A DNA stretch of 64,000 bases from Pseudomonadota bacterium (GTDB lineage: Bacteria > Pseudomonadota > Gammaproteobacteria > Burkholderiales > Rhodocyclaceae): positions 1-64,000 of the forward strand of contig JAFEDJ010000020.1 of the NCBI GenBank assembly GCA_018241685.1, given 5' to 3'. The notes under the pieces are model-generated. The model had not been told where the DNA came from. It did no database searches and was given only the letters and a program-made list of their open reading frames with translations. Position 1 is the first letter of the stretch. Each line of letters starts with the position of its first letter. Both the position numbers and the translations under genes were made by a program. This document shows positions 1-64,000 of the stretch, one piece after another.

Positions 1-696
1 CCATTTTGCGGCAGCGCGAACCTCGAAAGCGGCGGCGATGACAAGATCGTCGCTGTCCGATGCCGCGATTGCGAGGCGACCGGGCCGAACCACTACGGTT
101 CGCGCGCAGAGTGGAATACCCGCTCCCTCCATCTCCCCGAGCCGCAGACCGCGCCTGACGAGATTTGCATTTTGTGCGCAAACGGGAACGATTTGCCTGA
201 GGGCGAAACTTGTCCTGGATGCAAGAGGGCTGGACATGCTGTTGGTTTAGCGGCTGCGGTCATCAAAGCGCGCGGACGCAATAAACCGCCGTCCACACCC
301 GTTAAATTCGGTGCCGCCCCCGCCGATGCCGAGCGGCTGGCGCTGGCGGAGAGGATCGAGAAGCACGTCAACGTCATGGCGAATACCTCGATGCACCTTT
401 CGCTCGAACAATGGGGTGACATCGCCAACGATCTGCTCACGGCTTCTGCCGCGCTCCGCGCCGGGGGCTGGCGCGAGGATATGGAGAATGGGCGGCACGG
501 TTTCATCGTATCGAGCGCGGATGAGAAGCGATTCCGATTTTGGGATGCGATGGGTCCAACATGGACAACTGATCGCGTTCGCGCTCTCCGCTTCGCACGC
601 CGGATCGATGCGGAGCGGTTTGCCGCCGAAGATGAGGATGCGTGGAAAATCCTTGAAGTCGTCCCCTCCGCCCCGCACACAGACAAGGAGGGGTAG
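1..696 (+). CDS. Lar-like restriction alleviation protein, 5' partial
   Basis: The reading frame is open at the left edge, so the start codon lies outside the window; 231 residues are visible. The first residues read PFCGS, then CRDCEATGP and EWNTR, the signature of Lar-family zinc-ribbon proteins, which modulate type I restriction in lambdoid phages. A second C-x2-C pair-of-knuckles (CILC and CPGC) follows near residues 57-75. The rest, up to a polar C-terminus, has no recognised domain and may be a separate phage module fused to the zinc ribbon. The stop sits one base before the GTG of the methyltransferase downstream, so the two are probably cotranscribed. An anti-restriction role fits that neighbour but is inferred from family resemblance. 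Confidence 0.6.
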   Translation, partial: PFCGSANLESGGDDKIVAVRCRDCEATGPNHYGSRAEWNTRSLHLPEPQTAPDEICILCANGNDLPEGETCPGCKRAGHAVGLAAAVIKARGRNKPPSTPVKFGAAPADAERLALAERIEKHVNVMANTSMHLSLEQWGDIANDLLTASAALRAGGWREDMENGRHGFIVSSADEKRFRFWDAMGPTWTTDRVRALRFARRIDAERFAAEDEDAWKILEVVPSAPHTDKEG

Positions 697-697
697 A

Positions 698-1903
698 GTG
701 AATGTGGCTCTACGTCCCGACAGCATCAACCTTATCTCTCTCTGCACAGGCGGAGCCGGGCTCGATCTCGGAATCGAGTTGGCAATGCCAAACGCTCGCT
801 CTGTCGTGCTCGTGGAGAGGGAAGCCTTCGCCGTCTCTCACTTGGTCGCGGCGATGCAACAAGGTCTCCTGGCTCCAGCTCCTTTGTGGAGTGATGTCAC
901 CACCTTCAACGGCAGACCATGGCGTGGCCTCGTGGATGGCGTCATTGGCGGAATCCCGTGCCAGCCTCACAGCCTCGCTGGAAAACGTCTCGGTGAAGAC
1001 GACGAGCGCGACCTCTGGTCCGATGCTAGGCGCATCATCGTCCAGTCCGGCGCGTGGTTTGTCCTCATCGAAAATGTCCGCGGCATGGTCACGTCGGGAG
1101 GTTTCGAGCGCGTATGGAGAGACCTTCGCCGGCTTGGTTTCGAGGTTGAGCCGGGACTGTTTACAGCGGCAGAAGTCGGCGCGTCGCACCAGCGGGAGCG
1201 GCTGTTCATCCTCGCAGTGGCCGACCGCGAATGCGGCGAGTGGCGGCCCCGATCGGAAGCGACGCGACAGCGATGCTCCAAACTCTACCCTTTCGACAGC
1301 GGCAGCGATGTGGGGAACACCGACCACGCGAGACTGGAAGGACACCGGCAATCTGGAGAACGTGCCGGAGAACGGCCTGCTGGGCCCGAACCAGAATTTC
1401 GGAGCAGGCGGGATTCCGTTGCCGGCGCAAGCAGCGCAATGGGCCACGCCATGCGCAAGGGACCACATGCCGCCACACAGCCCGGAATATATCGCGGCGA
1501 AGAAAGCCGACGGTCACGGCATGAAAATATTGCCGGACCAGGTCCAGCAATGGCCGACGCCAACGTCGTTGAGCTACGGCGAGAGCCATCAGCCGAGCAA
1601 CTCGCGCAGCTACAATCTGACGATGGATATGGCGAAGGATATTTATTCCCGCCTGGCCCATCCGACTTACACGGTTGGCGAAACGTCCTCGCATCCGCGC
1701 CGGAGCTTGAACCCGCTTTTCGTCGAGTGGCTGATGGGCTGGCCTCTCGGCTGGACATTGCTCGCGTGGACCGACTTCGGATGCTCGGCAACGGAGTTGT
1801 TCCACTGGAAGCAGCGTATGCGGTTCGCACTCTCGCAACTCGACTTGCACGACGCTCCCCCGGCGCAGAACGACTTGTTCGCATGATGAGGACCACCCCA
1901 TGA
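698..1903 (+). CDS. C5-type DNA cytosine methyltransferase
   Basis: This 401-residue enzyme should transfer a methyl group from S-adenosylmethionine to C5 of cytosine in phage DNA. Motif I (SLCTGGAGLDLG, residues 14-25), the catalytic PCQ loop (GGIPCQPHS, Cys88), ENV (residues 125-127) and QRERLF (165-170) are all present, and RLRMLGNGVVP near residue 360 matches the C-terminal motif. The GTG start at 698 was chosen because AAGGAGGGG lies just upstream and the motif-bearing frame begins there. The region between QRERLF and LGNGVVP is variable, and the same DNA is also open in the +1 frame (see 1212-1886). The stop overlaps the ATG of the next gene. It probably protects phage DNA against host restriction. 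Confidence 0.85.
   Translation: MNVALRPDSINLISLCTGGAGLDLGIELAMPNARSVVLVEREAFAVSHLVAAMQQGLLAPAPLWSDVTTFNGRPWRGLVDGVIGGIPCQPHSLAGKRLGEDDERDLWSDARRIIVQSGAWFVLIENVRGMVTSGGFERVWRDLRRLGFEVEPGLFTAAEVGASHQRERLFILAVADRECGEWRPRSEATRQRCSKLYPFDSGSDVGNTDHARLEGHRQSGERAGERPAGPEPEFRSRRDSVAGASSAMGHAMRKGPHAATQPGIYRGEESRRSRHENIAGPGPAMADANVVELRREPSAEQLAQLQSDDGYGEGYLFPPGPSDLHGWRNVLASAPELEPAFRRVADGLASRLDIARVDRLRMLGNGVVPLEAAYAVRTLATRLARRSPGAERLVRMMRTTP
1212..1886 (+). other. Alternative +1 reading frame inside the C5 methyltransferase
   Basis: In the frame one base ahead of the methyltransferase the DNA reads WPTANA, then WGTPTTRDWKD, then LNPLFVEWLMGWPLGWT followed by CSATELFHWKQRMR. From memory, these phrases are typical of phage proteins annotated as methyltransferase C-termini or hypothetical proteins, which contain W-P-T-P and EWLMG-P-GWT blocks. 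The canonical frame over the same bases also carries family-like sequence (EPAFRRVADGLASR and RLRMLGNGVVP). The frame could be entered by +1 frameshifting after QRERLF or by internal initiation at ATG 1308, but no convincing ribosome-binding site precedes 1308. Whether it is translated is unknown. Confidence 0.4.
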
Positions 1904-2127
1904 GCGTGCAGAAGCTGACGGCGGCGCAGAGGAAGGTGCTGCGCATTTTGCGACGGCAGGGATCAGCCACCCCTCGTGTTTGCGGAGTGCCGTATACGAC
2001 CTTTGCAGCACTGGAACGCCGCGGTTTCATCAAGGTCGACACGACGTTCGACAGCTTGGTCGTACCTCAACACGCAGTCGGCCACATCACCCCCGCCGGC
2101 CGCGCCGCCCTGCGAGGAGGGAAGTAA
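1900..2127 (+). CDS. Small winged-helix-like protein
   Basis: A 75-residue protein beginning with an ATG that overlaps the methyltransferase stop (ATGA), so translation is likely coupled. The sequence has a helix-rich start (TAAQRKVLRILRRQG), a recognition-like helix (YTTFAALERRGFI) and a closing ITPAGRAAL segment, the pattern of small MarR or winged-helix proteins in phages. It may bind DNA, but no partner or operator can be identified. Family assignment is by shape only. Confidence 0.6.
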   Translation: MSVQKLTAAQRKVLRILRRQGSATPRVCGVPYTTFAALERRGFIKVDTTFDSLVVPQHAVGHITPAGRAALRGGK

Positions 2128-2174
2128 TGGCCAAGCGCGCAATCGTCCACGGATGGAAACGGAGCAGACGTTGA
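2127..2174 (+). CDS. Possible 15-residue leader peptide
   Basis: A 15-codon reading frame, very basic, starts with an ATG overlapping the previous stop (TAATG). The ribosome-binding site in front of it (GAGGAGGGAAG) is better than that of the larger gene starting inside it at 2153. It may serve only to deliver ribosomes to that gene. Nothing else supports it as a functional peptide. Confidence 0.25.
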   Translation: MAKRAIVHGWKRSRR

Positions 2175-2623
2175 GGATCGAACCGCCGGCCATGGTGAGC
2201 CTCGTCGCATCGGCGCTGCGCACGATCGGCTTCGCCATCATTCACCGCAGCAAAAGCCGGTCCAGATATCTCAAACTCGAAGACCAGCCGTATCTCCTGC
2301 GGCTATCGGACCACGCGCTGGTCACCAGACCAACGTGGGGAGAAAAGTACCCCTGCATCCTCGACGTCGTCCTCCAGCCGGCCGAAGCGGCCCAGATCCC
2401 GCGCATCGCTGCAGACATCGCCATGCGGTACCTCGACGCCTGCGATTTGAAAAACCCCCAAAACACGAAATCCGTTTTTCAGAAACCCCACACCACCAAC
2501 AACCCTCCCCACCCAAAACACCCAAACCAACAAAAAACCCTCACCAATAGCCAAAAGAAAACACCACAAAACAACCACAAGACCACACCAGCAGGACTCC
2601 AGGACCCCGGCCGACGCCTTTAA
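2153..2623 (+). CDS. Hypothetical protein with A/C-rich-encoded polar tail
   Basis: 156 residues. The first 100 look like an ordinary folded protein (VASALRTIGFAIIHR, KLEDQPYLLRLSDH, VLQPAEAAQIPRIAADIAMRYLD). From about residue 100 the composition changes abruptly to N, P, Q, T, K and H because the DNA becomes an A/C-rich, G-poor tract. The tail is probably disordered or a read-through of a non-coding tract rather than a domain. The start at 2153 keeps the whole conserved-looking part; no family is recognised. Confidence 0.5.
   Translation: METEQTLRIEPPAMVSLVASALRTIGFAIIHRSKSRSRYLKLEDQPYLLRLSDHALVTRPTWGEKYPCILDVVLQPAEAAQIPRIAADIAMRYLDACDLKNPQNTKSVFQKPHTTNNPPHPKHPNQQKTLTNSQKKTPQNNHKTTPAGLQDPGRRL
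2447..2610 (+). repeat. Strand-asymmetric A/C-rich low-complexity tract
   Basis: For about 160 bases the plus strand consists almost only of A and C, with G very scarce, in short runs such as ACCACCAACAACCCTCCCCA. Nothing else in the window has this composition. The tract encodes the polar tail of the gene at 2153 and is followed by a G-rich stretch near 2655-2690. Such purine/pyrimidine-mixed asymmetric tracts can be replication or packaging elements, but no function can be assigned from the sequence. Confidence 0.6.
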
Positions 2624-2693
2624 TCGTTTGATTCCGCACAAAATTCCCCCGAAAGCGGCGGGGGCGGTGAGCGGCGGGCGGAGCGGGGAAAAT

Positions 2694-2753
2694 TGTGCCA
2701 GTTGGCACAGTTTCGGCTGGCACAGTTTCTGGCGGTGGCGCATAACTGTGCCA
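2694..2753 (+). promoter_or_regulatory. Cluster of TGTGCCA/TGGCACA repeats
   Basis: Four copies of one 7-mer occur in 60 bases of non-coding sequence: TGTGCCA at 2694, TGGCACA at 2703, TGGCACA at 2718 and TGTGCCA at 2747. The first two form an inverted repeat with a 2-base gap. TGGCACAGTTTC is repeated directly. The cluster lies in the 159-base gap ahead of the gene at 2783, whose ribosome-binding site (GGAGAGAGG) follows. Multiple half-sites in both orientations suggest an operator or a replication-initiator binding site. The binding protein is unknown. Confidence 0.45.
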
Positions 2754-2782
2754 CGCAAATCGGTGGAGAGAGGTAACCTCAC

Positions 2783-3031
2783 ATGCATGCGAATGATGAT
2801 GTCGATCCGAAGACCGTCGAACTGGTTGGTCTGGTTGACGATATCTGCTGCAGGTTCAGCATCGAGATCGTGACGGAAGCGATGGTGAATCAGCTTGCGT
2901 CTGCTGTGGCGCAGGCGAGGGAGGCCGGTCTGGAGGAGGCTGAGACCCTCGAACTGATCGAGGCCATCATCGAAGACTTCCGAGAGATCACGCTTAACCT
3001 GCTGGCTGCGCGCAGCCCGACGGTGATGTGA
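2783..3031 (+). CDS. Small acidic helical protein
   Basis: 82 residues, preceded by GGAGAGAGGTAACC. It is acidic and predicted mostly helical, with stretches such as VELVGLVDDICCRF and ELIEAIIEDFREITLNLL. It is the first gene of an overlapping run of small proteins reaching 5586. No family recognised; the two adjacent cysteines at residues 22-23 are its only notable residues. Confidence 0.65.
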   Translation: MHANDDVDPKTVELVGLVDDICCRFSIEIVTEAMVNQLASAVAQAREAGLEEAETLELIEAIIEDFREITLNLLAARSPTVM

Positions 3032-3249
3032 TGTCGCGCGCTACGCGAGATGCCGCGGAGCAGCGTGCCAGCCTCATCGAGGAGGCGAAGTGGTGGCAGC
3101 GCGAGGCCGACGCCAGCGCCGCGGCTGCCCGGTATTATCGCTCGGCACAGATGCGCAACACCGCCTGCGCGGTGCAGATCAATGCGGCGAAGTACGCCAA
3201 CAACGCCCAGGCGCTGGTGCAAAAACTCATCAAGGGAGGAATGAAATGA
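3031..3249 (+). CDS. Small alanine-rich helical protein
   Basis: 72 residues; the ATG overlaps the stop of the preceding gene (TGATG). An in-frame GTG three bases upstream is an alternative start. The sequence is one long amphipathic helix or coiled coil (AAEQRASLIEEAKWWQREA, AAARYYRSAQMRNTACAVQ). Function unknown. Its short length and overlap on both sides are typical of phage accessory operons. Confidence 0.65.
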   Translation: MSRATRDAAEQRASLIEEAKWWQREADASAAAARYYRSAQMRNTACAVQINAAKYANNAQALVQKLIKGGMK

Positions 3250-3650
3250 CCGAACGCAGCAAGCCGACGCCGGGGCCGGCCATCGCCGTGCACAACGTGC
3301 TCAAGCCTTGCGATGAGGCACATGCGCGGTCGTTCGTGCGGCCCGTCCACAGTGAGGGATGGCAGATTTGCCAGACGGTCGGGCCGAACGGCCCGGCAAA
3401 CGCCGACTTCATCGCGGAAGCCTTCACCGTCCACCACGAAACCGGCCTGACGCCGCAGCAGCTTCGTGAGGCGCTGGCCGACGTAGCGCGAACCGCGCTC
3501 GATTTTATCGAGCCTTGGATGAAGGATCGCAAATATCCCGAGACGCCGGAGGAATGGTGCGCGCAGCACAATGCGGACGTTCCTGACGCGATCTATGCGG
3601 CTCGGGATCGCGCCCGCACCGCCATCGCCAAGGTGGAGGGACGGTCGTGA
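3246..3650 (+). CDS. Hypothetical phage protein
   Basis: 134 residues with the start ATG overlapping the previous stop (ATGA) and the ribosome-binding site AAGGGAGG inside the upstream gene. It begins with a TPGP segment of the kind seen in short phage proteins, has a central block LTPQQLREALADVARTALDF and a later EWCAQHNADV. It is soluble-looking. I do not recognise a domain. Confidence 0.7.
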   Translation: MTERSKPTPGPAIAVHNVLKPCDEAHARSFVRPVHSEGWQICQTVGPNGPANADFIAEAFTVHHETGLTPQQLREALADVARTALDFIEPWMKDRKYPETPEEWCAQHNADVPDAIYAARDRARTAIAKVEGRS

Positions 3651-3883
3651 CCGGGGCCTATTTTTGCAGCCTCGTGACGAAACCGGACATCATCGTCGCC
3701 CCCGGCCAATACCGCACGCGCAGCGGGGAGACGGTGAGCATCGACGAGGTGTCCACCCGGCACGATTTCGGATGCCTTGGTGCATATCCGGACGGAACGC
3801 GAGAGCGGTGGCACAAGAGCGGGCGCCTCTACGCGACCATGGAGTGCGCGAACGACATCATCACCATAGTGGGGCATCCATGA
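3647..3883 (+). CDS. Small conserved phage protein
   Basis: 78 residues starting with a GTG that overlaps the preceding stop (GTGA). The C-terminal half reads CLGAYPDGTRERWHKSGR, a phrase familiar from small proteins of rhizobial phages and prophages. It is predicted to be a small beta-rich protein. Function unknown. Confidence 0.65.
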   Translation: MTGAYFCSLVTKPDIIVAPGQYRTRSGETVSIDEVSTRHDFGCLGAYPDGTRERWHKSGRLYATMECANDIITIVGHP

Positions 3884-4068
3884 CGGAAGCCGATGAGATC
3901 GCGGAGAGCCTGATCCGTAAGCACGGGAATCCCAAAACTCGAATGTGGGGAAGTGCCAGAGAGTGGATCCTGACCGTCTGGCCCGATGCCCGCGTGCAGA
4001 TCGGCGACCAGATGCTCTCCAACGTTGCTGAGAGTGTCGTGGCGCAAGCGAAAGGCAATCGATCATGA
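3880..4068 (+). CDS. Small hypothetical protein
   Basis: 62 residues, with ATG overlapping the previous stop (ATGA). It reads MTEADEIAESLIRKHGN, then RMWGSAREWILTVWPDARVQIGDQM. Its pattern loosely resembles the C-terminus of the minus-strand protein at 62935-63243 (MWPEAKVLVR), so the two may be distant relatives; this is a weak similarity. Function unknown. Confidence 0.6.
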   Translation: MTEADEIAESLIRKHGNPKTRMWGSAREWILTVWPDARVQIGDQMLSNVAESVVAQAKGNRS

Positions 4069-5111
4069 CTGGCCGCCCCATCCTTTTCTCCGCCCCGATG
4101 ATCCGCGCCATCATCCGCGAGATCGAGAACCCCGGCACCGGCAAGACCGAGACGCGGCGCATCTTGAAGCCGCAGCCGCGCATCCGTCCCGAGATCGCAG
4201 ACGGATTCCTCGTGGTCTATGACGGCGACCGAGTTGCCGGTCGCCAGCGGCTCCGCTACGCGCCCGGCGACCGGCTGTGGGTGAGACACCGGTCAGACAT
4301 CTTTTCCGTTTATTTTAAGCCGATTCCGGGATGGGAGGGGTTATATGCCGCAGGCACAGACGGACAGATTTATCGCATGGATCGCGGTACTCCGTGTCCA
4401 TTGTCTGGCACCCCGTCAAGTAAGGGGTATTTGACGGTCTCTCTTAGCCGTAGTGGTGGATGGACAACATATTCCGTGCATCGGCTGGTATGCGAAGCGT
4501 TCTACGGGCCGCCGCCGTTTGAAGATGCCCAGGTGCGTCACCTTGACGGCGTAAAAAACAACAATACGCCAGAGAATCTTGATTGGGGAACGCAGGCCGA
4601 TAATTGGCAGGATAGAAAGTCACACGGACGCGGCATGGGCGCAGATCACCATGCGGCTAAATTGAGCGCGGCTGACGTTGAAGTCATCCGCGTTTCAGCC
4701 GAATCCCAGCGCGTTTTAGCAACGAAATTCGGCGTGTCTCAGTCCACGATAGGGAGCGTAAAGAACGGCCAGACGTGGGGAACCCACTTGGTCGGCGAGC
4801 GCCGCATGCCCGCATTTAAGATGTGGAAGCCTTCAATCCACATGCCACGTTGGGCGTCCCGCATCACGCTCATTGTCGAGGTCGTGAAGGTCGAGCGCCT
4901 GCAGGAGATCAGCGAGGAGAGCGCAATGCGCGAAGGCGCTGCGCCGGTCCTTGTCCCGCCGGACGGCGGCGGCGCACCGCACGTCGAAGGCTTCCGGGAT
5001 ATTTGGACCGCCATCAACGGCGCCGCGTCGTGGGACGCAAACCCATGGGTCGCCGCGATCCGCTTCCGCCCGTACCTCTGCAACATCGACCAGATGAAGA
5101 ATGGCGCATGA
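4065..5111 (+). CDS. ASCH-like phage protein interrupted in frame by an HNH endonuclease
   Basis: 348 residues in one uninterrupted frame. Residues 1-76 (RPILFSAPMIRAI, TRRIL, YAPGDRLWV) and about 244-348 (PSIHMPRWASRITLIVE, ERLQEISEESAMREG) are the two halves of the ASCH-fold protein common in phage genomes, which usually has about 180 residues. Between them lie a NUMOD4 motif (KPIPGWEGLYAAGTDGQIY), an HNH core (VHRLVCEAF, VRHLDGVKNNN, NLDWGT) and a helix-turn-helix (GVSQSTIGSVKNGQTW). ASCH proteins are thought to bind RNA or modified nucleotides. Splitting the fold may abolish that unless the insert is removed or folds as an independent loop. The start overlaps the preceding stop (ATGA). 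Confidence 0.8.
   Translation: MTGRPILFSAPMIRAIIREIENPGTGKTETRRILKPQPRIRPEIADGFLVVYDGDRVAGRQRLRYAPGDRLWVRHRSDIFSVYFKPIPGWEGLYAAGTDGQIYRMDRGTPCPLSGTPSSKGYLTVSLSRSGGWTTYSVHRLVCEAFYGPPPFEDAQVRHLDGVKNNNTPENLDWGTQADNWQDRKSHGRGMGADHHAAKLSAADVEVIRVSAESQRVLATKFGVSQSTIGSVKNGQTWGTHLVGERRMPAFKMWKPSIHMPRWASRITLIVEVVKVERLQEISEESAMREGAAPVLVPPDGGGAPHVEGFRDIWTAINGAASWDANPWVAAIRFRPYLCNIDQMKNGA
4293..4793 (+). mobile_element. In-frame HNH homing endonuclease insertion
   Basis: Residues 77-243 of the protein at 4065 form a complete NUMOD4-HNH-helix-turn-helix homing endonuclease. The bases here are visibly richer in A and T than the flanking ASCH coding sequence (TTTTCCGTTTATTTTAAGCC near the left edge), as expected for recently acquired DNA. 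Boundaries are estimated from where ASCH motifs stop and resume. I see no intein splice residues (no Cys or Ser at the left edge, no His-Asn plus Cys, Ser or Thr at the right). There is also no obvious room for a group I intron core. Confidence 0.7.
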
Positions 5112-5302
5112 CCTATCGATCGCCGGGGCAGATCGCCTACGAAAAAGAACTGGAAACTGTGCCAAAATACCACGATGGTACGCCCCGACGCCCGTGGGGG
5201 GAGCTTGGACCGGCAGCCCGTCTGTCATGGGAGAAGAACCCCACACCGCGTTGGAAGCTGCCGGGGACGGCACAGGCCGTAACGAAGGGGGATTCGAGAT
5301 GA
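5108..5302 (+). CDS. Small conserved phage protein (PG-AYE...NPTPRW type)
   Basis: 64 residues, starting at the ATG that overlaps the previous stop (ATGA). It has the recurring phage pattern PGQIAYEKEL, YHDGTPRRPWGELG, SWEKNPTPRW. These short proteins are common beside ASCH proteins and are of unknown function. It is soluble and has no cysteines. Confidence 0.7.
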   Translation: MTYRSPGQIAYEKELETVPKYHDGTPRRPWGELGPAARLSWEKNPTPRWKLPGTAQAVTKGDSR

Positions 5303-5586
5303 CGTTCAAGCTCACCAAGGAGGCGGGCGTCCCCGAGGGGGCAACTACGCTTTTCCAGACGATGCTCCGCATCGCCAATAACCACGACCTCGACGAGATC
5401 ACGATGGCCGCATCAAATCTGGCGGCGTTCTTCTTCGTGGAGACGGTGCGGTCGTCCGACATGACCGAAGTGCAGAGCAAGGCGTGGATCGACGACTGTC
5501 TCAAGAAGATGCGCGCCAGCATCGATCGCCATCTAGCCGGTGAACTCCCGCCCGGCGGCATCCCGGTCAACACCACCACCAACTGA
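5299..5586 (+). CDS. Hypothetical protein
   Basis: 95 residues, with ATG overlapping the previous stop (ATGA). The protein is mainly helical (GATTLFQTMLRIANNHDLDE, ASNLAAFFFVETV, DDCLKKMRASIDRHL) with a short proline-glycine-rich tail. It ends the overlapping run that began at 2783. No family recognised. Confidence 0.65.
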   Translation: MTFKLTKEAGVPEGATTLFQTMLRIANNHDLDEITMAASNLAAFFFVETVRSSDMTEVQSKAWIDDCLKKMRASIDRHLAGELPPGGIPVNTTTN

Positions 5587-5597
5587 GGAGAGAGGCA

Positions 5598-6065
5598 ATG
5601 GACTGGAACGCAAAAGACGCCATCACGAAACAGATCGATGAGTTGCTGGAGAAACAGACCTTCTCCGCCGCTGCGGTCGACGGCATCAAGGCACTACGCG
5701 ATCGCGTGGCGCAGCAGGAGGCGAAGATCGCCGAATACGGCGCGACCATCGGAGAACTCAACACCAGCGTAGGGAAAAAGAGGGACGAGAACATCGCCCT
5801 CACCACCGAAGTCGAGAAGTGGCGCCAGCGCGAGATCGACATCACCGCCCGTGAGGCGAAGATGACAGAGGTCGAGCGCAAGGAGGCTGTGGCGGCGGCG
5901 AAGCTGGACGGATTCCAGAGCGCCATGAGTATGGTGTTCAAGAACACCATCGTGCGCGAGCATACGGCGGCGAGCGTCCCGGTGGCGACGACGCCCGGAG
6001 GCGGTTATGTGACGACGCACCCGTCGAACAGCACCGTTCACCGCGAGACCGACGCAGCGCCATGA
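5598..6065 (+). CDS. Coiled-coil protein
   Basis: 155 residues with GAGGAGAGAGG just upstream. Residues 25-115 form a long charged coiled coil (RDRVAQQEAKIAEYG, TTEVEKWRQREIDITAREAK). The last 40 residues are low-complexity and probably disordered. It probably oligomerises; no catalytic motif is visible. Its stop is overlapped by the ATG of the next gene. Confidence 0.65.
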   Translation: MDWNAKDAITKQIDELLEKQTFSAAAVDGIKALRDRVAQQEAKIAEYGATIGELNTSVGKKRDENIALTTEVEKWRQREIDITAREAKMTEVERKEAVAAAKLDGFQSAMSMVFKNTIVREHTAASVPVATTPGGGYVTTHPSNSTVHRETDAAP

Positions 6066-6742
6066 CGAACCGATGCAGCGGATGCGGTGCTGACCTCGCT
6101 ATGGTGGGGAGATCGCACCGCTGCATCCCGAGACCGCGCGGCCTCGAAAAGGGGAGAGTGCCAGAGATGCGTGCAGCCGAGCCGACATCCAAGAAAATCG
6201 GCGATGACGCTGGTTGGGCGATACGCCCGCCATCCAAGGCGCAAACTGCTGGGATGGCACCCAGCCCGCGCGGCAAGAGATCACGCGGAGGCGGGGAAGT
6301 CACAGAGCGGCCCCGCAAAGCTGGAAACAAGGCCGGTGCGACTCCGGCGGCAGCAGAGGCTTCCACCGCTTCCAGGCTCGTGCGGGGGATTCAGGGAGAG
6401 ACGCCTCGACGGTCTCATGCCGGAGTGGCGCCCGGCCCGCGTGATAAAAATCCGCGTGCAAACCCGTTGGCCGGGACTGCACGCGGTGCGAAGCTGACCG
6501 GGCGGTCGGACGAGGCTAAGGCCCGTGAGGGGATGAGGAAAGTTCGTGCGCGACGAGCGCCCGGTACTGACCATGCCCAAGCCGGGGTAGGAAGCGAGCG
6601 GACCAAGCCCGGTCAGCAGAGCGCGCCAGGAGGACGCCCCCGCAAGGGCGAGGAGCACAAGACCCTCATGGCGCAGAAGCCGTGGGAGAAGGCCGGCGTC
6701 TCGCGCCGGACGTGGTATCGGCAACAGGAGAGAGGCAAATGA
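6062..6742 (+). CDS. Zinc-knuckle, basic disordered protein with C-terminal HTH-like segment
   Basis: 226 residues. The N-terminus carries a single C-x2-C with a nearby Cys-His (CSGCGADL, HRC) that could bind zinc. Residues 25-190 are a basic, proline-, glycine- and alanine-rich stretch without predictable fold. The last 25 residues (AQKPWEKAGVSRRTWYRQQ) look like the AGVSRRTWYR helix-turn-helix motif of phage DNA-binding proteins. It may bind DNA near the packaging genes. An intergenic gap of about 100 bases follows, containing only mini-frames at 6739 and 6806. Confidence 0.55.
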   Translation: MTNRCSGCGADLAMVGRSHRCIPRPRGLEKGRVPEMRAAEPTSKKIGDDAGWAIRPPSKAQTAGMAPSPRGKRSRGGGEVTERPRKAGNKAGATPAAAEASTASRLVRGIQGETPRRSHAGVAPGPRDKNPRANPLAGTARGAKLTGRSDEAKAREGMRKVRARRAPGTDHAQAGVGSERTKPGQQSAPGGRPRKGEEHKTLMAQKPWEKAGVSRRTWYRQQERGK

Positions 6743-6840
6743 CACGACATCGGCCCGGTGGGAACTGCGCCAGAAGCCAAGGCCAACTCCGCATTTGAAA
6801 CCACCATGACGGCATTCAGCAAAGAAGCACCTGCCGGCGC

Positions 6841-7059
6841 ATGAGCATCGTCGAGTACCACCACCGCGGGCTGCACGCTCGCTCCAGTGACGGCGGAGCG
6901 ACCTTCGCCGTCACCGACGATGCCGGGAAGCACGTCGCCGCGCTGGCGCGCATGCCGTGGGGCAAGATCAAGATCATTGGCGAAGACACGTACTCCTACG
7001 ACGCCACCGCGCTGCTCAAGCGCCTCCACGGCCGCCGCTTGGACGCCGGCAGGGTTTGA
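6841..7059 (+). CDS. Small hypothetical protein upstream of terminase
   Basis: 72 residues. Its ATG overlaps the stop of a 12-codon mini-frame (6806-6844), which may couple translation because no good ribosome-binding site is seen. It is compact and mixed alpha/beta (GGATFAVTDDAGKHVAALAR, YSYDATALLKRLHGRR). Function unknown. Confidence 0.5.
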   Translation: MSIVEYHHRGLHARSSDGGATFAVTDDAGKHVAALARMPWGKIKIIGEDTYSYDATALLKRLHGRRLDAGRV

Positions 7060-7062
7060 GCT

Positions 7063-7089
7063 TATATTCGCCCCCACAGGCTCGGGGGC
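7063..7089 (+). promoter_or_regulatory. Possible late promoter -10 box and hairpin before terminase
   Basis: The gap ahead of the terminase genes holds TATATT (7063-7068), close to a sigma-70 -10 box, and a perfect 6-bp hairpin GCCCCC/GGGGGC (7070-7089, 8-base loop). No convincing -35 box is visible. This is the first clear break in the operon, so a promoter is plausible but unproven. Confidence 0.3.
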
Positions 7090-7100
7090 AGGCAGAGACC

Positions 7101-7568
7101 ATGGCGCAGCGAGGCGGAAAGCGGGAGAACGCCGGCAGAAAACCCGGCATCCCAAATCGGCGCACAATCGGTCGAGAGATCGTCAGCGACGTCATCTTCG
7201 AGGAAATCCAGAAGCGGAATGCCGGCCAGCGCCGCGGTATGACCGTGCTCGAGACCCAGATGAACTTCTGGATGAACCGGGCAGCGAAGATCCAGCGGGA
7301 CAATCCGAACAACTGCGACAAGGACAAGGACTTCCGATACGCCATGGATCAGGCTGGCAGGTTCGCCATGGAACTGACGAAGTACCAGGTCCCGAAGTTC
7401 AAATCGATCGACACGCGGGAGCCGCCGCCACTGCCGAAGGCGCCGACCGAACAAGCGCCCGCTGCAGCCAAGGCCACCAAGACCGCGAAGGTCGTCGACA
7501 TCACTGAGGGGCGACCGGACGACGAGGTCGGAAATATCTACGCGAGGCTCGTCCGTGGCGCTCGTTAG
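7101..7568 (+). CDS. Terminase small subunit (probable)
   Basis: 155 residues. The N-terminus GGKRENAGRKPGIPNRRT is the glycine-arginine motif that opens many phage small terminase subunits, and the gene directly precedes and overlaps the large subunit. The middle is helical (FEEIQKRNAGQRRGM, FWMNRAAKIQRDN). The C-terminal 40 residues are proline- and alanine-rich. The small subunit recognises the packaging site and stimulates the large subunit. The assignment rests on the N-terminal motif and position. Confidence 0.65.
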   Translation: MAQRGGKRENAGRKPGIPNRRTIGREIVSDVIFEEIQKRNAGQRRGMTVLETQMNFWMNRAAKIQRDNPNNCDKDKDFRYAMDQAGRFAMELTKYQVPKFKSIDTREPPPLPKAPTEQAPAAAKATKTAKVVDITEGRPDDEVGNIYARLVRGAR

Positions 7569-9285
7569 AAGCGAGGAGTTTTTCCTCAACAAACGATACG
7601 ACTTCGATTGGCGGCAGCCGAACTACCGCAAGGTCTACCAGAGCCGGTTCGAGGCGCTCCGCGCGATCGAGGAGTGCTCAGAGGCCGAGTTAGAGGCCAT
7701 CAAGGCGCATTATCGGAAAGCGCCAAGCGGGATTGCCGACTTCATCGAAGATTGGGGCATGACGTTCGATCCCCGCGCCGTCGAGAGTGGACGCCAGTCG
7801 GTCATGCCGATGGTGCTTTTCCAGAAACAGCGGGAGTATGTCGATTTCGTCATCGATCGCTGGAAGGCGAAAAAGCCCGGGTTGGTCGAGAAAAGCCGAG
7901 ACGGTGGAATCTCATGGGTGTCGATCGGCATCGGCTGCGCGCTGTGCTCGCTCTATGAGGGCATCGTCATAGGATACGGCTCCCGCAAGACCGAATACGT
8001 CGACAAGGCCGACGCGCCAAAGGCCCTATTCTGGAAGGCCAGGTTCTTTCAGCGCCACATCCCACTGCGGCTCCGCGCCGGCTGGCGCGAGGAGATTGAT
8101 GCGCCGTTCATGCGCATGAAGTTTCCGGAGACCGGATCGTTCATGAACGGCGAGGCCGGCGACGACATCGGCCGCGGCGACCGCGCAGCGATCTACTTCT
8201 TCGACGAGGCCGCGCACGCCGCGCGCGCGATGAAGATCGAGGCAGCACTGTCCCAGACCACCAACTGCCGCATCGACGTCAGCTCCGTGAATGGACCGCC
8301 CCCCAACGTCTTCGCGAAAAAGCGGTTCGGCGGAAAGATCGAGGTCTTCATCTTCGACTGGCGTGACGATCCCCGAAAGGACGAGAATTGGTACAACGAA
8401 CAAGCGGCCATTCTTGACCCGGTCGTCCTCGCGCAAGAAGTCGACCGCGACTATAACGCCGCTGTCGAAGGCACGCTGATCCCCGCAGAGTGGGTGAAAG
8501 CCGCTTTCAATGCATTCGAGACACTCGGCATCGCCCCATCGGGGGAAAAGGTCCTAGGTTTCGACGTTGCCGACGGCGGCAAAGACAAGAACGCGGTGGC
8601 GGGCGGACAAGGCGTCGAGATCAGCATCTGCGAGGAGTGGAGCGGCAAGGGCAGCGATATCTTCGCCAGCACCGAGAGGGTCTTCGCGATCGCTCAGGAA
8701 CACGGCATTCGCCGCGTCCGATACGACGGCGACGGTCTCGGCGCCGGCGTCAAGGGCGACTCCCGGCAGATCAACCAGCGCCGGCACCGCGAGGGGAAGC
8801 CGGCGATCAGCTTCGAGATTTACCGCGGCTCCGACGAAGTGATGGATCCGGAGGGCGAAGACGTGCCTGGCCGCAAGAACATCGACTACTTCGCCAACCG
8901 CAAGGCACAGGAATGGTGGCGGCTGCGAACCCGATTCCTCAAGACCTGGCGATGGGTGACCAGCAAAAAGAAAAACGAGATCGACCCCAACCATCCAGTG
9001 CTGCGGTGTGAACCCCACGAGATCATTTCGATCCGGACGGAGGACATCAAGGACGTCCAGCAACTCGCATCCGAGTTGTCGCAGCCGACATTCAAATCCC
9101 GCGACGACGGCAAAATCATCGTCGATAAGGCCCCCGGCGATTCCAAGACCGAGCGGATGCCGTCCCCGAACAAGGCCGACGCGGTGGTGATCCGGTTCGC
9201 CATGGGTGTCACACCGACGATGCCGAAGATCACCACGAACCTCCTCAACCGCGCCAAGGCATTCAAGCGCCCGGGCTATCGGTAG
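7555..9285 (+). CDS. terL: Terminase large subunit
   Basis: 576 residues. The ATPase has a Walker A-like loop VEKSRDGGISW near residues 110-120 and a Walker B AIYFFDEAAHA near 220. The nuclease has acidic clusters GFDVADGG, RYDGDGLGAG and the late SPNKADAVV. Together they pump DNA into the prohead and cut it. The GTG at 7555 overlaps the small subunit by 14 bases; the next in-frame starts would remove N-terminal helices. Length is normal for the family. Confidence 0.9.
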   Translation: MALVRSEEFFLNKRYDFDWRQPNYRKVYQSRFEALRAIEECSEAELEAIKAHYRKAPSGIADFIEDWGMTFDPRAVESGRQSVMPMVLFQKQREYVDFVIDRWKAKKPGLVEKSRDGGISWVSIGIGCALCSLYEGIVIGYGSRKTEYVDKADAPKALFWKARFFQRHIPLRLRAGWREEIDAPFMRMKFPETGSFMNGEAGDDIGRGDRAAIYFFDEAAHAARAMKIEAALSQTTNCRIDVSSVNGPPPNVFAKKRFGGKIEVFIFDWRDDPRKDENWYNEQAAILDPVVLAQEVDRDYNAAVEGTLIPAEWVKAAFNAFETLGIAPSGEKVLGFDVADGGKDKNAVAGGQGVEISICEEWSGKGSDIFASTERVFAIAQEHGIRRVRYDGDGLGAGVKGDSRQINQRRHREGKPAISFEIYRGSDEVMDPEGEDVPGRKNIDYFANRKAQEWWRLRTRFLKTWRWVTSKKKNEIDPNHPVLRCEPHEIISIRTEDIKDVQQLASELSQPTFKSRDDGKIIVDKAPGDSKTERMPSPNKADAVVIRFAMGVTPTMPKITTNLLNRAKAFKRPGYR

Positions 9286-9333
9286 CGGTCAGGCCCCTGC
9301 TATAAGTCCTCGACTCCGAACTGAGGGCGCATC

Positions 9334-12156
9334 GTGACCATCAAAGACACCAGCACCACCCGTGAACGCCTCGCTGCACGCCGCGCAGCGTTTAAGCAGC
9401 GGACCGCTGCGGTGGTTGCGTCGCCGGCCAAGACCGCCAAGGCTGCCGCCCCCGCAAAGGTCGCCCAAGTCGCACCGAGTCGCCCGGTGCCGCCGCTCAA
9501 GAAGCCAGAACCGCCGAAGGTCACCGTCATCGAGGGCGGCAAACCGAAGCAGCTCAAAATCAGCGACACCCTGATCGCACGCGCCAAGATGATGCGCCAT
9601 CAAGGCCAGCACCTCGTCCCAGCAACGGAGGTATTCGCCCCGGCCAAGCCGCCCCCGGGCGTCGTCCCGCCGGGTGCCGAAGTCGCGATGGACTCGGCAC
9701 TGTCGGGCGCCACCACATGGGCCGGCGGAATGGGCAATCAGTGGATGGTCCAATTCGGGTATGCGGGCGGTCTGACGTTCCCCGGATATCCGCTGCTGGC
9801 TGAACTTGCGCAGCGCACCGAATACCGGAAGCCATCCGAGCGCCTCGCAACCGAGATGACCCGGAAGTGGATCAAACTCACGTCGACCGGCGACGAGGAC
9901 AAGACCGAGAAGCTGAAAAAGCTCAATGAATTTCTGGAGAACATCAAACTCCGGCAGGCTTGCGAACGGTTGCCGTTCTACGACGGCATCATGGGCCGCG
10001 CGCACCTCTATCTCGACACCGGCGACACCGACAGCGCAGAAGAACTCCTGCTACCACTCGGCAATGGCCGAAACACCATCAGCAAGAGCAAGGTCAGCCC
10101 GGAAAAGCCCCTGCAGCGGATCCAAGTCGTCGATCCGACATGGGTCTATCCCTCGAAGTACAACTCCATCGATCCGCTCAAGCCGGATTGGCTCAGACCA
10201 TCGACGTGGTTCGCGATGGGGAAGGAAATCCATAGCTCGCGGCTGCTGCCGTTCATCGGCCGCGAGGTGCCGGACCTGATGAAGGCCGCGTTCAACTTCG
10301 GCGGCCTCTCGCTGACTCAGATGCTGATGCCATACGTCGACAACTGGACGTCGACGCGCCAGCACATCAACCGCCTCATCGGGAACTTCTCGAAGAACGG
10401 CATCAAGACCGACATGCAGCAGATGCTGGCACCGAACCCGGACGGTGGCGGCATCAGCGGCGGCGACAACCTCATGAACCGCATCCAGTTCTACACCGAC
10501 CTGCAGGACAATAGTGGGCTGATGGTGCTGGACGTCAGCACCAAAGAAGAGTTTTTCCAGCACAACACCCCGCTCGGCACACTCGACGCGCTGCAGTCGC
10601 AATCGCTCGAGCAGATGTGCCTGCCGACCGGAATGCCGGTGATCATCCTGCTCGGCCTGACCCCGCAGGGATTGAACGCCTCCTCCGAGGGCGAGATGCG
10701 GGCATGGGAAGCGTGGGTTGAAGCCTACCAAAAGCACTTCTACGGCGACGCCATCCAGCGCGTGATCGACTTCGCCCAACTCTCGCTCTGGGGCCAGGTC
10801 GACGAGTCCATCGGCTTCGAGTGGGTGCCGCTGCGGACCTTGGACGAAAAGGAACTGGCGGAGACGCGAACGAAGGACTCCGAGCGCGACATGAAGTACG
10901 TCGACGGAGGCGTCCTGCACCCGCTGGAGGTGCGCCAGAAGCTCGCCGCCGACCCGCTCTCGGGCTACTCCAATATCGACGCCGACGACGTGCCGGAGCC
11001 GCCGGAACCGGACGACGGCGGATTCCCCCCCGGTGGCGGCGGCGAGCAGCCCCCGGGCGGCCCAGAGGCCGGCGCTGAGGGGCATAGCGAGCAGGGGGAG
11101 GGTGGTGACAGCGCCGAAGGCCCTTTCGCGCGTGACGGGGCGGATTGGGACGAATCCAAGCACCCCCGCGCCAAGAACGGACAATTCGACTCCGGTGGTG
11201 GGAAGGCCACAAAACCGGCCGCGAAGGCCCAAGCCGCCGGCGGTAAGGCTGAGACGGCCACGGCCGGAGGCAGATCGGCGCCGGCGCCGACCTTCAAGTC
11301 CAAAAAGGACCTCGTCGGCCACCTTCTGAAAGAGGGCACGACAGCCAAGGAAATCCTCGCGGCCACCGGCTGGCCGACCGTCAGCGTTCCGGCCCAAGCC
11401 GCGGCGGCTGGCCTGCGGCTGGAGAAGTTCAAGGACGGCGGCGAGACCAGGTACCGCGGCATCCCCATGACGGACGCCGAACTGGCGGAGCGGGACGCCG
11501 CGCGCGCCGCGCGCGCCGCTGCCAAGCGCGGCAATAAGCCCCCAGCGGCACGTGGCTGGCGCAGCCGGGATGCCTCGACCTTCACGCTGACGGAGTTCGT
11601 CTCGTCGATCGGCGGCATCAAGCCGACGGCGGACGTGAAGGCGATTTTCTCCGGCGAAAACCCCTTCATCCCGGGATTCGGGCGCCTCCTGCGCAAGGAC
11701 GGCATGACCCCGGACCGCGCCCGCGAGGCGGCCGTGGAGGCTGGGTATCTCCATGATGCCGGCCGCGAAAGTGGTGGGGAGACCCAGAGCACCATCAACC
11801 AACTCCTCGAGGCGCTGGACGCCGACGCCCGGGGCAAAAAACAGTATCGCCTTGGACAGGGTAATCAGGCACAAATCGAGGCCGAGAGCCGCGTAGATGC
11901 TGATGAGCAGCGCCATCGCATGGAAGGTGCCCTCGACGATGCCCTCGAAGGCGTCGGCATGAAGTCCACCGACCTCGCGCCGGCGATGCGTGACCGCACG
12001 ATCGAGATCATGGAGCGCGAGGGTATCCACGACCCGATCGAGGCATACGAGAAAGCGATGATGGAGCAGGATCAGCGCGACATCGACGCCGGCGACGAAC
12101 CGGATCGAGTCGACGAGATCCCGGGATGGGATGGGCCAGATGACGATTTCAGATGA
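9334..12156 (+). CDS. Giant portal protein (DUF1073-type) with DUF3489 and C-terminal extension
   Basis: 940 residues with a GTG start. Residues of about 100-560 match DUF1073-type portal proteins (FNFGGLSLTQMLMPYVD, GMPVIILLGLTPQGLNASSE, FYGDAIQRVIDFAQL), which form the dodecameric DNA channel. A proline-glycine linker leads to WDESKHPRAKNGQF (about 605). A DUF3489 DNA-binding-like domain follows (ILAATGWPTVSVPAQA, about 652-710), then a domain with NPFIPGFGRLLRKDGM and AREAAVEAGYLHD (about 750-830), also seen in large phage polyproteins. Most portals of this type are 450-550 residues, so the C-terminal 350 residues are additions. They could act inside the head or be ejected. The same DUF3489 motif recurs at 63416. 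Confidence 0.85.
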   Translation: MTIKDTSTTRERLAARRAAFKQRTAAVVASPAKTAKAAAPAKVAQVAPSRPVPPLKKPEPPKVTVIEGGKPKQLKISDTLIARAKMMRHQGQHLVPATEVFAPAKPPPGVVPPGAEVAMDSALSGATTWAGGMGNQWMVQFGYAGGLTFPGYPLLAELAQRTEYRKPSERLATEMTRKWIKLTSTGDEDKTEKLKKLNEFLENIKLRQACERLPFYDGIMGRAHLYLDTGDTDSAEELLLPLGNGRNTISKSKVSPEKPLQRIQVVDPTWVYPSKYNSIDPLKPDWLRPSTWFAMGKEIHSSRLLPFIGREVPDLMKAAFNFGGLSLTQMLMPYVDNWTSTRQHINRLIGNFSKNGIKTDMQQMLAPNPDGGGISGGDNLMNRIQFYTDLQDNSGLMVLDVSTKEEFFQHNTPLGTLDALQSQSLEQMCLPTGMPVIILLGLTPQGLNASSEGEMRAWEAWVEAYQKHFYGDAIQRVIDFAQLSLWGQVDESIGFEWVPLRTLDEKELAETRTKDSERDMKYVDGGVLHPLEVRQKLAADPLSGYSNIDADDVPEPPEPDDGGFPPGGGGEQPPGGPEAGAEGHSEQGEGGDSAEGPFARDGADWDESKHPRAKNGQFDSGGGKATKPAAKAQAAGGKAETATAGGRSAPAPTFKSKKDLVGHLLKEGTTAKEILAATGWPTVSVPAQAAAAGLRLEKFKDGGETRYRGIPMTDAELAERDAARAARAAAKRGNKPPAARGWRSRDASTFTLTEFVSSIGGIKPTADVKAIFSGENPFIPGFGRLLRKDGMTPDRAREAAVEAGYLHDAGRESGGETQSTINQLLEALDADARGKKQYRLGQGNQAQIEAESRVDADEQRHRMEGALDDALEGVGMKSTDLAPAMRDRTIEIMEREGIHDPIEAYEKAMMEQDQRDIDAGDEPDRVDEIPGWDGPDDDFR

Positions 12157-12334
12157 TCTGCTGCCGCGCTCGATCGCGACACCGGAGCAGCACCGCCGCC
12201 GCGCCGCGCAACTTCGCGAGGCTGGCCGCAAGGAAAAGGCCGAGCAGTTCGAGAAGCTCGCCGACATGATCGAACGCCGGGACAAGGCCATCGACGACGC
12301 GCTCGGTGTCGATGCCGGAGAAGGCGAAGTCTGA
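12131..12334 (+). CDS. Small helical protein between portal and head protein
   Basis: 67 residues from ATG 12131; an ATG at 12140 is equally possible. It overlaps the end of the portal gene, and its stop overlaps the next ATG (TGATG). The sequence is one charged helical hairpin (QHRRRAAQLREAGRKEKAEQ, FEKLADMIERRDKAIDD). Function unknown; its position suggests a role in head assembly. Confidence 0.6.
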   Translation: MGQMTISDDLLPRSIATPEQHRRRAAQLREAGRKEKAEQFEKLADMIERRDKAIDDALGVDAGEGEV

Positions 12335-14241
12335 TGGCAGCGCGGAAACGCCTGAAAGTCAAAGGCAAGGTCGTCCGCGCGGTCCGGCCGAATGTCGGTC
12401 TGGAGATTCTGTACCGGAAGCGCCTCTACAAGCTCGTCGACGACATGTGCCGATCGGTGCAGTGGTGGGTGACGGCCGGCTATCGCCGCGTCAAGCCGGA
12501 ACTGGCAATGGACGCTCCGGCCGATCCACCGGTTGTGAAGGTGGTCAACATCGGCGGCGCGCGGCCATGGATGGCCATGATCGGGGGCCAGCCACTCCGG
12601 GCCGACACCGGATACGAGTTGCGATTCGCCACGGAAGAGAATGCGCGGCGCGCGGCGCGCAGATTCCTTGGTGAGATGCTGCCGGCCGACGAGATGCAAG
12701 CCATCATGGCGGACCTCACGGCTCAATGGCAGGCAGCCTTCGATGAAGGCGCCGAGAGGATGGCTCGATCATTCTCCAAGGAATCCTCGAAGTTCACCGA
12801 CGCCCAGATGCGAAAGACTCTGGCCGACGCCGGCTTCACAGTCCGCTTTACGCCGACTCCGGCGCAGATCGACGTCCTCCGGGCTTCGGTTCATGAGAAC
12901 GTGGCGCTGATCAAGTCCATCCCGCAGCAATATCTCAAGAACGTCGAGGGTCTGGTGATGCGATCGGTCCAGCGCGGCCGCGATCTCTCCACGCTCTACG
13001 AAGACCTCCAGAAACAGCACGGGGTGACGCGCCGTCGCGCCGCGCTCATTGCGCGAGATCAAAACAATAAGGCCACCTCGGTGTTTCAGGAGACCCGGCG
13101 CAAGGAACTCGGCATCACCCAGGCGATCTGGATGCACTCGCACGGCGGAAAGACCCCGCGGCCGACGCACGTCGCCATGGACGGAAAGCTCTACGACGTG
13201 AACAAGGGCATGTGGGACTCGCACGAAGGGAAGTTCGTTTTCCCCGGACAGTTGATAAACTGCTTCCCGGGAGATGAGGTGGTCCACCTAGACCGGAATA
13301 TTCGGACCCTTTGGCGTTCGTTTTTCGATGGACCAATGGTCCACATCCGTGTGGGTGCCGATCTGCTCAAGGGTACATTTAACCACCCAATACTCACCAG
13401 CCGTGGGTGGTTGCCGATGAATGAAGTTCAGTGCGGCGACGATGTCGTCTGCATGGCGGGTGAGGGTGGCGGCGTCGTTCGCGACCAGAAAGACCATACG
13501 ATATCGTTCGCCGATCTTTTCGATGCGGCTTCGCGTGTTTTTGTTCAGGTGCGCCGAGATGCTCGCGGTTTTAATTTCCACGGCCAAATCCCAGACGACG
13601 ATGTCGATGAGATAGAGATCGTTGACCAAGACCTGCTGCTGAAAATCCTCCCCAGCTTGCGCCAAGATGAAGGCGACCTCTCGTTCGCCAAATCCAATGG
13701 CGGGGTTGAGGGATCCCGTCTCAGCCGATCTCTGCATGTTACGCACGCGGACGGACCGAGCTTTACGCAAAAGAGCTCTTCGCTCATCGACGGAGGCGCG
13801 GTTCATACGTCTGATGTTCGCGTGGCTTCGATTGCGCATCACACCGTTCCGCTTGAGGACCTGGCGGATATTGGAGGCGGAGTGTCGAGGAAATCCCAAC
13901 TCGGATGCTATAGCGGTGGTGCCGTAGCCGAGCTTGTAAAGCCCCAAAATAACATCGGTGAAAGCGGTCCAGTTGATGCGCCCATCAACGGCAATCCCTT
14001 GGGCGCGGACCTTCTTGGACAGTTCGTCGGGATTGCAGCCGATCGCGGCTGCCGCAGCTTTGCATGTGGCACCACTCGCTATGAGTTTCGCCGCGTGATC
14101 GATAAGGCTGTCGGGGATTTTTCTGGACATGTCTACACCATGGAGACCGGGGTCGGTGTCTATAGCGTTGGTGCAGCAAGAATACAGGCAAAAAATTGCC
14201 GCTGCGTCAGTAAATCCGTCATTCCGGCGCTGAAATCGTGA
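12334..14241 (+). CDS. Mu F-like minor head protein interrupted by an intein
   Basis: 635 residues. The flanking parts (1-309 and 622-635) form a phage head morphogenesis protein of the Mu gpF/SPP1 gp7 family: RRRAALIARDQNNKATSVFQ, then IWMHSHGGKTPRPTH, GKLYDVNKGMWD and FVFPGQLINC. The family normally ends PGQLINCRC. Here LIN is followed by a 312-residue insertion beginning CFPGDEVV and ending IQAKN, after which CRCVSKSVIP resumes. Excision would give a 323-residue protein of normal size. The family helps assemble and mature the procapsid. The insertion is annotated separately. Confidence 0.88.
   Translation: MAARKRLKVKGKVVRAVRPNVGLEILYRKRLYKLVDDMCRSVQWWVTAGYRRVKPELAMDAPADPPVVKVVNIGGARPWMAMIGGQPLRADTGYELRFATEENARRAARRFLGEMLPADEMQAIMADLTAQWQAAFDEGAERMARSFSKESSKFTDAQMRKTLADAGFTVRFTPTPAQIDVLRASVHENVALIKSIPQQYLKNVEGLVMRSVQRGRDLSTLYEDLQKQHGVTRRRAALIARDQNNKATSVFQETRRKELGITQAIWMHSHGGKTPRPTHVAMDGKLYDVNKGMWDSHEGKFVFPGQLINCFPGDEVVHLDRNIRTLWRSFFDGPMVHIRVGADLLKGTFNHPILTSRGWLPMNEVQCGDDVVCMAGEGGGVVRDQKDHTISFADLFDAASRVFVQVRRDARGFNFHGQIPDDDVDEIEIVDQDLLLKILPSLRQDEGDLSFAKSNGGVEGSRLSRSLHVTHADGPSFTQKSSSLIDGGAVHTSDVRVASIAHHTVPLEDLADIGGGVSRKSQLGCYSGGAVAELVKPQNNIGESGPVDAPINGNPLGADLLGQFVGIAADRGCRSFACGTTRYEFRRVIDKAVGDFSGHVYTMETGVGVYSVGAARIQAKNCRCVSKSVIPALKS
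13261..14196 (+). mobile_element. Intein in minor head protein
   Basis: Residues 310-621 of the head protein. Block A starts at Cys310 (CFPGDEVV), block B is GTFNHPILTSRGWLP, and blocks F and G are GHVYTMETGVGVYSVG and QAKN. The +1 residue is Cys622, so standard Cys1/Asn/Cys+1 splicing chemistry is available. The penultimate residue is Lys rather than the usual His, which is tolerated in some inteins but may slow Asn cyclisation. The central part has no LAGLIDADG or HNH motif on this strand. The endonuclease is instead readable on the opposite strand at 13288-14130. Confidence 0.85.
13288..14130 (-). CDS. Antisense homing endonuclease within the intein (HTH plus PD-(D/E)XK/Vsr-like)
   Basis: 280 residues on the strand opposite the intein and lying entirely inside it. 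Residues 13-46 and 60-96 are helix-turn-helix units (ATCKAAAAAIGCNPDELSKK; LGYGTTAIASELGF). The nuclease core has GERE (about 148-151), a beta strand with Asp176 (YLIDIVVW), then AVEIK (183-187), an Arg-rich helix (RSRIEKIGERYR) and FLVAND. It ends with PPTAGEYWVV. This order matches Vsr/PD-(D/E)XK-type endonucleases of phages, from memory. Codons look natural (high G/C at position 3). The ATG at 14130 was chosen as the last start before the first HTH; its ribosome-binding site is weak. Each antisense codon is the exact reverse complement of a sense codon. Confidence 0.7.
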   Translation of the reverse strand: MSRKIPDSLIDHAAKLIASGATCKAAAAAIGCNPDELSKKVRAQGIAVDGRINWTAFTDVILGLYKLGYGTTAIASELGFPRHSASNIRQVLKRNGVMRNRSHANIRRMNRASVDERRALLRKARSVRVRNMQRSAETGSLNPAIGFGEREVAFILAQAGEDFQQQVLVNDLYLIDIVVWDLAVEIKTASISAHLNKNTRSRIEKIGERYRMVFLVANDAATLTRHADDIVAALNFIHRQPPTAGEYWVVKCTLEQIGTHTDVDHWSIEKRTPKGPNIPV

Positions 14242-14441
14242 ATCTCCCGCCGTATCTGATGGTGTTGATTCTGCCATCCGGGGAGTTCTGCGCGCACCGC
14301 AGCGTGATCGGTGTCTCCTCTGAGGAGATGGACGAGATGATCGCCGGCCGCGTCCGGCAGATGCGCATGGAGCAGATCAATTGCTCCCTCATCGATCAAT
14401 TGGAATGCCTCCGAGAGGCGGAGCCGGCCGGTCGCTGCTGA
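14238..14441 (+). CDS. Small hypothetical protein
   Basis: 67 residues. The GTG start overlaps the head protein stop, so it is probably translationally coupled. It has a hydrophobic N-terminal strand (YLMVLILPSGEF) and a helical C-terminus. The first ATG would drop ten residues. Function unknown. Confidence 0.5.
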   Translation: MNLPPYLMVLILPSGEFCAHRSVIGVSSEEMDEMIAGRVRQMRMEQINCSLIDQLECLREAEPAGRC

Positions 14442-14508
14442 AAACGGCGTGACGAAAAAAAAACGGCGTGTTATCTCTCCCCGCATCAACATTTGGTGGT
14501 GGCACCAA
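14441..14508 (+). promoter_or_regulatory. Direct repeat and hairpin upstream of 14526
   Basis: AAAACGGCGTG occurs at 14441-14451 and again at 14460-14470. It is followed by a perfect 6-bp hairpin TTGGTG/CACCAA (14493-14508, loop GTGG) just ahead of the ribosome-binding site AAGGGGAG. The arrangement could modulate translation of the gene at 14526 or be part of a promoter. No -10 or -35 boxes are convincing. Confidence 0.35.
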
Positions 14509-14525
14509 CAAAGGGGAGCAAGATC

Positions 14526-14849
14526 ATGACAGACGCCGATACCGACCAAGTCCGCGAGGGGATGCCGTCCTCTGATCCGCTCATCGGCGAGGCCGTCGAA
14601 AAGCTCAAAGCCGAACTCGGAAAAGACATCGAGGCGGCGATCGCGCTTATCACCGAAAACGTGAAACAACTCCTTGAGGCCCTCGGTCTCCGGATTGATG
14701 GAGTTGAGGAGCGTCTCTCCAAGCTCGAAGCACCCGGCGACGCCCGCGATCTCGGTGAACCGGTGCCGACGGCAGAGGGCCTGCAATCCCCCACCGTGAC
14801 CTTGGCGGACCGCGTCAGCCGCCTCGAAGGCAAGCTCAAGCACCTCTGA
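14526..14849 (+). CDS. Coiled-coil protein before the prohead protease
   Basis: 107 residues with a good ribosome-binding site (AAGGGGAGC). It is acidic and helical (AVEKLKAELGKDIEAAIALI, RIDGVEERLSKLE) with a C-terminal coiled coil (LADRVSRLEGKLK). Its stop overlaps the next ATG. It may be a small scaffold or assembly factor, judged only from position. Confidence 0.6.
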   Translation: MTDADTDQVREGMPSSDPLIGEAVEKLKAELGKDIEAAIALITENVKQLLEALGLRIDGVEERLSKLEAPGDARDLGEPVPTAEGLQSPTVTLADRVSRLEGKLKHL

Positions 14850-16993
14850 TGCCCCCGGTCTCCGATAGGCAAAAACGCGCGATGTGGGCTGCCGCCAACG
14901 GCAACTCCACGCTCGGCATCCCGCAGAGTGTCGGGAAGGAGTTCGTCGGAGACGCGGCCGGCAACGGAAAGCACGCCGCCGGAGTGGTATTCGTCGCCCC
15001 AGATGGCGACGTGCTGCTCCTGCGGCGCGCATCGACCGAAAAGAACTACGGTGGCCATTGGGGCCTGCCGGGAGGCGGCGGCGAAGACGGCGAATCACCC
15101 GAACAGACGGCGCGCCGGGAAGTCACCGAAGAGATGGGCGGAGCCGCGCCAGAGGTCGCATACCGGCCGATGAACCGTCGCCAGACGCCGACGGGCATGG
15201 TTTTCCACACATTCGCGTGCCCGGTCGACGAGAAGTTCGTGCCGACGCTCGATGGCGAACACACCGGGTACGCTTGGGCGTCGCTCGACATGCTGCCGCG
15301 CCCGCTCCATCCCTCGGTTGAGGAAGACCTCGGTGCCAACCTCGGCGCCGCCGAAGACATGGCCCCCGAGGACTGGCAATCGCTGCGCGAGAACTTCGCG
15401 AAGTGGACCCGCGAGGAGCAGGCCGAGCCGGAGCACGCCGAAGACGCCGCAATCGACCCATCCATTCTCGAGGCCATCGCCCAGCAGCGCGCGGCCGGCG
15501 CGACCCCGCAGATGGCCTTTGATTGGGCCATGAAGCTGCAGGAATCATTCCCCGCGCACCGGCCGACCGGTGGGGTCTTCGCTTTCGACCGGGACAGCGT
15601 CCGCGACTTCGATCGCGACGGCCGCATGCACGTCAAGACCGCCAATATCTCGAAGGCTTGCATCAATCCGTACCTCGGCAGCGAAATCCCGGACTACGAA
15701 AAGCTCGGCCTCGCCCCGGACAAAATCTACAAACTCCTTCGTCATCCGGAGGAGTTGGAGCGCGCCGCGGCGACGTTCAACAACCTCCCGCTCCTCGACG
15801 ACCACGTCGCGGTCAACGCGCAGGATCACAAGCCGGACCGCGTCGTCGGCTCGCTCGGCACGCACGCCACATACGAACATCCTTTCTTGAAAAATAATCT
15901 CGTGGTATGGGCGAAGCACGCGATTGATGGAATTGAGTCCGACGAGCAAAGGGAATTGTCGAGTTCGTACCGGTACCGCGCAGACATGACGCCGGGGGTG
16001 TACGAAGGCGACCACTACGACGGCGTAATGCGCGACATCGTCGGCAACCATGTCGCACTCGTGAAAAAGGGACGCGCCGGCACCGATGTGGTGGTCGGTG
16101 ATAGCCAACTCCAGGAGAACGAAACCATGAAGACCAAGCTGACCCGGTCGGGCCTCTTCGCGATGGGTGCCATTGCTGCTGCGATGACTCCGATCCTCGC
16201 CAAGGATCAGGCCCTCGATCTGTCGTCGGTCACGAAGAAGCTCGTCCCCGGCAAGTCGCTCAAGGATCAGCGCGGCGCCATCATGGACGGTCTCAAGACC
16301 CACAAGCTCGCCAAGGACGCCAGCCTGGACAGCGTCGTCGGCCTCCTCGACAAGCTCGATGATGCCAAGGGCGTCGATGACGCCATGGAGCCGAACGCGG
16401 CCCCGGTGGTTGCCGCCGGCCAAGCCGACGCCGACGAGGCCATGGATGACGGCGCCGGTGCGCGCATCGCGGAATATCTCCGCGGTTGCATCGGTCGCGC
16501 TCTGACCGAAGAAGACATCGCCAAGGTCGCCGAGATGGCTGCCGCGCCGACCGCGACCGACGCCGATCCGAAGGATCAGGACCCGGCCAAGCCGACGGCG
16601 CCGGCCGCGAACGACGAGGACGACGACGAGGAGAAGGTCGACAAAAAGGCGATGGACGCCGCGCTCAAGGCGACCGCCGACCGCGTCCGCGCCGACACCC
16701 TCAAGGTCGTCAATGAAATCGCCGGCGCCCGCGACTTCATCGAGCCGTGGGTCGGCAAGATCAGCGCCTCCATGGCATTCGACAGTGCCGACGGCGTCTA
16801 CGGCCAGGCGCTCAAGATGCTCGGTGTCGAAACGAAGGGCATCCATCCTTCGGCGTTCAAGGCCGTCCTGAGCGCCCAGCCGAAGGCCAACGCGGCCCCG
16901 GCCAAGCGCCTCGCCAACGACTCGGCGTCCAAGGGCGATGCGGCATCGTTCGCTGAGACCTTCCCGAACCTCGCGAAGGTCGGCATCGGCTAA
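14849..16993 (+). CDS. NUDIX hydrolase - DUF2213 prohead protease - scaffold fusion
   Basis: 714 residues. Residues 5-35 (RQKRAMWAAANGNSTLGIP) resemble the start of phage head-maturation proteins. A NUDIX domain follows, with a complete box of the form G-x5-E-x7-REVTEEMG near residues 75-97; NUDIX enzymes hydrolyse nucleoside diphosphate-linked compounds. Residues of about 248-425 match DUF2213 prohead proteases (HVKTANISKACINPYLG, NNLPLLDDHVAVN, ELSSSYRYRADMTPG, DIVGNHVALVKKGR). The rest is acidic and alanine-rich, typical of a scaffold. The protease should cleave scaffold during capsid maturation. The NUDIX fusion is unusual, and a second start at 16127 may give the scaffold alone. Confidence 0.82.
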   Translation: MPPVSDRQKRAMWAAANGNSTLGIPQSVGKEFVGDAAGNGKHAAGVVFVAPDGDVLLLRRASTEKNYGGHWGLPGGGGEDGESPEQTARREVTEEMGGAAPEVAYRPMNRRQTPTGMVFHTFACPVDEKFVPTLDGEHTGYAWASLDMLPRPLHPSVEEDLGANLGAAEDMAPEDWQSLRENFAKWTREEQAEPEHAEDAAIDPSILEAIAQQRAAGATPQMAFDWAMKLQESFPAHRPTGGVFAFDRDSVRDFDRDGRMHVKTANISKACINPYLGSEIPDYEKLGLAPDKIYKLLRHPEELERAAATFNNLPLLDDHVAVNAQDHKPDRVVGSLGTHATYEHPFLKNNLVVWAKHAIDGIESDEQRELSSSYRYRADMTPGVYEGDHYDGVMRDIVGNHVALVKKGRAGTDVVVGDSQLQENETMKTKLTRSGLFAMGAIAAAMTPILAKDQALDLSSVTKKLVPGKSLKDQRGAIMDGLKTHKLAKDASLDSVVGLLDKLDDAKGVDDAMEPNAAPVVAAGQADADEAMDDGAGARIAEYLRGCIGRALTEEDIAKVAEMAAAPTATDADPKDQDPAKPTAPAANDEDDDEEKVDKKAMDAALKATADRVRADTLKVVNEIAGARDFIEPWVGKISASMAFDSADGVYGQALKMLGVETKGIHPSAFKAVLSAQPKANAAPAKRLANDSASKGDAASFAETFPNLAKVGIG
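16127..16993 (+). CDS. Nested scaffold protein from internal start
   Basis: The ATG at 16127 is in frame with the protease and is preceded by CAGGAGAACG at near-ideal spacing, giving a 288-residue product. It would contain the acidic scaffold region (DEDDDEEKVDKKAMDAALK) and the conserved-looking C-terminus (DFIEPWVGKISASMAFDSAD). Lambda C/Nu3 is a precedent for a scaffold made from an internal start within the protease gene. Inferred from the ribosome-binding site and domain boundary. Confidence 0.6.
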   Translation: MKTKLTRSGLFAMGAIAAAMTPILAKDQALDLSSVTKKLVPGKSLKDQRGAIMDGLKTHKLAKDASLDSVVGLLDKLDDAKGVDDAMEPNAAPVVAAGQADADEAMDDGAGARIAEYLRGCIGRALTEEDIAKVAEMAAAPTATDADPKDQDPAKPTAPAANDEDDDEEKVDKKAMDAALKATADRVRADTLKVVNEIAGARDFIEPWVGKISASMAFDSADGVYGQALKMLGVETKGIHPSAFKAVLSAQPKANAAPAKRLANDSASKGDAASFAETFPNLAKVGIG

Positions 16994-17044
16994 CCGCCGG
17001 CGCCTCCCCAACGCGAACAGAACTGAACACAGGAGAAAGCTCCA

Positions 17045-17959
17045 ATGTCCCAAGGCGGTTTCCAGACCTCGACCCAGACCCTCGCGCCGCCCGCTGTAGT
17101 GGGTCAGCGGGCCTCCCAGAACCCGGTGGCGACGTACGACGCCGGCCCCGGTGCGCTCATCGCCGGCTCGCTCGGCCTCACGGTCGGCCGCGCCGCGTGG
17201 GTTGATCCCAACCTCATGCAGGTCAACAACTTCGGCTTCGGCCCCATCGCGGGCATGATTGCGAACGAAGTGCAGGGCCTGAACACGGTCTACCTCGACC
17301 CCGCCGGCCTCGGCATCCCGGCCGGCTTCGGCGTAACGGTGTTCACCAACATCGATCTCTGGGTGGTGAACGACGGCGCGGTCCAAGCGCTCCCCGGCGA
17401 CACGGTCTACGCCCGCTATGCCGACGGCAAGCTCACCACCGTTGCCGAAGACGCGGAAGTGACCGGCTCGATCGCGGCCGGGACCTTCTCGGTCACCGGC
17501 AAGATCGACGACAACATCATGACCGTCACGGCTGTCGGCTCCGGCACTGTCCGGGACGGCGCGGCGGTGAGCGGCAGCGGCGTCGCTTCGGGCACCAAGG
17601 TCGTCAAGCAACTTTCCGGCACCGCCGGCGGCGTCGGTACCTACGAAGTGAACATCGGCAACCAGGCGGTGGTCTCGACCACCCTGTCCGGCACGTTCGG
17701 TGTTCTCACGGTCACGGCCGTGGCGGACGGCGTCCTCACGCTGGGTTCGATCCTCTCGGGCAGCGGCGTCTCGGCCGGCACCCAGATCACTCAGTTCCTC
17801 ACCGGAACGGGTGGCACCGGCACCTACGTCGTCAATCTGACGCAGACCGCTGGCTCCACCACCATCACCGCAGCCAATTCGGTCGCCACGAAGTGGAAAG
17901 TCGTCGCCCCGGCCTTGCCCGCCGAGTTGATGAAGATTTCCGCGTGGCCGCTCGGCTGA
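17045..17959 (+). CDS. Capsid-associated (decoration or cement) protein with two inserted GTGG domains
   Basis: 304 residues, preceded by AGGAGAAAGC. Residues 1-147 ([36 protein letters not shown]) resemble the structural proteins that lie just before DUF2184 capsids, and the C-terminus [19 protein letters not shown] continues that protein. Between them (about 148-276) are two copies of a glycine-rich beta domain ([11 protein letters not shown]...[17 protein letters not shown]...[11 protein letters not shown]) shared with four other virion proteins here. Probably displayed on the head surface; inferred from position. Confidence 0.65.
17486..17872 (+). repeat. Two tandem copies of the promiscuous GTGGTGTY domain
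   Basis: Residues 148-276 of the protein at 17045. Each copy runs [14 protein letters not shown], then GGVGTY or GGTGTY, then a V-STT ending. The same unit recurs at 21570-21761, 22400-22609, 22733-22930, 23740-23946 and 33649-33843. Confidence 0.75.
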
Positions 17960-18012
17960 TCTGAACCCGGTAAACGCAACGCGGCGCAAGCCATCTCAGG
18001 AGACTTGAGAAA

Positions 18013-19116
18013 ATGAAGACCTACCAGACCCACGAGGAAGGCCGTCAGGCTTTCGCCGCGCACCGCGCGCTGCTGGCGCAGCGTGGCATCATCGTCCCGG
18101 GCGTACAGGCGTACCTGCCGGAGCCGTTCAAGCTGGACGCGACGCTGGCGATGGATGCGCTCGCCATGGACGCGGCCCAGCCTGGACTCCAGACGATCCC
18201 GAACGCCTCGATCCCGTCGATGCTTTCGACCTACATCGACCCCGAGACCATCGAGATCCTGTACTCGCCGACGAATATCTCCGAGGCGCTCGGGGAGTCG
18301 AAAAAGGGAGACTGGACGACCGACACCGCAGCGTTCCCGGTCAGCCAGCAGACCGGTGAAGTCTCCACCTACGGAGACCAGAACAACAACGGCCGCTCCG
18401 GCATCAACATGAACTGGCCGATGTTCCAGCAGTACCGGTACCAGACCATCATCAGCTACGGTGAGCTGGAGATGGAGCGGGCCAACCTCGGCAAGATCAA
18501 CTACGTCAACGAACTGCAGAAGGCTGCGGCAACGGTGATGGCGCAGTACGCCAACACGGTCTACGCCTTCGGCGTCGCTGGTCTCCAGAACTACGGCCTG
18601 CTGAACAACCCCTACCTCTCGGCGCCGATCTCGCCGAGCACGAAGGTCGGCGGCGGCACGTCGTGGGACAACGCCACCGCGAACGAGATCTTCGACGACA
18701 TCAAGGCGCTGATCACCCGCGTGATCCAGCAGAACGGCGGCAACGTGAACACCAAGTCGAAGTTCACGCTGGTGCTGTCTCCGGACCGCGAGGCGCTGCT
18801 GGCCGCGACCAACAGCTTCAACGTCAACGTCAATGACCTGATCAAGAAGAACTACCCGACCCTGCGCATCGTCACCGCGGTGCAGTTCGCCACCAAGTCG
18901 GCGACCAACCCGCAGGGCAACCTCGCCGGCAACCTCATGTTCTGCATCGCCGACGATGTTATGGGCCAGAAGACCGGATTCGGCGCGTTCACCGAGAAGC
19001 TCCGCGCTCACCCGATCGTCGTCGAAATGTCGGCGTGGAAGCAGAAGCGCTCGGCCGGTACCTTCGGAACGATCATCCGCATGCCGGTCGCCATCGCGCA
19101 GATGGTCGGCATCTGA
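18013..19116 (+). CDS. Major capsid protein (DUF2184-type)
   Basis: 367 residues with AGGAGACTTG upstream. It matches DUF2184 capsids: an N-terminal arm with TYIDPETIEILYSPTNISE, the E-loop-like KKGDWTTDTAAFPVSQQTGE, GINMNWPMFQQYRYQTIISY, and a C-terminal domain with KFTLVLSPDREALL, NDLIKKNYPTLRIVT and IIRMPVAIAQMVG. The DUF2184 assignment is by these blocks plus position; HK97-fold membership is known for the family. It is followed by a strong terminator, which may set capsid mRNA abundance. Confidence 0.88.
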   Translation: MKTYQTHEEGRQAFAAHRALLAQRGIIVPGVQAYLPEPFKLDATLAMDALAMDAAQPGLQTIPNASIPSMLSTYIDPETIEILYSPTNISEALGESKKGDWTTDTAAFPVSQQTGEVSTYGDQNNNGRSGINMNWPMFQQYRYQTIISYGELEMERANLGKINYVNELQKAAATVMAQYANTVYAFGVAGLQNYGLLNNPYLSAPISPSTKVGGGTSWDNATANEIFDDIKALITRVIQQNGGNVNTKSKFTLVLSPDREALLAATNSFNVNVNDLIKKNYPTLRIVTAVQFATKSATNPQGNLAGNLMFCIADDVMGQKTGFGAFTEKLRAHPIVVEMSAWKQKRSAGTFGTIIRMPVAIAQMVGI

Positions 19117-19147
19117 ACGATCTGCTACGGTCGCTTTCGATCAAGAA

Positions 19148-19174
19148 CCTCCGGCCGCGCGCCGGGGGTTTTTT
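19148..19174 (+). terminator. Rho-independent terminator after major capsid gene
   Basis: CCTCCGGC pairs with GCCGGGGG (8 bp, one G-U) across a 5-base loop, followed by six T residues at 19169-19174. It lies 30 bases after the capsid stop. Confidence 0.85.
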
Positions 19175-19209
19175 CCGAAGGCATCCGAACCACGAATGGG
19201 GGAAAGACC

Positions 19210-19755
19210 ATGAGCAAAGCCGTCAAGCCGTCCAAGCCTGTGCCGCCCGAAGCCAAGAAGGCCGTCGGCGCCAAGACCACCGGTGAGACCGTCACCGTCG
19301 CCTGCAAGATGCCGAACGGCATCGAGATCCGCGGCATGGTGGAGGCCACCCGCTCGGTGCCGCTGCATGGCGGCGGCATGCGCGACGAAAAATACTTCAA
19401 GCCCGACGGCCGCGTCGTGAAAATCTATGGTCCGGCAAAGCCATTCGGCCAGGAAGCCCGCACCCGCGTCGTCGGTGGCTACGCCCTGACCGACGGCGTC
19501 GATGCCGAACTGTTCGCTCAGTGGATCCGCGACAACAAAGAGCTGCCGGCCGTGCAGGAAGGCATGATCTTCGCGATGTCCAACATCGAGGATGCCGCGC
19601 AGGAATCGCGCGGCAATGCCCGGCTCAAGAGCGGGCTTGAGCCGCTCAACCCCAACGGCGACCATCGCCAGCCGCAGCCGATGGAAACGGGCATCGGCGA
19701 AGTCACCGTCTCCGACACCCAGACCATCAACGTCCCCGACGAAGAGATGGCCTAA
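19210..19755 (+). CDS. Virion-associated protein downstream of capsid
   Basis: 181 residues, with GGGGGAAAGACC upstream. A lysine- and proline-rich N-terminus leads to a beta segment VTVACKMPNGIEI that is common in short phage structural proteins, then ALTDGVDAELFAQWIRDNKE and EGMIFAMSNIEDAA. The last 40 residues are polar. Probably a head or neck accessory protein; the family is not named. Confidence 0.6.
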   Translation: MSKAVKPSKPVPPEAKKAVGAKTTGETVTVACKMPNGIEIRGMVEATRSVPLHGGGMRDEKYFKPDGRVVKIYGPAKPFGQEARTRVVGGYALTDGVDAELFAQWIRDNKELPAVQEGMIFAMSNIEDAAQESRGNARLKSGLEPLNPNGDHRQPQPMETGIGEVTVSDTQTINVPDEEMA

Positions 19756-19765
19756 ACGGGCGAAC

Positions 19766-19788
19766 GGGGCGCCCTCAGCGGGCGCCCC
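19766..19788 (+). terminator. Strong hairpin without T-run
   Basis: A perfect 9-bp stem GGGGCGCCC/GGGCGCCCC with loop TCAGC lies just after the stop at 19755. No T-tract follows, so it may be a pause or mRNA-stabilising hairpin instead of a true terminator. Confidence 0.55.
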
Positions 19789-19814
19789 GCAACCCCGACC
19801 AAAGAGGTTGCCAG

Positions 19815-20294
19815 ATGGGCGTCATTGTCGCCTTCGACTACGACAAGCTCATCGCTCAATTCCCGGCCATGGCGCCGGTCGGCCCCCAATTGCTCGAAAT
19901 CTATTGGGACATCGCGACCACGATGCACGGCAATGACGGCTCCGGGCCGATTGCCAAGGAATCGCTGCAGCGCAGCCTCCTGAACATGCTGACGGCGCAC
20001 ATCGCCCAGCTCTTCGCCCCGAAAGACCCCAGCGGCAACCCCTCCGCAGCCGGCACGACGTCGATCGGCGTAGTCGGCCGGGTGCAATCCGCCACGGAAG
20101 GGTCCGTATCCATCGCCACGGCCGCGCTGGAGGGCTTTAACACCGCTCAGGCATCATGGCTCGTTCAGACGCAGTACGGAGCCCTTTATTTTGCGGCAAC
20201 CGCCCAATTCCGCACCATGCGGTACCAACCCCCGCCCTACGGCATCTACGGCCCATACAGCACCGTGGTGACGCCGCTGCGCTGGCGCCGATAG
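19815..20294 (+). CDS. DUF4054-type head-tail connector protein
   Basis: 159 residues. The pattern FDYDKLIAQFPAMA, LLEIYWDIATTMHGND, LLNMLTAHIAQLF and the C-terminal YGALYFAATAQFRTMRY fits DUF4054 proteins, which occur right after capsid genes and resemble gp6/gp15-type connectors. The start was chosen for GAGGTTGCC upstream. The connector role is by family and position. Confidence 0.75.
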   Translation: MGVIVAFDYDKLIAQFPAMAPVGPQLLEIYWDIATTMHGNDGSGPIAKESLQRSLLNMLTAHIAQLFAPKDPSGNPSAAGTTSIGVVGRVQSATEGSVSIATAALEGFNTAQASWLVQTQYGALYFAATAQFRTMRYQPPPYGIYGPYSTVVTPLRWRR

Positions 20295-20302
20295 GTGCCA
20301 AC

Positions 20303-20830
20303 ATGGTCAAGGTCACCGGCGGCGAAAAGCTGGAAGCCTACCTCAGCAAGCTATCCCAGAGTGTCCGCAGCGCCGGGAAGGTGAAGGCCGGATTCCTCGC
20401 CGGCGCGACCTATCCGGGAGGCCAGAGCGTAGCCATGGTGGCGGTCTGGCAGAACTACGGCACCAAGACCGTCCCACCGACGAGGTTTCTGAGCGATACG
20501 GCCCTCAACCGCGGCGAGGCATGGGGCGAAGCGCTCGGCCGGGCGCTGGTGCATACCGACTTCGATACCAAGGAAGCGCTGGCGCTGGTCGGCGAAGAGA
20601 TGATCGGCGACATCCGCGCCGGCATCATTGCCGTGGACTCACCGCCCCTTTCACCGATCACGCTGATGCTGCGGAAGATGTTCGGAAATCATCCCGAAGA
20701 CATCACCGGCGCCGCTGTGGGCGAGGCCGCGCGCCGCGTCGCGGCCGGTGAAAAGGCCGATGGTGTTTCGGATAAGCGCCTCATCTGGACCGGGCACATG
20801 CTAAACTCGGTCGACAAGGAAGTGACGTAA
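20303..20830 (+). CDS. Tail completion or virion morphogenesis protein
   Basis: 175 residues. KVKAGFLAGATYPGGQSVA, VWQNYGTKTVPPTRFL and the late IWTGHMLNSVDKEV match the HK97 gp10/tail-terminator-like family, which sits between connector and tail genes. The ATG at 20303 follows the preceding stop by eight bases; no strong ribosome-binding site is seen. The role is inferred from the family pattern. Confidence 0.7.
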   Translation: MVKVTGGEKLEAYLSKLSQSVRSAGKVKAGFLAGATYPGGQSVAMVAVWQNYGTKTVPPTRFLSDTALNRGEAWGEALGRALVHTDFDTKEALALVGEEMIGDIRAGIIAVDSPPLSPITLMLRKMFGNHPEDITGAAVGEAARRVAAGEKADGVSDKRLIWTGHMLNSVDKEVT

Positions 20831-20854
20831 CCACTCTCAACCGGAGAACATCCA

Positions 20855-21424
20855 ATGTTCAAACTCCTGAAAGACTCGCCGTTATCGCTCTTCGCCACCA
20901 TCATGGCGATCATCATCGTTTTCGCGCTCGCCCCCGTGGCCATCGCCGGCAACAGCGTGCTGTTCAGCTCGAAGACCGGCGATATCGCCTTCCCGATTTC
21001 GCCGCCGTCGAAGGACGGAAACACCCCCGGCAATCTCGACAACACCGTCATCGGCGCCGCGACGCCGCGCGACGGCACGTTCGTGAACCTTTCGGCGACC
21101 AAGGTGACGGCCGGACAGATCGTCTCCGGCTCCGGTACCCCGACCATCGCGTCCGGCGCCTGCGGCACCGGCACGAACGGAACGATCACCGGGACCAACC
21201 AGTCCGGCAAGATCACCATCGGTGCTTCGGCCACCACGGCGTGCGCGGTATCATTCTCGGCGACGCTCGCTGCGGCCCCGAACTCCTGCCAGTTGACGCC
21301 GGCCAGTACCGGCGCGGCCGCATGGGGGACGACCGGGGCCTATATCTCGGCCATCACGACCGGCGGATTCACCGTCACCGGTTCCGCGTTGGCAAGCACG
21401 GTCTACTATTTCCAGTGCCTCTGA
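20855..21424 (+). CDS. Signal-anchored protein in the neck region
   Basis: 189 residues with AACCGGAGAA upstream. Residues 9-31 are strongly hydrophobic (LSLFATIMAIIIVFALAPVA, then IAG), a signal peptide or membrane anchor with a plausible AxA-like cleavage region. The rest has VIGAATPRDGTFVNLSATKV, a phrase typical of tail-fibre N-termini, and a cysteine-bearing C-terminus (CAVSFSATLAAAPNSCQLT, STVYYFQCL) similar in layout to the protein at 35867. Secretion by the host during infection is possible. Function unknown. Confidence 0.6.
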   Translation: MFKLLKDSPLSLFATIMAIIIVFALAPVAIAGNSVLFSSKTGDIAFPISPPSKDGNTPGNLDNTVIGAATPRDGTFVNLSATKVTAGQIVSGSGTPTIASGACGTGTNGTITGTNQSGKITIGASATTACAVSFSATLAAAPNSCQLTPASTGAAAWGTTGAYISAITTGGFTVTGSALASTVYYFQCL

Positions 21425-21425
21425 C

Positions 21426-22007
21426 GTGATCCCGGTCTTCCAACTGGCGACGGGGTTGATCCAACAGGTCAACCCCAACACCCCGGCGAAGCTGCTCATC
21501 AGCACCGGGCAGGAAGGCCGCGCGCCTGACGGCAGCCCGATTCCGGCGTATGCGACGCCGTGCGCGTTCACCGGATCGATCGCCGGCACAATCCTCACCG
21601 TCACGGCCGCGACCAAGGGCAAGATCGTCCCCGGCCTGACCATCGCCGGGGCCGGGATCACCGCCGGCACACAGATCGTCGCTGGCATCACCGGAGACGG
21701 CGGCGCCGGCGACTATCGAGTCAGCCGGTCGCAGACCGTGGCCTCGACCGCCATCACCGCCGATCTCATCGCATCGGCGCAGGTCCAAGACCTGTCCCAG
21801 AAAGAGGTAAGGCTGTTTGAGGCCCTGAACCTCCAGCCGGCGCAGAAGATCATCTACGTCACCGGCTATCTTTCCGGCGTCGTCCGCTTTAACCAGAAGG
21901 GCGGCGACATCATCGACATCGGCGAGGAGCGATACCTCACCACCGCGGTCCTCGAGCAGTGGCCGACATGGTGCAAGATCGCAGCGACGCTGCAGAACGG
22001 CTCATAG
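21426..22007 (+). CDS. Tail/neck protein with one inserted GTGG domain
   Basis: 193 residues. The GTG start lies two bases after the previous stop. Residues 1-48 and 113-193 (LSQKEVRLFEALNLQPAQKI, VTGYLSGVVRFNQKGGD, LTTAVLEQWPTW) appear to be a short neck protein. Residues 49-112 are a copy of the promiscuous domain (GTILTVTAATKGKI, GTQIVAGITGDGGAGDYRV). The role is inferred from position between connector and sheath. Confidence 0.65.
   Translation: MIPVFQLATGLIQQVNPNTPAKLLISTGQEGRAPDGSPIPAYATPCAFTGSIAGTILTVTAATKGKIVPGLTIAGAGITAGTQIVAGITGDGGAGDYRVSRSQTVASTAITADLIASAQVQDLSQKEVRLFEALNLQPAQKIIYVTGYLSGVVRFNQKGGDIIDIGEERYLTTAVLEQWPTWCKIAATLQNGS
21570..21761 (+). repeat. Promiscuous GTGG domain, copy in 21426 gene
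   Basis: Residues 49-112. The block GTILTVTA, GAGITAGTQIV, GGAGDYRV, QTVASTAIT aligns with the other copies. Confidence 0.7.
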
Positions 22008-22016
22008 GAGACGGAC

Positions 22017-22310
22017 ATGGATTCCTCGACCCGCTCAGTCCCGTGCGGATTCCAGCAGATCACCGACCTCTCGGCGGCCGTGGGCCTGACCGTCCCAGAC
22101 ACCAATCCGAAGGCGACGTGCGCCTTGATCATCCCGGCTGGGCAACCGGTGCTTTTCCGGGACGATGGCGTCGACCCGACCAATGCGATCGGGATGCTGC
22201 TGCCGGTCGGAATCGAGTTCGTCTATAACGGCGACCTCAGCGCCATCCGCTTCATCGAGTCGACGTCCGGCGGCATCCTCAACGTCTCGTTCTACGCCAA
22301 CGCCGGCTGA
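22017..22310 (+). CDS. Small virion-region protein
   Basis: 97 residues with AGGAGACGG upstream. It is beta-rich (ALIIPAGQPVLFRDDGVDPT, LPVGIEFVYNGDLSAIRFI, GGILNVSFYA), resembling small decoration or fibre-attachment proteins. Its last codon overlaps the start of the next gene. Function unknown. Confidence 0.65.
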   Translation: MDSSTRSVPCGFQQITDLSAAVGLTVPDTNPKATCALIIPAGQPVLFRDDGVDPTNAIGMLLPVGIEFVYNGDLSAIRFIESTSGGILNVSFYANAG

Positions 22311-23257
22311 TGACCACGATCCTGCCCGTAGCGCCGATGCAGGCGCAGGTCTTCACGGCCCTGCGTACGGTGCTGCTCGGGCTTGTGGCGCCGCCATTCA
22401 GCGGCAAAGCCTCGATCGCCGGGACGGTCCTGACCATCACCAGCGTCACCGCCGGCGCGGTGGAGACCGGGATGGAGATGAGCGCCAACGGCCTCAACCC
22501 CGGAACGTTCGTGCAGGAGTTCATCACCGGCACCGGCGGCACCGGGACCTATAGGCTTTCCGAAGCGCCGCTGCAGGACCTGCCGGCCAACACCATCATC
22601 ACGGGTGGTTGCGATATCGTCCGAGGGCAGGTCAACCGCGTCGCCAGCCCCAATGCCCCGAATTACATGGTCTACTGGCCGGGAACGATGCGCCGGCTCT
22701 CGACCAACGTCGACAAGACCATCGATTCGAAATTCGCCGGGGCCATCGCCGACAACATCCTGACGGTCTCGCAAGTGGCGTGGGGGGACATCAAGGTCGG
22801 TGCCCGCGTCTTCGGCGTCGGCGTCGCCGCCGGCACCCGAATCGTTGCGCTTGGCACCGGCACCGGCGGGAACGGTACCTATCGCGTCGCGCCAGGCGGC
22901 CAGACCATCGCCGCCCAGACGCTATCGGCCGGCAACAAAAACATGGGCCAGTCCGTCGAGATGCGGATTCAGATCGATGTGCACGGTCCGTCCGCGTACC
23001 AGAACGCGATGCTGATCAGCACGATCTTTCGCGACGAAACCGGCGTCGCCGCTTTCGATGCGACCGGATACGACGTGACGCCGCTGCATGCCGACGATCC
23101 GCGGCAGATCGCCTTTACCAACGACCAACAGCAATTCGAGGAACGCTGGGTGGTCGACGCGTGTGTTCAAATAAATTCTGTGGTAAGCGTGCCGCAGCAG
23201 TTTGCCGACAGCGTCGTCGTGGGATTGATCCCGGTCGACGTGGTCTATCCACCCTGA
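22310..23257 (+). CDS. Phage tail-terminator-like protein with two inserted GTGG domains
   Basis: 315 residues. Residues 1-30 (PVAPMQAQVFTALRTVLLGL) and 208-315 (MGQSVEMRIQIDVHGPSAYQ, ISTIFRDE, DDPRQIAFTNDQQQFEERWV) look like the short protein that precedes DUF3383 sheaths in similar phages. Two domain copies (31-100 and 142-207) interrupt it, separated by a stretch with VASPNAPNYMVYWPGTMRRL that belongs to the host protein. Hence both insertions are nested at different sites in one protein. Confidence 0.65.
   Translation: MTTILPVAPMQAQVFTALRTVLLGLVAPPFSGKASIAGTVLTITSVTAGAVETGMEMSANGLNPGTFVQEFITGTGGTGTYRLSEAPLQDLPANTIITGGCDIVRGQVNRVASPNAPNYMVYWPGTMRRLSTNVDKTIDSKFAGAIADNILTVSQVAWGDIKVGARVFGVGVAAGTRIVALGTGTGGNGTYRVAPGGQTIAAQTLSAGNKNMGQSVEMRIQIDVHGPSAYQNAMLISTIFRDETGVAAFDATGYDVTPLHADDPRQIAFTNDQQQFEERWVVDACVQINSVVSVPQQFADSVVVGLIPVDVVYPP
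22400..22609 (+). repeat. Promiscuous GTGG domain, first copy in 22310 gene
   Basis: Residues 31-100, with [31 protein letters not shown]. It is slightly longer and more diverged than the other copies. Confidence 0.7.
22733..22930 (+). repeat. Promiscuous GTGG domain, second copy in 22310 gene
   Basis: Residues 142-207, with [46 protein letters not shown]. Confidence 0.7.
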
Positions 23258-23271
23258 CAGGAGACCCCGCG

Positions 23272-25011
23272 ATGTCGTCCATTCCGATGAAGCAAATCGT
23301 CAGCGTCATCCCCGGCGTTCTCTCTGCCGGCGGCAATGCGCTGGATATGCTCGGCCTGCTGCTCACCGACAGCAACCGCGCGCCATACGGCCAGGTCGTG
23401 TCCTTCGCCAGTGCCGACGATGTCGGCGACTACTTCGGCCCGAACTCGGCGGAAAAGGGGCTGGCGACGATCTACTTCAACGGATTCGTCAACGCCAATA
23501 TCCGGCCGGAAGCGATCCGATTCACTCAGTACCCGACGGCGGAAGTTCCGGGCTGGATGCGCGGCGGCAGCCTGCTCGGCATGACGCTGAACCAACTCAA
23601 GGCCCTCGCGGTCGGCACCATCACATTGGAGATCAACGGCCAAGACGCGGTGGCGGCCTCGGTTGATCTCTCCAGCGCGACGAGCTTCTCGAACGCTGCG
23701 ACCATCATCCAGACGGCCTTCGCTGCGACCACGGCATCCAGCACCGCCGGCACGATCAGCGGCACCACGCTGACGATCGGCGGCACCATCACGGGCGCAT
23801 TCGGCCCCGGCATGACGATCGCTGGCACCGGCATCACCGGCGCGCCGTACATCGTCGCCCAACTCACCGGACCCGACGGTGGCGCCGGCACCTACCAGAT
23901 CAGTTCCGCGCAGACCGTCGGCTCCCCGGTCACCATCACGGGCGGCATGTTCCCGACCGTCACCTACGACAGCATCTCGGGGGCGTTCAAATTCGCCACC
24001 AAGGTGGCCGGCGACGGGCAGTCTGTGTCCGTGGCCGCGGCGAGCACGCTCTCGACCAGCCTTAAGCTGACGGACACCACCGGTGCCGTGGCATCCCCGG
24101 GCGCCGATGCGGCGACCCCGGAAGCCTTCATGGACATGATCGTCGACCAGAATACGGATTGGGCGACGTTCATGACCACGTTCGATCCCGACAGCGTCGG
24201 GGTGAACGACAACAAGCTCGCATTCGCGAAGTGGACGAACGACGCCGGCAATGAATACGCCTATGTCTGCTGGGATACCGACGACTCCCCGGCCGTCAGC
24301 GACCCGGCCCCGACATCGCTCGGCGATCTCCTCGCCGCGCTGAACTACAGCGGCACCGTCGTGATCGGCAGCGACGTCGTGAACGAAGTGACGGCGTCGC
24401 ACGCGGCCTTCTTCTGCGGTGCGGCCGCATCGATCGACTTCACCCAACTTAACGGCCGCATCACCTTCGCGTTCAAGAAGCAGACCGGCATGGCCGACAC
24501 CTGCACCAGCGCGAGCGCGGCGCAGAACCTCATCGCGAACGGATACAATTTCTTCGGCGCCTACGCGACGCGTAACGACCTCTTCAAGTGGTTCTATCCC
24601 GGCTCGGTGTCCGGACCGTTCAAGTGGGCAGACAGCTACATCAACCAGATTTGGCTGAACAACCAACTGCAACTCGCGCTGGCGGTGCTGCTCGATCAGA
24701 CCAAGTCCATTCCCTACAACCGCGCCGGCTACGCGCTCATCACCGCAGCGGTGCAGGACCCGATCAACCAGGCCGTCCTCAACGGCGTCATCCGCCCCGG
24801 TGTCACACTCTCCGAGCAGCAGGCCGCCCTGGTGAACTCGGCGGCCGGCGTCCGGATCTCGGACGTCCTGCAGGAGCGTGGCTGGTATTTCCAGGTCCGC
24901 GACGCTCTCCCGCAGGTTCGTGCCGAGCGCGGCTCGCCACCCTGCACGCTCTGGTACATGGACGGCGGCAGCGTCCAGAAGATCAACCTCTTTAGCCAGC
25001 TCGTGCAGTAA
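23272..25011 (+). CDS. Contractile tail sheath protein (DUF3383-type)
   Basis: 579 residues, starting at the ATG after CAGGAGACC. Longer upstream readings in this frame run through other genes and are not credible. DUF3383 features are present: SIPMKQIVSVIPGVLSAGG near the start, YGQVVSFASADDVGDYFG, and a C-terminal part with LTDTTG, FGAYATRNDLFKWFYPG, KWADSYINQIWLNNQLQLAL and PPCTLWYMDGGSVQKI. Residues 157-225 are an inserted GTGG domain, probably on an exposed loop. The sheath surrounds the tube and contracts during DNA ejection, making this a myovirus. Confidence 0.88.
   Translation: MSSIPMKQIVSVIPGVLSAGGNALDMLGLLLTDSNRAPYGQVVSFASADDVGDYFGPNSAEKGLATIYFNGFVNANIRPEAIRFTQYPTAEVPGWMRGGSLLGMTLNQLKALAVGTITLEINGQDAVAASVDLSSATSFSNAATIIQTAFAATTASSTAGTISGTTLTIGGTITGAFGPGMTIAGTGITGAPYIVAQLTGPDGGAGTYQISSAQTVGSPVTITGGMFPTVTYDSISGAFKFATKVAGDGQSVSVAAASTLSTSLKLTDTTGAVASPGADAATPEAFMDMIVDQNTDWATFMTTFDPDSVGVNDNKLAFAKWTNDAGNEYAYVCWDTDDSPAVSDPAPTSLGDLLAALNYSGTVVIGSDVVNEVTASHAAFFCGAAASIDFTQLNGRITFAFKKQTGMADTCTSASAAQNLIANGYNFFGAYATRNDLFKWFYPGSVSGPFKWADSYINQIWLNNQLQLALAVLLDQTKSIPYNRAGYALITAAVQDPINQAVLNGVIRPGVTLSEQQAALVNSAAGVRISDVLQERGWYFQVRDALPQVRAERGSPPCTLWYMDGGSVQKINLFSQLVQ
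23740..23946 (+). repeat. Promiscuous GTGG domain, copy in tail sheath
   Basis: Residues 157-225 of the sheath: GTISGTTLTIGG, GTGITGAPYIVAQL, GGAGTYQISSAQTVGS. It sits in the first third of the sheath, away from the conserved C-terminal domain. Confidence 0.7.
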
Positions 25012-25046
25012 CCGCGCCGGCGCACCCCACGGGAGACTAGACGGTC

Positions 25047-25490
25047 ATGGACAAGAACATCACATCGGCCAATGCGATCTACATGCTGGGGGTCGCGGGG
25101 CTGTTCACCGCGCCGTTCCAACTGCAGAAGTTCTCGGCGGACAACATCTTCACCACCGACACGATCCAGTCGGCGGAGGCGGTGATGGGCGTCGATGGCT
25201 GGTTTACCGCCGGATTCGTCTATGTGCCGATCCCGCAGAGCATCGAACTTATGGCCGACTCCGAGTCGGCCGATATCTTCGATCAGTGGTGGGCTGCCAA
25301 TAAGCGTGGCACCACGGTGTTCTTCGCGAATGCCACGATCATGCTGCCGTCGATCCAGAAGCAGTACACCATGAGCCGCGGCGTCCTGACTGGATATGCG
25401 CCGATCCCGGATGCGTCGAAGACGCTGCGGGCGCGCCGCTTCGGCATCACATGGGGTGATATGTCGCCGGCGCCGCTGGCGCCGCTGTAA
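25047..25490 (+). CDS. Tail tube protein (DUF3277-type)
   Basis: 147 residues after GGGAGACTAG. It reads DKNITSANAIYMLGVAGLF, QLQKFSADNIF and FTAGFVYVPIPQSIELMADS, ending with TWGDMSP. This pattern matches the DUF3277 tube proteins that follow DUF3383 sheaths. It forms the inner tube through which DNA passes. Confidence 0.85.
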   Translation: MDKNITSANAIYMLGVAGLFTAPFQLQKFSADNIFTTDTIQSAEAVMGVDGWFTAGFVYVPIPQSIELMADSESADIFDQWWAANKRGTTVFFANATIMLPSIQKQYTMSRGVLTGYAPIPDASKTLRARRFGITWGDMSPAPLAPL

Positions 25491-25517
25491 TCACACGCGA
25501 GGGCTGGGGAGAGACCA

Positions 25518-26012
25518 ATGCTCAAGACACTCGACATCACGATCACGTTCAATAACCGCGACAACGGCGCCCGATTCCGCATTAAGGAAATGCCAGCGAT
25601 CCCAGCCGAACGGTGGGGGCGGCGGGCTATCTTTGCCATGCTCCAAGGTGGTTTCCCGTTGGAGAAGCTCAACGTCGATGCAGAAGCCGGTATGGCAGCC
25701 ATCGCTATGGTGCCACTCGAAGCGCTGGCGCGCATGGACCCGGAATTGGGCGACCCGCTCTTCGATGAAATGCTCCACACCTGCGTCAAGGCCCTGCGCA
25801 CAGACCAGAATATGGAGATGGACCTTCTGCCGAACGAGCCGCAGGAAATCGCGACATTGCTGTATCTCCGCGCCAAGGTGGTGGAGCTGCACACCGGTTT
25901 TTTTTGGGTCGACGATATCCTGAGTTCGATTCGAGGGTCCTTGAAGATGCCTCCGGCGGCCACGAAGGATACGCCGACTACATCAACACCCCGGCCTATC
26001 TCGGGAGGGTGA
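25518..26012 (+). CDS. Tail assembly chaperone, short form
   Basis: 164 residues, ending without a frameshift. It lies between tube and tape measure and shows the helical layout of such chaperones (IPAERWGRRAIFAMLQGG, PLFDEMLHTCVKAL, EIATLLYLRAKVVELHTGFF). It helps polymerise the tail around the tape measure. At 25898-25905 a T8 run allows a shift to the -1 frame, giving the longer product. The in-frame tail after the run is low-complexity (PPAATKDTPTTSTPRP), suggesting that only the part before the run matters. Confidence 0.8.
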   Translation: MLKTLDITITFNNRDNGARFRIKEMPAIPAERWGRRAIFAMLQGGFPLEKLNVDAEAGMAAIAMVPLEALARMDPELGDPLFDEMLHTCVKALRTDQNMEMDLLPNEPQEIATLLYLRAKVVELHTGFFWVDDILSSIRGSLKMPPAATKDTPTTSTPRPISGG

Positions 26013-26161
26013 TCTCGTCAGGCCGGGCGACGCTTCATGAGCTATCCTCGGTTTATTCAGTCGAGGATGCTTACGACCTGCTAGAGATCGTCATGGTCGA
26101 TGCGTACAACCAGGCCGTCGCATCCAAGAAGGCAGCGGAGAAGGCCAAGAAGCAGGGGTAG
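25518..26161 (+). CDS. Tail assembly chaperone, -1 frameshift form
   Basis: Slippage by -1 on the T8 run (25898-25905, codons TTT TTT) would continue from GFF into LGRRYPEFDSRVLEDASG, ending in a helical domain (TLHELSSVYSVEDAYDLLEI, VDAYNQAVASKKAAEK) at 26161. The downstream frame starts immediately at the slippery site, has no start of its own, and ends four bases before the tape measure. This is the arrangement of gpG/gpGT-type chaperones in many tailed phages. Transcriptional slippage on T8 is an alternative mechanism. Confidence 0.78.
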
Positions 26162-26164
26162 GCG

Positions 26165-27805
26165 ATGAACGTCGACGAGTTCGTCGTACAACTTGGCCTC
26201 GATCCCTCGGAACTGACCGAGCAGCAGCGCAATGTCCTCCGCGCCATAGCGCAGCTCAAGACTGACGCTGCCAAAGACGCGAAAAAGGTCGAGAACCAAT
26301 TCGCCAAGACTGCCGATGCCGTAGAGGCGGCCGGCAGGCGCATGGTCAATGTCATCGGCCTTCTGGTCGGGACCACATCGGCCATAGATTTCGGTAAAAA
26401 GGCCGTCGAGGACGTCCGACAACTCGGCATCATGGCCGATCTGATCGGCGTCAATGTTCGAGAGCTTTCGGCATTCGGCAGAACATTTGAACGTCTCGGC
26501 GGTTCTGCCGAAGGGGTGTTTTCAACTCTCTCGGCGATGGATCGAGAGATCAAGAGCATGGAGGCCAATCTCACGGCCCCCGGCGATTCCAAGCTTCTCG
26601 ACGTCGTCAGGCAACTGAATGCGCTCGGCGCCAGCATCAGAACGCACAATGAAGACGGAACGTGGCGGAAGCCAACCGAGCTTCTGACCGAGATCGCTGA
26701 GGCGACACCAAAACTCAAGGCCGTTGAAGATCGAGTTAAGGGCATCCTGCGGCAGTTGCCGGGGATGAATGATGAGACCCTTGCGGTCATGCTGCGCAGC
26801 GCGGCGGCGCTGAGACAGCAGATCGAGAAGCAACACGAGATCCTGTCGGTCAGCAACGACAACCGCCAAGCTATCGATGCCCTGCGGACAAAATGGACGG
26901 AGGTATCGCAGAGCGCCGAACAGGTCGGCGTCAGCATCATGACCACGGTGGCGAAACCGCTGACCCTCACGCTCGATGCGATATCGAAATTTCTCAAGTA
27001 CTACCAAAGCCTGCCGTTCATAAACCAAATAGCCTCATTGGTTTCGCCATTGTCGACGGCTGCTGGATTTGCGACGAGGTCCGCCATGCAGGCGGCCGGG
27101 ATCAGTCCCGCTCCGCAATCAACAGCATCAGGCGGGTTGTGGGGTACAGGGGGGTCTGGGGCTGGCAATCAAACCGGACAGGCAACGCAACCGAACGACA
27201 AAAGCACCCCACCTACCGACATCCTGAACAAGGCCCAAGAAGTGGCCCTACGCGGCGGCCCGGAGGCCGTGGATGCGTTTATGCGGCAGCAGGGCTACCC
27301 CAAGTCAGGGCAGTGGTGCGGACAGTTTGCAGCGTCTGTGGTGAAGGCTGCGGGTGGCACCCCGCCGGCCAATCCAGCGATCGCGTCGAACTGGCGGAAC
27401 TTCGGATATCCAGTCACGGACCCGCAGCCGGGAGACATCGCGGTACGCAAGGGGGCGCCGACTGGTCGCACCGGTAGCCATGTCACGATTGTCGAAAAAT
27501 TCGACCCGAAGACCGGGCGCTTCATCGGGCTTGGTGGAAACCAAAGGGGTGGATTCCAGAGCCGGTTCCTCGCCGACACTTACGAATTTAGGCGCAGCTC
27601 TGATCCTTGGACGCAGGGGGTTAAGCCGATGCTCTATCCCGGCATGGTGACCGGTGGAAGAGCCAATGTCATAACGAACAATAGGAACTCCACGCGCGTG
27701 GAGATTGGGACCGTTCAGGTCACAACACAGTCCGAAACGCCGTCAGGGATGGCCGGTGATATCCGGAGCGCCCTGCAGGCCGAACAGAAGGCCGCGCCCC
27801 GATGA
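26165..27805 (+). CDS. Tape-measure-like protein with C-terminal Cys/His (CHAP-like) peptidase
   Basis: 546 residues. The N-terminal 330 residues are helical, including DLIGVNVRELSAFGRTFERL, the pattern of short tape measures. After a serine-glycine-rich linker the C-terminus has GQWCGQFAASVVKAAGG (Cys near residue 380), GDIAVRKGA, GSHVTIVE (His) and FIGLGGNQ. These give the Cys-His-Asn set of TIGR02594/CHAP-type amidases that cut peptidoglycan peptides. It would open the cell wall as the tail penetrates. The next gene starts inside its stop (ATGA) and is related over the N-terminal part. Confidence 0.78.
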   Translation: MNVDEFVVQLGLDPSELTEQQRNVLRAIAQLKTDAAKDAKKVENQFAKTADAVEAAGRRMVNVIGLLVGTTSAIDFGKKAVEDVRQLGIMADLIGVNVRELSAFGRTFERLGGSAEGVFSTLSAMDREIKSMEANLTAPGDSKLLDVVRQLNALGASIRTHNEDGTWRKPTELLTEIAEATPKLKAVEDRVKGILRQLPGMNDETLAVMLRSAAALRQQIEKQHEILSVSNDNRQAIDALRTKWTEVSQSAEQVGVSIMTTVAKPLTLTLDAISKFLKYYQSLPFINQIASLVSPLSTAAGFATRSAMQAAGISPAPQSTASGGLWGTGGSGAGNQTGQATQPNDKSTPPTDILNKAQEVALRGGPEAVDAFMRQQGYPKSGQWCGQFAASVVKAAGGTPPANPAIASNWRNFGYPVTDPQPGDIAVRKGAPTGRTGSHVTIVEKFDPKTGRFIGLGGNQRGGFQSRFLADTYEFRRSSDPWTQGVKPMLYPGMVTGGRANVITNNRNSTRVEIGTVQVTTQSETPSGMAGDIRSALQAEQKAAPR

Positions 27806-29517
27806 CGAAGGTCATTGACCACATCATCATCGAACTGGAGATGGACCCGACCAAGTTCACGGCCGGGCAGAAGAAAGCCGCGCAGGCATTCCTCAATATT
27901 GCGACCGGTGCCGAAGAGGCTGGAAAGAAGGTCCAGCAGCCCCTCGATAATATGGGCAAGATTTTGGACGGCCTCGGTCAGAAAATCACAAGTCTGACCG
28001 CCGGATTCCTCTCATTCGAGACTGTGCGCAAGGGTGTTGATCTCGCGCAACGTCTCACTGAGACGAATGTCGCCCTTGGGAATCTCTCTCGCGTCACCGG
28101 CATCTCAGTCCGAGAACTCTCTCTGCTTGAGGGAACGGCAGAGCGTGCCGGTGGTAGCGGCAAGAAGATGCTGGCCAGCATCGCGGGGGTCCAGAGACAA
28201 CTCCAGGACTATTCGATCGGTGGTGGTCTGGCGAAGATTCAGACCGTGATAGCTGCGCTTACCAAAGCCGGTGCGCATATCGATAACACCCCGTCGCGCC
28301 TCCAAGAAATCAAGGCAACGGGGCTGATCCGAGAACTCGTCGGATGGATGGAGAAGCTCAACGTCCCACACGACAACCGTGTGCAATTTCTCCGCAACAT
28401 CGGCATGGACGACGACAGCATCGCCGTGTTCGACCGCGGGTTGGCTAACTTCGACAAGATGTACGAGGCACAGAAGAATATCCTCCAAATCACAGAGGAT
28501 GATATTCAGGCGGCCTACGACCTCAATGCGGCATGGAAGGAACTGACGCAGACCGGCACCGCGCTGGGTTACGCCATCATGACGTACATGGCCGAACCTC
28601 TGATCAAGGTCATGAAAACACTCTCTGGTGTCGATAGCCGACAAAAGGCCAGAGACGATATCCAGACTAAGGAGGGACCATATTGGGATGCGCTGAGAAG
28701 CCGCCTCGGCATCCAGAAGCAGGATAAGCCCGGGGGATACGTCCCGCCAAAAGCCCCGCCATCACCGTCGTCCTCGTCGCCCGCGCCGGGAGGGAGATAC
28801 AAGGTCGATACCGGAAACCCGTCTACGACGGCGCCGGCCGGCGTTGGCATGACCCAGCAGCAATGGGACGCGTACCGGCAGGCTATTGCGAACCGAGAAA
28901 GCTCGGGCGGCAACTACAGCCTCAAGGGCGGCGCCGGAAACATGTACGACGGTGCATACCAGATGGGGCAGGATGCGCGGTCGGATGCTGCGAAGAGCCT
29001 CCGCGAGATGCCAGTATCTCGCGAACGATTCCGGGGCGATCCGTCGATGCAGGAGAGGTACATGGCGGAGTTCACCCGCCAGAACCATCAGGCCCTGATG
29101 AAGAATCCCCGATACGCGGCGCTGTCCTTCGAGGAGAAGATGAAAATTCTCGCCTACGCGCACAATCAGGGTGCCGGGGGGGCGGCCGAATATCTGCGCA
29201 CCGGTGTGGCGAAGCGAGATGGATTCGGCACCTTGGGGACGGCATTCTCGGGAGACGTCGGTGCCGCGCTCAAAAACACAGCGCCAGCGGCGATACCGTG
29301 GATGAGCAACCCCAAGCTCCTTCGGGCGCCGCGATATAATCAGCAGGGGACGGCGACGACGAATGACTATTCGACGGCTGAAACCGTGGTCCATTCGATG
29401 ATCTTCAACGACAACAAGAAGCCCATCACAGATGATGCTTATGGCCTCGCCACGGATGCTGTACCAACGCTGGACAACAAGATGCAGGTCATCCGCTCCA
29501 CCGAAGGCCCAAACTGA
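27802..29517 (+). CDS. Second tape-measure-like protein with lysozyme/transglycosylase-like domain
   Basis: 571 residues. Residues 80-130 (NLSRVTGISVRELSLLEGT, ERAGG) align with the protein just upstream (VRELSAFGRTFERLGG), so the two are likely paralogues from a tandem duplication. The C-terminal domain differs: YRQAIANRESSGGNYS, MYDGAYQMGQDA, KMKILAYAHNQGAGGAAEYL. This is a lysozyme-like or lytic transglycosylase fold with Glu in NRESSG as the probable catalytic residue. Together the pair would supply both a peptidase and a glycan-cleaving activity on the tail. Confidence 0.72.
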   Translation: MTKVIDHIIIELEMDPTKFTAGQKKAAQAFLNIATGAEEAGKKVQQPLDNMGKILDGLGQKITSLTAGFLSFETVRKGVDLAQRLTETNVALGNLSRVTGISVRELSLLEGTAERAGGSGKKMLASIAGVQRQLQDYSIGGGLAKIQTVIAALTKAGAHIDNTPSRLQEIKATGLIRELVGWMEKLNVPHDNRVQFLRNIGMDDDSIAVFDRGLANFDKMYEAQKNILQITEDDIQAAYDLNAAWKELTQTGTALGYAIMTYMAEPLIKVMKTLSGVDSRQKARDDIQTKEGPYWDALRSRLGIQKQDKPGGYVPPKAPPSPSSSSPAPGGRYKVDTGNPSTTAPAGVGMTQQQWDAYRQAIANRESSGGNYSLKGGAGNMYDGAYQMGQDARSDAAKSLREMPVSRERFRGDPSMQERYMAEFTRQNHQALMKNPRYAALSFEEKMKILAYAHNQGAGGAAEYLRTGVAKRDGFGTLGTAFSGDVGAALKNTAPAAIPWMSNPKLLRAPRYNQQGTATTNDYSTAETVVHSMIFNDNKKPITDDAYGLATDAVPTLDNKMQVIRSTEGPN

Positions 29518-30212
29518 TGCCCACCATCAACATCCCCGGAGTGCCGGCGCTGCTCAATGCAGTCCCCGGATTTAATCAGGTCACGACATTCCTGCGTGGT
29601 GATCTTGTCCCGTCCGTCGGCGGGAAGAAACCGCAATGGGGGGTTTACAAGGGCGGAAAGCCGGTCGTCGTCTTCGAGACATTCGTCAGCATCGACTACA
29701 AGCAGGGGTGGGCGATTTCGGATTTCCCGCTCGAGCCGGGAGCATTCGAGAGCTACGACAAAGTCGAGTTGCCGTTTGATGCCAGGGTGAGGTTCGCCGC
29801 CGGCGGCGAGGAGGGCAACCGCATCGCGCTCCTCCAATCGATCAAAGCCGCGGCACCGACGCTGGACCTCTACACCATTGTCACGCCGGAGGTCGTCTAT
29901 CCCAGCGTGAACATCCAGCACTACAACTACCGTCGGACGGCCGCGAACGGCGTCGGCCTGCTTCAGGTCGAGGTCTGGTTTTTGGAGATCAGAGTCACGA
30001 CGAAGCAGGCCGGCACAAGGGACGGGCAAGTCGCCCCCGGAACGCCAGCGTCAACGGCCGCATTTAACGGCACCAATGCAGCGACGCCGATCCAATATTC
30101 CAGCCTTCCCGGCGGAATGTCGGCGTACAACGCCGGATTTGTGCAATCCGGTCTGCCGAATGTTTCGCAAGGCATCCCCTCACCATTCGCAACAGCGGGG
30201 GTTTTGAAATGA
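29517..30212 (+). CDS. Baseplate distal-tail-like protein
   Basis: 231 residues whose ATG overlaps the previous stop. PTINIPGVPALLNAVPGF opens the protein, followed by KKPQWGVYKGGKPV, the Dit-like stretch FETFVSIDYKQGWAISDFPL and LDLYTIVTPEVVYPSVNI. Proteins of this type follow the tape measure in Pam3-like and Mu-like baseplates and form the ring between tube and hub. The last 60 residues are polar. Assigned by pattern and position. Confidence 0.7.
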   Translation: MPTINIPGVPALLNAVPGFNQVTTFLRGDLVPSVGGKKPQWGVYKGGKPVVVFETFVSIDYKQGWAISDFPLEPGAFESYDKVELPFDARVRFAAGGEEGNRIALLQSIKAAAPTLDLYTIVTPEVVYPSVNIQHYNYRRTAANGVGLLQVEVWFLEIRVTTKQAGTRDGQVAPGTPASTAAFNGTNAATPIQYSSLPGGMSAYNAGFVQSGLPNVSQGIPSPFATAGVLK

Positions 30213-30526
30213 TGATCGTCCCGCTGCAGCCGATCCCGGCGCAAGTCCTCTACACCATGCTCAAAAACCAGCTCACGAAGCTGCGGGTGTATCAGAAGCC
30301 GACGGCCATTTTTATCGACGTCTACGTCAATGACGTGATCATCATCGGTGGTGTGATCTGCCAGAACAAAAACCGCATCGTCAGATCGAAGTATCTCGGA
30401 TACATCGGCGATCTGGCGTTCTTCGACACGCAAGGAAATTCTGACCCTGAATGGGAAGGTCTCGGCAGTCGATACTTGCTGGGATATTTCGACGAGGGTG
30501 AAGTCGAAACGGTGGGCATCACCTGA
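30209..30526 (+). CDS. Baseplate plug protein (Pam3 gp18-like)
   Basis: 105 residues, overlapping both neighbours. VPLQPIPAQVLYTMLKNQ, KLRVYQKPTAIFIDVYVND, IIIGGVICQNKNRIVRS, YLGYIGDLAFFDTQG and GLGSRYLLGYF match the small baseplate plug family described in cyanophage Pam3 and common in short-baseplate myoviruses. It seals the tube before contraction. High confidence from several matching blocks. Confidence 0.82.
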   Translation: MMIVPLQPIPAQVLYTMLKNQLTKLRVYQKPTAIFIDVYVNDVIIIGGVICQNKNRIVRSKYLGYIGDLAFFDTQGNSDPEWEGLGSRYLLGYFDEGEVETVGIT

Positions 30527-31425
30527 TGTCGTTCGTTCATCGCAAGATCAGGGTGTCCTTCGGCCTCGGCCAAGGGCAAACCGGAGAGTCCGGCACCAAT
30601 ACGGTGACGGTGGAGGATAAGCGCGTGTCATGCCGCGTCGTTGCTGCCGGCACGGACCAGATGGTGTGCAGTCTCCAACTCTACGGCCTGACGAAAAGTC
30701 TGATGAATCAACTCGCCAATGTCGGCGCGCAAGCAGGGAATCTCAAAAAGAACACCGTGCTCGTCGAGGCCGGAGATTCCGAGAACGGCATGAATGTCGT
30801 ATTCCAGGGCGACATCATCTACTCGTGGCCAGATTTCCAGTCGGCCCCCCAAGTTGTTCATCGCATCGAGGCTAAGATGGGGGCATTCACCGGCGTGAAA
30901 CCGGCTGATCCGACATCTTTCGATGGCGATGTTAAGATCGAAACGGTCATCAAGACCATCGCTGGAAAGATGGGAATGATCCCGCAGATCAACGGAAACC
31001 TCGGCACCATCTCGAATCCGTATTTCTACGGAGCAGCAATGGCGCAGATGAAGGCCCTCGCCTCGGCTGGTCGATTCGCTTGGGTTGCCGATAATCAGAA
31101 CATCCTCGCGGCGTGGCCCTTCAATTCGTCGCGCGGTGCCGGAACGGCCGGAGGCGGGAATGCCGGAGGATCGAATCTGATCTCCAAGGACACGGGCATG
31201 GTCGGATCGCCGATCGGCACCCCGACCGGCGTTCTGGTCAAACAGATTTTCTCAAAGCCGAAGACGTGGGGGACATCGATCTCGATCCAGAGTGAGAACA
31301 TCCCGGAGGCCAACGGATCGTACACCATAAACCGCGTCGACTATTCTCTCGAATCGGAGATGCCGAAGGGGGAATGGTTCAACACCTTCGACTGCTACAA
31401 AAAGAACGGCGGAGGCGGCGGATGA
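30526..31425 (+). CDS. Baseplate hub protein
   Basis: 299 residues; start overlaps the previous stop by one base. FVHRKIRVSFGLGQG, CRVVAAGTDQMVCSLQLYGL, IKTIAGKMGMIPQINGNLG and TWGTSISIQSENIPEANGSY fit gp44/gp27-like hub proteins in phages with plug and gp138-type spike neighbours. It forms the trimeric hub that carries the spike. The glycine-rich C-terminus is encoded by GGCGGAGGCGG just before the next ATG. Confidence 0.75.
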   Translation: MSFVHRKIRVSFGLGQGQTGESGTNTVTVEDKRVSCRVVAAGTDQMVCSLQLYGLTKSLMNQLANVGAQAGNLKKNTVLVEAGDSENGMNVVFQGDIIYSWPDFQSAPQVVHRIEAKMGAFTGVKPADPTSFDGDVKIETVIKTIAGKMGMIPQINGNLGTISNPYFYGAAMAQMKALASAGRFAWVADNQNILAAWPFNSSRGAGTAGGGNAGGSNLISKDTGMVGSPIGTPTGVLVKQIFSKPKTWGTSISIQSENIPEANGSYTINRVDYSLESEMPKGEWFNTFDCYKKNGGGGG

Positions 31426-32090
31426 CAGACCTTCCAAACAATCAGCAGGGATACCCGATGCAGCAGACCCCGTTCTCGGGGAACACGCCGCACTCGGCAA
31501 TCCAATTCATGATCGAGCAAGCCCTCTCCCGAATCCCCGGCGCGCAACTCGTGAAGGTCACCAAGGTCTCGTCCAAAGGCGAGGTTGGACCGGTCGGCAA
31601 GATCGGCGTGCAGGTTCTCACAAAGACCATGGACGGGGAGGGCAACACGTTCTCCCACGGCGCTATCCACAACCTGCCGTATTTCCGGCTGCAGGGCGGA
31701 AGCGGCAAAGCCGTCATCATGGACCCGAAGGTCGGCGATATCGGAATCGCCGTGTTCGGCGGCCGTGATCTTTCCGGCGTGATCCGGTCAAAAAAGGAGG
31801 CGCCGCCGGGATCATTCCGCCGGCACGACATGGCCGACGGCCTCTACATCGGGGGATTTCTCGGCGATACCCCGACGTGTTACATCAGGTTCACCGACGA
31901 CGATAAAATCATCGCCAGCCCCGACGCCGGCGCCACGACATTCACGATCGAGAAGGACAAGGTCAAAGCCGTGGCAGGTTCTCTCGAAATGGTGGTCAAG
32001 CCAGATTTCATCTGGCTCGGGAAGGAAGGAGATGGGGCCTTCGTCCAGACCGTTTCCGGTCCATCCACTGTGGTGAAAGCGAAGGTCTGA
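31422..32090 (+). CDS. Baseplate spike protein (gp138/gpV-like)
   Basis: 222 residues starting at an ATGA overlap. The N-terminal OB-fold-like region (QLVKVTKVSSKGEVGPVGKI, NLPYFRLQGGSGKAVIMDPK, VGDIGIAVFGGRDLSGVIRS) matches gp138/gpV-type spike proteins, and the C-terminus is a beta-helix-like string (FTIEKDKVKAVAGSLEMVVK). It makes the membrane-piercing tip. No apex His-x-His metal motif is visible at the end. Confidence 0.78.
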   Translation: MTDLPNNQQGYPMQQTPFSGNTPHSAIQFMIEQALSRIPGAQLVKVTKVSSKGEVGPVGKIGVQVLTKTMDGEGNTFSHGAIHNLPYFRLQGGSGKAVIMDPKVGDIGIAVFGGRDLSGVIRSKKEAPPGSFRRHDMADGLYIGGFLGDTPTCYIRFTDDDKIIASPDAGATTFTIEKDKVKAVAGSLEMVVKPDFIWLGKEGDGAFVQTVSGPSTVVKAKV

Positions 32091-32092
32091 CG

Positions 32093-32473
32093 ATGAACAC
32101 CCTCCTGCTCGATCCGGACACTTGGGATCTCGTCATTGACGCCGCCGGCAATATCGCCATGGCGACCAACCCCTATTCGCAGGCTCAGGACGCGGCGAGC
32201 GAAATCCGGACCTTCGCCGGCGAGGTGTTCTACGACACCCGTATCGGCGTGCCGTATTTTAATGCCGACGGCGGGTCCAGCGATGGGGCCATCCTCGGGC
32301 AGCCGCCAAATTACCCCCTCTTGCGCGCCGAGTTCACTGCCGCCGCTCGGCTGGTGCCGGGGGTGGTCGATGCCAAGTGCTATTTTATCTCGTTTATTGA
32401 CCGAGAACTGCGGGGGCAGGTCCAGATCACGAACCAAGCCGGCGAGACTGCGGCGGTAGGATTCCAGGCATGA
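32093..32473 (+). CDS. Baseplate wedge protein (gp25/Mu gp46-like)
   Basis: 126 residues. [45 protein letters not shown] and [20 protein letters not shown] match the gp25-like/DUF2634-type wedge protein that always lies before the gpJ-like protein. It anchors the first sheath ring. Its stop is overlapped by the next ATG. Confidence 0.82.
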
Positions 32474-33930
32474 CCACGAACATCCCGCGGCCGACATTCG
32501 GCGAAAAGGGCTTCATCGTCCCGGAGACGGCGGAAATCCTCACGGGGGCGGTCGAGGACATCAATGCCGCATTTGGCGGCAACCTCAATCCATCGCTGGA
32601 AACCCCGCAGGGGCAACTTGCCACGTCCATGGCAGCCAACGTTGAGAACGCCGACGATACATTCCTGTTCTACGCGACCCAGACAGACCCGGCCTATGCG
32701 GAAGGCCGGATGCAGGATGCCATCGCTCGCATCTACTTTCTCGAGCGTAAGGGTGCGCTGCCAAGCACCGTGCAATGCACCTGCTATGGTGCGGTCGGAA
32801 CCGTCCTGCCGCTCGGCATCCTCGCGCTCGATAATGCCGGCAATATCTGGGTCTCGCAGGATGCGGCGACCATCGGTGTCGACGGCACCGTGCTGGTGAC
32901 ATTCGCCTGCCAGACCATGGGGCCAATCCCATGCCCGGTCGGCACCGTGAACACCATCTATCAGACCGTCATCGGCTGGGATCGCATCGACAACCTCACC
33001 GAAGGCGCGCTCGGCCGGAACGTCGAGACCCGGGCTGAATTTGAGGCCCGGCGTTTTGCCTCGGTGGCGAACAACGCCGTCGGGTTCCTCCCGGCGGTGC
33101 AGGGGGCGCTGCTCAAGATTGACGACGTGATCGACGCCTACGTGACGGAGAACACGACATCCGCGCCGGTGCTCGTCCGGGGCGTCACCATCGCAGCGAA
33201 GTCAATCTACGCCGCGGTGGTGGGTGGGTCTGACGACGAGGTGGCGAAAACCATCTGGAAGAAAAAGGCACCAGGGTGTGGGTACACCGGCAGCACGACG
33301 GTGACGGTCTACGACGACCTGAACTATTCCCCGCCCTATCCGAGCTATGCCGTCAGCTTCCAGCGGCCGGAATCTCTGCAGATCGTCTTTAACGTCAACA
33401 TCGTCGACTCCGCCCAGGTCCCGGCCGACGCGCAGGCGCAGATCGCCGCAGCCATCATTGCGGTCTTCGCCGGAGAAGACCCCAGCGCGCCGCGCGCCCG
33501 CATCGGGAGCACCCTGTACGCCTCCGACTATTACGGCGCCGTCGCCAAACTTGGCACATGGGCGCGCATCATCGAGATCAATATCGGTTCGAAGAACAAC
33601 CCCGCTGCCGAGGTGACGGGCTTCATCGATGATGGCACTGGCGGCGGATCACCATCAGGCGTCGCCGGCACGGTCCTCACCGTCACGGCGGTAGCAAGTG
33701 GGACGCTGGCTGTTGGGCAGACCATCGTCGGCGCTGGCATTATTTCCGGGACGAAGATCACTGCGCTTGGCACCGGCACTGGCGGCACCGGCACATACAC
33801 GGTCAGTTTCTCTCAAGACATCGGATCCGAGACGATGTACGGCGTCGAGGCCACACTCGACACCATCGCCACCGATATCGACCAGCAGCCAACCGTCAGC
33901 GCCGACGACATCACGGTCGAACTGACATGA
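32470..33930 (+). CDS. Baseplate J-like protein with inserted GTGG domain
   Basis: 486 residues. [60 protein letters not shown] and [16 protein letters not shown]-type sequence match the gpJ/gp6-like wedge proteins of contractile tails. Near the C-terminus a copy of the promiscuous domain (about 394-458) has been inserted between [10 protein letters not shown] and [10 protein letters not shown]. The family normally ends soon after the equivalent of [13 protein letters not shown]. Confidence 0.85.
33649..33843 (+). repeat. Promiscuous GTGG domain, copy in baseplate J-like gene
   Basis: Residues 394-458: [45 protein letters not shown]. This is the most consensus-like copy. Confidence 0.75.
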
Positions 33931-34592
33931 CCGAGACCGGCCCTCCCGACTATCGGCCGCAGCCGGGCAGCAATGCTGTCGGCTCCTTCTCGATCGGCGC
34001 TTCGCCGGTCGGCACCATCCCGCCTTTCGATTGGTGGCGGACGGTCCTGAGCCAATATGCGAACTCGCCACGGATCACATCGATCCTCGAATCGATGTTC
34101 GACAGCCTCGACCAGACGCGAAATTTCGACGACTTCTACGACCTGATCTGGAACGTCCTCACCGCACAGGGGTATGGGCTGGATGTGTGGGGGCGGATTG
34201 TCGCCATCAATCGCGTCCTGCGACTTGGCACCGGTCCAAAGTATTTTGGATTCGACGAGGGGTATCCGGATTACGAGCCGTTCAACACCGCGCCGCTGTA
34301 TTCCGGGCAGAAGACCACCGACAACTTCCTGCTATCGGATGACGGTTTCCGCGTTCTGATATTGGCAAAAGCCTTTGCCAATATCTGTGACGACTCGATC
34401 CCCAGCCTAAACCGCCTCTTGAATATGCTGTTCGGCACCAGCGGCAGGTGCTACGTCATCGACAATCTCAACATGACAATGACGTACAAGTTCGACTTCA
34501 AGCTCAACCCTTTCCAGCGCGCCATTCTTGAGCAGTCTGGAGTGATGCCGAAGCCCACGGGCGTGAGCTACACCATCGAGGACAAGCCATGA
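33927..34592 (+). CDS. DUF2612-type baseplate protein (Mu gp48-like)
   Basis: 221 residues; start overlaps the previous stop (ATGA). [38 protein letters not shown] and [10 protein letters not shown] are the hallmark of DUF2612 proteins that link baseplate wedge to fibre. [19 protein letters not shown] and [10 protein letters not shown] follow. Role by family and position. Confidence 0.82.
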
Positions 34593-35857
34593 AGATCGCG
34601 GACATCCCGACCAAATACTCGATCCCGTTCGCGAACGCTGCGTCGGCGCCGTACATCGCGCCGGTCCCGGTCTCGCCATCGGCGACGCCGGGAATGGCAT
34701 CCTTCACGACCGGATTCCCGCCGCTCAACTTCAACCAGATTGCGGCCGGCGGTATTCCGCCGTGGGGATCAGACTTCAACTGGATGCTGAACTCGATCAC
34801 GAAGTGGCTGCGTTACGTCCAGGCCGGCGGACCTCTCAAATGGGACTCGACGTTCTCGACGTCGATCGGCGGATATCCGCAGGGTGCTGTCGTCCAGGCG
34901 AACACGCTCGGCACCGGGGCATATTTCATCAGCGCCGTCGACGACAACACATCGAATCCAAACACCGGCGGAGCGAATTGGATCGCTTGGCCGGCGACAC
35001 CGATCCAGCAGCAGAAGCCGAACTACGGCGTCGACGCCGGCGCTATCAATGCGATCGCTGTCACGCTCTCACCGGCGCCGGCCGCTTGGGCCGATATCGT
35101 CGGTGCCCCAATCCGCGTCCTGCTGGCGAACACCAACAACTCCACGACACCGACGGTCCAGATCAACGGCCTCACCCCGGCCGTTTGCGTCAATGCCGAC
35201 GGCACCGCGATCCAGAATGCCCAGCTTGTCGCCGGCAACATCATGGAGGGCATCCCGCGCGCCGACGGGAAGTTTCAGGTCAACTACCCTGTTCCGGTCG
35301 CGGCCCCTCCGGCGACGGTGTCGGTTCTTACAGGATCCGTCATCATCTGGGCTGCGGAAGCTGTCCCGACCGGATATCTCGAATGCGCCGGCCAGACCCT
35401 GACCATCTCCGCATACCCGGCGCTGTTCAATGTGATCGGGAACCGATACGGCGGCGATGGCGTCACCACGTTCAAGCTGCCGGATTACCGCGGCGAGTTC
35501 TTGCGCGGATGGGATCACGGCCGTGGTCTCGACCCGAACGCGGCGACGCGCACCAACTCCGGCAACGGCACGACGGGCGACAAGGTCGGCACCAACCAGG
35601 GACAAGCGGTCGGCACCTTCACATCGACGGGGCCGTTCTCTCTGGCGAACCCGTATGTCAATGCACCGTTCACCTCGCAGAGTGGGCCGATGCAGACATT
35701 CGGCGCGACGCCAGGCGGCATCAGTTACAACAACACGCTTACCGGCGTCGAAACAGCCGTCAACATTCTCAGCATCACCGGTACCGCGACGATCACTTGC
35801 AATGGTCCGGAGACGCGGCCGGTGAACATCAACGTCATGTACATCATCAAGACCTGA
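34589..35857 (+). CDS. Tail fibre with phage collar domain
   Basis: 422 residues. The N-terminal part (FPPLNFNQIAAGGIPPWGSD, FNWMLNSITKWLRYVQAGGP) is a common phage tail-attachment segment. Residues of about 240-320 form a collar domain (AAEAVPTGYLECAGQTL, YPALFNVIGNRYGGDG, TFKLPDYRGEFLRGWDHGRG). The C-terminus ETRPVNINVMYIIK is the usual end of collar fibres. It probably binds the host surface. Overlaps the preceding gene by four bases. Confidence 0.82.
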   Translation: MKIADIPTKYSIPFANAASAPYIAPVPVSPSATPGMASFTTGFPPLNFNQIAAGGIPPWGSDFNWMLNSITKWLRYVQAGGPLKWDSTFSTSIGGYPQGAVVQANTLGTGAYFISAVDDNTSNPNTGGANWIAWPATPIQQQKPNYGVDAGAINAIAVTLSPAPAAWADIVGAPIRVLLANTNNSTTPTVQINGLTPAVCVNADGTAIQNAQLVAGNIMEGIPRADGKFQVNYPVPVAAPPATVSVLTGSVIIWAAEAVPTGYLECAGQTLTISAYPALFNVIGNRYGGDGVTTFKLPDYRGEFLRGWDHGRGLDPNAATRTNSGNGTTGDKVGTNQGQAVGTFTSTGPFSLANPYVNAPFTSQSGPMQTFGATPGGISYNNTLTGVETAVNILSITGTATITCNGPETRPVNINVMYIIKT

Positions 35858-35866
35858 GAGGTTGTC

Positions 35867-36349
35867 ATGAAGAAGATCGGTCTCCTCCTCGTCGCGATCC
35901 TGCTGGCGATCGGGATCGGCGGCTCTGCTCGAGCACAGTCCGGGTGCGCGGCGCTTTACTACGGGAACGTCCTAACTGCGGCGCAGTGGAACAACTGCTT
36001 TCAGCAGAAGCAGGATACCCTTGGGTTCACACCGCTGAACACCAACGGCGGATACATGCGGGGGGCGCTGGGGTTCACCGGCGACGCGCCAGGGCTGTCG
36101 AGTTGCGGAACGGCCCCGTCCATCAGCGGAAACAACTTCGGTGGCACTATCACCACTGGTACCGGGTCGCCGACCGGATGCACGATGACGTTCGCCAATG
36201 GCGGTTGGTCGGGAGCACCGAAGTGCATCGTGTCATGGCGGACGCGCCCGGCTACGGCAAACTATGCTGTGTCCACAACGGCCATCACGCTCACACAAAC
36301 CGGGACATCGTCGGCCGTAATCGACTATTACTGCTTCCCGACGCAATAG
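35867..36349 (+). CDS. Secreted fibre-associated protein
   Basis: 160 residues with a clear signal peptide: KK, a hydrophobic core (IGLLLVAILLAIGIGG) and ARAQS as a likely cleavage site. The mature part has FQQKQDTLGFTPLNTNGG, a fibre-type linker, and a cysteine-bearing C-terminal domain (SSCGTAPSISGNNFGGTITT, CTMTFANG, KCIVSW, YYCFPTQ). The layout repeats that of the protein at 20855. A signal peptide on a fibre-region protein suggests periplasmic or surface location in the infected cell. Confidence 0.65.
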   Translation: MKKIGLLLVAILLAIGIGGSARAQSGCAALYYGNVLTAAQWNNCFQQKQDTLGFTPLNTNGGYMRGALGFTGDAPGLSSCGTAPSISGNNFGGTITTGTGSPTGCTMTFANGGWSGAPKCIVSWRTRPATANYAVSTTAITLTQTGTSSAVIDYYCFPTQ

Positions 36350-36386
36350 CATCTGACTCGCGGGGCCGGGGGGCCGGAAACGCGAG

Positions 36387-39260
36387 ATGACCACGAGCAA
36401 CGAGATCGAACTCATCCTCGGGCAGATGCAGACGCTGCTCGCGCAGACGCAGGTCCTCGCCGCCGACGTCGCGAAGAACTACCAGAACTTCACCGTCTCC
36501 CCGCACTTCACCGGGATTCCGACGGCGCCAACGGCACCGATCGGCACCAACAGCGACCAGATCGCGACGACGAAATACCTCGATCGGCTTCTCGCGCAGC
36601 CGAACGGCATCGCCACGCTCGACAGCAACGGCTTGATCCCGTCGAGCCAACTTCCGCCGCTGGCACTGACGACGATCTATACCGTCAACTCGCAGGCGGC
36701 GATGCTGGCGCTGCCGGCGGACCCCGGCGATATCTGCATCCGCACCGACACGAATCAGACCTTCGTGCTGACAGCGGAGCCGCCGAGCGTCCTCGGCAAC
36801 TGGACCGAGCTTTTGTTCGCGGCTCCGGTGACGTCGGTCGCGGGGCTGATCGGCGCAATCTCCGCATCGGCGCTCACCGCCGCGCTCAACCCGTTCGTCG
36901 GCGCTTCCGGCAGCAATGGCCTGCAGGGCCTTGTCCCGATGCCGACGGCCGGGCAGCAGACCAATTACTTCCTCAAGGCCAGCGGTGCATGGGCGCAGCC
37001 GGCGTCGACGAACCTCAGCGACTCCGCCGCGCTGGCGCGTCTGGCGTCTCCGGCCTTCACCGGCACGCCTACCGCCCCGACGGCGGCGCAGAACGACAAC
37101 TCGACGCAGATCGCCACGACGGCCTTCTATGCCGGGCAGGCCGGGGCCGCGAACCCGCTGATGAATGGCACCGTCGCGGTCGGCTCGTCGCTCCTGTTCT
37201 CGCGTCAGGATCACGTCCATCCGTCGGACACCTCGCGCGCACCACTCACGTCGCCGGGCCTGCTCGGCACGCCGACGACTCCGACGGCCGCGCCGGGAAC
37301 GAACACGACGCAGATCGCGTCGACCGCTTTCGTTACCTCCGCCATCGGCGCTCTGACGACGGGCGTCTCGTCGATCTTCGGCCGGAGCGGGGCCGTCACG
37401 GCTCAAAGCGGCGACTACAGCGTTGCGCAGATCACGGGCGCGGCACCGAGCCTATCCCCGACCTTCACCGGGACGCCGGCCGCGCCGACGCCCGGCAGCA
37501 ACATCTCGACGACGCAGATTCCCACGACCGCATGGGTCAACACCTACTTCGCCACGCTGGCGTCGCCGACGTTCTCCGGACAGGTCGGGTTTAACGGCGG
37601 CACCGTTACTGCGTCGACGCCGGTCATCAACGGAAACCAGACGTGGAATAACGCCGCGGTGGCCTTCACCGGGCTGCTGTTCAACGTGACCGACACTGCG
37701 TCCGCTGCCGCTTCGCTGCTGCTGGACCTGCAGGTCGGGGGGGTCACTAAGTTTAACGTCAGAAAAGACGGAACAATAACCGCAGCGGCGTCAATCATTT
37801 CTGCTGCTCATCTCTGGGCCGGGACGTCGAGCGCCATCCGCTGGAACGGCACCAAGTCGGCGATGTTCTCGCCGGCAGACGGAAATATTCTTCTCCAGAA
37901 CAATGCAGCGACCGATTTCGGTCTTCTCCAATTTGGCGGCACGTCGTCGTCGTTTCCTGCACTTAAGCGATCTGGTTCTGGCCTCCTTCTGCGAGTGGCA
38001 GACGATACTTCGTATGGATCGTTCACCGCTGGATACATCCTATCGGCCGCTGGATACTTTAATTTCAACACGACGGGAGGCCCGACCGGCTACGGTCTCC
38101 GAGACAACGCCGGTGCCGTCGAGTTCAAGAACAGCGGCGGATCGTGGACGGCAATTGGCGATGCCACGCTCGCCTCCCCAGCCTTCACCGGCACGCCCAC
38201 GGCGCCGACGGCGGCCCCCGGCACCAACACCACCCAGATCGCGACGACCGCTTACGTTATAGCGGCGATCAGCGGCGCCGGCGCCGTCGCGTCCGTCTTC
38301 GGTCGTACCGGTGCCGTGGTTGCCACATCCGGTGACTACACCGTCGGTCAAGTGACCGGCGCGGCCCCGCTGGCCTCCCCGACCTTCACGGGGACGCCGG
38401 CGGCGCCAACGGCGGCCGTGAACACCAACACCACCCAGATTGCCACGACGGCATTCGTGGTCGGCCAGGCTGGTTCGGCCAATCCGCTGATGAACGGGAG
38501 CGTTGCGGTCGGCACCTCGCTGCTTTACGCGCGGCAGGATCATGTCCACCCGGTAGACACATCGCGCGCCCCGCTCGCGTCGCCTACGTTTACAGGCACC
38601 CCGGCCGCACCGACACCCGGATCAAACATCAACACCACCCAGATTCCGACGACGGCATGGGTGAATACCTACTACGCGGCGAAGGCCTCCCCGACCTTCA
38701 CGGGCACGCCTGCGGCGCCGACCGCAGCGCCCGGAACGAACACGACTCAGCTTGCGACCACGGCGTTCGTTGCGGCAGCGGTTTCTGGCATTACTGACAC
38801 ATTCGGATCCGCGCTATTCCAAGTCAGTGATGAGGTTGCGGCTGGTGCTGCTGGAGGCACCACTAGTGCAGGCGCCAACACGCGAACCCTCAACACCGTA
38901 ATCGTCAACCAAATTGCCGGCGCGAGTCTGTCTGCCGGTGCCATGACGCTGCCCGCCGGGGAATACATCGTCATCGGGTTCAGTGTTGTTCAGCGAAGCG
39001 GCGGCAGCATCGCGTACCTCTACAACACCACCGATAGCGCAATCCTCGTCTTCGGCAGCAATGAATACTCAATCAACACCGCGTATTCTGCCGCCGGGAC
39101 ATCATATATCTACGGACGATTTACGTTGGCGGCGACAAAGAACGTTACGTTGGTCCACAACGTGACGGCTGGTCTGGCAACGTATGGGTTTGGTAATAGC
39201 ACCAGCGTTGGCGGGATTAGTAATCGCAACGCAGAACTCATGATCTGGAAGGTGGCGTGA
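36387..39260 (+). CDS. Long tail fibre with repeated FTGTP modules
   Basis: 957 residues. After a helical N-terminus (MQTLLAQTQVLAADVAKNYQ) it contains about nine modules of the type SPTFTGTPAAPTAAPGTNTT followed by QIATTAFV. Longer blocks also occur twice each: NPLMNG-VAVG...RQDHVHP-DTSRAPL, and FGR-GAV-A-SGDY-V-Q-TGAAP. The last 130 residues (TLNTVIVNQIAGASLSAGAM, PAGEYIVIGFSVVQRSGGS, LMIWKVA) are a C-terminal beta domain that likely binds the receptor. The start ATG is near GGGGGGCCGG without a strong ribosome-binding site; its frame matches all repeats. Confidence 0.82.
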   Translation: MTTSNEIELILGQMQTLLAQTQVLAADVAKNYQNFTVSPHFTGIPTAPTAPIGTNSDQIATTKYLDRLLAQPNGIATLDSNGLIPSSQLPPLALTTIYTVNSQAAMLALPADPGDICIRTDTNQTFVLTAEPPSVLGNWTELLFAAPVTSVAGLIGAISASALTAALNPFVGASGSNGLQGLVPMPTAGQQTNYFLKASGAWAQPASTNLSDSAALARLASPAFTGTPTAPTAAQNDNSTQIATTAFYAGQAGAANPLMNGTVAVGSSLLFSRQDHVHPSDTSRAPLTSPGLLGTPTTPTAAPGTNTTQIASTAFVTSAIGALTTGVSSIFGRSGAVTAQSGDYSVAQITGAAPSLSPTFTGTPAAPTPGSNISTTQIPTTAWVNTYFATLASPTFSGQVGFNGGTVTASTPVINGNQTWNNAAVAFTGLLFNVTDTASAAASLLLDLQVGGVTKFNVRKDGTITAAASIISAAHLWAGTSSAIRWNGTKSAMFSPADGNILLQNNAATDFGLLQFGGTSSSFPALKRSGSGLLLRVADDTSYGSFTAGYILSAAGYFNFNTTGGPTGYGLRDNAGAVEFKNSGGSWTAIGDATLASPAFTGTPTAPTAAPGTNTTQIATTAYVIAAISGAGAVASVFGRTGAVVATSGDYTVGQVTGAAPLASPTFTGTPAAPTAAVNTNTTQIATTAFVVGQAGSANPLMNGSVAVGTSLLYARQDHVHPVDTSRAPLASPTFTGTPAAPTPGSNINTTQIPTTAWVNTYYAAKASPTFTGTPAAPTAAPGTNTTQLATTAFVAAAVSGITDTFGSALFQVSDEVAAGAAGGTTSAGANTRTLNTVIVNQIAGASLSAGAMTLPAGEYIVIGFSVVQRSGGSIAYLYNTTDSAILVFGSNEYSINTAYSAAGTSYIYGRFTLAATKNVTLVHNVTAGLATYGFGNSTSVGGISNRNAELMIWKVA
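36510..38800 (+). repeat. Modular FTGTP repeat array in tail fibre
   Basis: About nine degenerate repeats of some 45 codons, arranged in two blocks (about 37040-37560 and 38170-38800) that hold the same sub-modules in different order. A non-repetitive segment (37560-38160, with FNVRKDGTITAAASI and a fibre-type YGLRDNAGAVEFKNSGG) separates them. Confidence 0.7.
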
Positions 39261-39730
39261 TGGCAGACATCGCCCTAATTGTTGACGGGAAGGTCGTCCA
39301 GGTCTGGCGCGACCACAGCATGCAAACCGTGCGCAGCGAAGTCGGTACGGCACCGACGCTGGTGCAAGCTCAACCCGGTACTGTGGCCTGCGCTATGCTG
39401 TGGGATGGGCATTCATTCTCGTCCCCACCGCCGACACCAGCGCCGGTCCCGGACCAAATCAGTCCGCGCCAGTTTATGCAGGCCCTAAAGGGTGCCGGAC
39501 TGATATCGGCAGAGGAGGCAGTGGCCTGGGCAACCGCGAACACACTCCCAAGCCAAATCGAGGCTATGATTTCGGCTATGCCTACTGAACACCAATCTGA
39601 TGCTCGCATCACTATCGCAAGAATGACCGTCGTGGAACGCGGGGACCCGCTTGTGGAAATGCTCGCAGCGTCGCAGGATATGGACGACGCCGCAGTGGAC
39701 AATCTATTTCGAGCCGCAGCGGCGCTTTAG
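39260..39730 (+). CDS. Fibre-associated protein (probable assembly chaperone)
   Basis: 156 residues from the ATG that overlaps the fibre stop (TGATG); an in-frame GTG three bases earlier is possible. The N-terminal half (ADIALIVDGKVVQVWRDHSM) is a beta segment and the C-terminal half has ISPRQFMQALKGAGLISAEE and ITIARMTVVERGDPLVEM, resembling short proteins encoded right after fibres. A chaperone role is inferred from position. Confidence 0.65.
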   Translation: MADIALIVDGKVVQVWRDHSMQTVRSEVGTAPTLVQAQPGTVACAMLWDGHSFSSPPPTPAPVPDQISPRQFMQALKGAGLISAEEAVAWATANTLPSQIEAMISAMPTEHQSDARITIARMTVVERGDPLVEMLAASQDMDDAAVDNLFRAAAAL

Positions 39731-39744
39731 GGGGAGGGGAGAGT

Positions 39745-40557
39745 TTGGCTCAAAAAACTTATCCGCAGGCGATCAAACTCGTCCTCCAGCATGAGGGCGG
39801 CCTGACCAATCATCCAAGCGATCCCGGAGGCATCACCAACCGCGGCATCACCATCGCCGTCGCGCGCCGGTATGCCGCCGAGTTCGATTGGATCAAGGGC
39901 GCACAGGTCACGCCGAAGGACATGAAGGACCTGCCGCTGTGGTTCGCGGAAAAGGTCTACAAGGCCGTCTATTGGGACGCGATGAACTGCGACCTGCTCG
40001 AGCCGGGCGTCGACTACGCGATCTTCGACTACGGCGTGAACAGCGGCATCGGCCGCGCCGGTCGCGTACTGCGCCGGCTTGTCGGCGAGACCGACACAGC
40101 CTCCACCATCACCGAGGAGATCGCGCGCCTCGCGCGCCTCGCTCCGGCCGCGAGCATGGTGGACAGCATCTGCGACGAGCGCCTGCGCTACCTCCAGAAC
40201 CTCAAGACCTGGCCGGTGTTCGGTAAGGGCTGGGGCCGTCGCGTCAATGACGTCGACACCATCGGAAAGAAGATCGCCGAAGACCTGCCGATCATCGGTG
40301 GGCCGAAGCTGGTGCCGGCGCCGGGCCGCGCGATCGAGCCGGACAAGTATGCACGCATCCGCGCGCTCCAGACCGAACTGGCAAAGGCCGGCTTCTACAA
40401 CGGCGCAATCGACGGCGACCTCGGTCCGAAGACCGTGCGCGCCTTCCAGACATCGCGCGGACTCGTTGTCGACGGCATCGTAGGCCGGGTGACGCGGCCT
40501 CAACTCGACGCCACGCTTGCCGCCATCGACGTCAAGGCGGGGGAGCCGCAGGATTGA
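39745..40557 (+). CDS. Endolysin: GH108 lysozyme with peptidoglycan-binding domain
   Basis: 270 residues with a TTG start just after the strong ribosome-binding site GGGGGAGGGGAGAG; no ATG is better placed. VLQHEGGLTNHPSDPGGITN contains the catalytic Glu of glycoside hydrolase family 108, followed by ITIAVARRYAAEFD, VYKAVYWDAMNCDLL and FDYGVNSGIGRA. Residues of about 203-255 (RIRALQTELAKAGFYNGAID, DLGPKTVRAFQTSRGL) are a PG_binding_1 domain. There is no signal peptide, so it needs a holin. It cleaves the glycan strands at lysis. Confidence 0.9.
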   Translation: MAQKTYPQAIKLVLQHEGGLTNHPSDPGGITNRGITIAVARRYAAEFDWIKGAQVTPKDMKDLPLWFAEKVYKAVYWDAMNCDLLEPGVDYAIFDYGVNSGIGRAGRVLRRLVGETDTASTITEEIARLARLAPAASMVDSICDERLRYLQNLKTWPVFGKGWGRRVNDVDTIGKKIAEDLPIIGGPKLVPAPGRAIEPDKYARIRALQTELAKAGFYNGAIDGDLGPKTVRAFQTSRGLVVDGIVGRVTRPQLDATLAAIDVKAGEPQD

Positions 40558-40568
40558 TCCTGCGGCTC
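40543..40568 (+). terminator. Perfect hairpin spanning the endolysin stop codon
   Basis: GAGCCGCAGGA pairs with TCCTGCGGCTC (11 bp) and the 4-base loop TTGA holds the endolysin TGA. No T-tract follows, so it may limit read-through or protect the mRNA end instead of terminating. Confidence 0.5.
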
Positions 40569-40639
40569 GCTCTTGTGGTCGAAACTTCTTCGTGCGAAAA
40601 GTTCACGCCACAGCGGTGCGAATCCAACGGAGACCGGCG

Positions 40640-40993
40640 ATGAAGAACCTCACGGCGGCACAATGGCTCGGCATCGCGATCGCCACGGTGAGCGTGCTCG
40701 CCGTCGCTCCGGACCAGGAGATGTACGATCTCTTCGGAAAGGCCATCGCCGTGAAGGTGCAGGCCGCGTCCGGTCTGCTGACGCTGATCCTCGGCGGCGT
40801 GGTCGCGGCCATCACCGGCCAGTCCGGACCGGCGCAGATGGCGCAGCAGCTTCTCGACAAAGGTGGCGCCAAACTCGTCGTCGACGCCAGCGCGCCGAAA
40901 GACCTCGCCAAGCTCGCGATGAGCCCCGAGAACAACGGCGTCGAGGCCGCGCCGGGACAGGAAGCGGCCGTCGCCGCCAAGGCCAAGTCGTAG
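40640..40993 (+). CDS. Putative holin
   Basis: 117 residues after CGGAGACC. Two hydrophobic segments at about 8-24 (WLGIAIATVSVLAVAP) and 45-61 (GLLTLILGGVVAAITG) are separated by a short charged loop. They are followed by a polar tail. A small two-span membrane protein directly after an endolysin is the usual holin layout. The family is not named, so this rests on topology and position. Confidence 0.55.
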   Translation: MKNLTAAQWLGIAIATVSVLAVAPDQEMYDLFGKAIAVKVQAASGLLTLILGGVVAAITGQSGPAQMAQQLLDKGGAKLVVDASAPKDLAKLAMSPENNGVEAAPGQEAAVAAKAKS

Positions 40994-41304
40994 TGGTAAA
41001 GACCCACAAAGCGGTCGCAGGCGGACGACATCGCGGGAGCCGTAGGACGTGCTTGCGTTGCAAGGCCGCTTATATGCGCCGATGGCGGGTGACGCATCCC
41101 ATGACGGAAGATCAGCGAATCAAGGACAGAGCTAGGTCTATTGCCGGGGTGTATTTCCGTCGCGGCCTGATCAAACGAACCATGTGCTCTTGCGGTGCGC
41201 CGGGACAGGAGATGCACCATCCGAACTACTCCAAACCGAAAAAAGTGGTATGGAAGTGTCGTCCATGTCACATTCGGATTCACAAACGGGGGGTTTCAAA
41301 ATGA
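40993..41304 (+). CDS. Small HNH/zinc-binding protein
   Basis: 103 residues, with GTG overlapping the previous stop (the second codon is also GTG). It has two zinc pairs: CLRCKAAYMRRW and MCSCGAPGQEMHHPNYSKPK followed by KCRPCHIRIHK. The HHPNYSKP-CRPCH arrangement is that of very small HNH-type phage proteins that bind zinc and may nick DNA. Base composition is a little richer in A/T than neighbours. Its stop overlaps the ATG of the lipoprotein. Confidence 0.6.
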   Translation: MVKTHKAVAGGRHRGSRRTCLRCKAAYMRRWRVTHPMTEDQRIKDRARSIAGVYFRRGLIKRTMCSCGAPGQEMHHPNYSKPKKVVWKCRPCHIRIHKRGVSK

Positions 41305-41696
41305 AACACATCATCCGCTACGGTTTGTTCGCCGCCGCCTGCGCTGTCCTCGCCGCATGCAGCACGGCGCAGACCGACCGATTCATCGAGGGCGTCAAGA
41401 ATTTCGCCCGTGGCATCTCGGCGGTTGACGACGCCCTCAAGGACGTCAACGCCACGCTGTACAGCAACTGCTCGAACATCGTGGACGTCGCCGGAGCCAT
41501 CAACGATATCGCCGGCCAGTGCAGCAAGGCCGCGCCGTACACCTCGACCGCGAACGCCGTGATCGATAAATACTGTCAGGCATCGCAGCTTTCGACGAAT
41601 GGCGGCATCGCGGCGTCGATCAAGGTCACGGCCGCATCCTACAACGCGGCCAAGGCCACGCTGGCGCAGAATAAGCAAGTCTGCTCAGGCGGATGA
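41301..41696 (+). CDS. Small lipoprotein
   Basis: 131 residues; ATG overlaps the previous stop (ATGA). A signal peptide with a lipobox (ACAVLAACS) ends at Cys20, the expected lipid-attachment site. The mature protein has three further cysteines (SNCSN, GQCSKA, KYCQAS) and a fourth near the end. Position after the holin candidate suggests a role in disrupting the outer membrane, like an o-spanin, but it is longer than most o-spanins. Confidence 0.6.
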   Translation: MKHIIRYGLFAAACAVLAACSTAQTDRFIEGVKNFARGISAVDDALKDVNATLYSNCSNIVDVAGAINDIAGQCSKAAPYTSTANAVIDKYCQASQLSTNGGIAASIKVTAASYNAAKATLAQNKQVCSGG

Positions 41697-41697
41697 T

Positions 41698-42153
41698 ATG
41701 GTCGATATCGCCAAGATCGCCGACCGGGCCAACAGCATCACCGACGTCATCGCCCGCGTCGCCAGCTTCGGCCAACAGGCCCTCCCTGTCGCCCAGCTCG
41801 TCGCCAGCCTGATCCCAGGCGGCGGCATCGTCGTCTCCGCCATCGGCGCCGCCCTCCCCTACATCCAGAAGGCCGCAGCCGCCGCGCCGGCGATCCAGAA
41901 GGCCATAGCGGCCGGCGTCCCGATCGCCGAGGCCATCCAAGCGAACGGCCCCGACGTCGTCGCATCCCTCAAGGAAATCTTCGCCATCGCCGTGAACCAC
42001 GATCCCGAGCGCAAGGAGACCGCGCTCAAGGGATCGCAGGTTTCGATGGCTGATCTCTCGATCTTCGCCGTGCCGTTCGTGATCGGCTACAAAATGACCC
42101 AGGCCGAGGAGAACGCCTACTACGACCGATTCGGTGCCGGCGCCGTCTCGTGA
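41698..42153 (+). CDS. Alanine-rich hydrophobic protein
   Basis: 151 residues. It has a glycine/alanine-rich apolar middle (LPVAQLVASLIPGGGIVVSA, IGAALPYIQKAAAAAPAIQK), an acidic stretch, and a C-terminus with IFAVPFVIGYKMTQAEENAY. One or two membrane-associated helices are likely. Position between lipoprotein and TM proteins points to lysis or superinfection functions. No family recognised. Confidence 0.6.
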   Translation: MVDIAKIADRANSITDVIARVASFGQQALPVAQLVASLIPGGGIVVSAIGAALPYIQKAAAAAPAIQKAIAAGVPIAEAIQANGPDVVASLKEIFAIAVNHDPERKETALKGSQVSMADLSIFAVPFVIGYKMTQAEENAYYDRFGAGAVS

Positions 42154-42218
42154 GTATGTCGTATTGAAATGGCTGCCGTGTTCCGGTGCCCTAGAAGTTG
42201 AGCATGCGGAGCATCGCC

Positions 42219-42476
42219 ATGGCACGACGTCACAATCGCGTTCCCCCGCTGAACGACCCGGAAGTTCTGTGGGTTAGACATGGACACCAGCGCGACACAA
42301 TTCGCGCGGAACTTCGGAGGCTCCTGTGCAGACGGCTCAAAATATGGGCGAAATTCGTCGGAAGCGGTGCCGCAGCCGCCATAGCGTTCGTTCAATGGGG
42401 GACGGACTTCGCCGACGCCTTGTCCAAGTTTGGTGGGGCGGTGTCCGGCGCGCTTCACGCCTTGGGTTTGAAATGA
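42219..42476 (+). CDS. Small membrane-associated protein
   Basis: 85 residues from the ATG at 42219, chosen because GGAG lies seven bases upstream; ATG 42204 and TTG 42198 are alternatives. It reads NDPEVLWVRHGHQRDTIRAE then a hydrophobic helix (FVGSGAAAAIAFVQWGTDFA). Short phage proteins with DP-V-WVRHGHQRD are common near lysis genes. Function unknown. Confidence 0.55.
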   Translation: MARRHNRVPPLNDPEVLWVRHGHQRDTIRAELRRLLCRRLKIWAKFVGSGAAAAIAFVQWGTDFADALSKFGGAVSGALHALGLK

Positions 42477-42934
42477 TCCATCGGGATCGGGTCTGCGCCG
42501 CGACCGCAGCGGCCTTCACCATCTTCGTCGTCATCCCCAGCATCCTGATCGGCTTCGGCCGGTCGCTGCCGTTCGAGTTCATCGATGCCCGCATGATGGA
42601 GAGCGCGGCATCGCCGGGACAGGAGGTCGACGTCCGGTACACCATCAGGAACGTGCGGAAGGAATGCTACGGCACCGTCGAACGGTTCTTCGTCGATGCG
42701 CAGACCCGGACGTTCTTTCTTGGCAAGACGCCGACGATCTATCACCACGTCGTCAGCCGCGGCGACGCCGACGGTGCCTTCGATCGGCAGTGGCGCATCC
42801 CGCCGGGCGCTGCCCCAGGACCGGGCCTCTACATCGCCTACCCGGAGTTCTGGTGTAATCCGCTGCAGCAGCTATGGCCGATCAAGGCCCCGACGCAGAA
42901 GGCGTCCATCACCGTGGTTCGTCCCGGTCGCTGA
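42473..42934 (+). CDS. Membrane-anchored periplasmic protein
   Basis: 153 residues; ATG overlaps the previous stop. An N-terminal transmembrane helix (AATAAAFTIFVVIPSILIGF) leads to a beta-rich domain (VDVRYTIRNVRKECYGTVER, FFVDAQTRTFFLG, PGPGLYIAYPEFWCNPLQQL) with two cysteines that could form a disulphide. It should be anchored in the inner membrane facing the periplasm. Its place in the lysis cassette suggests a spanin-like or exclusion role; unproven. Confidence 0.6.
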   Translation: MIHRDRVCAATAAAFTIFVVIPSILIGFGRSLPFEFIDARMMESAASPGQEVDVRYTIRNVRKECYGTVERFFVDAQTRTFFLGKTPTIYHHVVSRGDADGAFDRQWRIPPGAAPGPGLYIAYPEFWCNPLQQLWPIKAPTQKASITVVRPGR

Positions 42935-42994
42935 TCCCGGAACAAATCTCTGCGCCGAGGCTTGAGGCTTCATCACCAGCCGGGAGTAGACCTC

Positions 42995-43147
42995 ATGAGC
43001 CTGCTGATCCTGATCCTCATCGTCCTGCTGCTCGTCGGCGCGCTGCCGACATGGCCGCACACAGCCGGGTGGGGATATGGACCGTCCGGCATCCTCGGCG
43101 TTCTCCTCATCGTCGTATTGATCCTGGCCCTTCTCGGGCGTATCTAA
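42995..43147 (+). CDS. DUF3309 small membrane protein
   Basis: 50 residues. The ATG at 42995 was chosen over 42962 because the DUF3309 pattern begins there: SLLILILIVLLLVGALPTWP, then GWGYGPSGILGVLLIVVLIL. Two hydrophobic helices flank the conserved WGYGPSG turn. The family is widespread in alphaproteobacteria and of unknown function. Confidence 0.75.
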   Translation: MSLLILILIVLLLVGALPTWPHTAGWGYGPSGILGVLLIVVLILALLGRI

Positions 43148-43156
43148 TCCGTCAAC

Positions 43157-43231
43157 GCGGGTCTGGCTGAGAGGTCAGGCGTCGGTGCTCCACACCGTTC
43201 CACGTCGGTTCGATTCCGACGGCCCGCTCCA
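43157..43231 (+). tRNA. tRNA-Gly(TCC)-like gene with unusual anticodon arm
   Basis: 75 nucleotides. The acceptor stem is GCGGGTC/GGCCCGC, the T-arm is GTCGG-TTCGATT-CCGAC and the 3' end is an encoded TCCA, so discriminator U73 and the acceptor suit glycine. The anticodon stem CGGT/ACCG has a T-T mismatch at 27-43. The loop GCTCCAC gives anticodon TCC (43189-43191) but has C instead of U at position 33. G32 and C38 could pair, leaving only a five-base loop. The D-arm is weak. It may be a degenerate or specialised tRNA. Confidence 0.65.
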
Positions 43232-43265
43232 TGATGCCGAGCGAAAGGAACGACGACAGGCCGAG

Positions 43266-43328
43266 GGAGCACGACCGCCAGGGTCGCCCCGGTGTTCCGA
43301 GTAGGCGCTCCGCACGCGCATTGCGGAC
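43266..43328 (+). ncRNA. Possible structured RNA downstream of the tRNA
   Basis: Two hairpins follow the tRNA without an evident gene: GGAGCAC/GTGTTCC (43266-43298) enclosing GACC/GGTC, and TCCGCA/TGCGGA (43309-43328). A rho-independent terminator comes next. A structured transcript of about 140 bases from 43232 to 43368 is conceivable; otherwise the gap from 43232 to 43475 holds nothing I can identify. Confidence 0.3.
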
Positions 43329-43330
43329 CA

Positions 43331-43368
43331 AGGGGTCTCCGGGCAACCGCGAGGCCCCTTTTGTTTTC
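43331..43368 (+). terminator. Rho-independent terminator
   Basis: AAGGGGTCTC pairs with GAGGCCCCTT (10 bp, one G-U) over an 11-base loop that contains a further CGG/CCG pairing, followed by TTTTGTTTT. It ends the lysis cassette and tRNA transcript. Confidence 0.85.
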
Positions 43369-43475
43369 CTCGCCGACAGGGCATCTTCCCGGCCCCGGAA
43401 CCTGCAGAGGAGGATTTGACCACCCCACCCGCGCAACAGCGCGCCATCAGCTTCAAGCAATAGGGAAGTGAAGCA

Positions 43476-44054
43476 ATGACGTTCCGAATCGCGGCGGCCT
43501 TGGCCGTCCTCCTTCTCGCCGCCGGCGTGGCCGATGCCCGCCCCCGGCACCACACCACAGCCCAACTATCCGCCCAGGAGTTCTGCGGCGAGCGATATTG
43601 CCCAACGGACGCCCCCGCCGCCGCCCGGCGCGCGGGCGCTGACGCGATGGCCGGGATTGACCCGGCCATGGGTAGCCCCCGATCCAGCCAAGCGCGCCAG
43701 CGGGCCTCCTACGGGGAAACGGGGGTCACATACCTCCGACACCCGCCGGGGTGCCCGGCTCGAGCCTTCTGCGCCTGCGGGGCGGCCGTTGAGATATTCG
43801 GCCGGGCTATCCGGTCCCTCTGGCCGGTCCGGGCTTGGCGGGCCTTCCCCCGGGACGTGCCGGCACCCAAGAACGTCGCCATCCTGACGCGGGGCAGCCA
43901 CCTATTCGTGCTGGAGCGCCACATCAGCGGCAGCGACTGGCTGGTGCGCGACTACAACAGCGGCGGCCATCGTTCCCGGCTGCACGTCCGGAGCATCGCT
44001 GGAGCGATCATCGTTAACCCCCGCGCCGGCCGGACAGCCGCGCTCCTGCGATGA
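43476..44054 (+). CDS. Secreted protein with CACG/NSGGHRSRLHVR-type domain
   Basis: 192 residues. A signal peptide (FRIAAALAVLLLAAGVADAR) precedes a proline-rich linker. The C-terminal domain has AFCACGAAVEIFGRAIRSLW, PKNVAILTRGSHLFVLERH and RDYNSGGHRSRLHVRSIAG. A Cys followed by a His about 55 residues later, and a terminal NSGGH-hydroxyl strand, resemble CHAP/NlpC-type cysteine peptidases, so a secreted muralytic or host-surface role is possible. Similar proteins occur in rhizobial phages and prophages. Confidence 0.6.
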   Translation: MTFRIAAALAVLLLAAGVADARPRHHTTAQLSAQEFCGERYCPTDAPAAARRAGADAMAGIDPAMGSPRSSQARQRASYGETGVTYLRHPPGCPARAFCACGAAVEIFGRAIRSLWPVRAWRAFPRDVPAPKNVAILTRGSHLFVLERHISGSDWLVRDYNSGGHRSRLHVRSIAGAIIVNPRAGRTAALLR

Positions 44055-44200
44055 AGGGTATTGAAACAATCGGCGTGTTGTTCGGCGTGGTCGGAATCGT
44101 TGTCCTCGTCGCGCTCCTTAACTACGCTGCCGAGCAAACCGACTGTCGCAGCCCGTTCTGGCAAGGCTTCCGGATCGCGCTTGGAGCGGCATGCCGATGA
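44051..44200 (+). CDS. 49-residue single-span membrane protein
   Basis: Starts at ATG 44051, four bases before the previous stop (ATGA). A single hydrophobic helix (IGVLFGVVGIVVLVALLNYA) is followed by a short polar tail with two cysteines. The next tiny membrane protein overlaps its stop. Function unknown. Confidence 0.55.
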   Translation: MKGIETIGVLFGVVGIVVLVALLNYAAEQTDCRSPFWQGFRIALGAACR

Positions 44201-44310
44201 CGGAAGTCATCTGGGCCACAGGTGTGGCGTTGGCGCTGGTCTGCTTCATCGGAGCATTCCTGCTGCCGGACGAGCCGGACCCGCCGCGTCGATCGAGCTT
44301 GGACCTCTGA
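44197..44310 (+). CDS. 37-residue single-span membrane protein
   Basis: Starts at the ATG overlapping the previous stop (ATGA). TEVIWATGVALALVCFIGAF is a membrane helix and the tail DEPDPPRRSSLDL is polar. Two consecutive micro-proteins of this kind at the end of the late operon are probably real because of the coupled starts. Confidence 0.5.
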   Translation: MTEVIWATGVALALVCFIGAFLLPDEPDPPRRSSLDL

Positions 44311-44325
44311 CGCGACTCTGTCAGC

Positions 44326-44382
44326 GTGGGGGCCTTGACGCCTCCCCACTCAGCCCGCCGAGCGCCCCTCAGCGGGTTTTTT
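44326..44382 (+). terminator. End-of-late-operon terminators between convergent operons
   Basis: Two hairpins: GTGGGG/CCCCAC (44326-44349), and CCCGC...GCGGG with inner GAG/CTC (44354-44376), the second followed by six T residues (44377-44382). They terminate rightward late transcription where it meets the leftward operon. The second hairpin lies inside the 3' end of the minus-strand gene. Confidence 0.75.
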
Positions 44383-44817
44383 CATGTCCGCGATCCTGTC
44401 TAGGACGCTCTGGCATTCGATCTCATCGAGGAGGTTGAGACCGGCGTGGTGAAGATCGATCCCGAGCGTGGTCGAGATGAAGGCCCGGAGTAGGGAGCGA
44501 TTGCAGCGGAGGCCGAGATGGGCGTTGACGGCTTCGCGCACGCGCCGGCGAGCGACGCCGATCGAGGAATCGGGGTTCGGGTCCGGCGGACCGTCGTCGA
44601 CGCGACGATCTGTCGGAAGGTCGATCCAGACCTTCGCATGCTCGTAGTGCTGCAGATGACCGCAGGCGCAGACATCCCAGAATTTGAAATAGAACGGCTG
44701 CCCCGGCTTCGGGCGCCAGGTCGGGGTGTGGACCCTGCGCTCCATCGGCGCGCTGCAGGACGGGCACGCCTGTCCAGCGCCGGACTTCCGCGATTGGGTG
44801 CGCCGACGCCTGCTCAT
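44350..44817 (-). CDS. Zinc-ribbon phage protein
   Basis: 155 residues; the ATG at 44817 overlaps the upstream stop (ATGA). CPSCSAPMERR and CACGHLQHYEHAKVW form a C-x2-C...C-x-C zinc ribbon, with KPGQPFYFKFWDV between them. The C-terminal half is helical (NRSLLRAFISTTLGIDL). The ribbon suggests nucleic-acid binding. It is the last gene of the leftward operon. Confidence 0.6.
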   Translation of the reverse strand: MSRRRRTQSRKSGAGQACPSCSAPMERRVHTPTWRPKPGQPFYFKFWDVCACGHLQHYEHAKVWIDLPTDRRVDDGPPDPNPDSSIGVARRRVREAVNAHLGLRCNRSLLRAFISTTLGIDLHHAGLNLLDEIECQSVLDRIADMKKPAEGRSAG

Positions 44818-45107
44818 ACGCCGACCCGACGAGGAGGATGGCCGTTGGCCCGGTGCCGGCACTCCTCCTTAGTCCCCTTAGTATAGAACCCGCAGGGACA
44901 CGACGCCTCCCATTGATCGGCCTGCGCCGGCGCCAGAGCGGTGTAGGTGACGTCGCAGGAGAAGTCGTCGGCCGCAGCATCGCGGACCTCCTTCCGCAGC
45001 GCGGCGGCTTGCGTGCGAAAGTTAAGCGCGATGAGTTCGAACTCTTTGGCTTCGCGATCGAAACGGTCGGCCTTCTCAATCTTGAGTTTCTTCACTGCAG
45101 CGTGCAT
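44814..45107 (-). CDS. Hypothetical protein with two-cysteine motif
   Basis: 97 residues from the ATG that overlaps the upstream stop (TGATG); ATG 45113 is an alternative. The N-terminal half is a charged helix (KKLKIEKADRFDREAKEFEL) and the C-terminal half has CPCGFYTKGTKEECRH, which could bind zinc. Function unknown. Confidence 0.6.
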   Translation of the reverse strand: MHAAVKKLKIEKADRFDREAKEFELIALNFRTQAAALRKEVRDAAADDFSCDVTYTALAPAQADQWEASCPCGFYTKGTKEECRHRANGHPPRRVGV

Positions 45108-45517
45108 CAGCATTTCCCCCGCATATTGTGACCGCTGATAAACCGTCTCGGTCGATTGCTAGCATCGAACTTCAGAATCTGATCACCGCACCCGCAGGCG
45201 CATTTGATGTAGGGATTGCGCGCGCCCGGCTCCCTAAGATCGGTCCGTTTCCGATGTAACGCCCTGTGAGCGGCACGAGACGGAGCAACCTCGATATCGC
45301 TCGGGTTATTGTCTGATCGTCCTTTCTTGTGATGGACTTCCTCGCCCTTGCGTAATCGTCTACCGATCTTCTTTTCGGCCACCAATCTATGCTCGTAGGC
45401 ATAGCCGCGGACGTCTGCGAGATGATGATCCTTCCCGACATATATCAACACGTACCCGCGTGGGTCGACGGTTCGACCACCTTTCCAATTGTGGGAGTGT
45501 TTTTTGGTGCGTGCCAT
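45107..45517 (-). CDS. HNH homing endonuclease (free-standing)
   Basis: 136 residues starting MARTKKHSHNWKGG. YVLIYVGKDHHLADVRGYAY, EHRLVAEKKIGRRLRKGEEV, HHKKGRSDNNPSDIEVAP and RAAHRALHR are the HNH_3-type core with the His-His, Asn and His positions intact. A C-terminal zinc pair (CACGCG) follows. The bases are richer in A/T than the neighbours, suggesting recent arrival. It probably cleaves DNA of competing phages at the homologous site. Confidence 0.8.
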   Translation of the reverse strand: MARTKKHSHNWKGGRTVDPRGYVLIYVGKDHHLADVRGYAYEHRLVAEKKIGRRLRKGEEVHHKKGRSDNNPSDIEVAPSRAAHRALHRKRTDLREPGARNPYIKCACGCGDQILKFDASNRPRRFISGHNMRGKC

Positions 45518-45518
45518 C

Positions 45519-46121
45519 TCAATAGGGTCCAAAAGAGTGGGGGTGCCGCCAGTCCTGCAGGACGGCGTCATCGGGGATGCGGTGCTTGCCGCGCGCCAGC
45601 GTGTGCTTCGGTGCTCCGGAGTTGGTGGTGCCGAGGCATTTCCATCGCGATCCGTCGATCGAGTGCGCGCGGCCGACCTCGGTCACAAGCTCGACGAACT
45701 CGTCGACGTCGGCCGAGTGAATGAGGTTGCCCCACGCCGCGACGCGGACCTCGACCTTGCTCATCATGTTGACGACGTGGTCGAGGTTCATCATCCGAAG
45801 CTCGCCGGAGAGGGTATGGTCTCGCGTCCATCGCTGCATCTCCGCCGGGTCCGACGAGATGTACGGTTCGATATTGATCTTCACCAGCGAGCCGAAGCCC
45901 CACCGGAACGAGAAGCCGATCTCGCGCAGCATCGTGGGGTCGTCGCGCTGGTCGTCGGCATCGGACGGATTCGCTCCGCACCACAGGATGCACGGGCCAG
46001 GTCCCCATGCCCGCTTCAGGACGAACCGGCAGTTCGCCTCGCGCATGATCTCCGCGCTGCGCATGATCGGTCCCGGCGGCATCATCAGCCGTTTCTCCGG
46101 AAGGTCGAACAGCGTCGGCAT
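45519..46121 (-). CDS. DUF1643 protein
   Basis: 200 residues. CILWCGANPSDADDQRDDPT, MLREIGFSFRWGFGSLVKIN and EPYISSDPAEM are diagnostic of DUF1643, which is frequent in phages and mobile DNA. VEVRVAAWGNLIH and LGTTNSGAPKHTLARGKH follow. The biochemical function is not established. The start overlaps the upstream stop by one base. Confidence 0.82.
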   Translation of the reverse strand: MPTLFDLPEKRLMMPPGPIMRSAEIMREANCRFVLKRAWGPGPCILWCGANPSDADDQRDDPTMLREIGFSFRWGFGSLVKINIEPYISSDPAEMQRWTRDHTLSGELRMMNLDHVVNMMSKVEVRVAAWGNLIHSADVDEFVELVTEVGRAHSIDGSRWKCLGTTNSGAPKHTLARGKHRIPDDAVLQDWRHPHSFGPY

Positions 46122-46405
46122 CACTTCTTCGGAGCGGCGGATTCCCATTCCTCGTCCCTCAGCTTTTGCTCATAGGCGGCACGAAAGGCCGAGAATGTCG
46201 AATAGGTCTTGTCGTCCATCGTGATTTCGATCTCGATGTCGGTGCCGCCATTCTTGGTTCGCTTCGCGATTGAGCCGATCACGCGACCAGAATGATCGAT
46301 CATCTGGTAGCTGTAGAGATGGCCGCTGCGCCCCATGTTGACGTGTGTGCGAAGGCGCTGCTTGACGCCATCGACGCGCGCCGCGATTTCCCGCTCGGTG
46401 GTCAC
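46121..46405 (-). CDS. Hypothetical protein
   Basis: 94 residues. The GTG at 46405 was chosen because it overlaps the upstream stop (GTGA), the rule in this operon. The middle is beta-rich (GRSGHLYSYQMIDHSGRVIG, TDIEIEITMDDKTYSTFSAF) and the end helical. Function unknown. Confidence 0.6.
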   Translation of the reverse strand: MTTEREIAARVDGVKQRLRTHVNMGRSGHLYSYQMIDHSGRVIGSIAKRTKNGGTDIEIEITMDDKTYSTFSAFRAAYEQKLRDEEWESAAPKK

Positions 46406-46584
46406 TTCGGCACTCCGTGGAACGGACAGCCGTGCAGCCATTCGTCGGCGATCTTCCGGGTTCGCCAGCCGGCACGCTTCGCCGCCGGCCACACCGAATC
46501 GAACTCCTCGCCGCGCTCGCCCTCGAATGTCTCATCGCAGGAGTCGCAGCATATGACGACTCTTCCGAACTGACGGTCGATCAT
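46402..46584 (-). CDS. Small zinc-binding protein
   Basis: 60 residues, with ATG overlapping the upstream stop. CCDSCDETFEG near the start and HGCPFHG near the end give a zinc-finger-like set of cysteines and histidines around a short helix (WPAAKRAGWRTRKIADEW). Such small phage proteins are common and uncharacterised. Confidence 0.65.
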   Translation of the reverse strand: MIDRQFGRVVICCDSCDETFEGERGEEFDSVWPAAKRAGWRTRKIADEWLHGCPFHGVPK

Positions 46585-46757
46585 ATCGCTGACCCCTCGA
46601 ACGAGACGCCTGCCATCGCAATGACCAGAGCCTTGAACTCCTCGTTGCGGACGACGAAGTCGCCGCACTTCGCGAACGTCGTACCCGCGCGCGGTGCGGC
46701 GTACAGCGAGCAATGGGTGTGACCGCCGGCCACAACGTATTTGACCTTGAAGATCAT
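46581..46757 (-). CDS. Small beta-rich protein
   Basis: 58 residues; the ATG at 46757 overlaps the upstream stop (ATGA), so it was preferred over ATG 46790. MIFKVKYVVAGGHTHCSLYA, then FAKCGDFVVRNEEF. The pattern HTHC-LY and KCG-F-VR is familiar from short phage proteins. Function unknown. Confidence 0.65.
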   Translation of the reverse strand: MIFKVKYVVAGGHTHCSLYAAPRAGTTFAKCGDFVVRNEEFKALVIAMAGVSFEGSAI

Positions 46758-47272
46758 CGTGGACGCTTGGGAAACGGACGCTTCGGCCATGGCTTATTCC
46801 TCTGCGGGATTTTGTGTTTGAACTTCGGTTTGCGAGCCGGGGCGCGGCCTTCGCGCTCCGCCTCCTTCTGCTCGAGCCTACGGTTCTTCTTGATGAGCAC
46901 CCGGTCCGGATGCTGACCATGCTCGCCGCGGACGTTGGTCTTGACCAGATGCGAGCCATCGAACTCAGGACTGTGCGGTCGATAGATCAGATGTTCTGGA
47001 TCGTTTGCCGGTGGGTCGTAATCGACGTGCACACCGTCTCGATAGATTTTCCGGCGGGCACCCAAGGCAGGGTCATGGTCAAGACGCAAATCCGAAACAT
47101 CGCAGCCATGGGCCATAGCAATCAGGCCAAGATAGAGCTTGTGGAATTGACCTCGCGCCCGCTTCTTCTTGATCCGCAACAGAAGATCAGGAGGGTCTTG
47201 AGACCCGAGCATCCGCATGCAGACCAGCAGCTTTATGTCCAGCCCGATGTGCGGCCGTAGCAACCGGGTCAC
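46754..47272 (-). CDS. HNH-like endonuclease (probable)
   Basis: 172 residues from a GTG overlapping the upstream stop (GTGA). LRLDHDPALGARRKI, VDYDPPANDPEHLIYRPHSP, FDGSHLVKTNVRGEHGQHPD and RVLIKKNRRLEQK match the phage endonuclease type with a DHDP motif and later His residues. The last 45 residues are very basic (PKFKHKIPQRNKPWPKRPFP) and probably bind DNA. The HNH call is by partial pattern. Confidence 0.55.
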   Translation of the reverse strand: MTRLLRPHIGLDIKLLVCMRMLGSQDPPDLLLRIKKKRARGQFHKLYLGLIAMAHGCDVSDLRLDHDPALGARRKIYRDGVHVDYDPPANDPEHLIYRPHSPEFDGSHLVKTNVRGEHGQHPDRVLIKKNRRLEQKEAEREGRAPARKPKFKHKIPQRNKPWPKRPFPKRPR

Positions 47273-47493
47273 TGCACGACTCCATCCATCGCCTGCTCGG
47301 CGCGGAATTTGCAGTCGGCGAGAGAGCGCCCAGAGCCGCGGCACTGATAGCCGACAATGACACCTTGAAGCACCGCGCTCCGAGCTTTTACCAGAAGATC
47401 GGCCTTCTGCCGATTGGTGACGACGCCGCCATACCAAAGGCCGAGAGCTATTCCAATCGTTGTCGCTATCGTGGCAACAAGAAGTCTCGACAT
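47269..47493 (-). CDS. Small secreted or membrane-anchored protein
   Basis: 74 residues. An N-terminal hydrophobic helix (LLVATIATTIGIALGLWYGG) is followed by a polar domain with two cysteines (YQCRGSGRSLADCKF). A signal anchor is likely. Its stop overlaps the GTG of the next gene. Confidence 0.6.
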   Translation of the reverse strand: MSRLLVATIATTIGIALGLWYGGVVTNRQKADLLVKARSAVLQGVIVGYQCRGSGRSLADCKFRAEQAMDGVVQ

Positions 47494-47495
47494 GA

Positions 47496-47693
47496 TTAAC
47501 CCCTGTTTTGCTCAATTAGCTTGATCTGATCCTGAAGGTCTCGTGCCGTCTTCTTCACGGCGTTGTAGTGTCGAAGGTCCGATGCCGGCCACAGTGACTT
47601 GTTGTGACCATACCGGCGTCCGAGTTTTGCCTTGATGCGCACCGCGCGCCGCGCCGCCAAGATCCAGCGGTCCTTGAGAACTGGAAGGTTCAT
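47496..47693 (-). CDS. Small basic helical protein
   Basis: 65 residues. Basic N-terminal half (LKDRWILAARRAVRIKAKLG) and coiled C-terminus (HYNAVKKTARDLQDQIKLIE). The start overlaps the upstream stop by four bases. Function unknown. Confidence 0.6.
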   Translation of the reverse strand: MNLPVLKDRWILAARRAVRIKAKLGRRYGHNKSLWPASDLRHYNAVKKTARDLQDQIKLIEQNRG

Positions 47694-48028
47694 GGCACGC
47701 GCCAGACCTTCGCCGCGCGACCGCTACAGTTAGAGCGCGTCATCGGCTTTCCGGCATGGCCGATCAGAGGGACAACCAGACCCATCTTGGCGAGTTCACT
47801 CATTCGCGGTCTCGCGTAGAGAACAGACCAGCCCATGCGCTCCGCCATCTCATCGGCCGTCGCAGGACCGGCGGAGCGGAGAGATGCCAGAATTTCGCCG
47901 CGCGCCTGCGCGGACGATCCGGAGACACTGACGGCCGCGGTCTTTGACGTCGTCTCGTCGGTGAACCCAGGGTGCATCGGATAGGCCGGGGCCGGCGTGT
48001 CACCGAGAAGATCCTTCATGCTGCCCAT
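47690..48028 (-). CDS. Winged-helix protein
   Basis: 112 residues. ARGEILASLRSAGPATADEM, AERMGWSVLYARPRMSELAK and MGLVVPLIGHAGKPM make a winged helix like those of phage regulators acting near recombination genes. The first 45 residues are disordered. It may bind DNA or regulate this operon. Confidence 0.6.
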   Translation of the reverse strand: MGSMKDLLGDTPAPAYPMHPGFTDETTSKTAAVSVSGSSAQARGEILASLRSAGPATADEMAERMGWSVLYARPRMSELAKMGLVVPLIGHAGKPMTRSNCSGRAAKVWRVP

Positions 48029-48573
48029 CAGTGGTCATCCTTCTGTGAAGATTTGATCAGATCGTCGACGGTGACGCCGATCTTGTCGGCGAGCAGGGCG
48101 AGCACGGCGTCAGCCATCGTTCGGAAATTGTCCCGGTCCTTCTTGTTGCGGACCTTCATCGACATGGCGGTGAACCGGCGCATGACTTCACCCTTCACCA
48201 GCACCACGGAATATTCATCATCCATCTGAGCGATCGCGCCAGCGCGCGCGGCATCGGCCGGAGTGTCGAACACTGCTTCCGACATGCGATAGAAGCCGGC
48301 CTTGATCAGTGCCCGTTTCCGGAAATGCTCCGACGTCGGATAGGTGGCATGTTCGCTCTCGCGAAGCTGGCTCCAGCCATTCTGCAGGACAGCCCAGAAC
48401 ATCCGCTCGAATGGCGTGCTGCCGAGCACGGCCGGCTCGAGCAGATAGCCCAAGCCGGCCTCGTACTTCGACGCCACAACTCGCGCCACCCCGCGCACAG
48501 GAACAAACGCGCCGAACTCGCCAATGTCCGGACGCCAGACCATCATGTACGCGGGAATGCGCTCCTCGCTCAT
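48028..48573 (-). CDS. DUF1367/NinB-like protein
   Basis: 181 residues; the ATG overlaps the upstream stop (ATGA). FERMFWAVLQNGWSQLRES, SEHFRKRALIKAGFYRMSEA, and SMKVRNKKDRDNFRTMADAV, LALLADKIGVTVDDLI resemble the DUF1367/NinB-type recombination accessory proteins by order of motifs. The match is partial and the assignment tentative. It lies directly after the exonuclease gene. Confidence 0.5.
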   Translation of the reverse strand: MSEERIPAYMMVWRPDIGEFGAFVPVRGVARVVASKYEAGLGYLLEPAVLGSTPFERMFWAVLQNGWSQLRESEHATYPTSEHFRKRALIKAGFYRMSEAVFDTPADAARAGAIAQMDDEYSVVLVKGEVMRRFTAMSMKVRNKKDRDNFRTMADAVLALLADKIGVTVDDLIKSSQKDDH

Positions 48574-49286
48574 AGCCCGAGTTTCCTCATTCTGGTGACG
48601 AGTTGCTGCAGGTCCCAATTGAAGACCTCGACCGCATCCTTGATCTGCCGCTGGTAGACATCGTTCGGAGTGACGCGGGCGACAAACTTCGGCATCTTCG
48701 GGTGCGAGAAGATCACCAAGTCGCACCACTGCCGGCGCCCGACCAGGAAGGCCCCACCGAAGCACTGCGCGCGGTGCTCTGGGGGAAAGGTACCCTTCTC
48801 CAAAATCGCGATCAGGATGTCCGGCCGAACGCACTTGATCTCGATCGCGCCGTCATCGCCGACCAGACCATCGGGCGACCATCCTGCTTTTACGTCCGGA
48901 TTCCAGACGAAGCCGACCTGCCGGACCGTCACGAAGCGCGACTGCTCATAATACTCCCGCGCCACCGGCTCCAACTCTTTGCCGCGCTCGGTGTCCCGAT
49001 TAGAGAACATCGCCCGCGGCTCGCCGGTCAGGATTTCACCGGCAAGCTGGCGAAGTAGTTTCCCGCGAGTGAGCGCCTCCTCCGAGGAGGACATGATCGT
49101 CCCAAACTCGGAGGAGGTCGCCTTGCCCCGACGCACCTCGAACCAATCGTCGGATCCCTGAATTATGTCCTCGTAGTAAACCAACTCTGCCGGAGGTGGC
49201 GGAGTGCGCTTCGGAATGGGTGTCGGATCCGGCTTCGGCGTCGGCGGTGCGCCAGTCGTCGAGCGGCGAGGGATCGGCTTCCGCAT
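48570..49286 (-). CDS. YqaJ-like viral exonuclease
   Basis: 238 residues from the ATG overlapping the upstream stop (TGATG). A proline-rich N-terminus precedes QGSDDWFEVRRGKATSSEFG, ELEPVAREYYEQ, AGWSPDGLVGDDGAIEIKC (SPDG plus E-x-K active site) and EHRAQCFGGAFLVGR. These are the YqaJ/lambda-exonuclease motifs of the PD-(D/E)XK fold. It would resect double-stranded ends to feed the ERF annealing protein encoded just upstream. Confidence 0.85.
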   Translation of the reverse strand: MRKPIPRRSTTGAPPTPKPDPTPIPKRTPPPPAELVYYEDIIQGSDDWFEVRRGKATSSEFGTIMSSSEEALTRGKLLRQLAGEILTGEPRAMFSNRDTERGKELEPVAREYYEQSRFVTVRQVGFVWNPDVKAGWSPDGLVGDDGAIEIKCVRPDILIAILEKGTFPPEHRAQCFGGAFLVGRRQWCDLVIFSHPKMPKFVARVTPNDVYQRQIKDAVEVFNWDLQQLVTRMRKLGL

Positions 49287-50221
49287 CACTTCCGATCCTT
49301 CGCCTGCTGTTGCGCCGCTTCGGCCCCGTACTTCTCGATAGCCGCGACGGCTTCGTCGTACCTGTCATCCGGCAGGTCGGCGATCTGCTGGATATTGAAA
49401 CGAGTGCAGAACCGGGCGGTGGTGAGGCCAGCGAGTTTGATCTTGTCGGAAAGGACATCGACGTCCTCGGCCGAGATCAGCTTCACAGCCACAGGCTCTA
49501 TCGGCGCCTGTTCATCGTTGCCGTCACGATCCTCGTCCATCTTGGCGTTGCTGATGATGTTCAGCAGCGAGATCGTGGCGTACCGCTTACCGTAGGAGAG
49601 AGACGACCCCCACCCCTGCACGTTGTTCTTGCTGCCGGACGTTTCAGCAGGGAGAGGGAAAGTCGTCATCCGCTGATGACCATCCACATGGTCGAGGATG
49701 CCATGCACCAAGATGCGTCCATCGGACCCCGGCTCGGTGGGATACGAGAGAGCGAATCCATACTTACTGAGGATTGGCCGGAGCACGCGCCAGATATTCT
49801 GGAATGTCGCGTAGGGCGTCGACTGCTGCACAACGCCAGTGCGGTTGCCCTTGTTGTCCTTCTCGCGAATTTCAATCCTACCGTCGGCACGAATTTCCGG
49901 CAATTCGGCTTGCATCTTAACGAACGCTTCGGTGAAGGAGCGTCGAGCCTGCTCCTTCTCCAGCGTGGCCTGCATGTCGAGAAGTGCCTGCATCTTCGCG
50001 ACATCAACCGCAGGATTGGAGGCAGCCTGCGCGATCACCGCCAGCATGTTCTGTGGCGGCGGAGCGACACTCGATGGTGCCGGCGGCGGTGGCCGATTTG
50101 TGACTTGTGTCGTGACGTTGCGGCCACCCTTGCGAACCGCCCCCTCGGTGAGAGGGGCCACCTTCGGCCCCTCCCCCGGAGAGAACAATTCCGGCTCTGC
50201 GGTCTTGGTCTTTCTCGTCAT
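49286..50221 (-). CDS. erf: ERF-family single-strand annealing protein
   Basis: 311 residues. ALLDMQATLEKEQARRSFTE, AFVKMQAELPEIRADGRIEI, STPYATFQNIWRVLRPILSK, YGFALSYPTEPG and GWGSSLSYGKRYATISLLN are typical of ERF recombinases, which anneal single strands during phage recombination. The ATG at 50221 follows the first plausible ribosome-binding site (GAGGAGTG on the transcript). The C-terminus (EDVDVLSDKIKLAGLTTARF) is the small lid domain of the family. Pairs with the exonuclease downstream. Confidence 0.87.
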   Translation of the reverse strand: MTRKTKTAEPELFSPGEGPKVAPLTEGAVRKGGRNVTTQVTNRPPPPAPSSVAPPPQNMLAVIAQAASNPAVDVAKMQALLDMQATLEKEQARRSFTEAFVKMQAELPEIRADGRIEIREKDNKGNRTGVVQQSTPYATFQNIWRVLRPILSKYGFALSYPTEPGSDGRILVHGILDHVDGHQRMTTFPLPAETSGSKNNVQGWGSSLSYGKRYATISLLNIISNAKMDEDRDGNDEQAPIEPVAVKLISAEDVDVLSDKIKLAGLTTARFCTRFNIQQIADLPDDRYDEAVAAIEKYGAEAAQQQAKDRK

Positions 50222-50223
50222 GG

Positions 50224-50571
50224 TCACTCCTCGACGACGATCTGCGGATAGCCGCTGTTGAACGAACGCTGGAACGTGCAGGGCAGCGCGCCGCCGAGCG
50301 CGATCGGTGCGCCGTCCATCGCCATGGTCGGGGAGTCGGCCGGCGGCGTGAACGGCGATCCGATCTCGTCGAGGAGCTTCGCCAGATTGGCGTTCTTCTT
50401 CGACGAGATGTAGCCGAGGCGCTTGCCGCCGTGCCACACGGACACGGCGTTCCGGTCGAATGAGTTACGCGGCTCCCGCACGAGCGTCAGCGCGGTGCCG
50501 ACCTGGAGTTGCGAGACTATGGCCTCAGATTTCTGATGGCTCATGCCGACGAGGCTGTAGGTGATCTTCAT
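50224..50571 (-). CDS. HIRAN-domain protein
   Basis: 115 residues; start overlaps the upstream stop (ATGA). LQVGTALTLVREPRNSFDRN, AVSVWHGGKRLGYISSKKNA and NLAKLLDEIG form a stand-alone HIRAN domain, known to recognise damaged DNA or 3' ends in larger repair enzymes. Its place between the annealing protein and a sigma-like regulator fits a DNA-repair or recombination role. Confidence 0.75.
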   Translation of the reverse strand: MKITYSLVGMSHQKSEAIVSQLQVGTALTLVREPRNSFDRNAVSVWHGGKRLGYISSKKNANLAKLLDEIGSPFTPPADSPTMAMDGAPIALGGALPCTFQRSFNSGYPQIVVEE

Positions 50572-50831
50572 GGAGCCTCCGGGAGGTTGGGTTGGGGGAC
50601 GACGGGCGCAATAACGCCGCCGCAGACATCGAGTTCGCGGCCGAGACTGTCCCATTTCGGATTCCCGTTCGGGTGCCGGTCGTTCTCGATCTTGTGGGCA
50701 AGCCGCGCGCGATTGAGGCGCGACTTGACGGTGCCGAGCGAGATGCCGAGATGCCCGGCGATCTCGCGGTAGGAGAGCTTCTGGACCTGATGCAGGTCCA
50801 GAATCTCGGCGTGCGGTTTGGAGAGTGTCAT
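50568..50831 (-). CDS. Sigma-70 region 4-like DNA-binding protein
   Basis: 87 residues; start overlaps the upstream stop by one base. KPHAEILDLHQVQKLSYREI, AGHLGISLGTVKSRLNRARL is a complete region 4-type helix-turn-helix of ECF sigma factors. Region 2 is missing, so it is not a full sigma factor. It could modify host RNA polymerase or act as a repressor-like regulator. The C-terminal 35 residues are proline-rich. Confidence 0.7.
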   Translation of the reverse strand: MTLSKPHAEILDLHQVQKLSYREIAGHLGISLGTVKSRLNRARLAHKIENDRHPNGNPKWDSLGRELDVCGGVIAPVVPQPNLPEAP

Positions 50832-51754
50832 CAGCGCACCACCGACACTTCGCGGGAGCCGATGCGAGCACCTGCCATCTGCTCGGTGTATCCGGTGTTT
50901 TTGGCCCAAGCCCGCAGCGCCTTTTCCTTCTCGGCGAGCGAGATGAAGGGCCAGAGCTTGTCCTTGTCGAGTTTGGTCTGGTCCTCGAGCGCCGCGTAGG
51001 ACTCGCGCTTCATGGTCACAGTCGGACCCTCGTTCACGCGATGCCGAACCATGTCCGCCGGCTTCGCCAGCGTATCGATGTGCGCCTGCTCGGCCTTCTG
51101 CGCCGCCACCGACACATCAGCCACAGCCACAGCGGCCTGCGTGTTCGCCTGCAGGGCAGCTTCGGCCTTCGCATCTTGGTCCTTGCGAGCGCGGGCAGCC
51201 TTGGCTGCGGCTTCATCGGCCGCACGCTGCGCCTCCTCGGCGGCGCGCCGACGGGCATCCTCCTCCTCGCGGAGACGACGAGCCTCAGCTTCGCGCCGAG
51301 CGCGCTCGGCGGCGAGTTTTCGCTGGTTGTAGTCGTCAATCCGAGATGATGCTTCATCGGCGACGCCCGGCTTTGACGTCCGATTGGGCCGAGCGGCCTG
51401 ATCTCGGATCGGCACCGCGAAGCCATCCACCCCCTGAGCGGATCGGTAGTAAGGGTCCTTCTCGGCGACGCGGGTTGCCTCCACGCGCGCAGAGAAGTCG
51501 CGCGCATCCTTCACGAGCTTTGCGTATTCGCCCATGACGTCATCGTCTTCGATAACGCTGGGGAGGGAGGCAAGCCGATCCTTCAACTCGGCGAGCGTGG
51601 TGCGCATCGCACCATATTCATCCTCCATGTATTCGGAGACCAGCGCGGGGAAGTTCTCGGTTTGCGCGATCGACCGCGGCAGCGCCGCCGGCGCGACGTT
51701 ATCGCTGAGTGGGACGTTCCGGTTCGAAGCCGGGACGGTGGTGTTGTCGTTCAT
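50831..51754 (-). CDS. Coiled-coil recombination-operon protein
   Basis: 307 residues. A long alanine- and arginine-rich coiled coil (KLAAERARREAEARRLREEE, ADEAAAKAARARKDQDAKAE) separates an N-terminal DYN-rich part and a C-terminal domain (LWPFISLAEKEKALRAWAKN). Similar proteins lie near ERF genes in other phages, with unknown roles. It begins at ATG 51754 with GAGAGAGGC upstream. Confidence 0.65.
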   Translation of the reverse strand: MNDNTTVPASNRNVPLSDNVAPAALPRSIAQTENFPALVSEYMEDEYGAMRTTLAELKDRLASLPSVIEDDDVMGEYAKLVKDARDFSARVEATRVAEKDPYYRSAQGVDGFAVPIRDQAARPNRTSKPGVADEASSRIDDYNQRKLAAERARREAEARRLREEEDARRRAAEEAQRAADEAAAKAARARKDQDAKAEAALQANTQAAVAVADVSVAAQKAEQAHIDTLAKPADMVRHRVNEGPTVTMKRESYAALEDQTKLDKDKLWPFISLAEKEKALRAWAKNTGYTEQMAGARIGSREVSVVR

Positions 51755-51786
51755 CGTTGCCTCTCTCTTGGTGGGTGGTGGAAAAA

Positions 51787-52107
51787 TCAGAACGGGATTT
51801 CGTCACAGTCCCGAGTGGATGCCTTCACTGCCGCGCGCAGCGCTGGAAGGTCCGGCGCTGTGCCGGACTCGAATGATTCAAGGACGGCCTTCGCCGCCTT
51901 CCAGAGCGTGTCGTAACGCTCGAATTTCAGCTTCGCGTCCGTGGCTTCGCGGTCTTTATTCGTCAGCTTGCTCTGAAGCGCGAGGACTTCGGTGCTCTGC
52001 ACCCCAAGCGCGGCTCGGAGTTTGTCGCCCTCCAAATCGGCAAGGACGCGATCGCGCATCTCATCGCGCAGCGCAGTCAGAAGTTTATCGAATGCCTCGT
52101 CGTCCAT
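51787..52107 (-). CDS. First gene of the leftward operon, helical protein
   Basis: 106 residues. The ATG at 52107 follows GGAGGAGAG on the transcript. It is helical (FDKLLTALRDEMRDRVLADL, LGVQSTEVLALQSKLTNKDR) and resembles small phage coiled-coil proteins. It is the promoter-proximal gene of the leftward operon. Function unknown. Confidence 0.6.
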   Translation of the reverse strand: MDDEAFDKLLTALRDEMRDRVLADLEGDKLRAALGVQSTEVLALQSKLTNKDREATDAKLKFERYDTLWKAAKAVLESFESGTAPDLPALRAAVKASTRDCDEIPF

Positions 52108-52324
52108 GGCTCTCCTCCATGAGGCAGGCGCGGGAGAGCCGATGCCCGGGACGGCCCCGGAAAGGGCGGCCGCGCGCGCTCGCGACATAAGGAGAAAAAA
52201 GGAAATCGGCTCTCCAGCCCCACAGGGAACCTAGGATGCGTTGGGGCGGGAGGCAAGTCATGTTTGGGGGAAAACCCGGCAAAAAAGACTTGTGCCGGGA
52301 TTCGCCCCATGCTCTTTTCTGGCG
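52108..52324 (+). promoter_or_regulatory. Divergent control region
   Basis: The 217 bases between the leftward and rightward operons contain no gene. A perfect hairpin CCCGGCA/TGCCGGG (52275-52299) lies just upstream of the rightward gene. GGCTCTCC/GGAGAGCC occurs three times, one copy being part of the ribosome-binding site of the leftward operon. An A-rich stretch AGGAGAAAAAAGG is at about 52190. The hairpin is a plausible operator for the small HTH protein encoded next to it. No -10/-35 pair is strong. Confidence 0.5.
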
Positions 52325-52594
52325 GTGAAAACACCGAATCTTGAACCGATCCTGCGACGTAATCTGCTGGCGCTTGCCGGGGCATACCGGAAAGCCAAGC
52401 CGATATCGCTGCGTACTCTCTCGCGATACGCCCACGGCGACGGGCCATTTTTCGAGAAGCTTCAGCGCCGTGAGGGTTCGTTCTCGATTCGGAAATACGA
52501 TGAAGTCGTGGCGTGGTTCAGGGCTAACCGCCCCCCAGGAATGCGGTGGCCGAAACTTTACGAGCCTTGGGCGGAGGGCCGCCCCAGACGCTGA
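52325..52594 (+). CDS. Small phage regulator (HTH-like)
   Basis: 89 residues from GTG 52325. LRRNLLALAGAYRKAKPISL, RTLSRYAHGDGPFFEKLQR, YDEVVAWFRANRPPGMRWP match short phage proteins with a helix-turn-helix followed by a WF-N-P motif. No clear ribosome-binding site precedes the GTG, so the mRNA may be nearly leaderless. Its position at the divergent promoter makes it the best candidate for an early-gene regulator. Confidence 0.6.
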   Translation: MKTPNLEPILRRNLLALAGAYRKAKPISLRTLSRYAHGDGPFFEKLQRREGSFSIRKYDEVVAWFRANRPPGMRWPKLYEPWAEGRPRR

Positions 52595-52603
52595 GGGCGG
52601 ACC

Positions 52604-52780
52604 ATGAAGACCTATCAAGTCGAAATCGACGACGAGACTGAAAAGATGCTACTCCGCCTCTCCACGCAAACCGGACATGCGCCGCACGCGCTCATCGTCT
52701 CGCTTGTGGCCGAGGTGCTCGTCGACGATTTCGGCTGTCACCAGACCAGCAATGTCGTTCCATTTCCGGAACGACGATAA
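52604..52780 (+). CDS. Small ribbon-helix-helix-like protein
   Basis: 58 residues with GAGGGCGG upstream. KTYQVEIDDETEKMLLRLS followed by TGHAPHALIVSLVAEVLVDD has the strand-helix-helix pattern of Arc/MetJ-type proteins. It could bind DNA as a dimer. Too short for confident family assignment. Confidence 0.6.
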   Translation: MKTYQVEIDDETEKMLLRLSTQTGHAPHALIVSLVAEVLVDDFGCHQTSNVVPFPERR

Positions 52781-52800
52781 CCCCAGCAGGAGAGAGACCA

Positions 52801-53253
52801 ATGGCGAAAGGCGAAAAACAGGAAGGTGCCGCTACCGGCAAAGCTGCGACGGCGATCCAGCTTCCGTCCGAGCGGGTGCTGAAACGGCTTCTCAAGTCCG
52901 GCGACGAAATGAAGGAGGCCGTCGATGGCCTCACCGGTTCGCACCGAGAGGAGATCAAGAACGCGATCGACAAGCATCACCTCAACAAGGATGCATTCGC
53001 GCTCCTCAAGAAATTCCACCGCATCAAATCGGCGGAGACGAAACATATCCTCTTCCACACCTTCATCGAATATCTCGAAATGTCGGGTGAGATGAAGCTG
53101 ATCGACAGCGTCCAGAACCTGCCTCTCGGCGACGACAAGGTCGAAGAGGATGAGGGCAATGAAGGTGATGCCGGCCAGCAGGGCGCCGACAACGTCCGCC
53201 AGTTCGGCGGCAGCCGTCGCCGCGGCCAAGCAGCGGCCGAAGCGGCGGAATAA
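52801..53253 (+). CDS. Hypothetical protein of the replication operon
   Basis: 150 residues with CAGGAGAGAG upstream. A helical core (LPSERVLKRLLKSGDEMKEA, GSHREEIKNAIDKHHLNKDA, FALLKKFHRIKS, FHTFIEYLEMSGEMKL) precedes an acidic, then basic disordered tail ending RQFGGSRRRG. Related-looking proteins in alphaproteobacterial phages lie near replication genes. I do not recognise a domain. Confidence 0.6.
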   Translation: MAKGEKQEGAATGKAATAIQLPSERVLKRLLKSGDEMKEAVDGLTGSHREEIKNAIDKHHLNKDAFALLKKFHRIKSAETKHILFHTFIEYLEMSGEMKLIDSVQNLPLGDDKVEEDEGNEGDAGQQGADNVRQFGGSRRRGQAAAEAAE

Positions 53254-53284
53254 CCGCCGGGCATAGTTCGGCTGGGGAGCGTAG

Positions 53285-53311
53285 GGCGGGGGTCGAAAGA
53301 CCTCCGCCTTT
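53285..53311 (+). terminator. Hairpin with GAAA tetraloop
   Basis: GGCGGGGGTC pairs with GACCTCCGCC (10 bp, one G-U), closed by a GAAA loop and followed by only TTT. It could be an inefficient terminator or an RNA-stability element before the resolvase gene. Confidence 0.5.
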
Positions 53312-53331
53312 CCCAACAGGGGAGGGGCAGA

Positions 53332-53865
53332 ATGATTGTTCTCGGCGTTGATCCCGGCAAATCCGGTGGCTTGGCAAAAGTCGTCCTCCTGCCGAAGCCC
53401 CGCTTGATCGACTGCATATCCGTGCCGGTGGGCAAGGATGGGAGCGATGACATCCTCGACGTCGACGCCATTCTCAACTGGCTGCAGCAGGAGCCGCCGG
53501 ACGTCGGCTTTATCGAGCGCGTCTCCCCGATGCCATCGATCGACCAGACCAACGGCAAGCGCCGCGGCATGGGTGCCACATCAGCCTTTAACTTCGGCGG
53601 TGCCGTCTACACCATCCGGACCTGCATCGTCGGCCTCGGCATCAAGCTCCACCGCGTCGAGGCGACCGCGTGGAAAAAGACCCATGGCCTCTCATCGAAA
53701 GACGAAAACGGCCGCAAGCTCGAGCAGCGCGCGGTGAAGGAGCGCAGCCGGCAAAAAGCCATCGCCATATTCGGGGACCAGTTCTTTCCGAACGTCGGCC
53801 ACCACAACCGCGCTGAGGCCGCCCTTATAGCTCACCACGGCGCCATGATTCTCCGGGGGAAATGA
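53332..53865 (+). CDS. RuvC-like Holliday junction resolvase
   Basis: 177 residues. The fold's acidic positions are visible: GVDPGKSGG (first Asp), GFIERV (Glu) and HHNRAEAALIA, in place of the usual D-x2-D pair. KKTHGLSSKDENGR and KERSRQKAIAIFG lie between. It would resolve branched replication or recombination intermediates before packaging. A ribosome-binding site GGGGAGGGG is just upstream. Confidence 0.8.
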   Translation: MIVLGVDPGKSGGLAKVVLLPKPRLIDCISVPVGKDGSDDILDVDAILNWLQQEPPDVGFIERVSPMPSIDQTNGKRRGMGATSAFNFGGAVYTIRTCIVGLGIKLHRVEATAWKKTHGLSSKDENGRKLEQRAVKERSRQKAIAIFGDQFFPNVGHHNRAEAALIAHHGAMILRGK

Positions 53866-54668
53866 TGCTGACCGCCGACGTTGCAGCGATCGCCATTGTC
53901 ACCGCAGCGCGCCTATGTCAGGTGCATCCGTTGATGGTGTTGGACGAAATTCCGACACCAAAAGCGGATCAAATCGGTGTCAGCCGAGCGAGATCATATG
54001 CCGCTGTGGCGCTCGACGAGGTCCTGAACGCTGGATGCGAGCCGAAGAATTACCGTGTGTCACGGGCCGCGATCGGCCGATCTGTTGGAGCAACACCGGC
54101 CAGCGAAAGTGGTATCATCGCAGCGATCAGGATCAACATCGGTAACGGATCGAATAAATGGTGGCGAGAAGGCGACTTCCGCCAAGTCTGCGCGGCCGTG
54201 GCATCGGAGATCGAACGATCCGGTCGCATCGAACCGTCGCCATCGCCGGCGCCGCCCAAGCCGAAAAATGTCGACTCCGTGGCGACCACCTCAATCGGGC
54301 GTATCAAGGCCGCGCCGCCACCGAAGACGGCACCGGTACCGGGGGCCGCTCCGCCGCAGCCGCAACCTATCGTCGCGCCGGCACCGATGTGCGTCGGTGG
54401 CGTCACGGTCGACGTCGATGGCGGCATCGTCAGTGCCAACGGCTACAGCGTCACGTTCGACCAGGATACGGCGCTGTTCATCCACACGCTGGTGCGCGTC
54501 ATGCCGGCGCTGCTCGACGAGATTCGGATCGCCACAAAGGTCTGGGGCCACCCATCAGCGCGGATACGTCTGCCAGAGATGATGCAGCGGGCGAACCCGG
54601 CGCTGGAAATGATCCAGCTCAAGATCCGGCACATGCCCAAGGCTGGATACTCGATCAGCAAGGCATAG
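53862..54668 (+). CDS. DNA-binding protein with winged-helix C-terminus
   Basis: 268 residues; the start overlaps the previous stop (ATGA). An N-terminal helical domain (SRARSYAAVALDEVLNAG, YRVSRAAIGRSVG) looks like a helix-turn-helix, then a proline-rich linker. The C-terminus (VTFDQDTALFIHTLVRVMPA, IRIATKVWGHPSARI, LKIRHMPKAGYSIS) has the layout of OmpR/PhoB-type winged helices. It might be a replication initiator or transcription regulator. The domain assignment is by pattern. Confidence 0.55.
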   Translation: MMLTADVAAIAIVTAARLCQVHPLMVLDEIPTPKADQIGVSRARSYAAVALDEVLNAGCEPKNYRVSRAAIGRSVGATPASESGIIAAIRINIGNGSNKWWREGDFRQVCAAVASEIERSGRIEPSPSPAPPKPKNVDSVATTSIGRIKAAPPPKTAPVPGAAPPQPQPIVAPAPMCVGGVTVDVDGGIVSANGYSVTFDQDTALFIHTLVRVMPALLDEIRIATKVWGHPSARIRLPEMMQRANPALEMIQLKIRHMPKAGYSISKA

Positions 54669-54762
54669 GTCCCCCACAATCCCCGGTTTCCCCTGCCCGG
54701 AATCCACCGGTGGACCGCGACGGCAAATCAGCATAGTCGTCGGCACGGGAAGGGGAGGCAGA

Positions 54763-55410
54763 ATGGGCCAACAGCCGGTCTACGACACCCGCAACGTCAT
54801 GGACGGGCGGGACCTTCTCCGATCATTGGCCCCGAGAAGTGTGGCTGCGGTGTTCTATGACCCGCAGTACCGCGCCGGCCTCGACCAACTTTCATACGGG
54901 AACGAGGGTGAGCGCCAGAAAGGCCGCGCCAAACTGCCATCCATGTCCGACGACATGATCGTCGAGTTCATGGAGGAGATTCAGCGCGTGCTTCGACCAA
55001 GCGGCCACCTTTTCCTCTGGATGGACAAGTTTTCGCTGTGGTCGGCGCACTGGCACCGGTGGGTGCCAGAGGTGTCGTCGCTGGCGCTCGTCGATGGAAT
55101 GATCTGGGACAAGGACCGGATCGGCATGGGGAAGCGAACCCGGTGCCAATACGAGGCCATGGCCATCCTGCAGCGTGGCCCGCGCCGTGCCGGCGGCGTC
55201 TGGACCGACCACCGGATCGCCGACGTCTGGCGCGGCAAGCCGGACCGGAAGCGGCACGCGCACGCCAAGCCGCTGGACCTTATCCAGCGACTCATCCTCG
55301 CTACGACCAAACCGGGCGATCTCGTCGTCGACCCAGCGGCCGGCGGATACGCGGTGATGGAAGCCGCGCGCGCGACGCGCCGACGATTCATTGGGTGCGA
55401 TCTGAAATGA
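54763..55410 (+). CDS. DNA methyltransferase (N6/N4, DPQY variant)
   Basis: 215 residues. The catalytic motif IV reads FYDPQYR rather than the canonical DPPY. HLFLWMDKFSLW and the C-terminal KPLDLIQRLILATTKPGDLV plus DPAAGGYAVMEAARATRRRF show the motif X-I arrangement of amino-methyltransferases. It should methylate adenine N6 or cytosine N4. The Gln in the catalytic loop is not a known inactivating change and recurs, from memory, in related phage enzymes. The start follows GGGGAGGC. Confidence 0.75.
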   Translation: MGQQPVYDTRNVMDGRDLLRSLAPRSVAAVFYDPQYRAGLDQLSYGNEGERQKGRAKLPSMSDDMIVEFMEEIQRVLRPSGHLFLWMDKFSLWSAHWHRWVPEVSSLALVDGMIWDKDRIGMGKRTRCQYEAMAILQRGPRRAGGVWTDHRIADVWRGKPDRKRHAHAKPLDLIQRLILATTKPGDLVVDPAAGGYAVMEAARATRRRFIGCDLK

Positions 55411-56237
55411 AATTCTACAAGCGTGATCCAGACCGAGCACTGGCAGGCATGGCGGAACTGACGCTCAAGCAGCGCGGCGCCTACAACAGCCTGCTCGATC
55501 TACTCTACAGCCGCGATGGAAATGTCCCCGACGACGACGTGATGGTCGCGCGGATGATGTCCTGCCACTGGCGGGAATGGGGAGCAGTCAAAAAGGAGCT
55601 TTTCGCGACCGGGAAGGTCTGGGTGGAAGACGGAAAGCTGAGGGCAAAACGGGTCCAGGAGACGATTTCTGACGCCGTCAAGCACGCACAACAACGTGGC
55701 GTGACCCCCTCACAGACCCCGTCATACCCCCCCAATGACCCCCCCTCAAGAAGCGGTCATAAATCGAAAAAGGTGAACAATAACAACGATCCGCCTTTGC
55801 TACCCATAGATACAGCCATAGACAGAGAGACTCGCTCCAAGAAGCGAGTCTCAGGCGCGCGCAAGCCGCGCGCCACGCCGACGCGCATCCCTGAGAATTT
55901 TGATCTCGATGAGGACCGGATGATGTTTGCGGTCCAGCGTGGGTTCGAGCCGAGCCGCGCGAGGATACTGTTCGAGGCGTTCTCGAACCACCACCGGGCG
56001 AAGGGCACCACGATGCTGGACTGGTCAGCGGCGTGGCGGACTTGGGTGCTGAATGAAATCAAATTCAAGGGACCGCCGCAGCACACCACCTACGGAGCGC
56101 CTAGGGTCATCAACGGCAATACCGGACCGCGTGGGCGCAAATCGCTATCCGACATCAAGCGAGAAGGAGAGGAGAGGTTACGACAGATGGAAAACAGGGG
56201 AGGCTTGTTCGAGCATGACCACGAAATCGACCTCTAA
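55407..56237 (+). CDS. DUF1376 replication protein
   Basis: 276 residues; start overlaps the previous stop (ATGA). KFYKRDPDRALAGMAELTLK, QRGAYNSLLDLLYSRDGNVP and DDVMVARMMSCHWREWGAV are the DUF1376 (YdaU-like) N-terminus found in phage replication initiator proteins. After a disordered linker, RIPENFDLDEDRMMFAVQRG and WSAAWRTWVLNEIKF form the C-terminal DnaT-like segment. It probably helps load the helicase. Confidence 0.8.
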   Translation: MKFYKRDPDRALAGMAELTLKQRGAYNSLLDLLYSRDGNVPDDDVMVARMMSCHWREWGAVKKELFATGKVWVEDGKLRAKRVQETISDAVKHAQQRGVTPSQTPSYPPNDPPSRSGHKSKKVNNNNDPPLLPIDTAIDRETRSKKRVSGARKPRATPTRIPENFDLDEDRMMFAVQRGFEPSRARILFEAFSNHHRAKGTTMLDWSAAWRTWVLNEIKFKGPPQHTTYGAPRVINGNTGPRGRKSLSDIKREGEERLRQMENRGGLFEHDHEIDL

Positions 56238-57096
56238 GGCGATCGCGACCGCTGAACCGACGTTGCCAGGAATCCTGCCCAGCCGGCCGGTGGCCGACTT
56301 GGTGGCGAACATAAACGCCAGATACGACGGTCCGGAGTTAGTCGCGGCGCGACTGCCGAATGTGTCCGAAAGGCAGATGCTGACGAAGCGACACGAGGAA
56401 CTGAACCGGCTGATGACCCCGATGGGGCGCAGCGTGCAGGGGGCCGAGATGCTGCGAACGCGCATCCTCGCGCCGTTCTTTGGTGCCTATCCGAAGATGG
56501 CCTACGCCGACAACGAAACGATGGTGGAATCCTACACGCTGATGCTGCAGACGCTGCCGTTCTTCGCGGTCCAGCGCGCCATGGAGGCCATCATCGACGG
56601 CAGCGCGCGAAAGCGGAACGGCCGCGGCGAAGAGGTGCCGTTCAATGGATCGGAGCCACCAAGCGCCATCGAAATTCGACAACTCGCGCTCAAGGAAATG
56701 GAAAGCGCCCGCGCCCAGATGGTCGGCATCGATAAGTCGCTGCGCGTCAAGCGGCTCGATCACGTCGTCGATCAGTCGCCCGAAACACGGGAGCGGATCA
56801 GTGCGGAGTTCGATGGGTTGGTTCGGCAACTCGCCAAGGGCCTACGCCCCGATCGCCTCGAGCGCATGGGCCTGAGTCGTGATGCCAGCGAGGACGAGGA
56901 AAACGCCGCGATCCAGCGGGAGAACGACCGTAAGCGCGATGAGGCTGCGCGCCTCTCCGAGAGAGATATCCTCGCGCGATACCAGATGCTCGGAATCGAG
57001 CCGCAATATTCGAGGAACGGATTCATCATCTCGCCGGAAATCGCGTGCCCTGATCAGGTCGCCGCAGCGCGTAGCCGTCAGAAAGACCGGGCATGA
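56215..57096 (+). CDS. Replication-associated protein (possible helicase loader partner)
   Basis: 293 residues. It overlaps the DUF1376 gene by 23 bases in another frame. RPVADLVANINARYDGPELV, ILAPFFGAYPKMAYADNETM, VESYTLMLQTLPFFAVQRAM and EEVPFNGSEPPSAIEIRQLA are conserved-looking, followed by a helical charged C-terminus (ERDILARYQMLGIEPQ). Position after DUF1376 suggests a helicase-loading or primosome role. No P-loop visible. Confidence 0.55.
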   Translation: MTTKSTSKAIATAEPTLPGILPSRPVADLVANINARYDGPELVAARLPNVSERQMLTKRHEELNRLMTPMGRSVQGAEMLRTRILAPFFGAYPKMAYADNETMVESYTLMLQTLPFFAVQRAMEAIIDGSARKRNGRGEEVPFNGSEPPSAIEIRQLALKEMESARAQMVGIDKSLRVKRLDHVVDQSPETRERISAEFDGLVRQLAKGLRPDRLERMGLSRDASEDEENAAIQRENDRKRDEAARLSERDILARYQMLGIEPQYSRNGFIISPEIACPDQVAAARSRQKDRA

Positions 57097-57884
57097 CCCG
57101 TCGATTTGCAGCCATGAGCGGCCACCACTCAGCCGCCAGCAAGAGCCACGAGTGGTTCACACCGCGCGCCATCATCGATGCGCTGGGACCATTCGATCTC
57201 GACCCATGTGCGCCGAAGGTGCAGCCGTTCCCGACCGCATCCAAGACCTATACCGCCGAAGACAACGGTCTGCTTCTGCCATGGGAAGGTCGAATCTGGC
57301 TAAACCCGCCATACAGCGTTCAACTCCTGATGCGGTTCATGGCGCGCATGGCCGAGCACAACCACGGCACGGCACTGATCTTCGCCCGCACCGAAACCGA
57401 AAATTTCCACGAATACGTCTGGAAGCGAGCGTCGGCGGTGCTGTTCTTGCGCGGACGGCTGAATTTCCTCGTCGGGTCACCAGAGATTTTCAGTAAGCCA
57501 GGGCGCGAATACCGATACGGCGAGCGGTTCGATCAGAATGCCGGAGCACCGTCGGTGCTCTGCGCCTACGGCATGCGGGACGCCGACATACTCGCGGCCT
57601 GCGAGATCGATGGCCAGTTTGTCCCGCTGCGGATCCCGCGCGCGGTCTTCGGCGCCGCGATCGCCTCAAACGAAGGTGAAAAAATTAACACGACATGGCA
57701 GCAGATCGTCCGCGAGTTTTTCGAGAACCGGGAAGGCCCGGTCGAACTCGACGAACTCTATCGGCACGTCCGGACGTTGCCAAAAGCGGCATCCAACCGA
57801 AATCCGGAAGCGAAAGCCCGGCAGCAGCTACAGCGCGGACCGTTCAAGAACGTCGGCCGCGGGCAATGGCAACTCGATCTGTGA
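57093..57884 (+). CDS. Phage DNA N-6-adenine methyltransferase
   Basis: 263 residues; the ATG overlaps the previous stop (ATGA). ASKSHEWFTPRAIIDALGPF, DLDPCAP, then GRIWLNPPYSVQLLMRFMAR (NPPY motif) and ALIFARTETENFHEYVWKRA match the DNA_N6_MT family. A C-terminal winged-helix-like segment (EGPVELDELYRHVRTLPKAA) may contact DNA. It modifies adenine and probably protects phage DNA. Confidence 0.83.
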   Translation: MTRRFAAMSGHHSAASKSHEWFTPRAIIDALGPFDLDPCAPKVQPFPTASKTYTAEDNGLLLPWEGRIWLNPPYSVQLLMRFMARMAEHNHGTALIFARTETENFHEYVWKRASAVLFLRGRLNFLVGSPEIFSKPGREYRYGERFDQNAGAPSVLCAYGMRDADILAACEIDGQFVPLRIPRAVFGAAIASNEGEKINTTWQQIVREFFENREGPVELDELYRHVRTLPKAASNRNPEAKARQQLQRGPFKNVGRGQWQLDL

Positions 57885-57888
57885 GGGA

Positions 57889-58800
57889 ATGATGGGGGTA
57901 GAAATTATTGCCGGGGACTGTCGTGAGGAACTGCGGAAGATGGATGCCGACAGCGTGCATTGTGTCGTGACCTCACCGCCATATTTCGGCCTGCGCGACT
58001 ATGGCTGTGCCGGACAAATCGGCCTTGAAGCAACCCCCGACGCCTACGTGGCGGAAATGGTCGCAGTGTTTCGCGAGGTGCGGCGCGTGCTGCGCGCGGA
58101 CGGGACGTTCTGGTTGAATTTGGGGGACAGTTACAACACGGCGGGCGGAGTAAATAACCACGGTAAAAACGCGGCGCTCGGAAAATCACCGCGTTCAAAA
58201 GCCTTTGGTAGCGCACCGGGCTTGAAGTCCAAAGATAGAATGATGATCCCCGCGCGCGTCGCGCTCGCGCTTCAAGCGGACGGCTGGTGGCTGCGTGACG
58301 AAATCATATGGCACAAGCCGAACCCGATGCCGGTCAGCGTCACCGATCGCACCACGCCCGCGCACGAAATGCTGTATATGTTCAGCAAATCCGCGCGATA
58401 TCATTACGACATGGAGGCGGTGAAAGAGCCGTCGAAAGAGGGTGTCAGCGATAAGCGCCGGGGCGACGGTGGTTCTTATAAATCGGTAAGTTCAACATAC
58501 GGCGCGACTCATTGTGGAAGCGCAGACGGCAAACGCCAACCTCGTTCCGTCTGGACCGTCACCCCCAAGCCCTTTAAGGGCGCGCACTTCGCGACGTTCC
58601 CTCCGGCACTTGTCGAGAAGATGATTCTTGCTGGATGCCCCGTCGGCGGAACGGTGCTCGATCCATTCGGAGGGAGTGGCACCACCGGGGCGGTTGCAAA
58701 CCAACTCGGCCGTAACGCCATCCTCATCGATCTCAACCAGGAATACGTCGAGATGGCGCGGGAGCGCATCAACGGACCGCTCTTTGCGGGCGCGAAATGA
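57889..58800 (+). CDS. DNA methyltransferase (SPPY, N4-cytosine type)
   Basis: 303 residues from ATG 57889; ATG 57892 follows directly. EIIAGDCREELRKMDADSVH, CVVTSPPYFGLRDYG (SPPY motif), RRVLRADGTFWLNLGDSYN, LRDEIIWHKPNPMPVS and TVLDPFGGSGTTGAVANQLG are all intact. The SPPY signature favours N4-cytosine methylation. The ribosome-binding site is GTGAGGGAATG. Confidence 0.85.
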   Translation: MMGVEIIAGDCREELRKMDADSVHCVVTSPPYFGLRDYGCAGQIGLEATPDAYVAEMVAVFREVRRVLRADGTFWLNLGDSYNTAGGVNNHGKNAALGKSPRSKAFGSAPGLKSKDRMMIPARVALALQADGWWLRDEIIWHKPNPMPVSVTDRTTPAHEMLYMFSKSARYHYDMEAVKEPSKEGVSDKRRGDGGSYKSVSSTYGATHCGSADGKRQPRSVWTVTPKPFKGAHFATFPPALVEKMILAGCPVGGTVLDPFGGSGTTGAVANQLGRNAILIDLNQEYVEMARERINGPLFAGAK

Positions 58801-58958
58801 AGTCCGACAACATCAAAACGATCTATTTCACGCATGTCCCGGTCAGCGCCGACGTGGCGATTCCGATCAGCGCTGTGCTTGATGTCCTGCGGGACATGGA
58901 TCGCGAGTGGGACACAACGCGAAGATTGCAGGAAGGCGACGATGCGGATAAGAATTGA
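58797..58958 (+). CDS. 53-residue hypothetical protein
   Basis: Starts at the ATG overlapping the methyltransferase stop (ATGA). TIYFTHVPVSADVAIPISAV, LDVLRDMDREWDTTRRL. Compact, with no motif known to me. Overlap supports it as real. Confidence 0.5.
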   Translation: MKSDNIKTIYFTHVPVSADVAIPISAVLDVLRDMDREWDTTRRLQEGDDADKN

Positions 58959-59082
58959 ATCGCGCGCGCGGGTTAGGGAAGTTGCCTCTCTCCATCCGCT
59001 CGAGGCAGATACCGGCCCGCCCGTTCCTCAGCCCCCCAGCCCCCGGGTGGGCCGGTATTCCTCCCAACGCCCGAACTCATGA
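58942..59082 (+). CDS. Possible 46-residue protein
   Basis: Overlaps the end of the preceding gene and has a good ribosome-binding site (GGAAGGCGACG). Sequence is arginine-, proline- and serine-rich and unrecognised. It may be non-coding. Confidence 0.25.
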   Translation: MRIRIESRARVREVASLHPLEADTGPPVPQPPSPRVGRYSSQRPNS

Positions 59083-59091
59083 GACGGGTCA

Positions 59092-59856
59092 ATGGCCGCG
59101 CTCTTCGCCACCGAAACTGAACTCTGCCAGACTTTCATCGCGGACATTCCGAAGGAGTGGACCGCTTATGCCGAGACGGGGGGATTCGACATCCTGCTCG
59201 TCCGCAACGTCGACGGATTCCAGATCGGCGTACAGGCCAAGCTGAAATTTACCCTCAAGCTCATCGAGCAGGCGATCGAGTACAGCGCCAGCGAAGTCTG
59301 CAGCGAAGGCCCGGACTGCCGCGCGCTGCTCATCCCGGCCGGCGAGGAGCGCAATCACCTCGAAACGATCTGCGCCTATATCGGCCTGACCATCATCCGC
59401 TGCCAGCGTGAGCGCGAACGATACTCCAGCAGCCGCCACGTCTTCCGGCCCGCGCTCCCCACCATGAACGACAGCCTTTCATGGTACAGCGAGCGCGACT
59501 GGCATGAGATGGGGCCGGAGAAGCGCTGCTCGCTCCCGGCATACATTCCAGACGTGAAGGCTGGCGATAGGTCGCCGGTCCAACTCACCGACTGGAAGAT
59601 CAAGGCGCTGAAAATCTGCGCGATTCTGCAGATCAGAGGATTCGTCACGCGCCAGGACTTCAACCACATCCGCATCGATTATCGGCGGTTTCTCGCGCCA
59701 GGGACATCATGGATGGTGCGCGAGAACGGAGTATTTAAGCGGGGGCCATACATGCCGGCCTTCGAAAAACAACACCCGGAAGTGTTCAAACAGATCGTCG
59801 CTGAGGCACCGACGTGGATGGCAAAAGACCAGCAAGAGACTAAGGTGCTGCTCTAA
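59092..59856 (+). CDS. PD-(D/E)XK-like nuclease, conserved phage protein
   Basis: 254 residues. GFDILLVRNVDGFQIGVQAK has the Asp and a QAK in place of E-x-K, as in several divergent PD-(D/E)XK proteins; IEQAIEYSA and CRALLIPAGEERNHLETICA complete the core. The C-terminal half includes LTDWKIKALKICAILQIRGF, VTRQDFNHIRIDYRRFL and GTSWMVRENGVFKRGPYMP, probably a winged-helix-like domain. It may be a nuclease or a related DNA-binding protein. Neighbours are methyltransferases on both sides. Confidence 0.55.
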   Translation: MAALFATETELCQTFIADIPKEWTAYAETGGFDILLVRNVDGFQIGVQAKLKFTLKLIEQAIEYSASEVCSEGPDCRALLIPAGEERNHLETICAYIGLTIIRCQRERERYSSSRHVFRPALPTMNDSLSWYSERDWHEMGPEKRCSLPAYIPDVKAGDRSPVQLTDWKIKALKICAILQIRGFVTRQDFNHIRIDYRRFLAPGTSWMVRENGVFKRGPYMPAFEKQHPEVFKQIVAEAPTWMAKDQQETKVLL

Positions 59857-59871
59857 CAAAAGGGGGCCGAG

Positions 59872-61377
59872 ATGGCACAGAAACAGTGGCCGGGCGCAAA
59901 GCTCTGGCCGATCGCCAAGATCAAGGAATATCCGAAAAACCCGAAAAAGCATCCGCCGGAGCAGATCACACTGCTCGCCGCGGCGATCAAGCGATGGGGG
60001 CCGGATCAGCCGATCGTCGTCGACGAAGACGGCGTCATCCTCAAAGGGCACGGCCGCAAGGCGGCTGCCATGGAGGCCGGGTTGTCGCAATTCCCGGTCG
60101 TCCAGCACGGCGGATTATCCGAGTCCGAAAAGAAGGCCATGCGCGTCGCCGACAACCAGCTTGCGCTGCTCGGCGGCTGGGACGACGATTTGCTCACCGA
60201 GGAATTGGTCGAACTGAAAGCCGATGGCTTCGAGTTGGAACTGCTGGGCTTCGACAAGCGCGACCTCAACAGTTACCTCCCCCCACCGGAGGAGGAGAAA
60301 AACCCGAACGAGATCGTGATCCCGCCGAAGAAGTCGATCGTGCGCGCCGGAGATATCTGGGAGTTGGGGCAGCACCGGATCATCTGCGGTGACAGCACCG
60401 ACATGAAGACATGGCAGACACTCATGGGCAGCGATCGCGCCGCGATGGTGTTCACCGATCCGCCGTACGGCGTCAGTTACCAAGGCGGGGACTTCGACGT
60501 CATCGAGGGCGACCACAAGCGGCGCGACGATCTCTACAAGATGCTCGTCGGAGCCTTCAAATGTCTCGTCCGCATCGCCGACGACAAAGCCGGCTTCTAC
60601 GTCTGGCATGCCAGCTCGACACGAAACGACTTCGCCCAAGCACTCACGGCCGCGGGCCTAGCGGAGAAGCAATATCTAATCTGGGCCAAGCCCGGTTTGG
60701 TGCTGGGCCGTGCCGACTACCAATGGGCGCATGAGCCAGCCTTTTACTGCGCCAAGGACGGCGAAAGCCCGCACTTCTACGGTGATCGCGCCGAAAGCAC
60801 GGTCTGGCGCGCGGCGACTATCAGTACCGATCAAGCATCGACGGTGCTCGGACCCGGTATCCTGCTGCTCGATGGCAACGGCCGGCAACTCTTCATCCAG
60901 GCCAAGGCGCCGAAAACGAAAAAGGTCCGCGAGATCCGGCTGACGGAATCCACGAAGGCTGTGGTGATCGCGGACAGCACCGGCACCGGCACGGTCTGGG
61001 AAGTTGGGCGCGAGACCGGATACGTCCACCCAACACAGAAACCGGTTGCGCTGGCGCTGCGGGCGATCGAGAACTCGTCCAAGGCCGGCGACATCGTCGT
61101 CGACGCCTTCTCCGGATCCGGGAGCACCACGATCGCCTGCGAGATGCTCGGCCGGCGCGCGCGTGTGAGCGAACTCGATCCGAAGTACGTCGAGGCTTGC
61201 ATCGGTCGATGGGAGAAGTTCACATCGAAGGCCGCGACGCTCGCCGCGACCGGCCAGACATTCGAGGAAGTCTCGAAAGAGCGCAGCAGGGGGAAACGCA
61301 ATGAAGCTCGTGATCCTGGAAAGCCCGTTCGCCGCGGGAAAGGGTCTTCGCGGGGTGATCGGCCGGTGGCGGAATAA
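59872..61377 (+). CDS. ParB-nuclease-like domain fused to DNA methyltransferase
   Basis: 501 residues. Residues 1-95 are a ParB N-terminal domain (LWPIAKIKEYPKNPKKHPPE, IVVDEDGVILKGHGRKAAAM, MRVADNQLALLGG). From about 165 follows a beta-class methyltransferase (HRIICGDSTD, VFTDPPYGVSYQGG, VHPTQKPVALALRAIE, VDAFSGSGSTTIACEM, ARVSELDPKYVEA) with canonical DPPY. Such ParB-MTase fusions are common in phages and prophages. The ParB part may recognise DNA or have CTPase-like activity. The 3' end overlaps the next gene by 77 bases. Confidence 0.88.
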   Translation: MAQKQWPGAKLWPIAKIKEYPKNPKKHPPEQITLLAAAIKRWGPDQPIVVDEDGVILKGHGRKAAAMEAGLSQFPVVQHGGLSESEKKAMRVADNQLALLGGWDDDLLTEELVELKADGFELELLGFDKRDLNSYLPPPEEEKNPNEIVIPPKKSIVRAGDIWELGQHRIICGDSTDMKTWQTLMGSDRAAMVFTDPPYGVSYQGGDFDVIEGDHKRRDDLYKMLVGAFKCLVRIADDKAGFYVWHASSTRNDFAQALTAAGLAEKQYLIWAKPGLVLGRADYQWAHEPAFYCAKDGESPHFYGDRAESTVWRAATISTDQASTVLGPGILLLDGNGRQLFIQAKAPKTKKVREIRLTESTKAVVIADSTGTGTVWEVGRETGYVHPTQKPVALALRAIENSSKAGDIVVDAFSGSGSTTIACEMLGRRARVSELDPKYVEACIGRWEKFTSKAATLAATGQTFEEVSKERSRGKRNEARDPGKPVRRGKGSSRGDRPVAE

Positions 61378-61678
61378 GCGATACGCCCGGGCCTGCATGC
61401 GGGACAGCCTCATGCGCGGCGAGTCCCCGCTGGCCAGCCACCTGCTGCTGACCCAGCGGGGCATCCTGAACGACCAAGACCCGGCCGAGCGCAAGATCGG
61501 CATCGAGGCCGGACTGGCATGGGGCTGGCTGGCGGACGCCACGGTCGTCTACACCGACCGGGGCATCAGTTCCGGGATGAACCAAGGTATCCTCCGGGCG
61601 CAAGCCGAGGGGCGCCCCGTCGAATACCGCTCCCTGTTCACTGGAACCACCCTCGCGCCGGCCAGAAACCGGGGCTAG
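61301..61678 (+). CDS. DUF7768-like (deoxyribosyltransferase-fold) protein
   Basis: 125 residues. KLVILESPFAAG at the start and ARACMRDSLMRGESPLASHL, ERKIGIEAGLAWGWLADAT, VVYTDRGISSGMNQGI follow. This order matches the small nucleoside-2-deoxyribosyltransferase-like family (DUF7768) found in phages. The ATG at 61301 lies inside the methyltransferase gene in another frame, and the ribosome-binding site GCAGGGGGAAACGC precedes it. Substrate unknown. Confidence 0.75.
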   Translation: MKLVILESPFAAGKGLRGVIGRWRNKRYARACMRDSLMRGESPLASHLLLTQRGILNDQDPAERKIGIEAGLAWGWLADATVVYTDRGISSGMNQGILRAQAEGRPVEYRSLFTGTTLAPARNRG

Positions 61679-61684
61679 GAAGCG

Positions 61685-61714
61685 AAAAAAGGCCCCGGCT
61701 GGCACACCGGGGCC
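61685..61714 (-). terminator. Rho-independent terminator for the leftward gene at 61757
   Basis: GGCCCCGG pairs with CCGGGGCC (61691-61714, loop CTGGCACA). On the minus strand it is followed by TTTTTT (61690-61685). It ends the leftward transcript and may also stop rightward transcription weakly. Confidence 0.85.
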
Positions 61715-61756
61715 TCCAAAACGGCAAAACGCGCCAGAGGCCGGTTTCTGGGCGCC

Positions 61757-62938
61757 TCAGACCCGGTAGTGCTTATCCACGAAACCCAGGTCCGGATCGC
61801 CAACCAGCATCCATTTGATCCACGTCTTGTGGTTTTCGTAGTGCCGCCAGTGCCCGCGCCGGAAATGGAGCCGGCGCCGAGTGCCCGGTTCCGCATTGGG
61901 GTCTCGTTCCAGTGCCGGCGATCGGGACCGCCGGGCCAGAGACACGACGTGGTAATCGAACAGCGGGAGCTTGCCGCGCGCCGCCCGCGCACGATTGAGC
62001 TTATGCGGCGCCCGGACGATGTCAGCCGTGGCGACCTCAGCCTCCAAGGCGATCACCACCGCGCGGACCTGCGCCGCAGCAGCATTCAAGACCGCCTCGC
62101 AGTTGGCATCGGCCATGGGCGAGAAGATCGTCCAATAACCGTTGCTGGTGCGGACTGCATGCTGGAGCAGCGGCCAAGCCGCCTGAGCGGCAAAAGACAG
62201 GACATGCTTGCCGTCGATCACCATCTCGAAAACGCAGAACTCGCCGGGCAGTCTGGTCTCGCCGCCGTCGAAGTCCTGTGCGCCGCGAAACGCCGAGGCC
62301 CAATCATGCTCGATGACGAACACTGAGGCTTCGGCCGTCGCTTCAAGCCACGCCGCAGTTTCCGTGCTTGGCAGCTCGCCTGGCACAGGACTGGAATTGA
62401 ACATCACGGGATCGAAGACCGTCTTGAGCTGCAGGGCCTCGCGAAATTTATGCAGAGCCGATGCGTCTGGCTTCCGGAAGCAAGGCAACCCGGAGCTGGC
62501 CCAGCCATCAATCTCGATCGTCGATGCCTGATAGCAGCGCAGCCGGTCGATTATCGCGTCAGTCTTGGAAAGCTCGGATTTGATGTGCTTGTCGTCGGTC
62601 TCGATGGACTGCCGGAGTTGGCTCAAGAGCTGCCGCCGGCGCCGTCCTTCCGGAATTGCATTCAAGATGCCGATGAGTGCCTGAGCCGCATCCACCGCTC
62701 CCAGATCGCCGCCCTCTTGGAGAGAGACGCCATGAGCCTCGATGATCGCCCGGACGCTTGGATCAGCGACCTTGATCATTCGCCTCAAGACCGACGCGCA
62801 GGCGCGGCGATCCTTCTCCAATTCAGAAACGGCCTCGCGATTTACGCGGTCCCTTTCAGCGGACTTGATGTGCTCGAAGATTTCGTCGAGCGAGACATTC
62901 GAAAGCCCGGCGGATGGCACGTTGAAGACGCCGGTCAT
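61757..62938 (-). CDS. Large conserved phage protein
   Basis: 393 residues. The N-terminal half is helical; the C-terminal part has KLNRARAARGKLPLFDYHVV, RRRLHFRRGHWRHYENHKTW and IKWMLVGDPDLGFVDKHYRV, a C-terminal pattern (HFRRGHWR then GD-LGFV-K-YR) seen in many phage proteins. The start ATG overlaps the upstream stop (ATGA). The function of this C-terminal family is unknown; the rest shows no recognised domain. Confidence 0.7.
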   Translation of the reverse strand: MTGVFNVPSAGLSNVSLDEIFEHIKSAERDRVNREAVSELEKDRRACASVLRRMIKVADPSVRAIIEAHGVSLQEGGDLGAVDAAQALIGILNAIPEGRRRRQLLSQLRQSIETDDKHIKSELSKTDAIIDRLRCYQASTIEIDGWASSGLPCFRKPDASALHKFREALQLKTVFDPVMFNSSPVPGELPSTETAAWLEATAEASVFVIEHDWASAFRGAQDFDGGETRLPGEFCVFEMVIDGKHVLSFAAQAAWPLLQHAVRTSNGYWTIFSPMADANCEAVLNAAAAQVRAVVIALEAEVATADIVRAPHKLNRARAARGKLPLFDYHVVSLARRSRSPALERDPNAEPGTRRRLHFRRGHWRHYENHKTWIKWMLVGDPDLGFVDKHYRV

Positions 62939-63243
62939 GATACGACATCCACCAACGAGCCGATGCCCTTCACGGCACCGACGATCGCCTGAGATTTGTC
63001 GGCGAAAGAGACGTCGAACAGCAGCCGCTCCGGATCATCGTCGAGCACGGCATCGCGCCGAACGAGAACCTTCGCCTCGGGCCACATGATCTGCAGCACT
63101 TCGAATGCGTTTTCGGCATTCACGCGATGGTTCTTGACATAGCTCGCGATCGCCGTGGCCTCGCGGGAGACGTCAAGGTGATCCTTGGGATCGCTCCAGA
63201 GCAGGAGCATGACGTCGGAAAAAAGATGAGAGGTTGGTTTCAT
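62935..63243 (-). CDS. Small hypothetical protein
   Basis: 102 residues from ATG 63243, chosen for GGAG six bases upstream; ATG 63255 is an alternative. SHLFSDVMLLLWSDPKDHLD, EVLQIMWPEAKVLVRRDAVL, ERLLFDVSFADKSQ. It precedes the larger gene, with which it overlaps by four bases. The IMWPEAKVLV segment loosely resembles the end of the protein at 3880. Confidence 0.55.
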   Translation of the reverse strand: MKPTSHLFSDVMLLLWSDPKDHLDVSREATAIASYVKNHRVNAENAFEVLQIMWPEAKVLVRRDAVLDDDPERLLFDVSFADKSQAIVGAVKGIGSLVDVVS

Positions 63244-63356
63244 CGGAGACTCCATTGCGCGGGTGCAGGATTGCCACCGCTTTTGAGTGCCAGGGTCCGG
63301 ACGAGCCGGCACCGAGCGGAGCGGACGTTCGCTCTGGTCGCCGATGGGTTCAAGTC

Positions 63357-63389
63357 AAAAAAGAACCCCCGGAGCCGAAACCCCGGGGG
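63357..63389 (-). terminator. Rho-independent terminator for the DUF3489 gene
   Basis: CCCCCGG pairs with CCGGGGG (63366-63389). On the minus strand TTTTTT follows shortly after the stem (63362-63357). It separates the DUF3489 gene from the operon to its left. Confidence 0.8.
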
Positions 63390-63415
63390 CATCACAGTAC
63401 CACGCTGAGAGCGTG

Positions 63416-63742
63416 TTAGGCTGCCGCTTTCAGCGGGGTGCCGTGATAGCGGAAGCCACGGCCGTCCTTGGTCTTGGTGAGTTTCAGCCCCGCAGCCTTG
63501 GCCTGCGCCGGCACCGAAACGGTCGGCCAGCCCGTGGCGTCGAGGATGTCCTTGGTGGTGCAGCCGTTCGGGCGCTGCAGCAGCGCGGCGATCGCCGCGA
63601 CCTTCGCGCCTCGACCAGCACCACCGGCGTCGTCAGACTTCGCCGCGGCAGCGCGCGCGGCCGGCTTGGTCTTCGCGGAGCGGGACTTTGCAGCCTTGCG
63701 CTTCGCCGGCGCCTTGGCCTTCATCTCGGTCTTGGTCTTCAT
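63416..63742 (-). CDS. Short DUF3489 form from internal start
   Basis: 108 residues starting at ATG 63742, preceded on the transcript by CAGGAGAACG at ideal spacing. This product lacks the GNIGPKE segment. The ribosome-binding region is almost identical to that of the nested scaffold start at 16127. Either or both forms may be made. Confidence 0.45.
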   Translation of the reverse strand: MKTKTEMKAKAPAKRKAAKSRSAKTKPAARAAAAKSDDAGGAGRGAKVAAIAALLQRPNGCTTKDILDATGWPTVSVPAQAKAAGLKLTKTKDGRGFRYHGTPLKAAA

Positions 63743-63865
63743 GGTGACGTTCTCCTGTAATGCCCGCAGTTGGGCGGTTGTGGTCGGAGCGGCAGAATTG
63801 CCGCCCCGGAATTTGGCCTCACGCTGCGCGCGCAGGGCCTGCTCCTTCGGTCCGATGTTGCCCAT
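63416..63865 (-). CDS. DUF3489 protein with N-terminal extension
   Basis: 149 residues from ATG 63865 (AAGGAGG upstream). GNIGPKEQALRAQREAKF is a short conserved phage N-terminus; then a lysine- and alanine-rich basic region; then a DUF3489 domain (KVAAIAALLQRPNGCTTKDI, LDATGWPTVSVPAQAKAAGL, RGFRYHGTPL). The domain is thought to bind DNA. The motif ATGWPTVSVPAQA is identical in the portal protein at 9334. An internal start at 63742 also has a good ribosome-binding site. Confidence 0.72.
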   Translation of the reverse strand: MGNIGPKEQALRAQREAKFRGGNSAAPTTTAQLRALQENVTMKTKTEMKAKAPAKRKAAKSRSAKTKPAARAAAAKSDDAGGAGRGAKVAAIAALLQRPNGCTTKDILDATGWPTVSVPAQAKAAGLKLTKTKDGRGFRYHGTPLKAAA

Positions 63866-64000
63866 CGGGGCCTCCTTGGGGTGGTGAAGAAACGAGATCG
63901 ACCGGGATAGGTTCACATCGGCCGCAGCGGACGTCGGCTGACTGCTCCAGCCACCAACGATCAAACATCGCGCCGACGCCATCCTCCGGCAGCCATTCGG
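63819..64000 (-). CDS. 3' end of a further leftward gene (partial)
   Basis: The minus strand from the right edge reads EWLPEDGVGAMFDRWWLEQS, then ADVRCGRCEP, and ends at a stop at 63819, overlapping the start of the DUF3489 gene. Sequence looks protein-like; the start lies outside the window. Function unknown. Confidence 0.35.
   Translation of the reverse strand, partial: EWLPEDGVGAMFDRWWLEQSADVRCGRCEPIPVDLVSSPPQGGPDGQHRTEGAGPARAA

Follow-up and report, generated by a model that had tools for sequence, protein, structure and literature searches.

Homing endonucleases are expected in introns, in inteins or in intergenic gaps, where they spare the gene that hosts them. The stretch of DNA analysed here (64,000 nucleotides, hereafter the window) carries such an endonuclease in the middle of a protein-coding gene and in the same frame, which raises the question of whether it is removed from the host product, marks a decayed gene, serves a joint function with its host or is kept as a domain of the host protein. 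The chimeric gene runs from an ASCH-like half through a NUMOD4-HNH-HTH endonuclease to a second ASCH half, with the following parts:

4065..5111, + strand: entire chimeric ORF (348 aa and a stop codon)
4065..4286, + strand: ASCH N-terminal part, residues 1-74, ending in GDRLWVR (phrog_874, aligned region)
Codons within 4143-4160, + strand: K27, T30 and R32, aligning weakly with catalytic K21, T24 and R26 of E. coli YqfB
4287..4313, + strand: nine-residue stretch HRSDIFSVY, which has no counterpart in most other chimeras
4314..4445, + strand: NUMOD4 motif, residues 84-127 (Pfam PF07463, E 6e-4, slightly below the curated cut-off)
4473..4604, + strand: HNH nuclease motif, residues 137-180 (Pfam PF13392, HNH_3, E 1.3e-12; phmmer to I-HmuI, 1u3e, E 2.4e-10)
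4662..4793, + strand: helix-turn-helix portion closing the endonuclease, roughly residues 200-243 (HTH_3 E 0.05 at 214-237, below cut-off; model helices 202-210, 215-222 and 226-233)
4794..4817, + strand: flexible linker, residues 244-251 (low model confidence; pLDDT <50 at 244-257)
4818..5108, + strand: ASCH C-terminal part, residues 252-348, starting with KMWKPSIHMPRWASRI (phrog_874)
4932-4934, + strand: E290, matching YqfB catalytic E74 by motif

The host halves match phrog_874 with an E value of 2e-47 and the middle part matches HNH families (phrog_59, E 1.8e-45). A model that had seen only the letters (the sequence-only reading) had described an HNH lying in frame inside an ASCH-like protein, with GDRLWVR before the insert and KMWKPSIHMPRWASRI after it, and both the junction peptides and the stop-free frame are as it stated, the order of parts recurring in six further ORFs. 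It had also placed the endonuclease at 4293-4793; the end of this span stands, while its start falls inside the nine-residue stretch, the endonuclease proper extending over residues 84-243, or about 4314-4793. HRSDIFSVY, in which an H takes the place of the E of the host WVRE motif, may be either a remnant of the host or the start of the module. The insert is indeed richer in A/T than its host, as had been noted, with a GC content of 0.555 (GC3 0.58) against 0.685 (0.88) and 0.640 (0.81) in the two host parts.

The ORF is embedded in a phage-type block of genes by ATGA overlaps at both ends: the stop of the preceding gene occupies 4066-4068, and the TGA of the chimera overlaps the ATG of the next gene at 5108. 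Portal, head protease and major head genes lie downstream, and the window therefore carries a prophage or phage. PADLOC found homing endonuclease models only, and a defence system was rejected as an explanation on these grounds. Elsewhere in the window (311-1903, + strand), DNA methyltransferase families are matched in two frames that overlap: the ORF at 311-1900 matches phrog_363 (E 5.5e-44), and the ORF at 702-1883 matches phrog_27243 (E 3.2e-27) and phrog_1008 (E 1.7e-17, profile positions 43-279), the last part of phrog_1008 (287-324) being matched by the first frame. Either one gene has been broken by a frameshift or the stretch is coding in both frames.

An HMM scan with the two host parts and the HNH, in which each ORF of the window and of 345 fetched loci was searched, returned 11 ORFs with all parts, of which 7 are distinct and 4 are repeats. 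Besides the window, the distinct chimeras, each with both ASCH parts and the HNH in one frame, comprise a gene of Aeromonas phage ST4, four IMG/VR contigs and a genome from the same bacterial family as the window, and these six rule out a one-off or an assembly error. The ST4 gene (ST4_051) was the one record covering at least 80% of the protein among the 1693 matched by tblastn in a phage collection; alignments that included it led to the IMG/VR chimeras L033, L146, L147 and L148 (L149 and L150 are L147 and L148 again and were counted once); and a profile search of whole genomes, with any match in 43 of 395, yielded L327 (genome G946) in addition to the window. No chimera was seen in the other genome searches (matches in 18/199, 10/369 and 42/398 genomes of overlapping sets, with the best places only taken as loci), nor among the 11 relatives from one scan of genome contigs when these were passed through the later HMM scan; a first viral scan with the single window protein gave no relative, and the plasmid search gave no place covering 80% of the protein. 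Chimeras were used to build the queries that found these ORFs, which tilts the sample towards the HNH lineage of the chimeras themselves.

Other HNH genes were encountered near ASCH genes among the fetched loci. In Myxococcus phage Mx8 (1605-2832 of the locus) a free-standing HNH gene lies directly behind an intact ASCH-type gene, and the same is seen behind an intact ASCH-type gene on an Acinetobacter baumannii plasmid (L131, 1153-2306); these two HNHs group together in a clade (100/99) that is separate from the chimera HNHs. A viral contig (L180, 1925-3070) carries another kind of NUMOD4-HNH, joined to the initial 12 residues of an ASCH gene; a complete ASCH ORF lies behind it, and the endonuclease thus borrows the start of its neighbour. 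An HNH ORF occurs in the fetched flank of 8 of 155 ASCH loci, a count to be taken as a lead only. In Escherichia phage BUCT618 an HNH-like frame (1004-1597 of the locus, + strand) lies opposite the annotated large terminase gene. In our literature search, which covered few subscription journals, an HNH inside an ASCH gene was not recognised in any paper.

The endonuclease was read from the sequence as a homing-type nuclease of NUMOD4-HNH-HTH order, and this identification is sound: the parts occur in that order and the HNH residues are intact, as in the I-HmuI type of NUMOD4-HNH homing endonucleases, with the NUMOD4 and HTH matches below Pfam cut-offs. H159, N167 and N171 are conserved in six chimeras (alignment A6) and, by eye, in L327. 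In the predicted (AlphaFold) model of the chimera (pLDDT 83.9, pTM only 0.61, the model possibly weakened by alignment A7, which was made for it and put the host WVRE block on the chimera HNH), residues 82-191 match I-HmuI with a Z score of 13.6, a likeness of fold that accompanies that of sequence. I-HmuI is encoded in the group I intron of SPO1. It is read from within a self-splicing intron, whereas the endonuclease of the chimera is a domain of the host protein with no intron signal.

The ASCH assignment of the host is supported by the predicted structure and by catalytic-type residues, and weakly by the Pfam ASCH model, which matches 6 of 30 homologues (best E 0.001); the host alignment gave no credible match when searched against the sequences of solved structures. 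In the predicted chimera model the two host parts together match E. coli YqfB (9kyh; Z 9.2 over 84 residues, rmsd 2.8) and further ASCH-type structures (Z 8.7 for 3s9x, and 7.8), and a host model without the insert (pLDDT 76.3) finds ASCH structures at Z up to 6.7. The available text of PMC9599836 gives K21, T24, R26 and E74 as the catalytic residues of YqfB. With K, T and R aligned to YqfB by a weak hhalign match and E placed by motif only, the K, R and E are present in all seven chimeras and the T in six, L146 having lost it together with other conserved host residues. The chimera resembles YqfB and its relatives (9kyh, 3s9x) in the predicted fold of its joined host parts and, tentatively, in these residues, and differs in that a 160-residue endonuclease stands where YqfB has a short hairpin turn. 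Most host-invariant residues outside the loop at this position are conserved in the chimeras, and the ASCH fold is probably intact with its loop gone. The suggestion that the host fold tolerates the domain as a loop agrees with the predicted model, in which the ASCH fold closes around the endonuclease.

What happened to that loop can be judged from alignment A6 and the sequences, rather than from A7. In 204 uninterrupted ORFs, 33-138 residues (median 59.5) separate the two host HMM matches; a WVRE-like motif is present in 198 of these (the pattern may also be hit at another point of the sequence), and all 45 aligned homologues have its E. This motif is lacking in six chimeras. The host ends at GDxL and restarts at N(I/M)PR in ST4, L033, L147 and L148, and the edges in L146 are GDALW and NAPRW. 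The Klebsiella phage genes L346 and L347, which share about 70% identity with the ST4 gene in the C-terminal part, have 74 residues where ST4 carries the endonuclease, and L148 has an uninterrupted relative in L222 (71% over 85 columns), with two 5' blastn matches between them and a 3' edge that was set by eye. In the window, WVR is followed by H for E upstream and the downstream edge is KMWKPSIHMPRW, up to about 25 residues lying beyond clear host or module, so that slightly more host is kept on each side and the loss is less clear-cut than in the other loop-replacing chimeras. The exception is L327, where the module sits further upstream, between CPYG and PGQRLWVREAW, and the entire loop is kept after it; its end, PPPNMPR, resembles the L033 edge PAPANMPR, and the NMPR residues that flank the module in L033 and L147 are thus also carried by the L327 module.

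Alignment with uninterrupted ASCH homologues, which the sequence-only reading had proposed as a check, finds that most of the chimeras have lost the host loop, which is not merely interrupted. The host had been described as split by an insertion; this holds for L327, a clean insertion, and has to be amended for the other six, in which the endonuclease appears to replace the loop.

The same result bears on whether the endonuclease is excised, since an unrecognised intron, an intein-like splicing event or translational bypass might restore the ASCH protein. Such excision could draw on the open frame on both sides of the endonuclease, with no stop or frameshift in any of the seven chimeras, and on L327, where precise removal would give a normal ASCH protein. 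However, the other six hosts, the window included, would be left with neither loop nor WVRE motif, and because the loop is replaced in these six, precise splicing or bypass could not restore a normal host. About 480 of the 528 bases of the insert are endonuclease, which leaves little room for a ribozyme. A covariance-model match to a self-splicing intron had been named as a further check, and group I and group II introns were set aside after an Rfam scan of 4000-5200 (run without a positive control) gave 0 matches at E<=10; an intein was set aside likewise, as the Pfam scan at E<=1 listed only HNH_3, NUMOD4 and two HTH families, with no Hint or intein family, in agreement with the absence of splice signals seen earlier. 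The proposal that an unrecognised mechanism removes the insert thus fits badly, and we regard excision as very improbable. Two other loci (L295 and L142) have HNHs in long ORFs with flanks that look intein-like by eye, in contrast to the unspliced chimera.

If the endonuclease is retained, its relationship to its hosts can be examined by comparing the histories of the two parts. A careful HNH tree (34 rows) places the seven chimera HNHs on one side of a branch, with support of 89/87, below our starred level, and in 88% of bootstrap trees. In the corresponding ASCH tree, whose 37 rows were chosen to take in, for every chimera, the five uninterrupted relatives closest to it, and some of which are long branches, seven changes are needed, at least five of them forced by starred branches, and a single clade of chimera hosts occurs in 0% of bootstraps. 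Constraining the seven hosts to one clade is rejected (p-AU 3.7e-9), as is constraining ST4 and L033 alone (p 0.016). Larger quick trees give 2 changes for the HNH (101 rows; 0 of 500 shuffles as low) and 7 for the ASCH part (180 rows), the latter no better than shuffled and in agreement with the 37-row tree. In all seven cases the nearest relative of the ASCH part is an uninterrupted ASCH protein and that of the HNH is the HNH of another chimera. ST4 and L033 are 83% identical in the HNH and 48-52% in the host parts, with third codon positions about equally diverged throughout (identity 0.45 in the HNH, 0.42 and 0.40 in the host parts), and therefore no transfer can be called recent or dated. 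Trees and nearest-relative comparison together indicate that the HNH spread independently of the host gene, and point to an endonuclease that has moved repeatedly, entering ASCH genes of divergent sequence in a shared region.

Scatter on the ASCH tree would fit any recombination, and the ASCH loop may be a variable module that phages exchange through ordinary recombination in the conserved blocks flanking it, the HNH being one loop among many and its nuclease activity perhaps of no consequence for its spread. The 33 to 138 residues of the loop in uninterrupted ORFs suit this account, the flanking blocks rank among the best conserved parts, and recombination at GDxLWVRE and MPRWASR could move the module without any cutting. 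Yet H159, N167 and N171 are conserved in all chimeras. An exchange from block to block does not produce the arrangement of L327, where the loop is retained and the module lies at another site slightly upstream, and ASCH genes have also attracted HNH genes unrelated to the module (Mx8, the Acinetobacter plasmid, L180). We therefore consider loop exchange without homing unlikely.

The chimera could also be a two-part enzyme in which the ASCH part reads a modified base and the HNH cuts, in the manner of modification-dependent restriction enzymes of the PUA superfamily, and which a phage or prophage would use against rivals. A precedent is VcaM4I, which in the available text of PMC7897488 joins a PUA-superfamily domain (EVE) and an HNH in one chain, as in the chimera, and the available text of PMC11037411 lists ASCH domains alongside the PUA superfamily among potential modified-base readers; moreover, the YqfB-type residues persist as described, and at the identities given above for ST4 and L033 both parts look maintained. 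As described there, however, the domains of VcaM4I stand in tandem with a linker helix, and the tandem sensor-plus-nuclease layout of these enzymes is not that of the chimera, where the HNH is nested and brings its own NUMOD4 and HTH DNA-binding parts. With the HNH scattered over unrelated ASCH hosts, the nearly invariant WVRE motif gone and PADLOC recognising homing endonuclease models alone, a two-part enzyme seems decidedly unlikely.

Loss of WVRE, the missing catalytic-type T and other host residues of L146 and a GC content unlike that of the host gene could equally signal a decayed or accidental fusion in which one or both parts no longer function. Against this stand seven ORFs free of stops and frameshifts, the two compared (ST4 and L033) despite saturated third positions, together with the conservation of the nuclease residues and, beyond the loop, of most residues that are invariant in the host, and of all the explanations considered we find decay the hardest to credit.

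We thus favour, as reasonably probable, the explanation that a NUMOD4-HNH-HTH homing endonuclease forms an internal, in-frame and unremoved domain of a phage ASCH-type protein, having spread by loop-replacing homing. Translation of the nuclease would begin at the start codon of the host gene, with the chimera as its product, since in the window no start codon is seen before NUMOD4 and no stop after the HTH. The ASCH beta-barrel would fold as a discontinuous domain around it, the insertion point being a hairpin that is predicted to correspond to the very short one of E. coli YqfB and to the long and variable one of phage relatives. In uninterrupted ASCH genes the nuclease would cut close to the GDxLWVRE block, which is conserved, and repair from the chimeric copy would swap out the loop of the recipient and bring the endonuclease in. 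Such a model would account for the replaced loop, for in-frame edges that stay constant and for the presence of one endonuclease lineage over unrelated ASCH hosts.

The closest parallels come from mycobacteriophage DNA methylases, as described in the available excerpts of Gosselin 2023 (PMC9957025) and Arsenault 2025 (PMC11855218). There, a lone LAGLIDADG endonuclease forms its own domain in the predicted methylase structure and appears to be vertically inherited, and the ShiLan element has an HNH out of frame with its methylase host, the in-frame reading being disordered, and a patchy distribution over divergent hosts. As far as these excerpts go, both share with the chimera a homing-type endonuclease in a non-essential phage gene, with the frame left open and no intron or intein signal. 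The chimera resembles ShiLan in lacking a splicing signal and in its patchy spread over divergent hosts, and departs from the excerpts' account of it in that its HNH is in the host frame; from both methylase cases, as excerpted, it differs in being in frame and at the same time on unrelated hosts, in its ASCH host and in the replacement of a host loop. It thus joins two traits seen apart in these systems, being both in frame and mobile.

More tentatively, at somewhat less than an even chance, these chimeras may represent a class of splice-free homing endonucleases that spread as exons, each copied as a folded domain that replaces a surface loop, so that homing would act as an engine of domain insertion across divergent phages; L327, with its second site and its retained NMPR, would then be the trace of a jump from site to site. 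Production of the nuclease from the host start codon would avoid the expression problem which, in the excerpts available, is left open for the out-of-frame ShiLan element. If this explanation is true, an endonuclease lineage has become a lasting domain of its host protein while still mobile, which would constitute a direct route for a selfish element to insert protein domains.

Follow-up and report, generated by a model that had tools for sequence, protein, structure and literature searches.

The question raised by this locus is whether one stretch of DNA can encode, on its two strands and in the same codons, both an intein and the enzyme that would mobilize it. In the window, by which we mean the whole 64,000-nucleotide stretch that was analysed, a head protein gene carries an in-frame intein, and the complementary strand of that intein carries a long open frame resembling a nuclease gene. 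The sequence-only reading had proposed an element with splicing on one strand and mobility on the other, and this proposal was supported: we consider a mobile intein of this kind to be highly probable (roughly 0.88). The two protein families, the codon register, strand-specific selection, doubly constrained codons, empty insertion sites, and states of decay are directly supported; splicing, transcription and translation of the antisense gene, cleavage, its specificity, and homing are inferred.

The host gene matches Phage_Mu_F (PF04233, E 6.7e-11) in Pfam and the head morphogenesis family phrog_324 (E 1.1e-72) in PHROG, and it adjoins a portal gene (PF06381). The intein is inserted between the N and the CRC of the conserved INCRC site of the head protein, and the register of the antisense frame (Table 1) is exact, as nuclease residue r faces intein residue 291-r and the codons are reverse complements of each other. 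The boundaries of the intein, its Cys1, Asn, and Cys+1, and the 280-residue antisense frame in exact reverse-complement register had all been claimed before and held; the claimed 323-residue product holds as a prediction, since splicing is inferred. The open frame by itself was rejected as evidence, because 79 of the 247 in-register 280-codon stretches opposite the other forward-strand genes of the window are also open in this G+C-rich DNA. The same reservation had been made at the outset, and it held; comparative evidence decides instead. An RNA intron or other structured RNA was rejected as well, as Rfam matches are absent from the window. The same prophage-like region contains a second, unrelated homing-endonuclease-like gene, encoding a 348-residue HNH_3 and NUMOD4 protein (4065-5108, forward strand), and at 14849-16993 on the forward strand a NUDIX domain is fused to DUF2213 in a single ORF.

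Table 1 Features of the intein and of the putative nuclease gene on its complementary strand (positions in the window)
Feature	Positions	Strand	Remarks
Mu gpF-like head protein gene	12334..14241	+	Intein host; precursor 635 aa, predicted spliced product 323 aa
Intein	13261..14196	+	312 aa, Cys1 ... Asn312, then Cys+1
Putative antisense homing endonuclease gene	13288..14130	-	280 aa, within the intein
HTH unit 1, residues ~5-45	13996..14118	-	AF2 helices 7-18, 23-30, 34-43; structural matches to HTH domains over 5-45
HTH unit 2, residues ~54-96	13843..13971	-	PF13384 HTH_23, E 2.1e-5 over 61-90
PD-(D/E)XK (Vsr-like) nuclease core, E149, D176, E185, K187	13372..13698	-	Structural matches, invariant residues
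Antisense C-terminal tail, residues 258-280	13288..13359	-	Read-out of intein block A/N2, without constraint of its own
Intein block B, TFNHPILT	13369..13398	+	His42; complement is the GEYWVV strand of the nuclease
Intein sub-domain, residues 81-139 (ExxF ... FHGD)	13501..13677	+	Predicted folded, outside the Hint core, faces the nuclease core
Dual-coded motif, sense F-H-G-(D/Q), antisense (V/L)-A-V-E	13576..13587	+	E185 is the catalytic Glu
Sense shadow linker, intein residues 147-265	13699..14055	+	Predicted disordered; faces the DNA-binding part of the nuclease
Intein block F, GHVYTMET	14125..14148	+	Complement is the nuclease start codon and the usual Shine-Dalgarno position

The sense insert is very probably a genuine Hint intein, as judged by its profile, termini, fold, and in-frame insertion relative to intein-less alleles; autocatalytic excision and ligation are inferred. 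In Pfam searches, PF14890 Intein_splicing matched 72 of 74 family members; the window intein has no Pfam match of its own and matches the family profile at E 1.9e-21. Its AF2 model superimposes on the Mtu RecA intein with Z 12.1 and rmsd 1.4 over 107 residues, with both ends aligned. The splicing residues of the window copy are Cys1, T39..H42 of block B, the terminal Asn312, and Cys+1, and of these H42 and N312 are invariant in the family alignments, His42 being kept in 85 of 85 representatives within a block B that is over-conserved on both strands. Once the intein is removed in silico, the window head protein aligns without interruption with intein-less heads, such as that of Pseudomonas phage Orisa03 (40% over 19-319), and the intein-less phiEc3 head is 77% identical to a Salmonella host protein and aligns across the junction. 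Between the splicing blocks, intein residues 81-130 are predicted with pLDDT above 84 by AF2 and show sense-specific conservation independent of the antisense protein; mirrored covariation might inflate the AF2 fold prediction for residues ~80-139, and we therefore rely on the codon evidence for this sub-domain. The shadow linker has a pLDDT of 30-50 in the AF2 model and sense-specific conservation near null (mean z -1.2 opposite nuclease residues 55-165). A sense-strand endonuclease was rejected, as the middle of the sense protein is disordered and no endonuclease family was found in the sense translations, which upholds the earlier claim that none is present.

The antisense protein is in all probability an endonuclease of the Vsr/I-Bth0305I type with two HTH units, as supported by profile, structure match, and invariant residues; site-specific cleavage is inferred. 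The AF2 model (pLDDT 84.6) shows a long helix in addition to two HTH units and a PD-(D/E)XK core, and its closest structure matches are I-Bth0305I (3r3p, Z 9.8), Vsr (Z 9.6 for 1cw0, and 8.6), and 3hrl (Z 9.3). A profile built from 74 antisense proteins found the homing endonuclease I-Bth0305I (3r3p) in the PDB at E 4e-7, and also the DUF559-like 3hrl. Against Pfam, the family matched REase_MTES_1575, DUF559, and resolvase-type HTH, with HTH families in most members and the resolvase HTH_7 in 45 of the 74. Y173, D176, and E185 are invariant across the 74 sequences, and the tail (residues 258-280) has a pLDDT below 50. The structure predictions and the structure and Pfam matches thus bear out the earlier claim of two HTH units and a Vsr/PD-(D/E)XK core with D176 and E185. 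The inclusion of GEYWVV in the nuclease signature failed and was rejected, since these residues are the complement of intein block B (NHPILT), although they do form a strand in the nuclease model.

The antisense in-register layout is widespread in phages. A tblastn search with the window antisense protein returned 20 phage records at about 28-32% identity, among them phages of Klebsiella, Aggregatibacter (Aaphi23), Edwardsiella (MSW-3), Vibrio, Gordonia, and Salmonella, and every examined match runs antisense to a head-protein CDS; two other members used as queries returned 106 and 122 records, nearly all of the checked ones lying antisense inside inteins. A scan of viral contigs with the single window protein gave no matches, and scans with three sub-family alignments gave 109 loci. 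At nearly all of these the nuclease lies antisense in a Hint intein, in the same register and with the sense frame open throughout; the remaining two antisense registers are interrupted by stops, and the G+C content ranges from about 0.36 to 0.69. When only the sense intein (residues 1 to ~143) was used in an independent scan, 80 loci were found, and the antisense nuclease was present in register in 80 of 80; this sample is biased to close intein relatives. The deduplicated set holds 160 inteins in 143 clusters at 90% nucleotide identity (GC 0.34-0.70); 159 of the inteins have an open sense frame, and 157 carry an antisense ORF that reaches 200 codons or more. A full-length match was present in only 2 of 398 bacterial genomes of the phylum (the window's own and G569), indicating that the element is rare there; weak DUF559/HTH matches in bacterial genomes were not counted as members. 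Two loci with HTH similarity only (L012, L049) were left out of the family, and the codon statistics exclude a copy at a contig end (L034) and a contig with a frameshift that breaks both frames (L070/L179).

The sequence-only reading had named three outcomes that would refute it, and none was borne out: the antisense protein does match nucleases, namely 3r3p and Vsr with the scores given above; very many phages carry antisense homologues, with the identities stated for the named ones; and antisense stops in related inteins are restricted to a few decayed copies (L116/L117, L234). It had also called for selection to be compared on both strands. Among 11 Guernseyvirinae, substitutions at sense codon positions 1:2:3 are distributed as.26:.16:.58 in the N-side extein and.17:.09:.74 in the C-side extein, and as.62:.13:.26 in the middle of the intein. 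This inversion shows that it is the third antisense position that varies freely there, and thus that selection acts on the antisense frame.

Codon usage and conservation separate three classes of codons, namely sense-only, antisense-only, and doubly constrained. In 85 antisense genes, TTA, CTA, and TCA occur 0 times against 625 expected, and the converse count, of codons whose complement would stop the antisense frame, is 1 against 645 expected in 85 representatives, with expectations taken from the extein codon usage of the same gene. In a reciprocal test, codons were shuffled synonymously with one protein fixed and the conservation of the other protein was tested. Over nuclease residues 55-165, 94 of 105 columns show antisense-specific conservation, and the sense protein has almost none there (mean z -1.2). 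The antisense signal is absent upstream of the antisense start (mean z -1.5) and in the C-terminal tail (mean nuclease-specific z -1.7), where the sense signal is strong, and the nuclease core together with block B is constrained on both strands. Shared ancestry inflates the shuffle z values, and the null regions serve as internal controls. The clearest doubly constrained codons are those of the dual-coded motif (F106-H107-G108-D109 in the window intein), which is frozen on both strands. Read on the antisense strand, the F-H-G codons are GAA in 74 of 85, GTG in 75 of 76, and GCC in 79 of 82 cases, where 44, 16, and 33 are expected; the excess over each gene's own usage has P values of 8e-12 to 1e-49, binomial values that take no account of shared ancestry. 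At other conserved antisense residues, the third positions are free. When pLDDT is averaged over blocks, confident structure is predicted on both strands for 90 of the 280 codons.

An inference from the genetic code may explain why the register is universal: in this register only TTA, CTA, and TCA in the nuclease can stop the sense frame, and all three can be avoided synonymously. In the other two registers, stops would depend on neighbouring residues. By the same logic, the two functions should be separately switchable with the other protein unchanged, because a codon that stops the nuclease can still read as Leu or Ser in the sense frame and so be synonymous there, and vice versa.

The start of the nuclease gene is also written into the intein. 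The ATG of the nuclease gene lies opposite the block F His that precedes VYN. Across the family, CAT encodes this His in 64 of 69 cases (29.5 expected), and the Leu that follows is written CTC, which reads GAG(G) on the other strand, in 54 of 71 (11.8 expected). The block F codons therefore probably double as Shine-Dalgarno sequence and start codon of the nuclease gene across the family; antisense translation itself is inferred. The window copy has no canonical Shine-Dalgarno sequence, as its block F reads T-M-E and not N-L-E, and it is perhaps weakly expressed for this reason. A search for a sigma-70-like promoter of the antisense gene gave none. In Klebsiella and Edwardsiella phages (L001, L003), small genes on the strand of the nuclease lead straight into it; it is conceivable that these form an opposite-strand operon that supplies antisense transcription, which remains an inference.

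We propose the following mechanism. Sense transcription of the head gene would yield a precursor from which the Hint intein excises itself together with the shadow linker, and the host gene would survive because the intein splices out. The complementary strand would act as a separate nuclease gene, translated from its own start inside block F. During co-infection or superinfection, the nuclease would cut an intein-less allele at the conserved insertion codons, and repair of the cut would copy the intein and the nuclease gene into the gap, so that the element spreads.

Natural variants illustrate mobility, escape, and decay. Most hosts are proteins of the Mu-F, minor-capsid-2, or VG15-like kinds. 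The module also occurs in a terminase large subunit (L252) and in a UDG-DNA polymerase A (L220), which are unrelated to head proteins, indicating that it has moved between non-homologous sites. A co-conversion gradient around the insertion site was sought in Guernseyvirinae, and none was seen. The nuclease resides inside the intein or, in Acinetobacter phage P1068 (L123, OQ689089), beside the head gene: in this phage the head gene is uninterrupted, and a free-standing nuclease relative (2001-2894) lies convergent to its 3' end. The free-standing gene contains 12 TTA/CTA/TCA codons, and its complement has 12 stops; its place in the tree is within the antisense copies, as sister to L056 (support 0.978, with weak deeper support). 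With the forbidden codons refilled and antisense copies around it in the tree, the gene resembles an escapee that is no longer bound by the constraint. Decay takes several forms. One pair of copies (L116/L117) has a stop in the nuclease and an intact intein; one contig (L070/L179) has a frameshift that breaks both frames; and in L234 (3001-3576) most of the disordered linker was lost in-frame, so that part of the DNA-binding region is gone and a 192-residue intein with FHGD remains, which amounts to a natural minimal intein.

Three rival explanations deserve consideration. The antisense protein could be a mere mirror image of conserved intein codons, with nothing made from that strand. It is true that G+C-rich in-register antisense frames are often open, as in the 79 of 247 control stretches of the window, and that blocks A and B do yield mirrored "conservation", seen in the tail residues. 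Nevertheless, substitutions pile up at the antisense third position, antisense conservation survives when the sense protein is held fixed (the 94 of 105 columns) and vanishes outside the ORF (the negative mean z upstream), the profile matches a known homing endonuclease, and A-T-rich phages share the layout, so that we regard this explanation as practically ruled out. Alternatively, an expressed nuclease might serve the phage, in recombination, superinfection exclusion, DNA processing, or regulation, and not intein homing. This is favored by the absence of cleavage data, by a fold that is common to repair enzymes such as Vsr, and by the unseen co-conversion tract. However, the nuclease is tied to inteins both at one conserved-site family and at unrelated genes, the nearest relative with a solved structure is a homing endonuclease, and some copies lose or truncate the nuclease yet keep the intein, as expected of a selfish function; a phage role in place of homing is thus highly improbable.

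It might also be argued that many present copies are fossils, in which the nuclease is kept mainly because the intein needs the doubly coded codons. The intein does constrain the FHGD and block B codons by itself, nuclease-broken copies exist (L116, L234), and the window copy lacks the usual Shine-Dalgarno sequence. Against this, the DNA-binding half is strongly constrained on the antisense strand alone, its sense side being nearly free, and the catalytic residues are intact in almost all copies, and we give this explanation very little weight. We return, then, to a mobile intein with splicing and mobility on opposite strands. A bolder form of this reading is that bidirectional coding is itself a survival strategy, which locks the nuclease in place and slows the usual decay of the homing cycle: loss of the nuclease core would harm splicing of an essential phage gene, because the A-V-E codons of the nuclease active site are also those of F-H-G-D, in this reading an essential motif of the intein, and the start and ribosome site are block F. 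We lean slightly against this extension.

Compared with known systems, the elements combine familiar parts in a different arrangement. Classical mobile inteins with LAGLIDADG or HNH enzymes (PI-PfuI, PI-PkoII, PI-MtuI) share the Hint fold, the termini, and the placement of the mobility enzyme between blocks B and F. However, their endonuclease is a same-frame domain of one polypeptide, a criterion that the window-type element does not meet, whereas here it is a gene on the other strand, and because of this the nuclease is at no point part of the splicing precursor. I-Bth0305I and the Vsr-like phage homing endonucleases share the nuclease fold and core motifs; I-Bth0305I was described as a mobile intron protein, whereas the new family is associated with inteins and lies on the strand opposite its host. 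In fractured genes (Dassa et al. 2009, cited in PMC10448857) the intein is split, and its halves reportedly flank an independently translated homing endonuclease gene of the same Vsr-like family (Dassa et al. 2009). In these, the host gene and the intein are split into two ORFs, whereas the new elements have an unbroken sense frame and one predicted cis-splicing precursor; with the sense frame continuous in 159 of 160 inteins, the criterion of a fractured gene or split intein is not met.

Nuclear group I introns of slime moulds carry antisense homing endonuclease genes, and the likeness lies in a mobility gene opposite the host strand. The intron RNA can do without an open sense frame, however, and for this reason no two-way protein coding is needed there. 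Antisense overlapping gene pairs are known in phages and bacteria and likewise yield two proteins from one DNA stretch; the new elements differ from them in the overlap over the whole length of the nuclease, the codon register, the conservation over very distant phages, and the active parts that share codons. A full-text literature search, with most subscription papers outside its reach, yielded no account of an intein with an endonuclease on its antisense strand. As far as this literature shows, the architecture is probably undescribed, as the sequence-only reading had suspected, and its scope is larger than first thought.

The family offers a large natural comparative set for asking how unrelated folds share codons, how strongly overlap slows evolution, and whether overlap shields selfish genes. 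The element is present in long-sequenced phages, such as Aaphi23 and many phages of Salmonella and Klebsiella, in which annotation usually gives the head protein only. In the records it is the sense protein that is annotated, at best as containing an intein (Escherichia phage Snoke, MK931441), and a few call the antisense ORF hypothetical (PK1). The PHROG profile phrog_15127 ("head protein") covers the intein and the shadow linker; because it spans the intein, it also matches inteins in polymerase and terminase and may mislead annotation.
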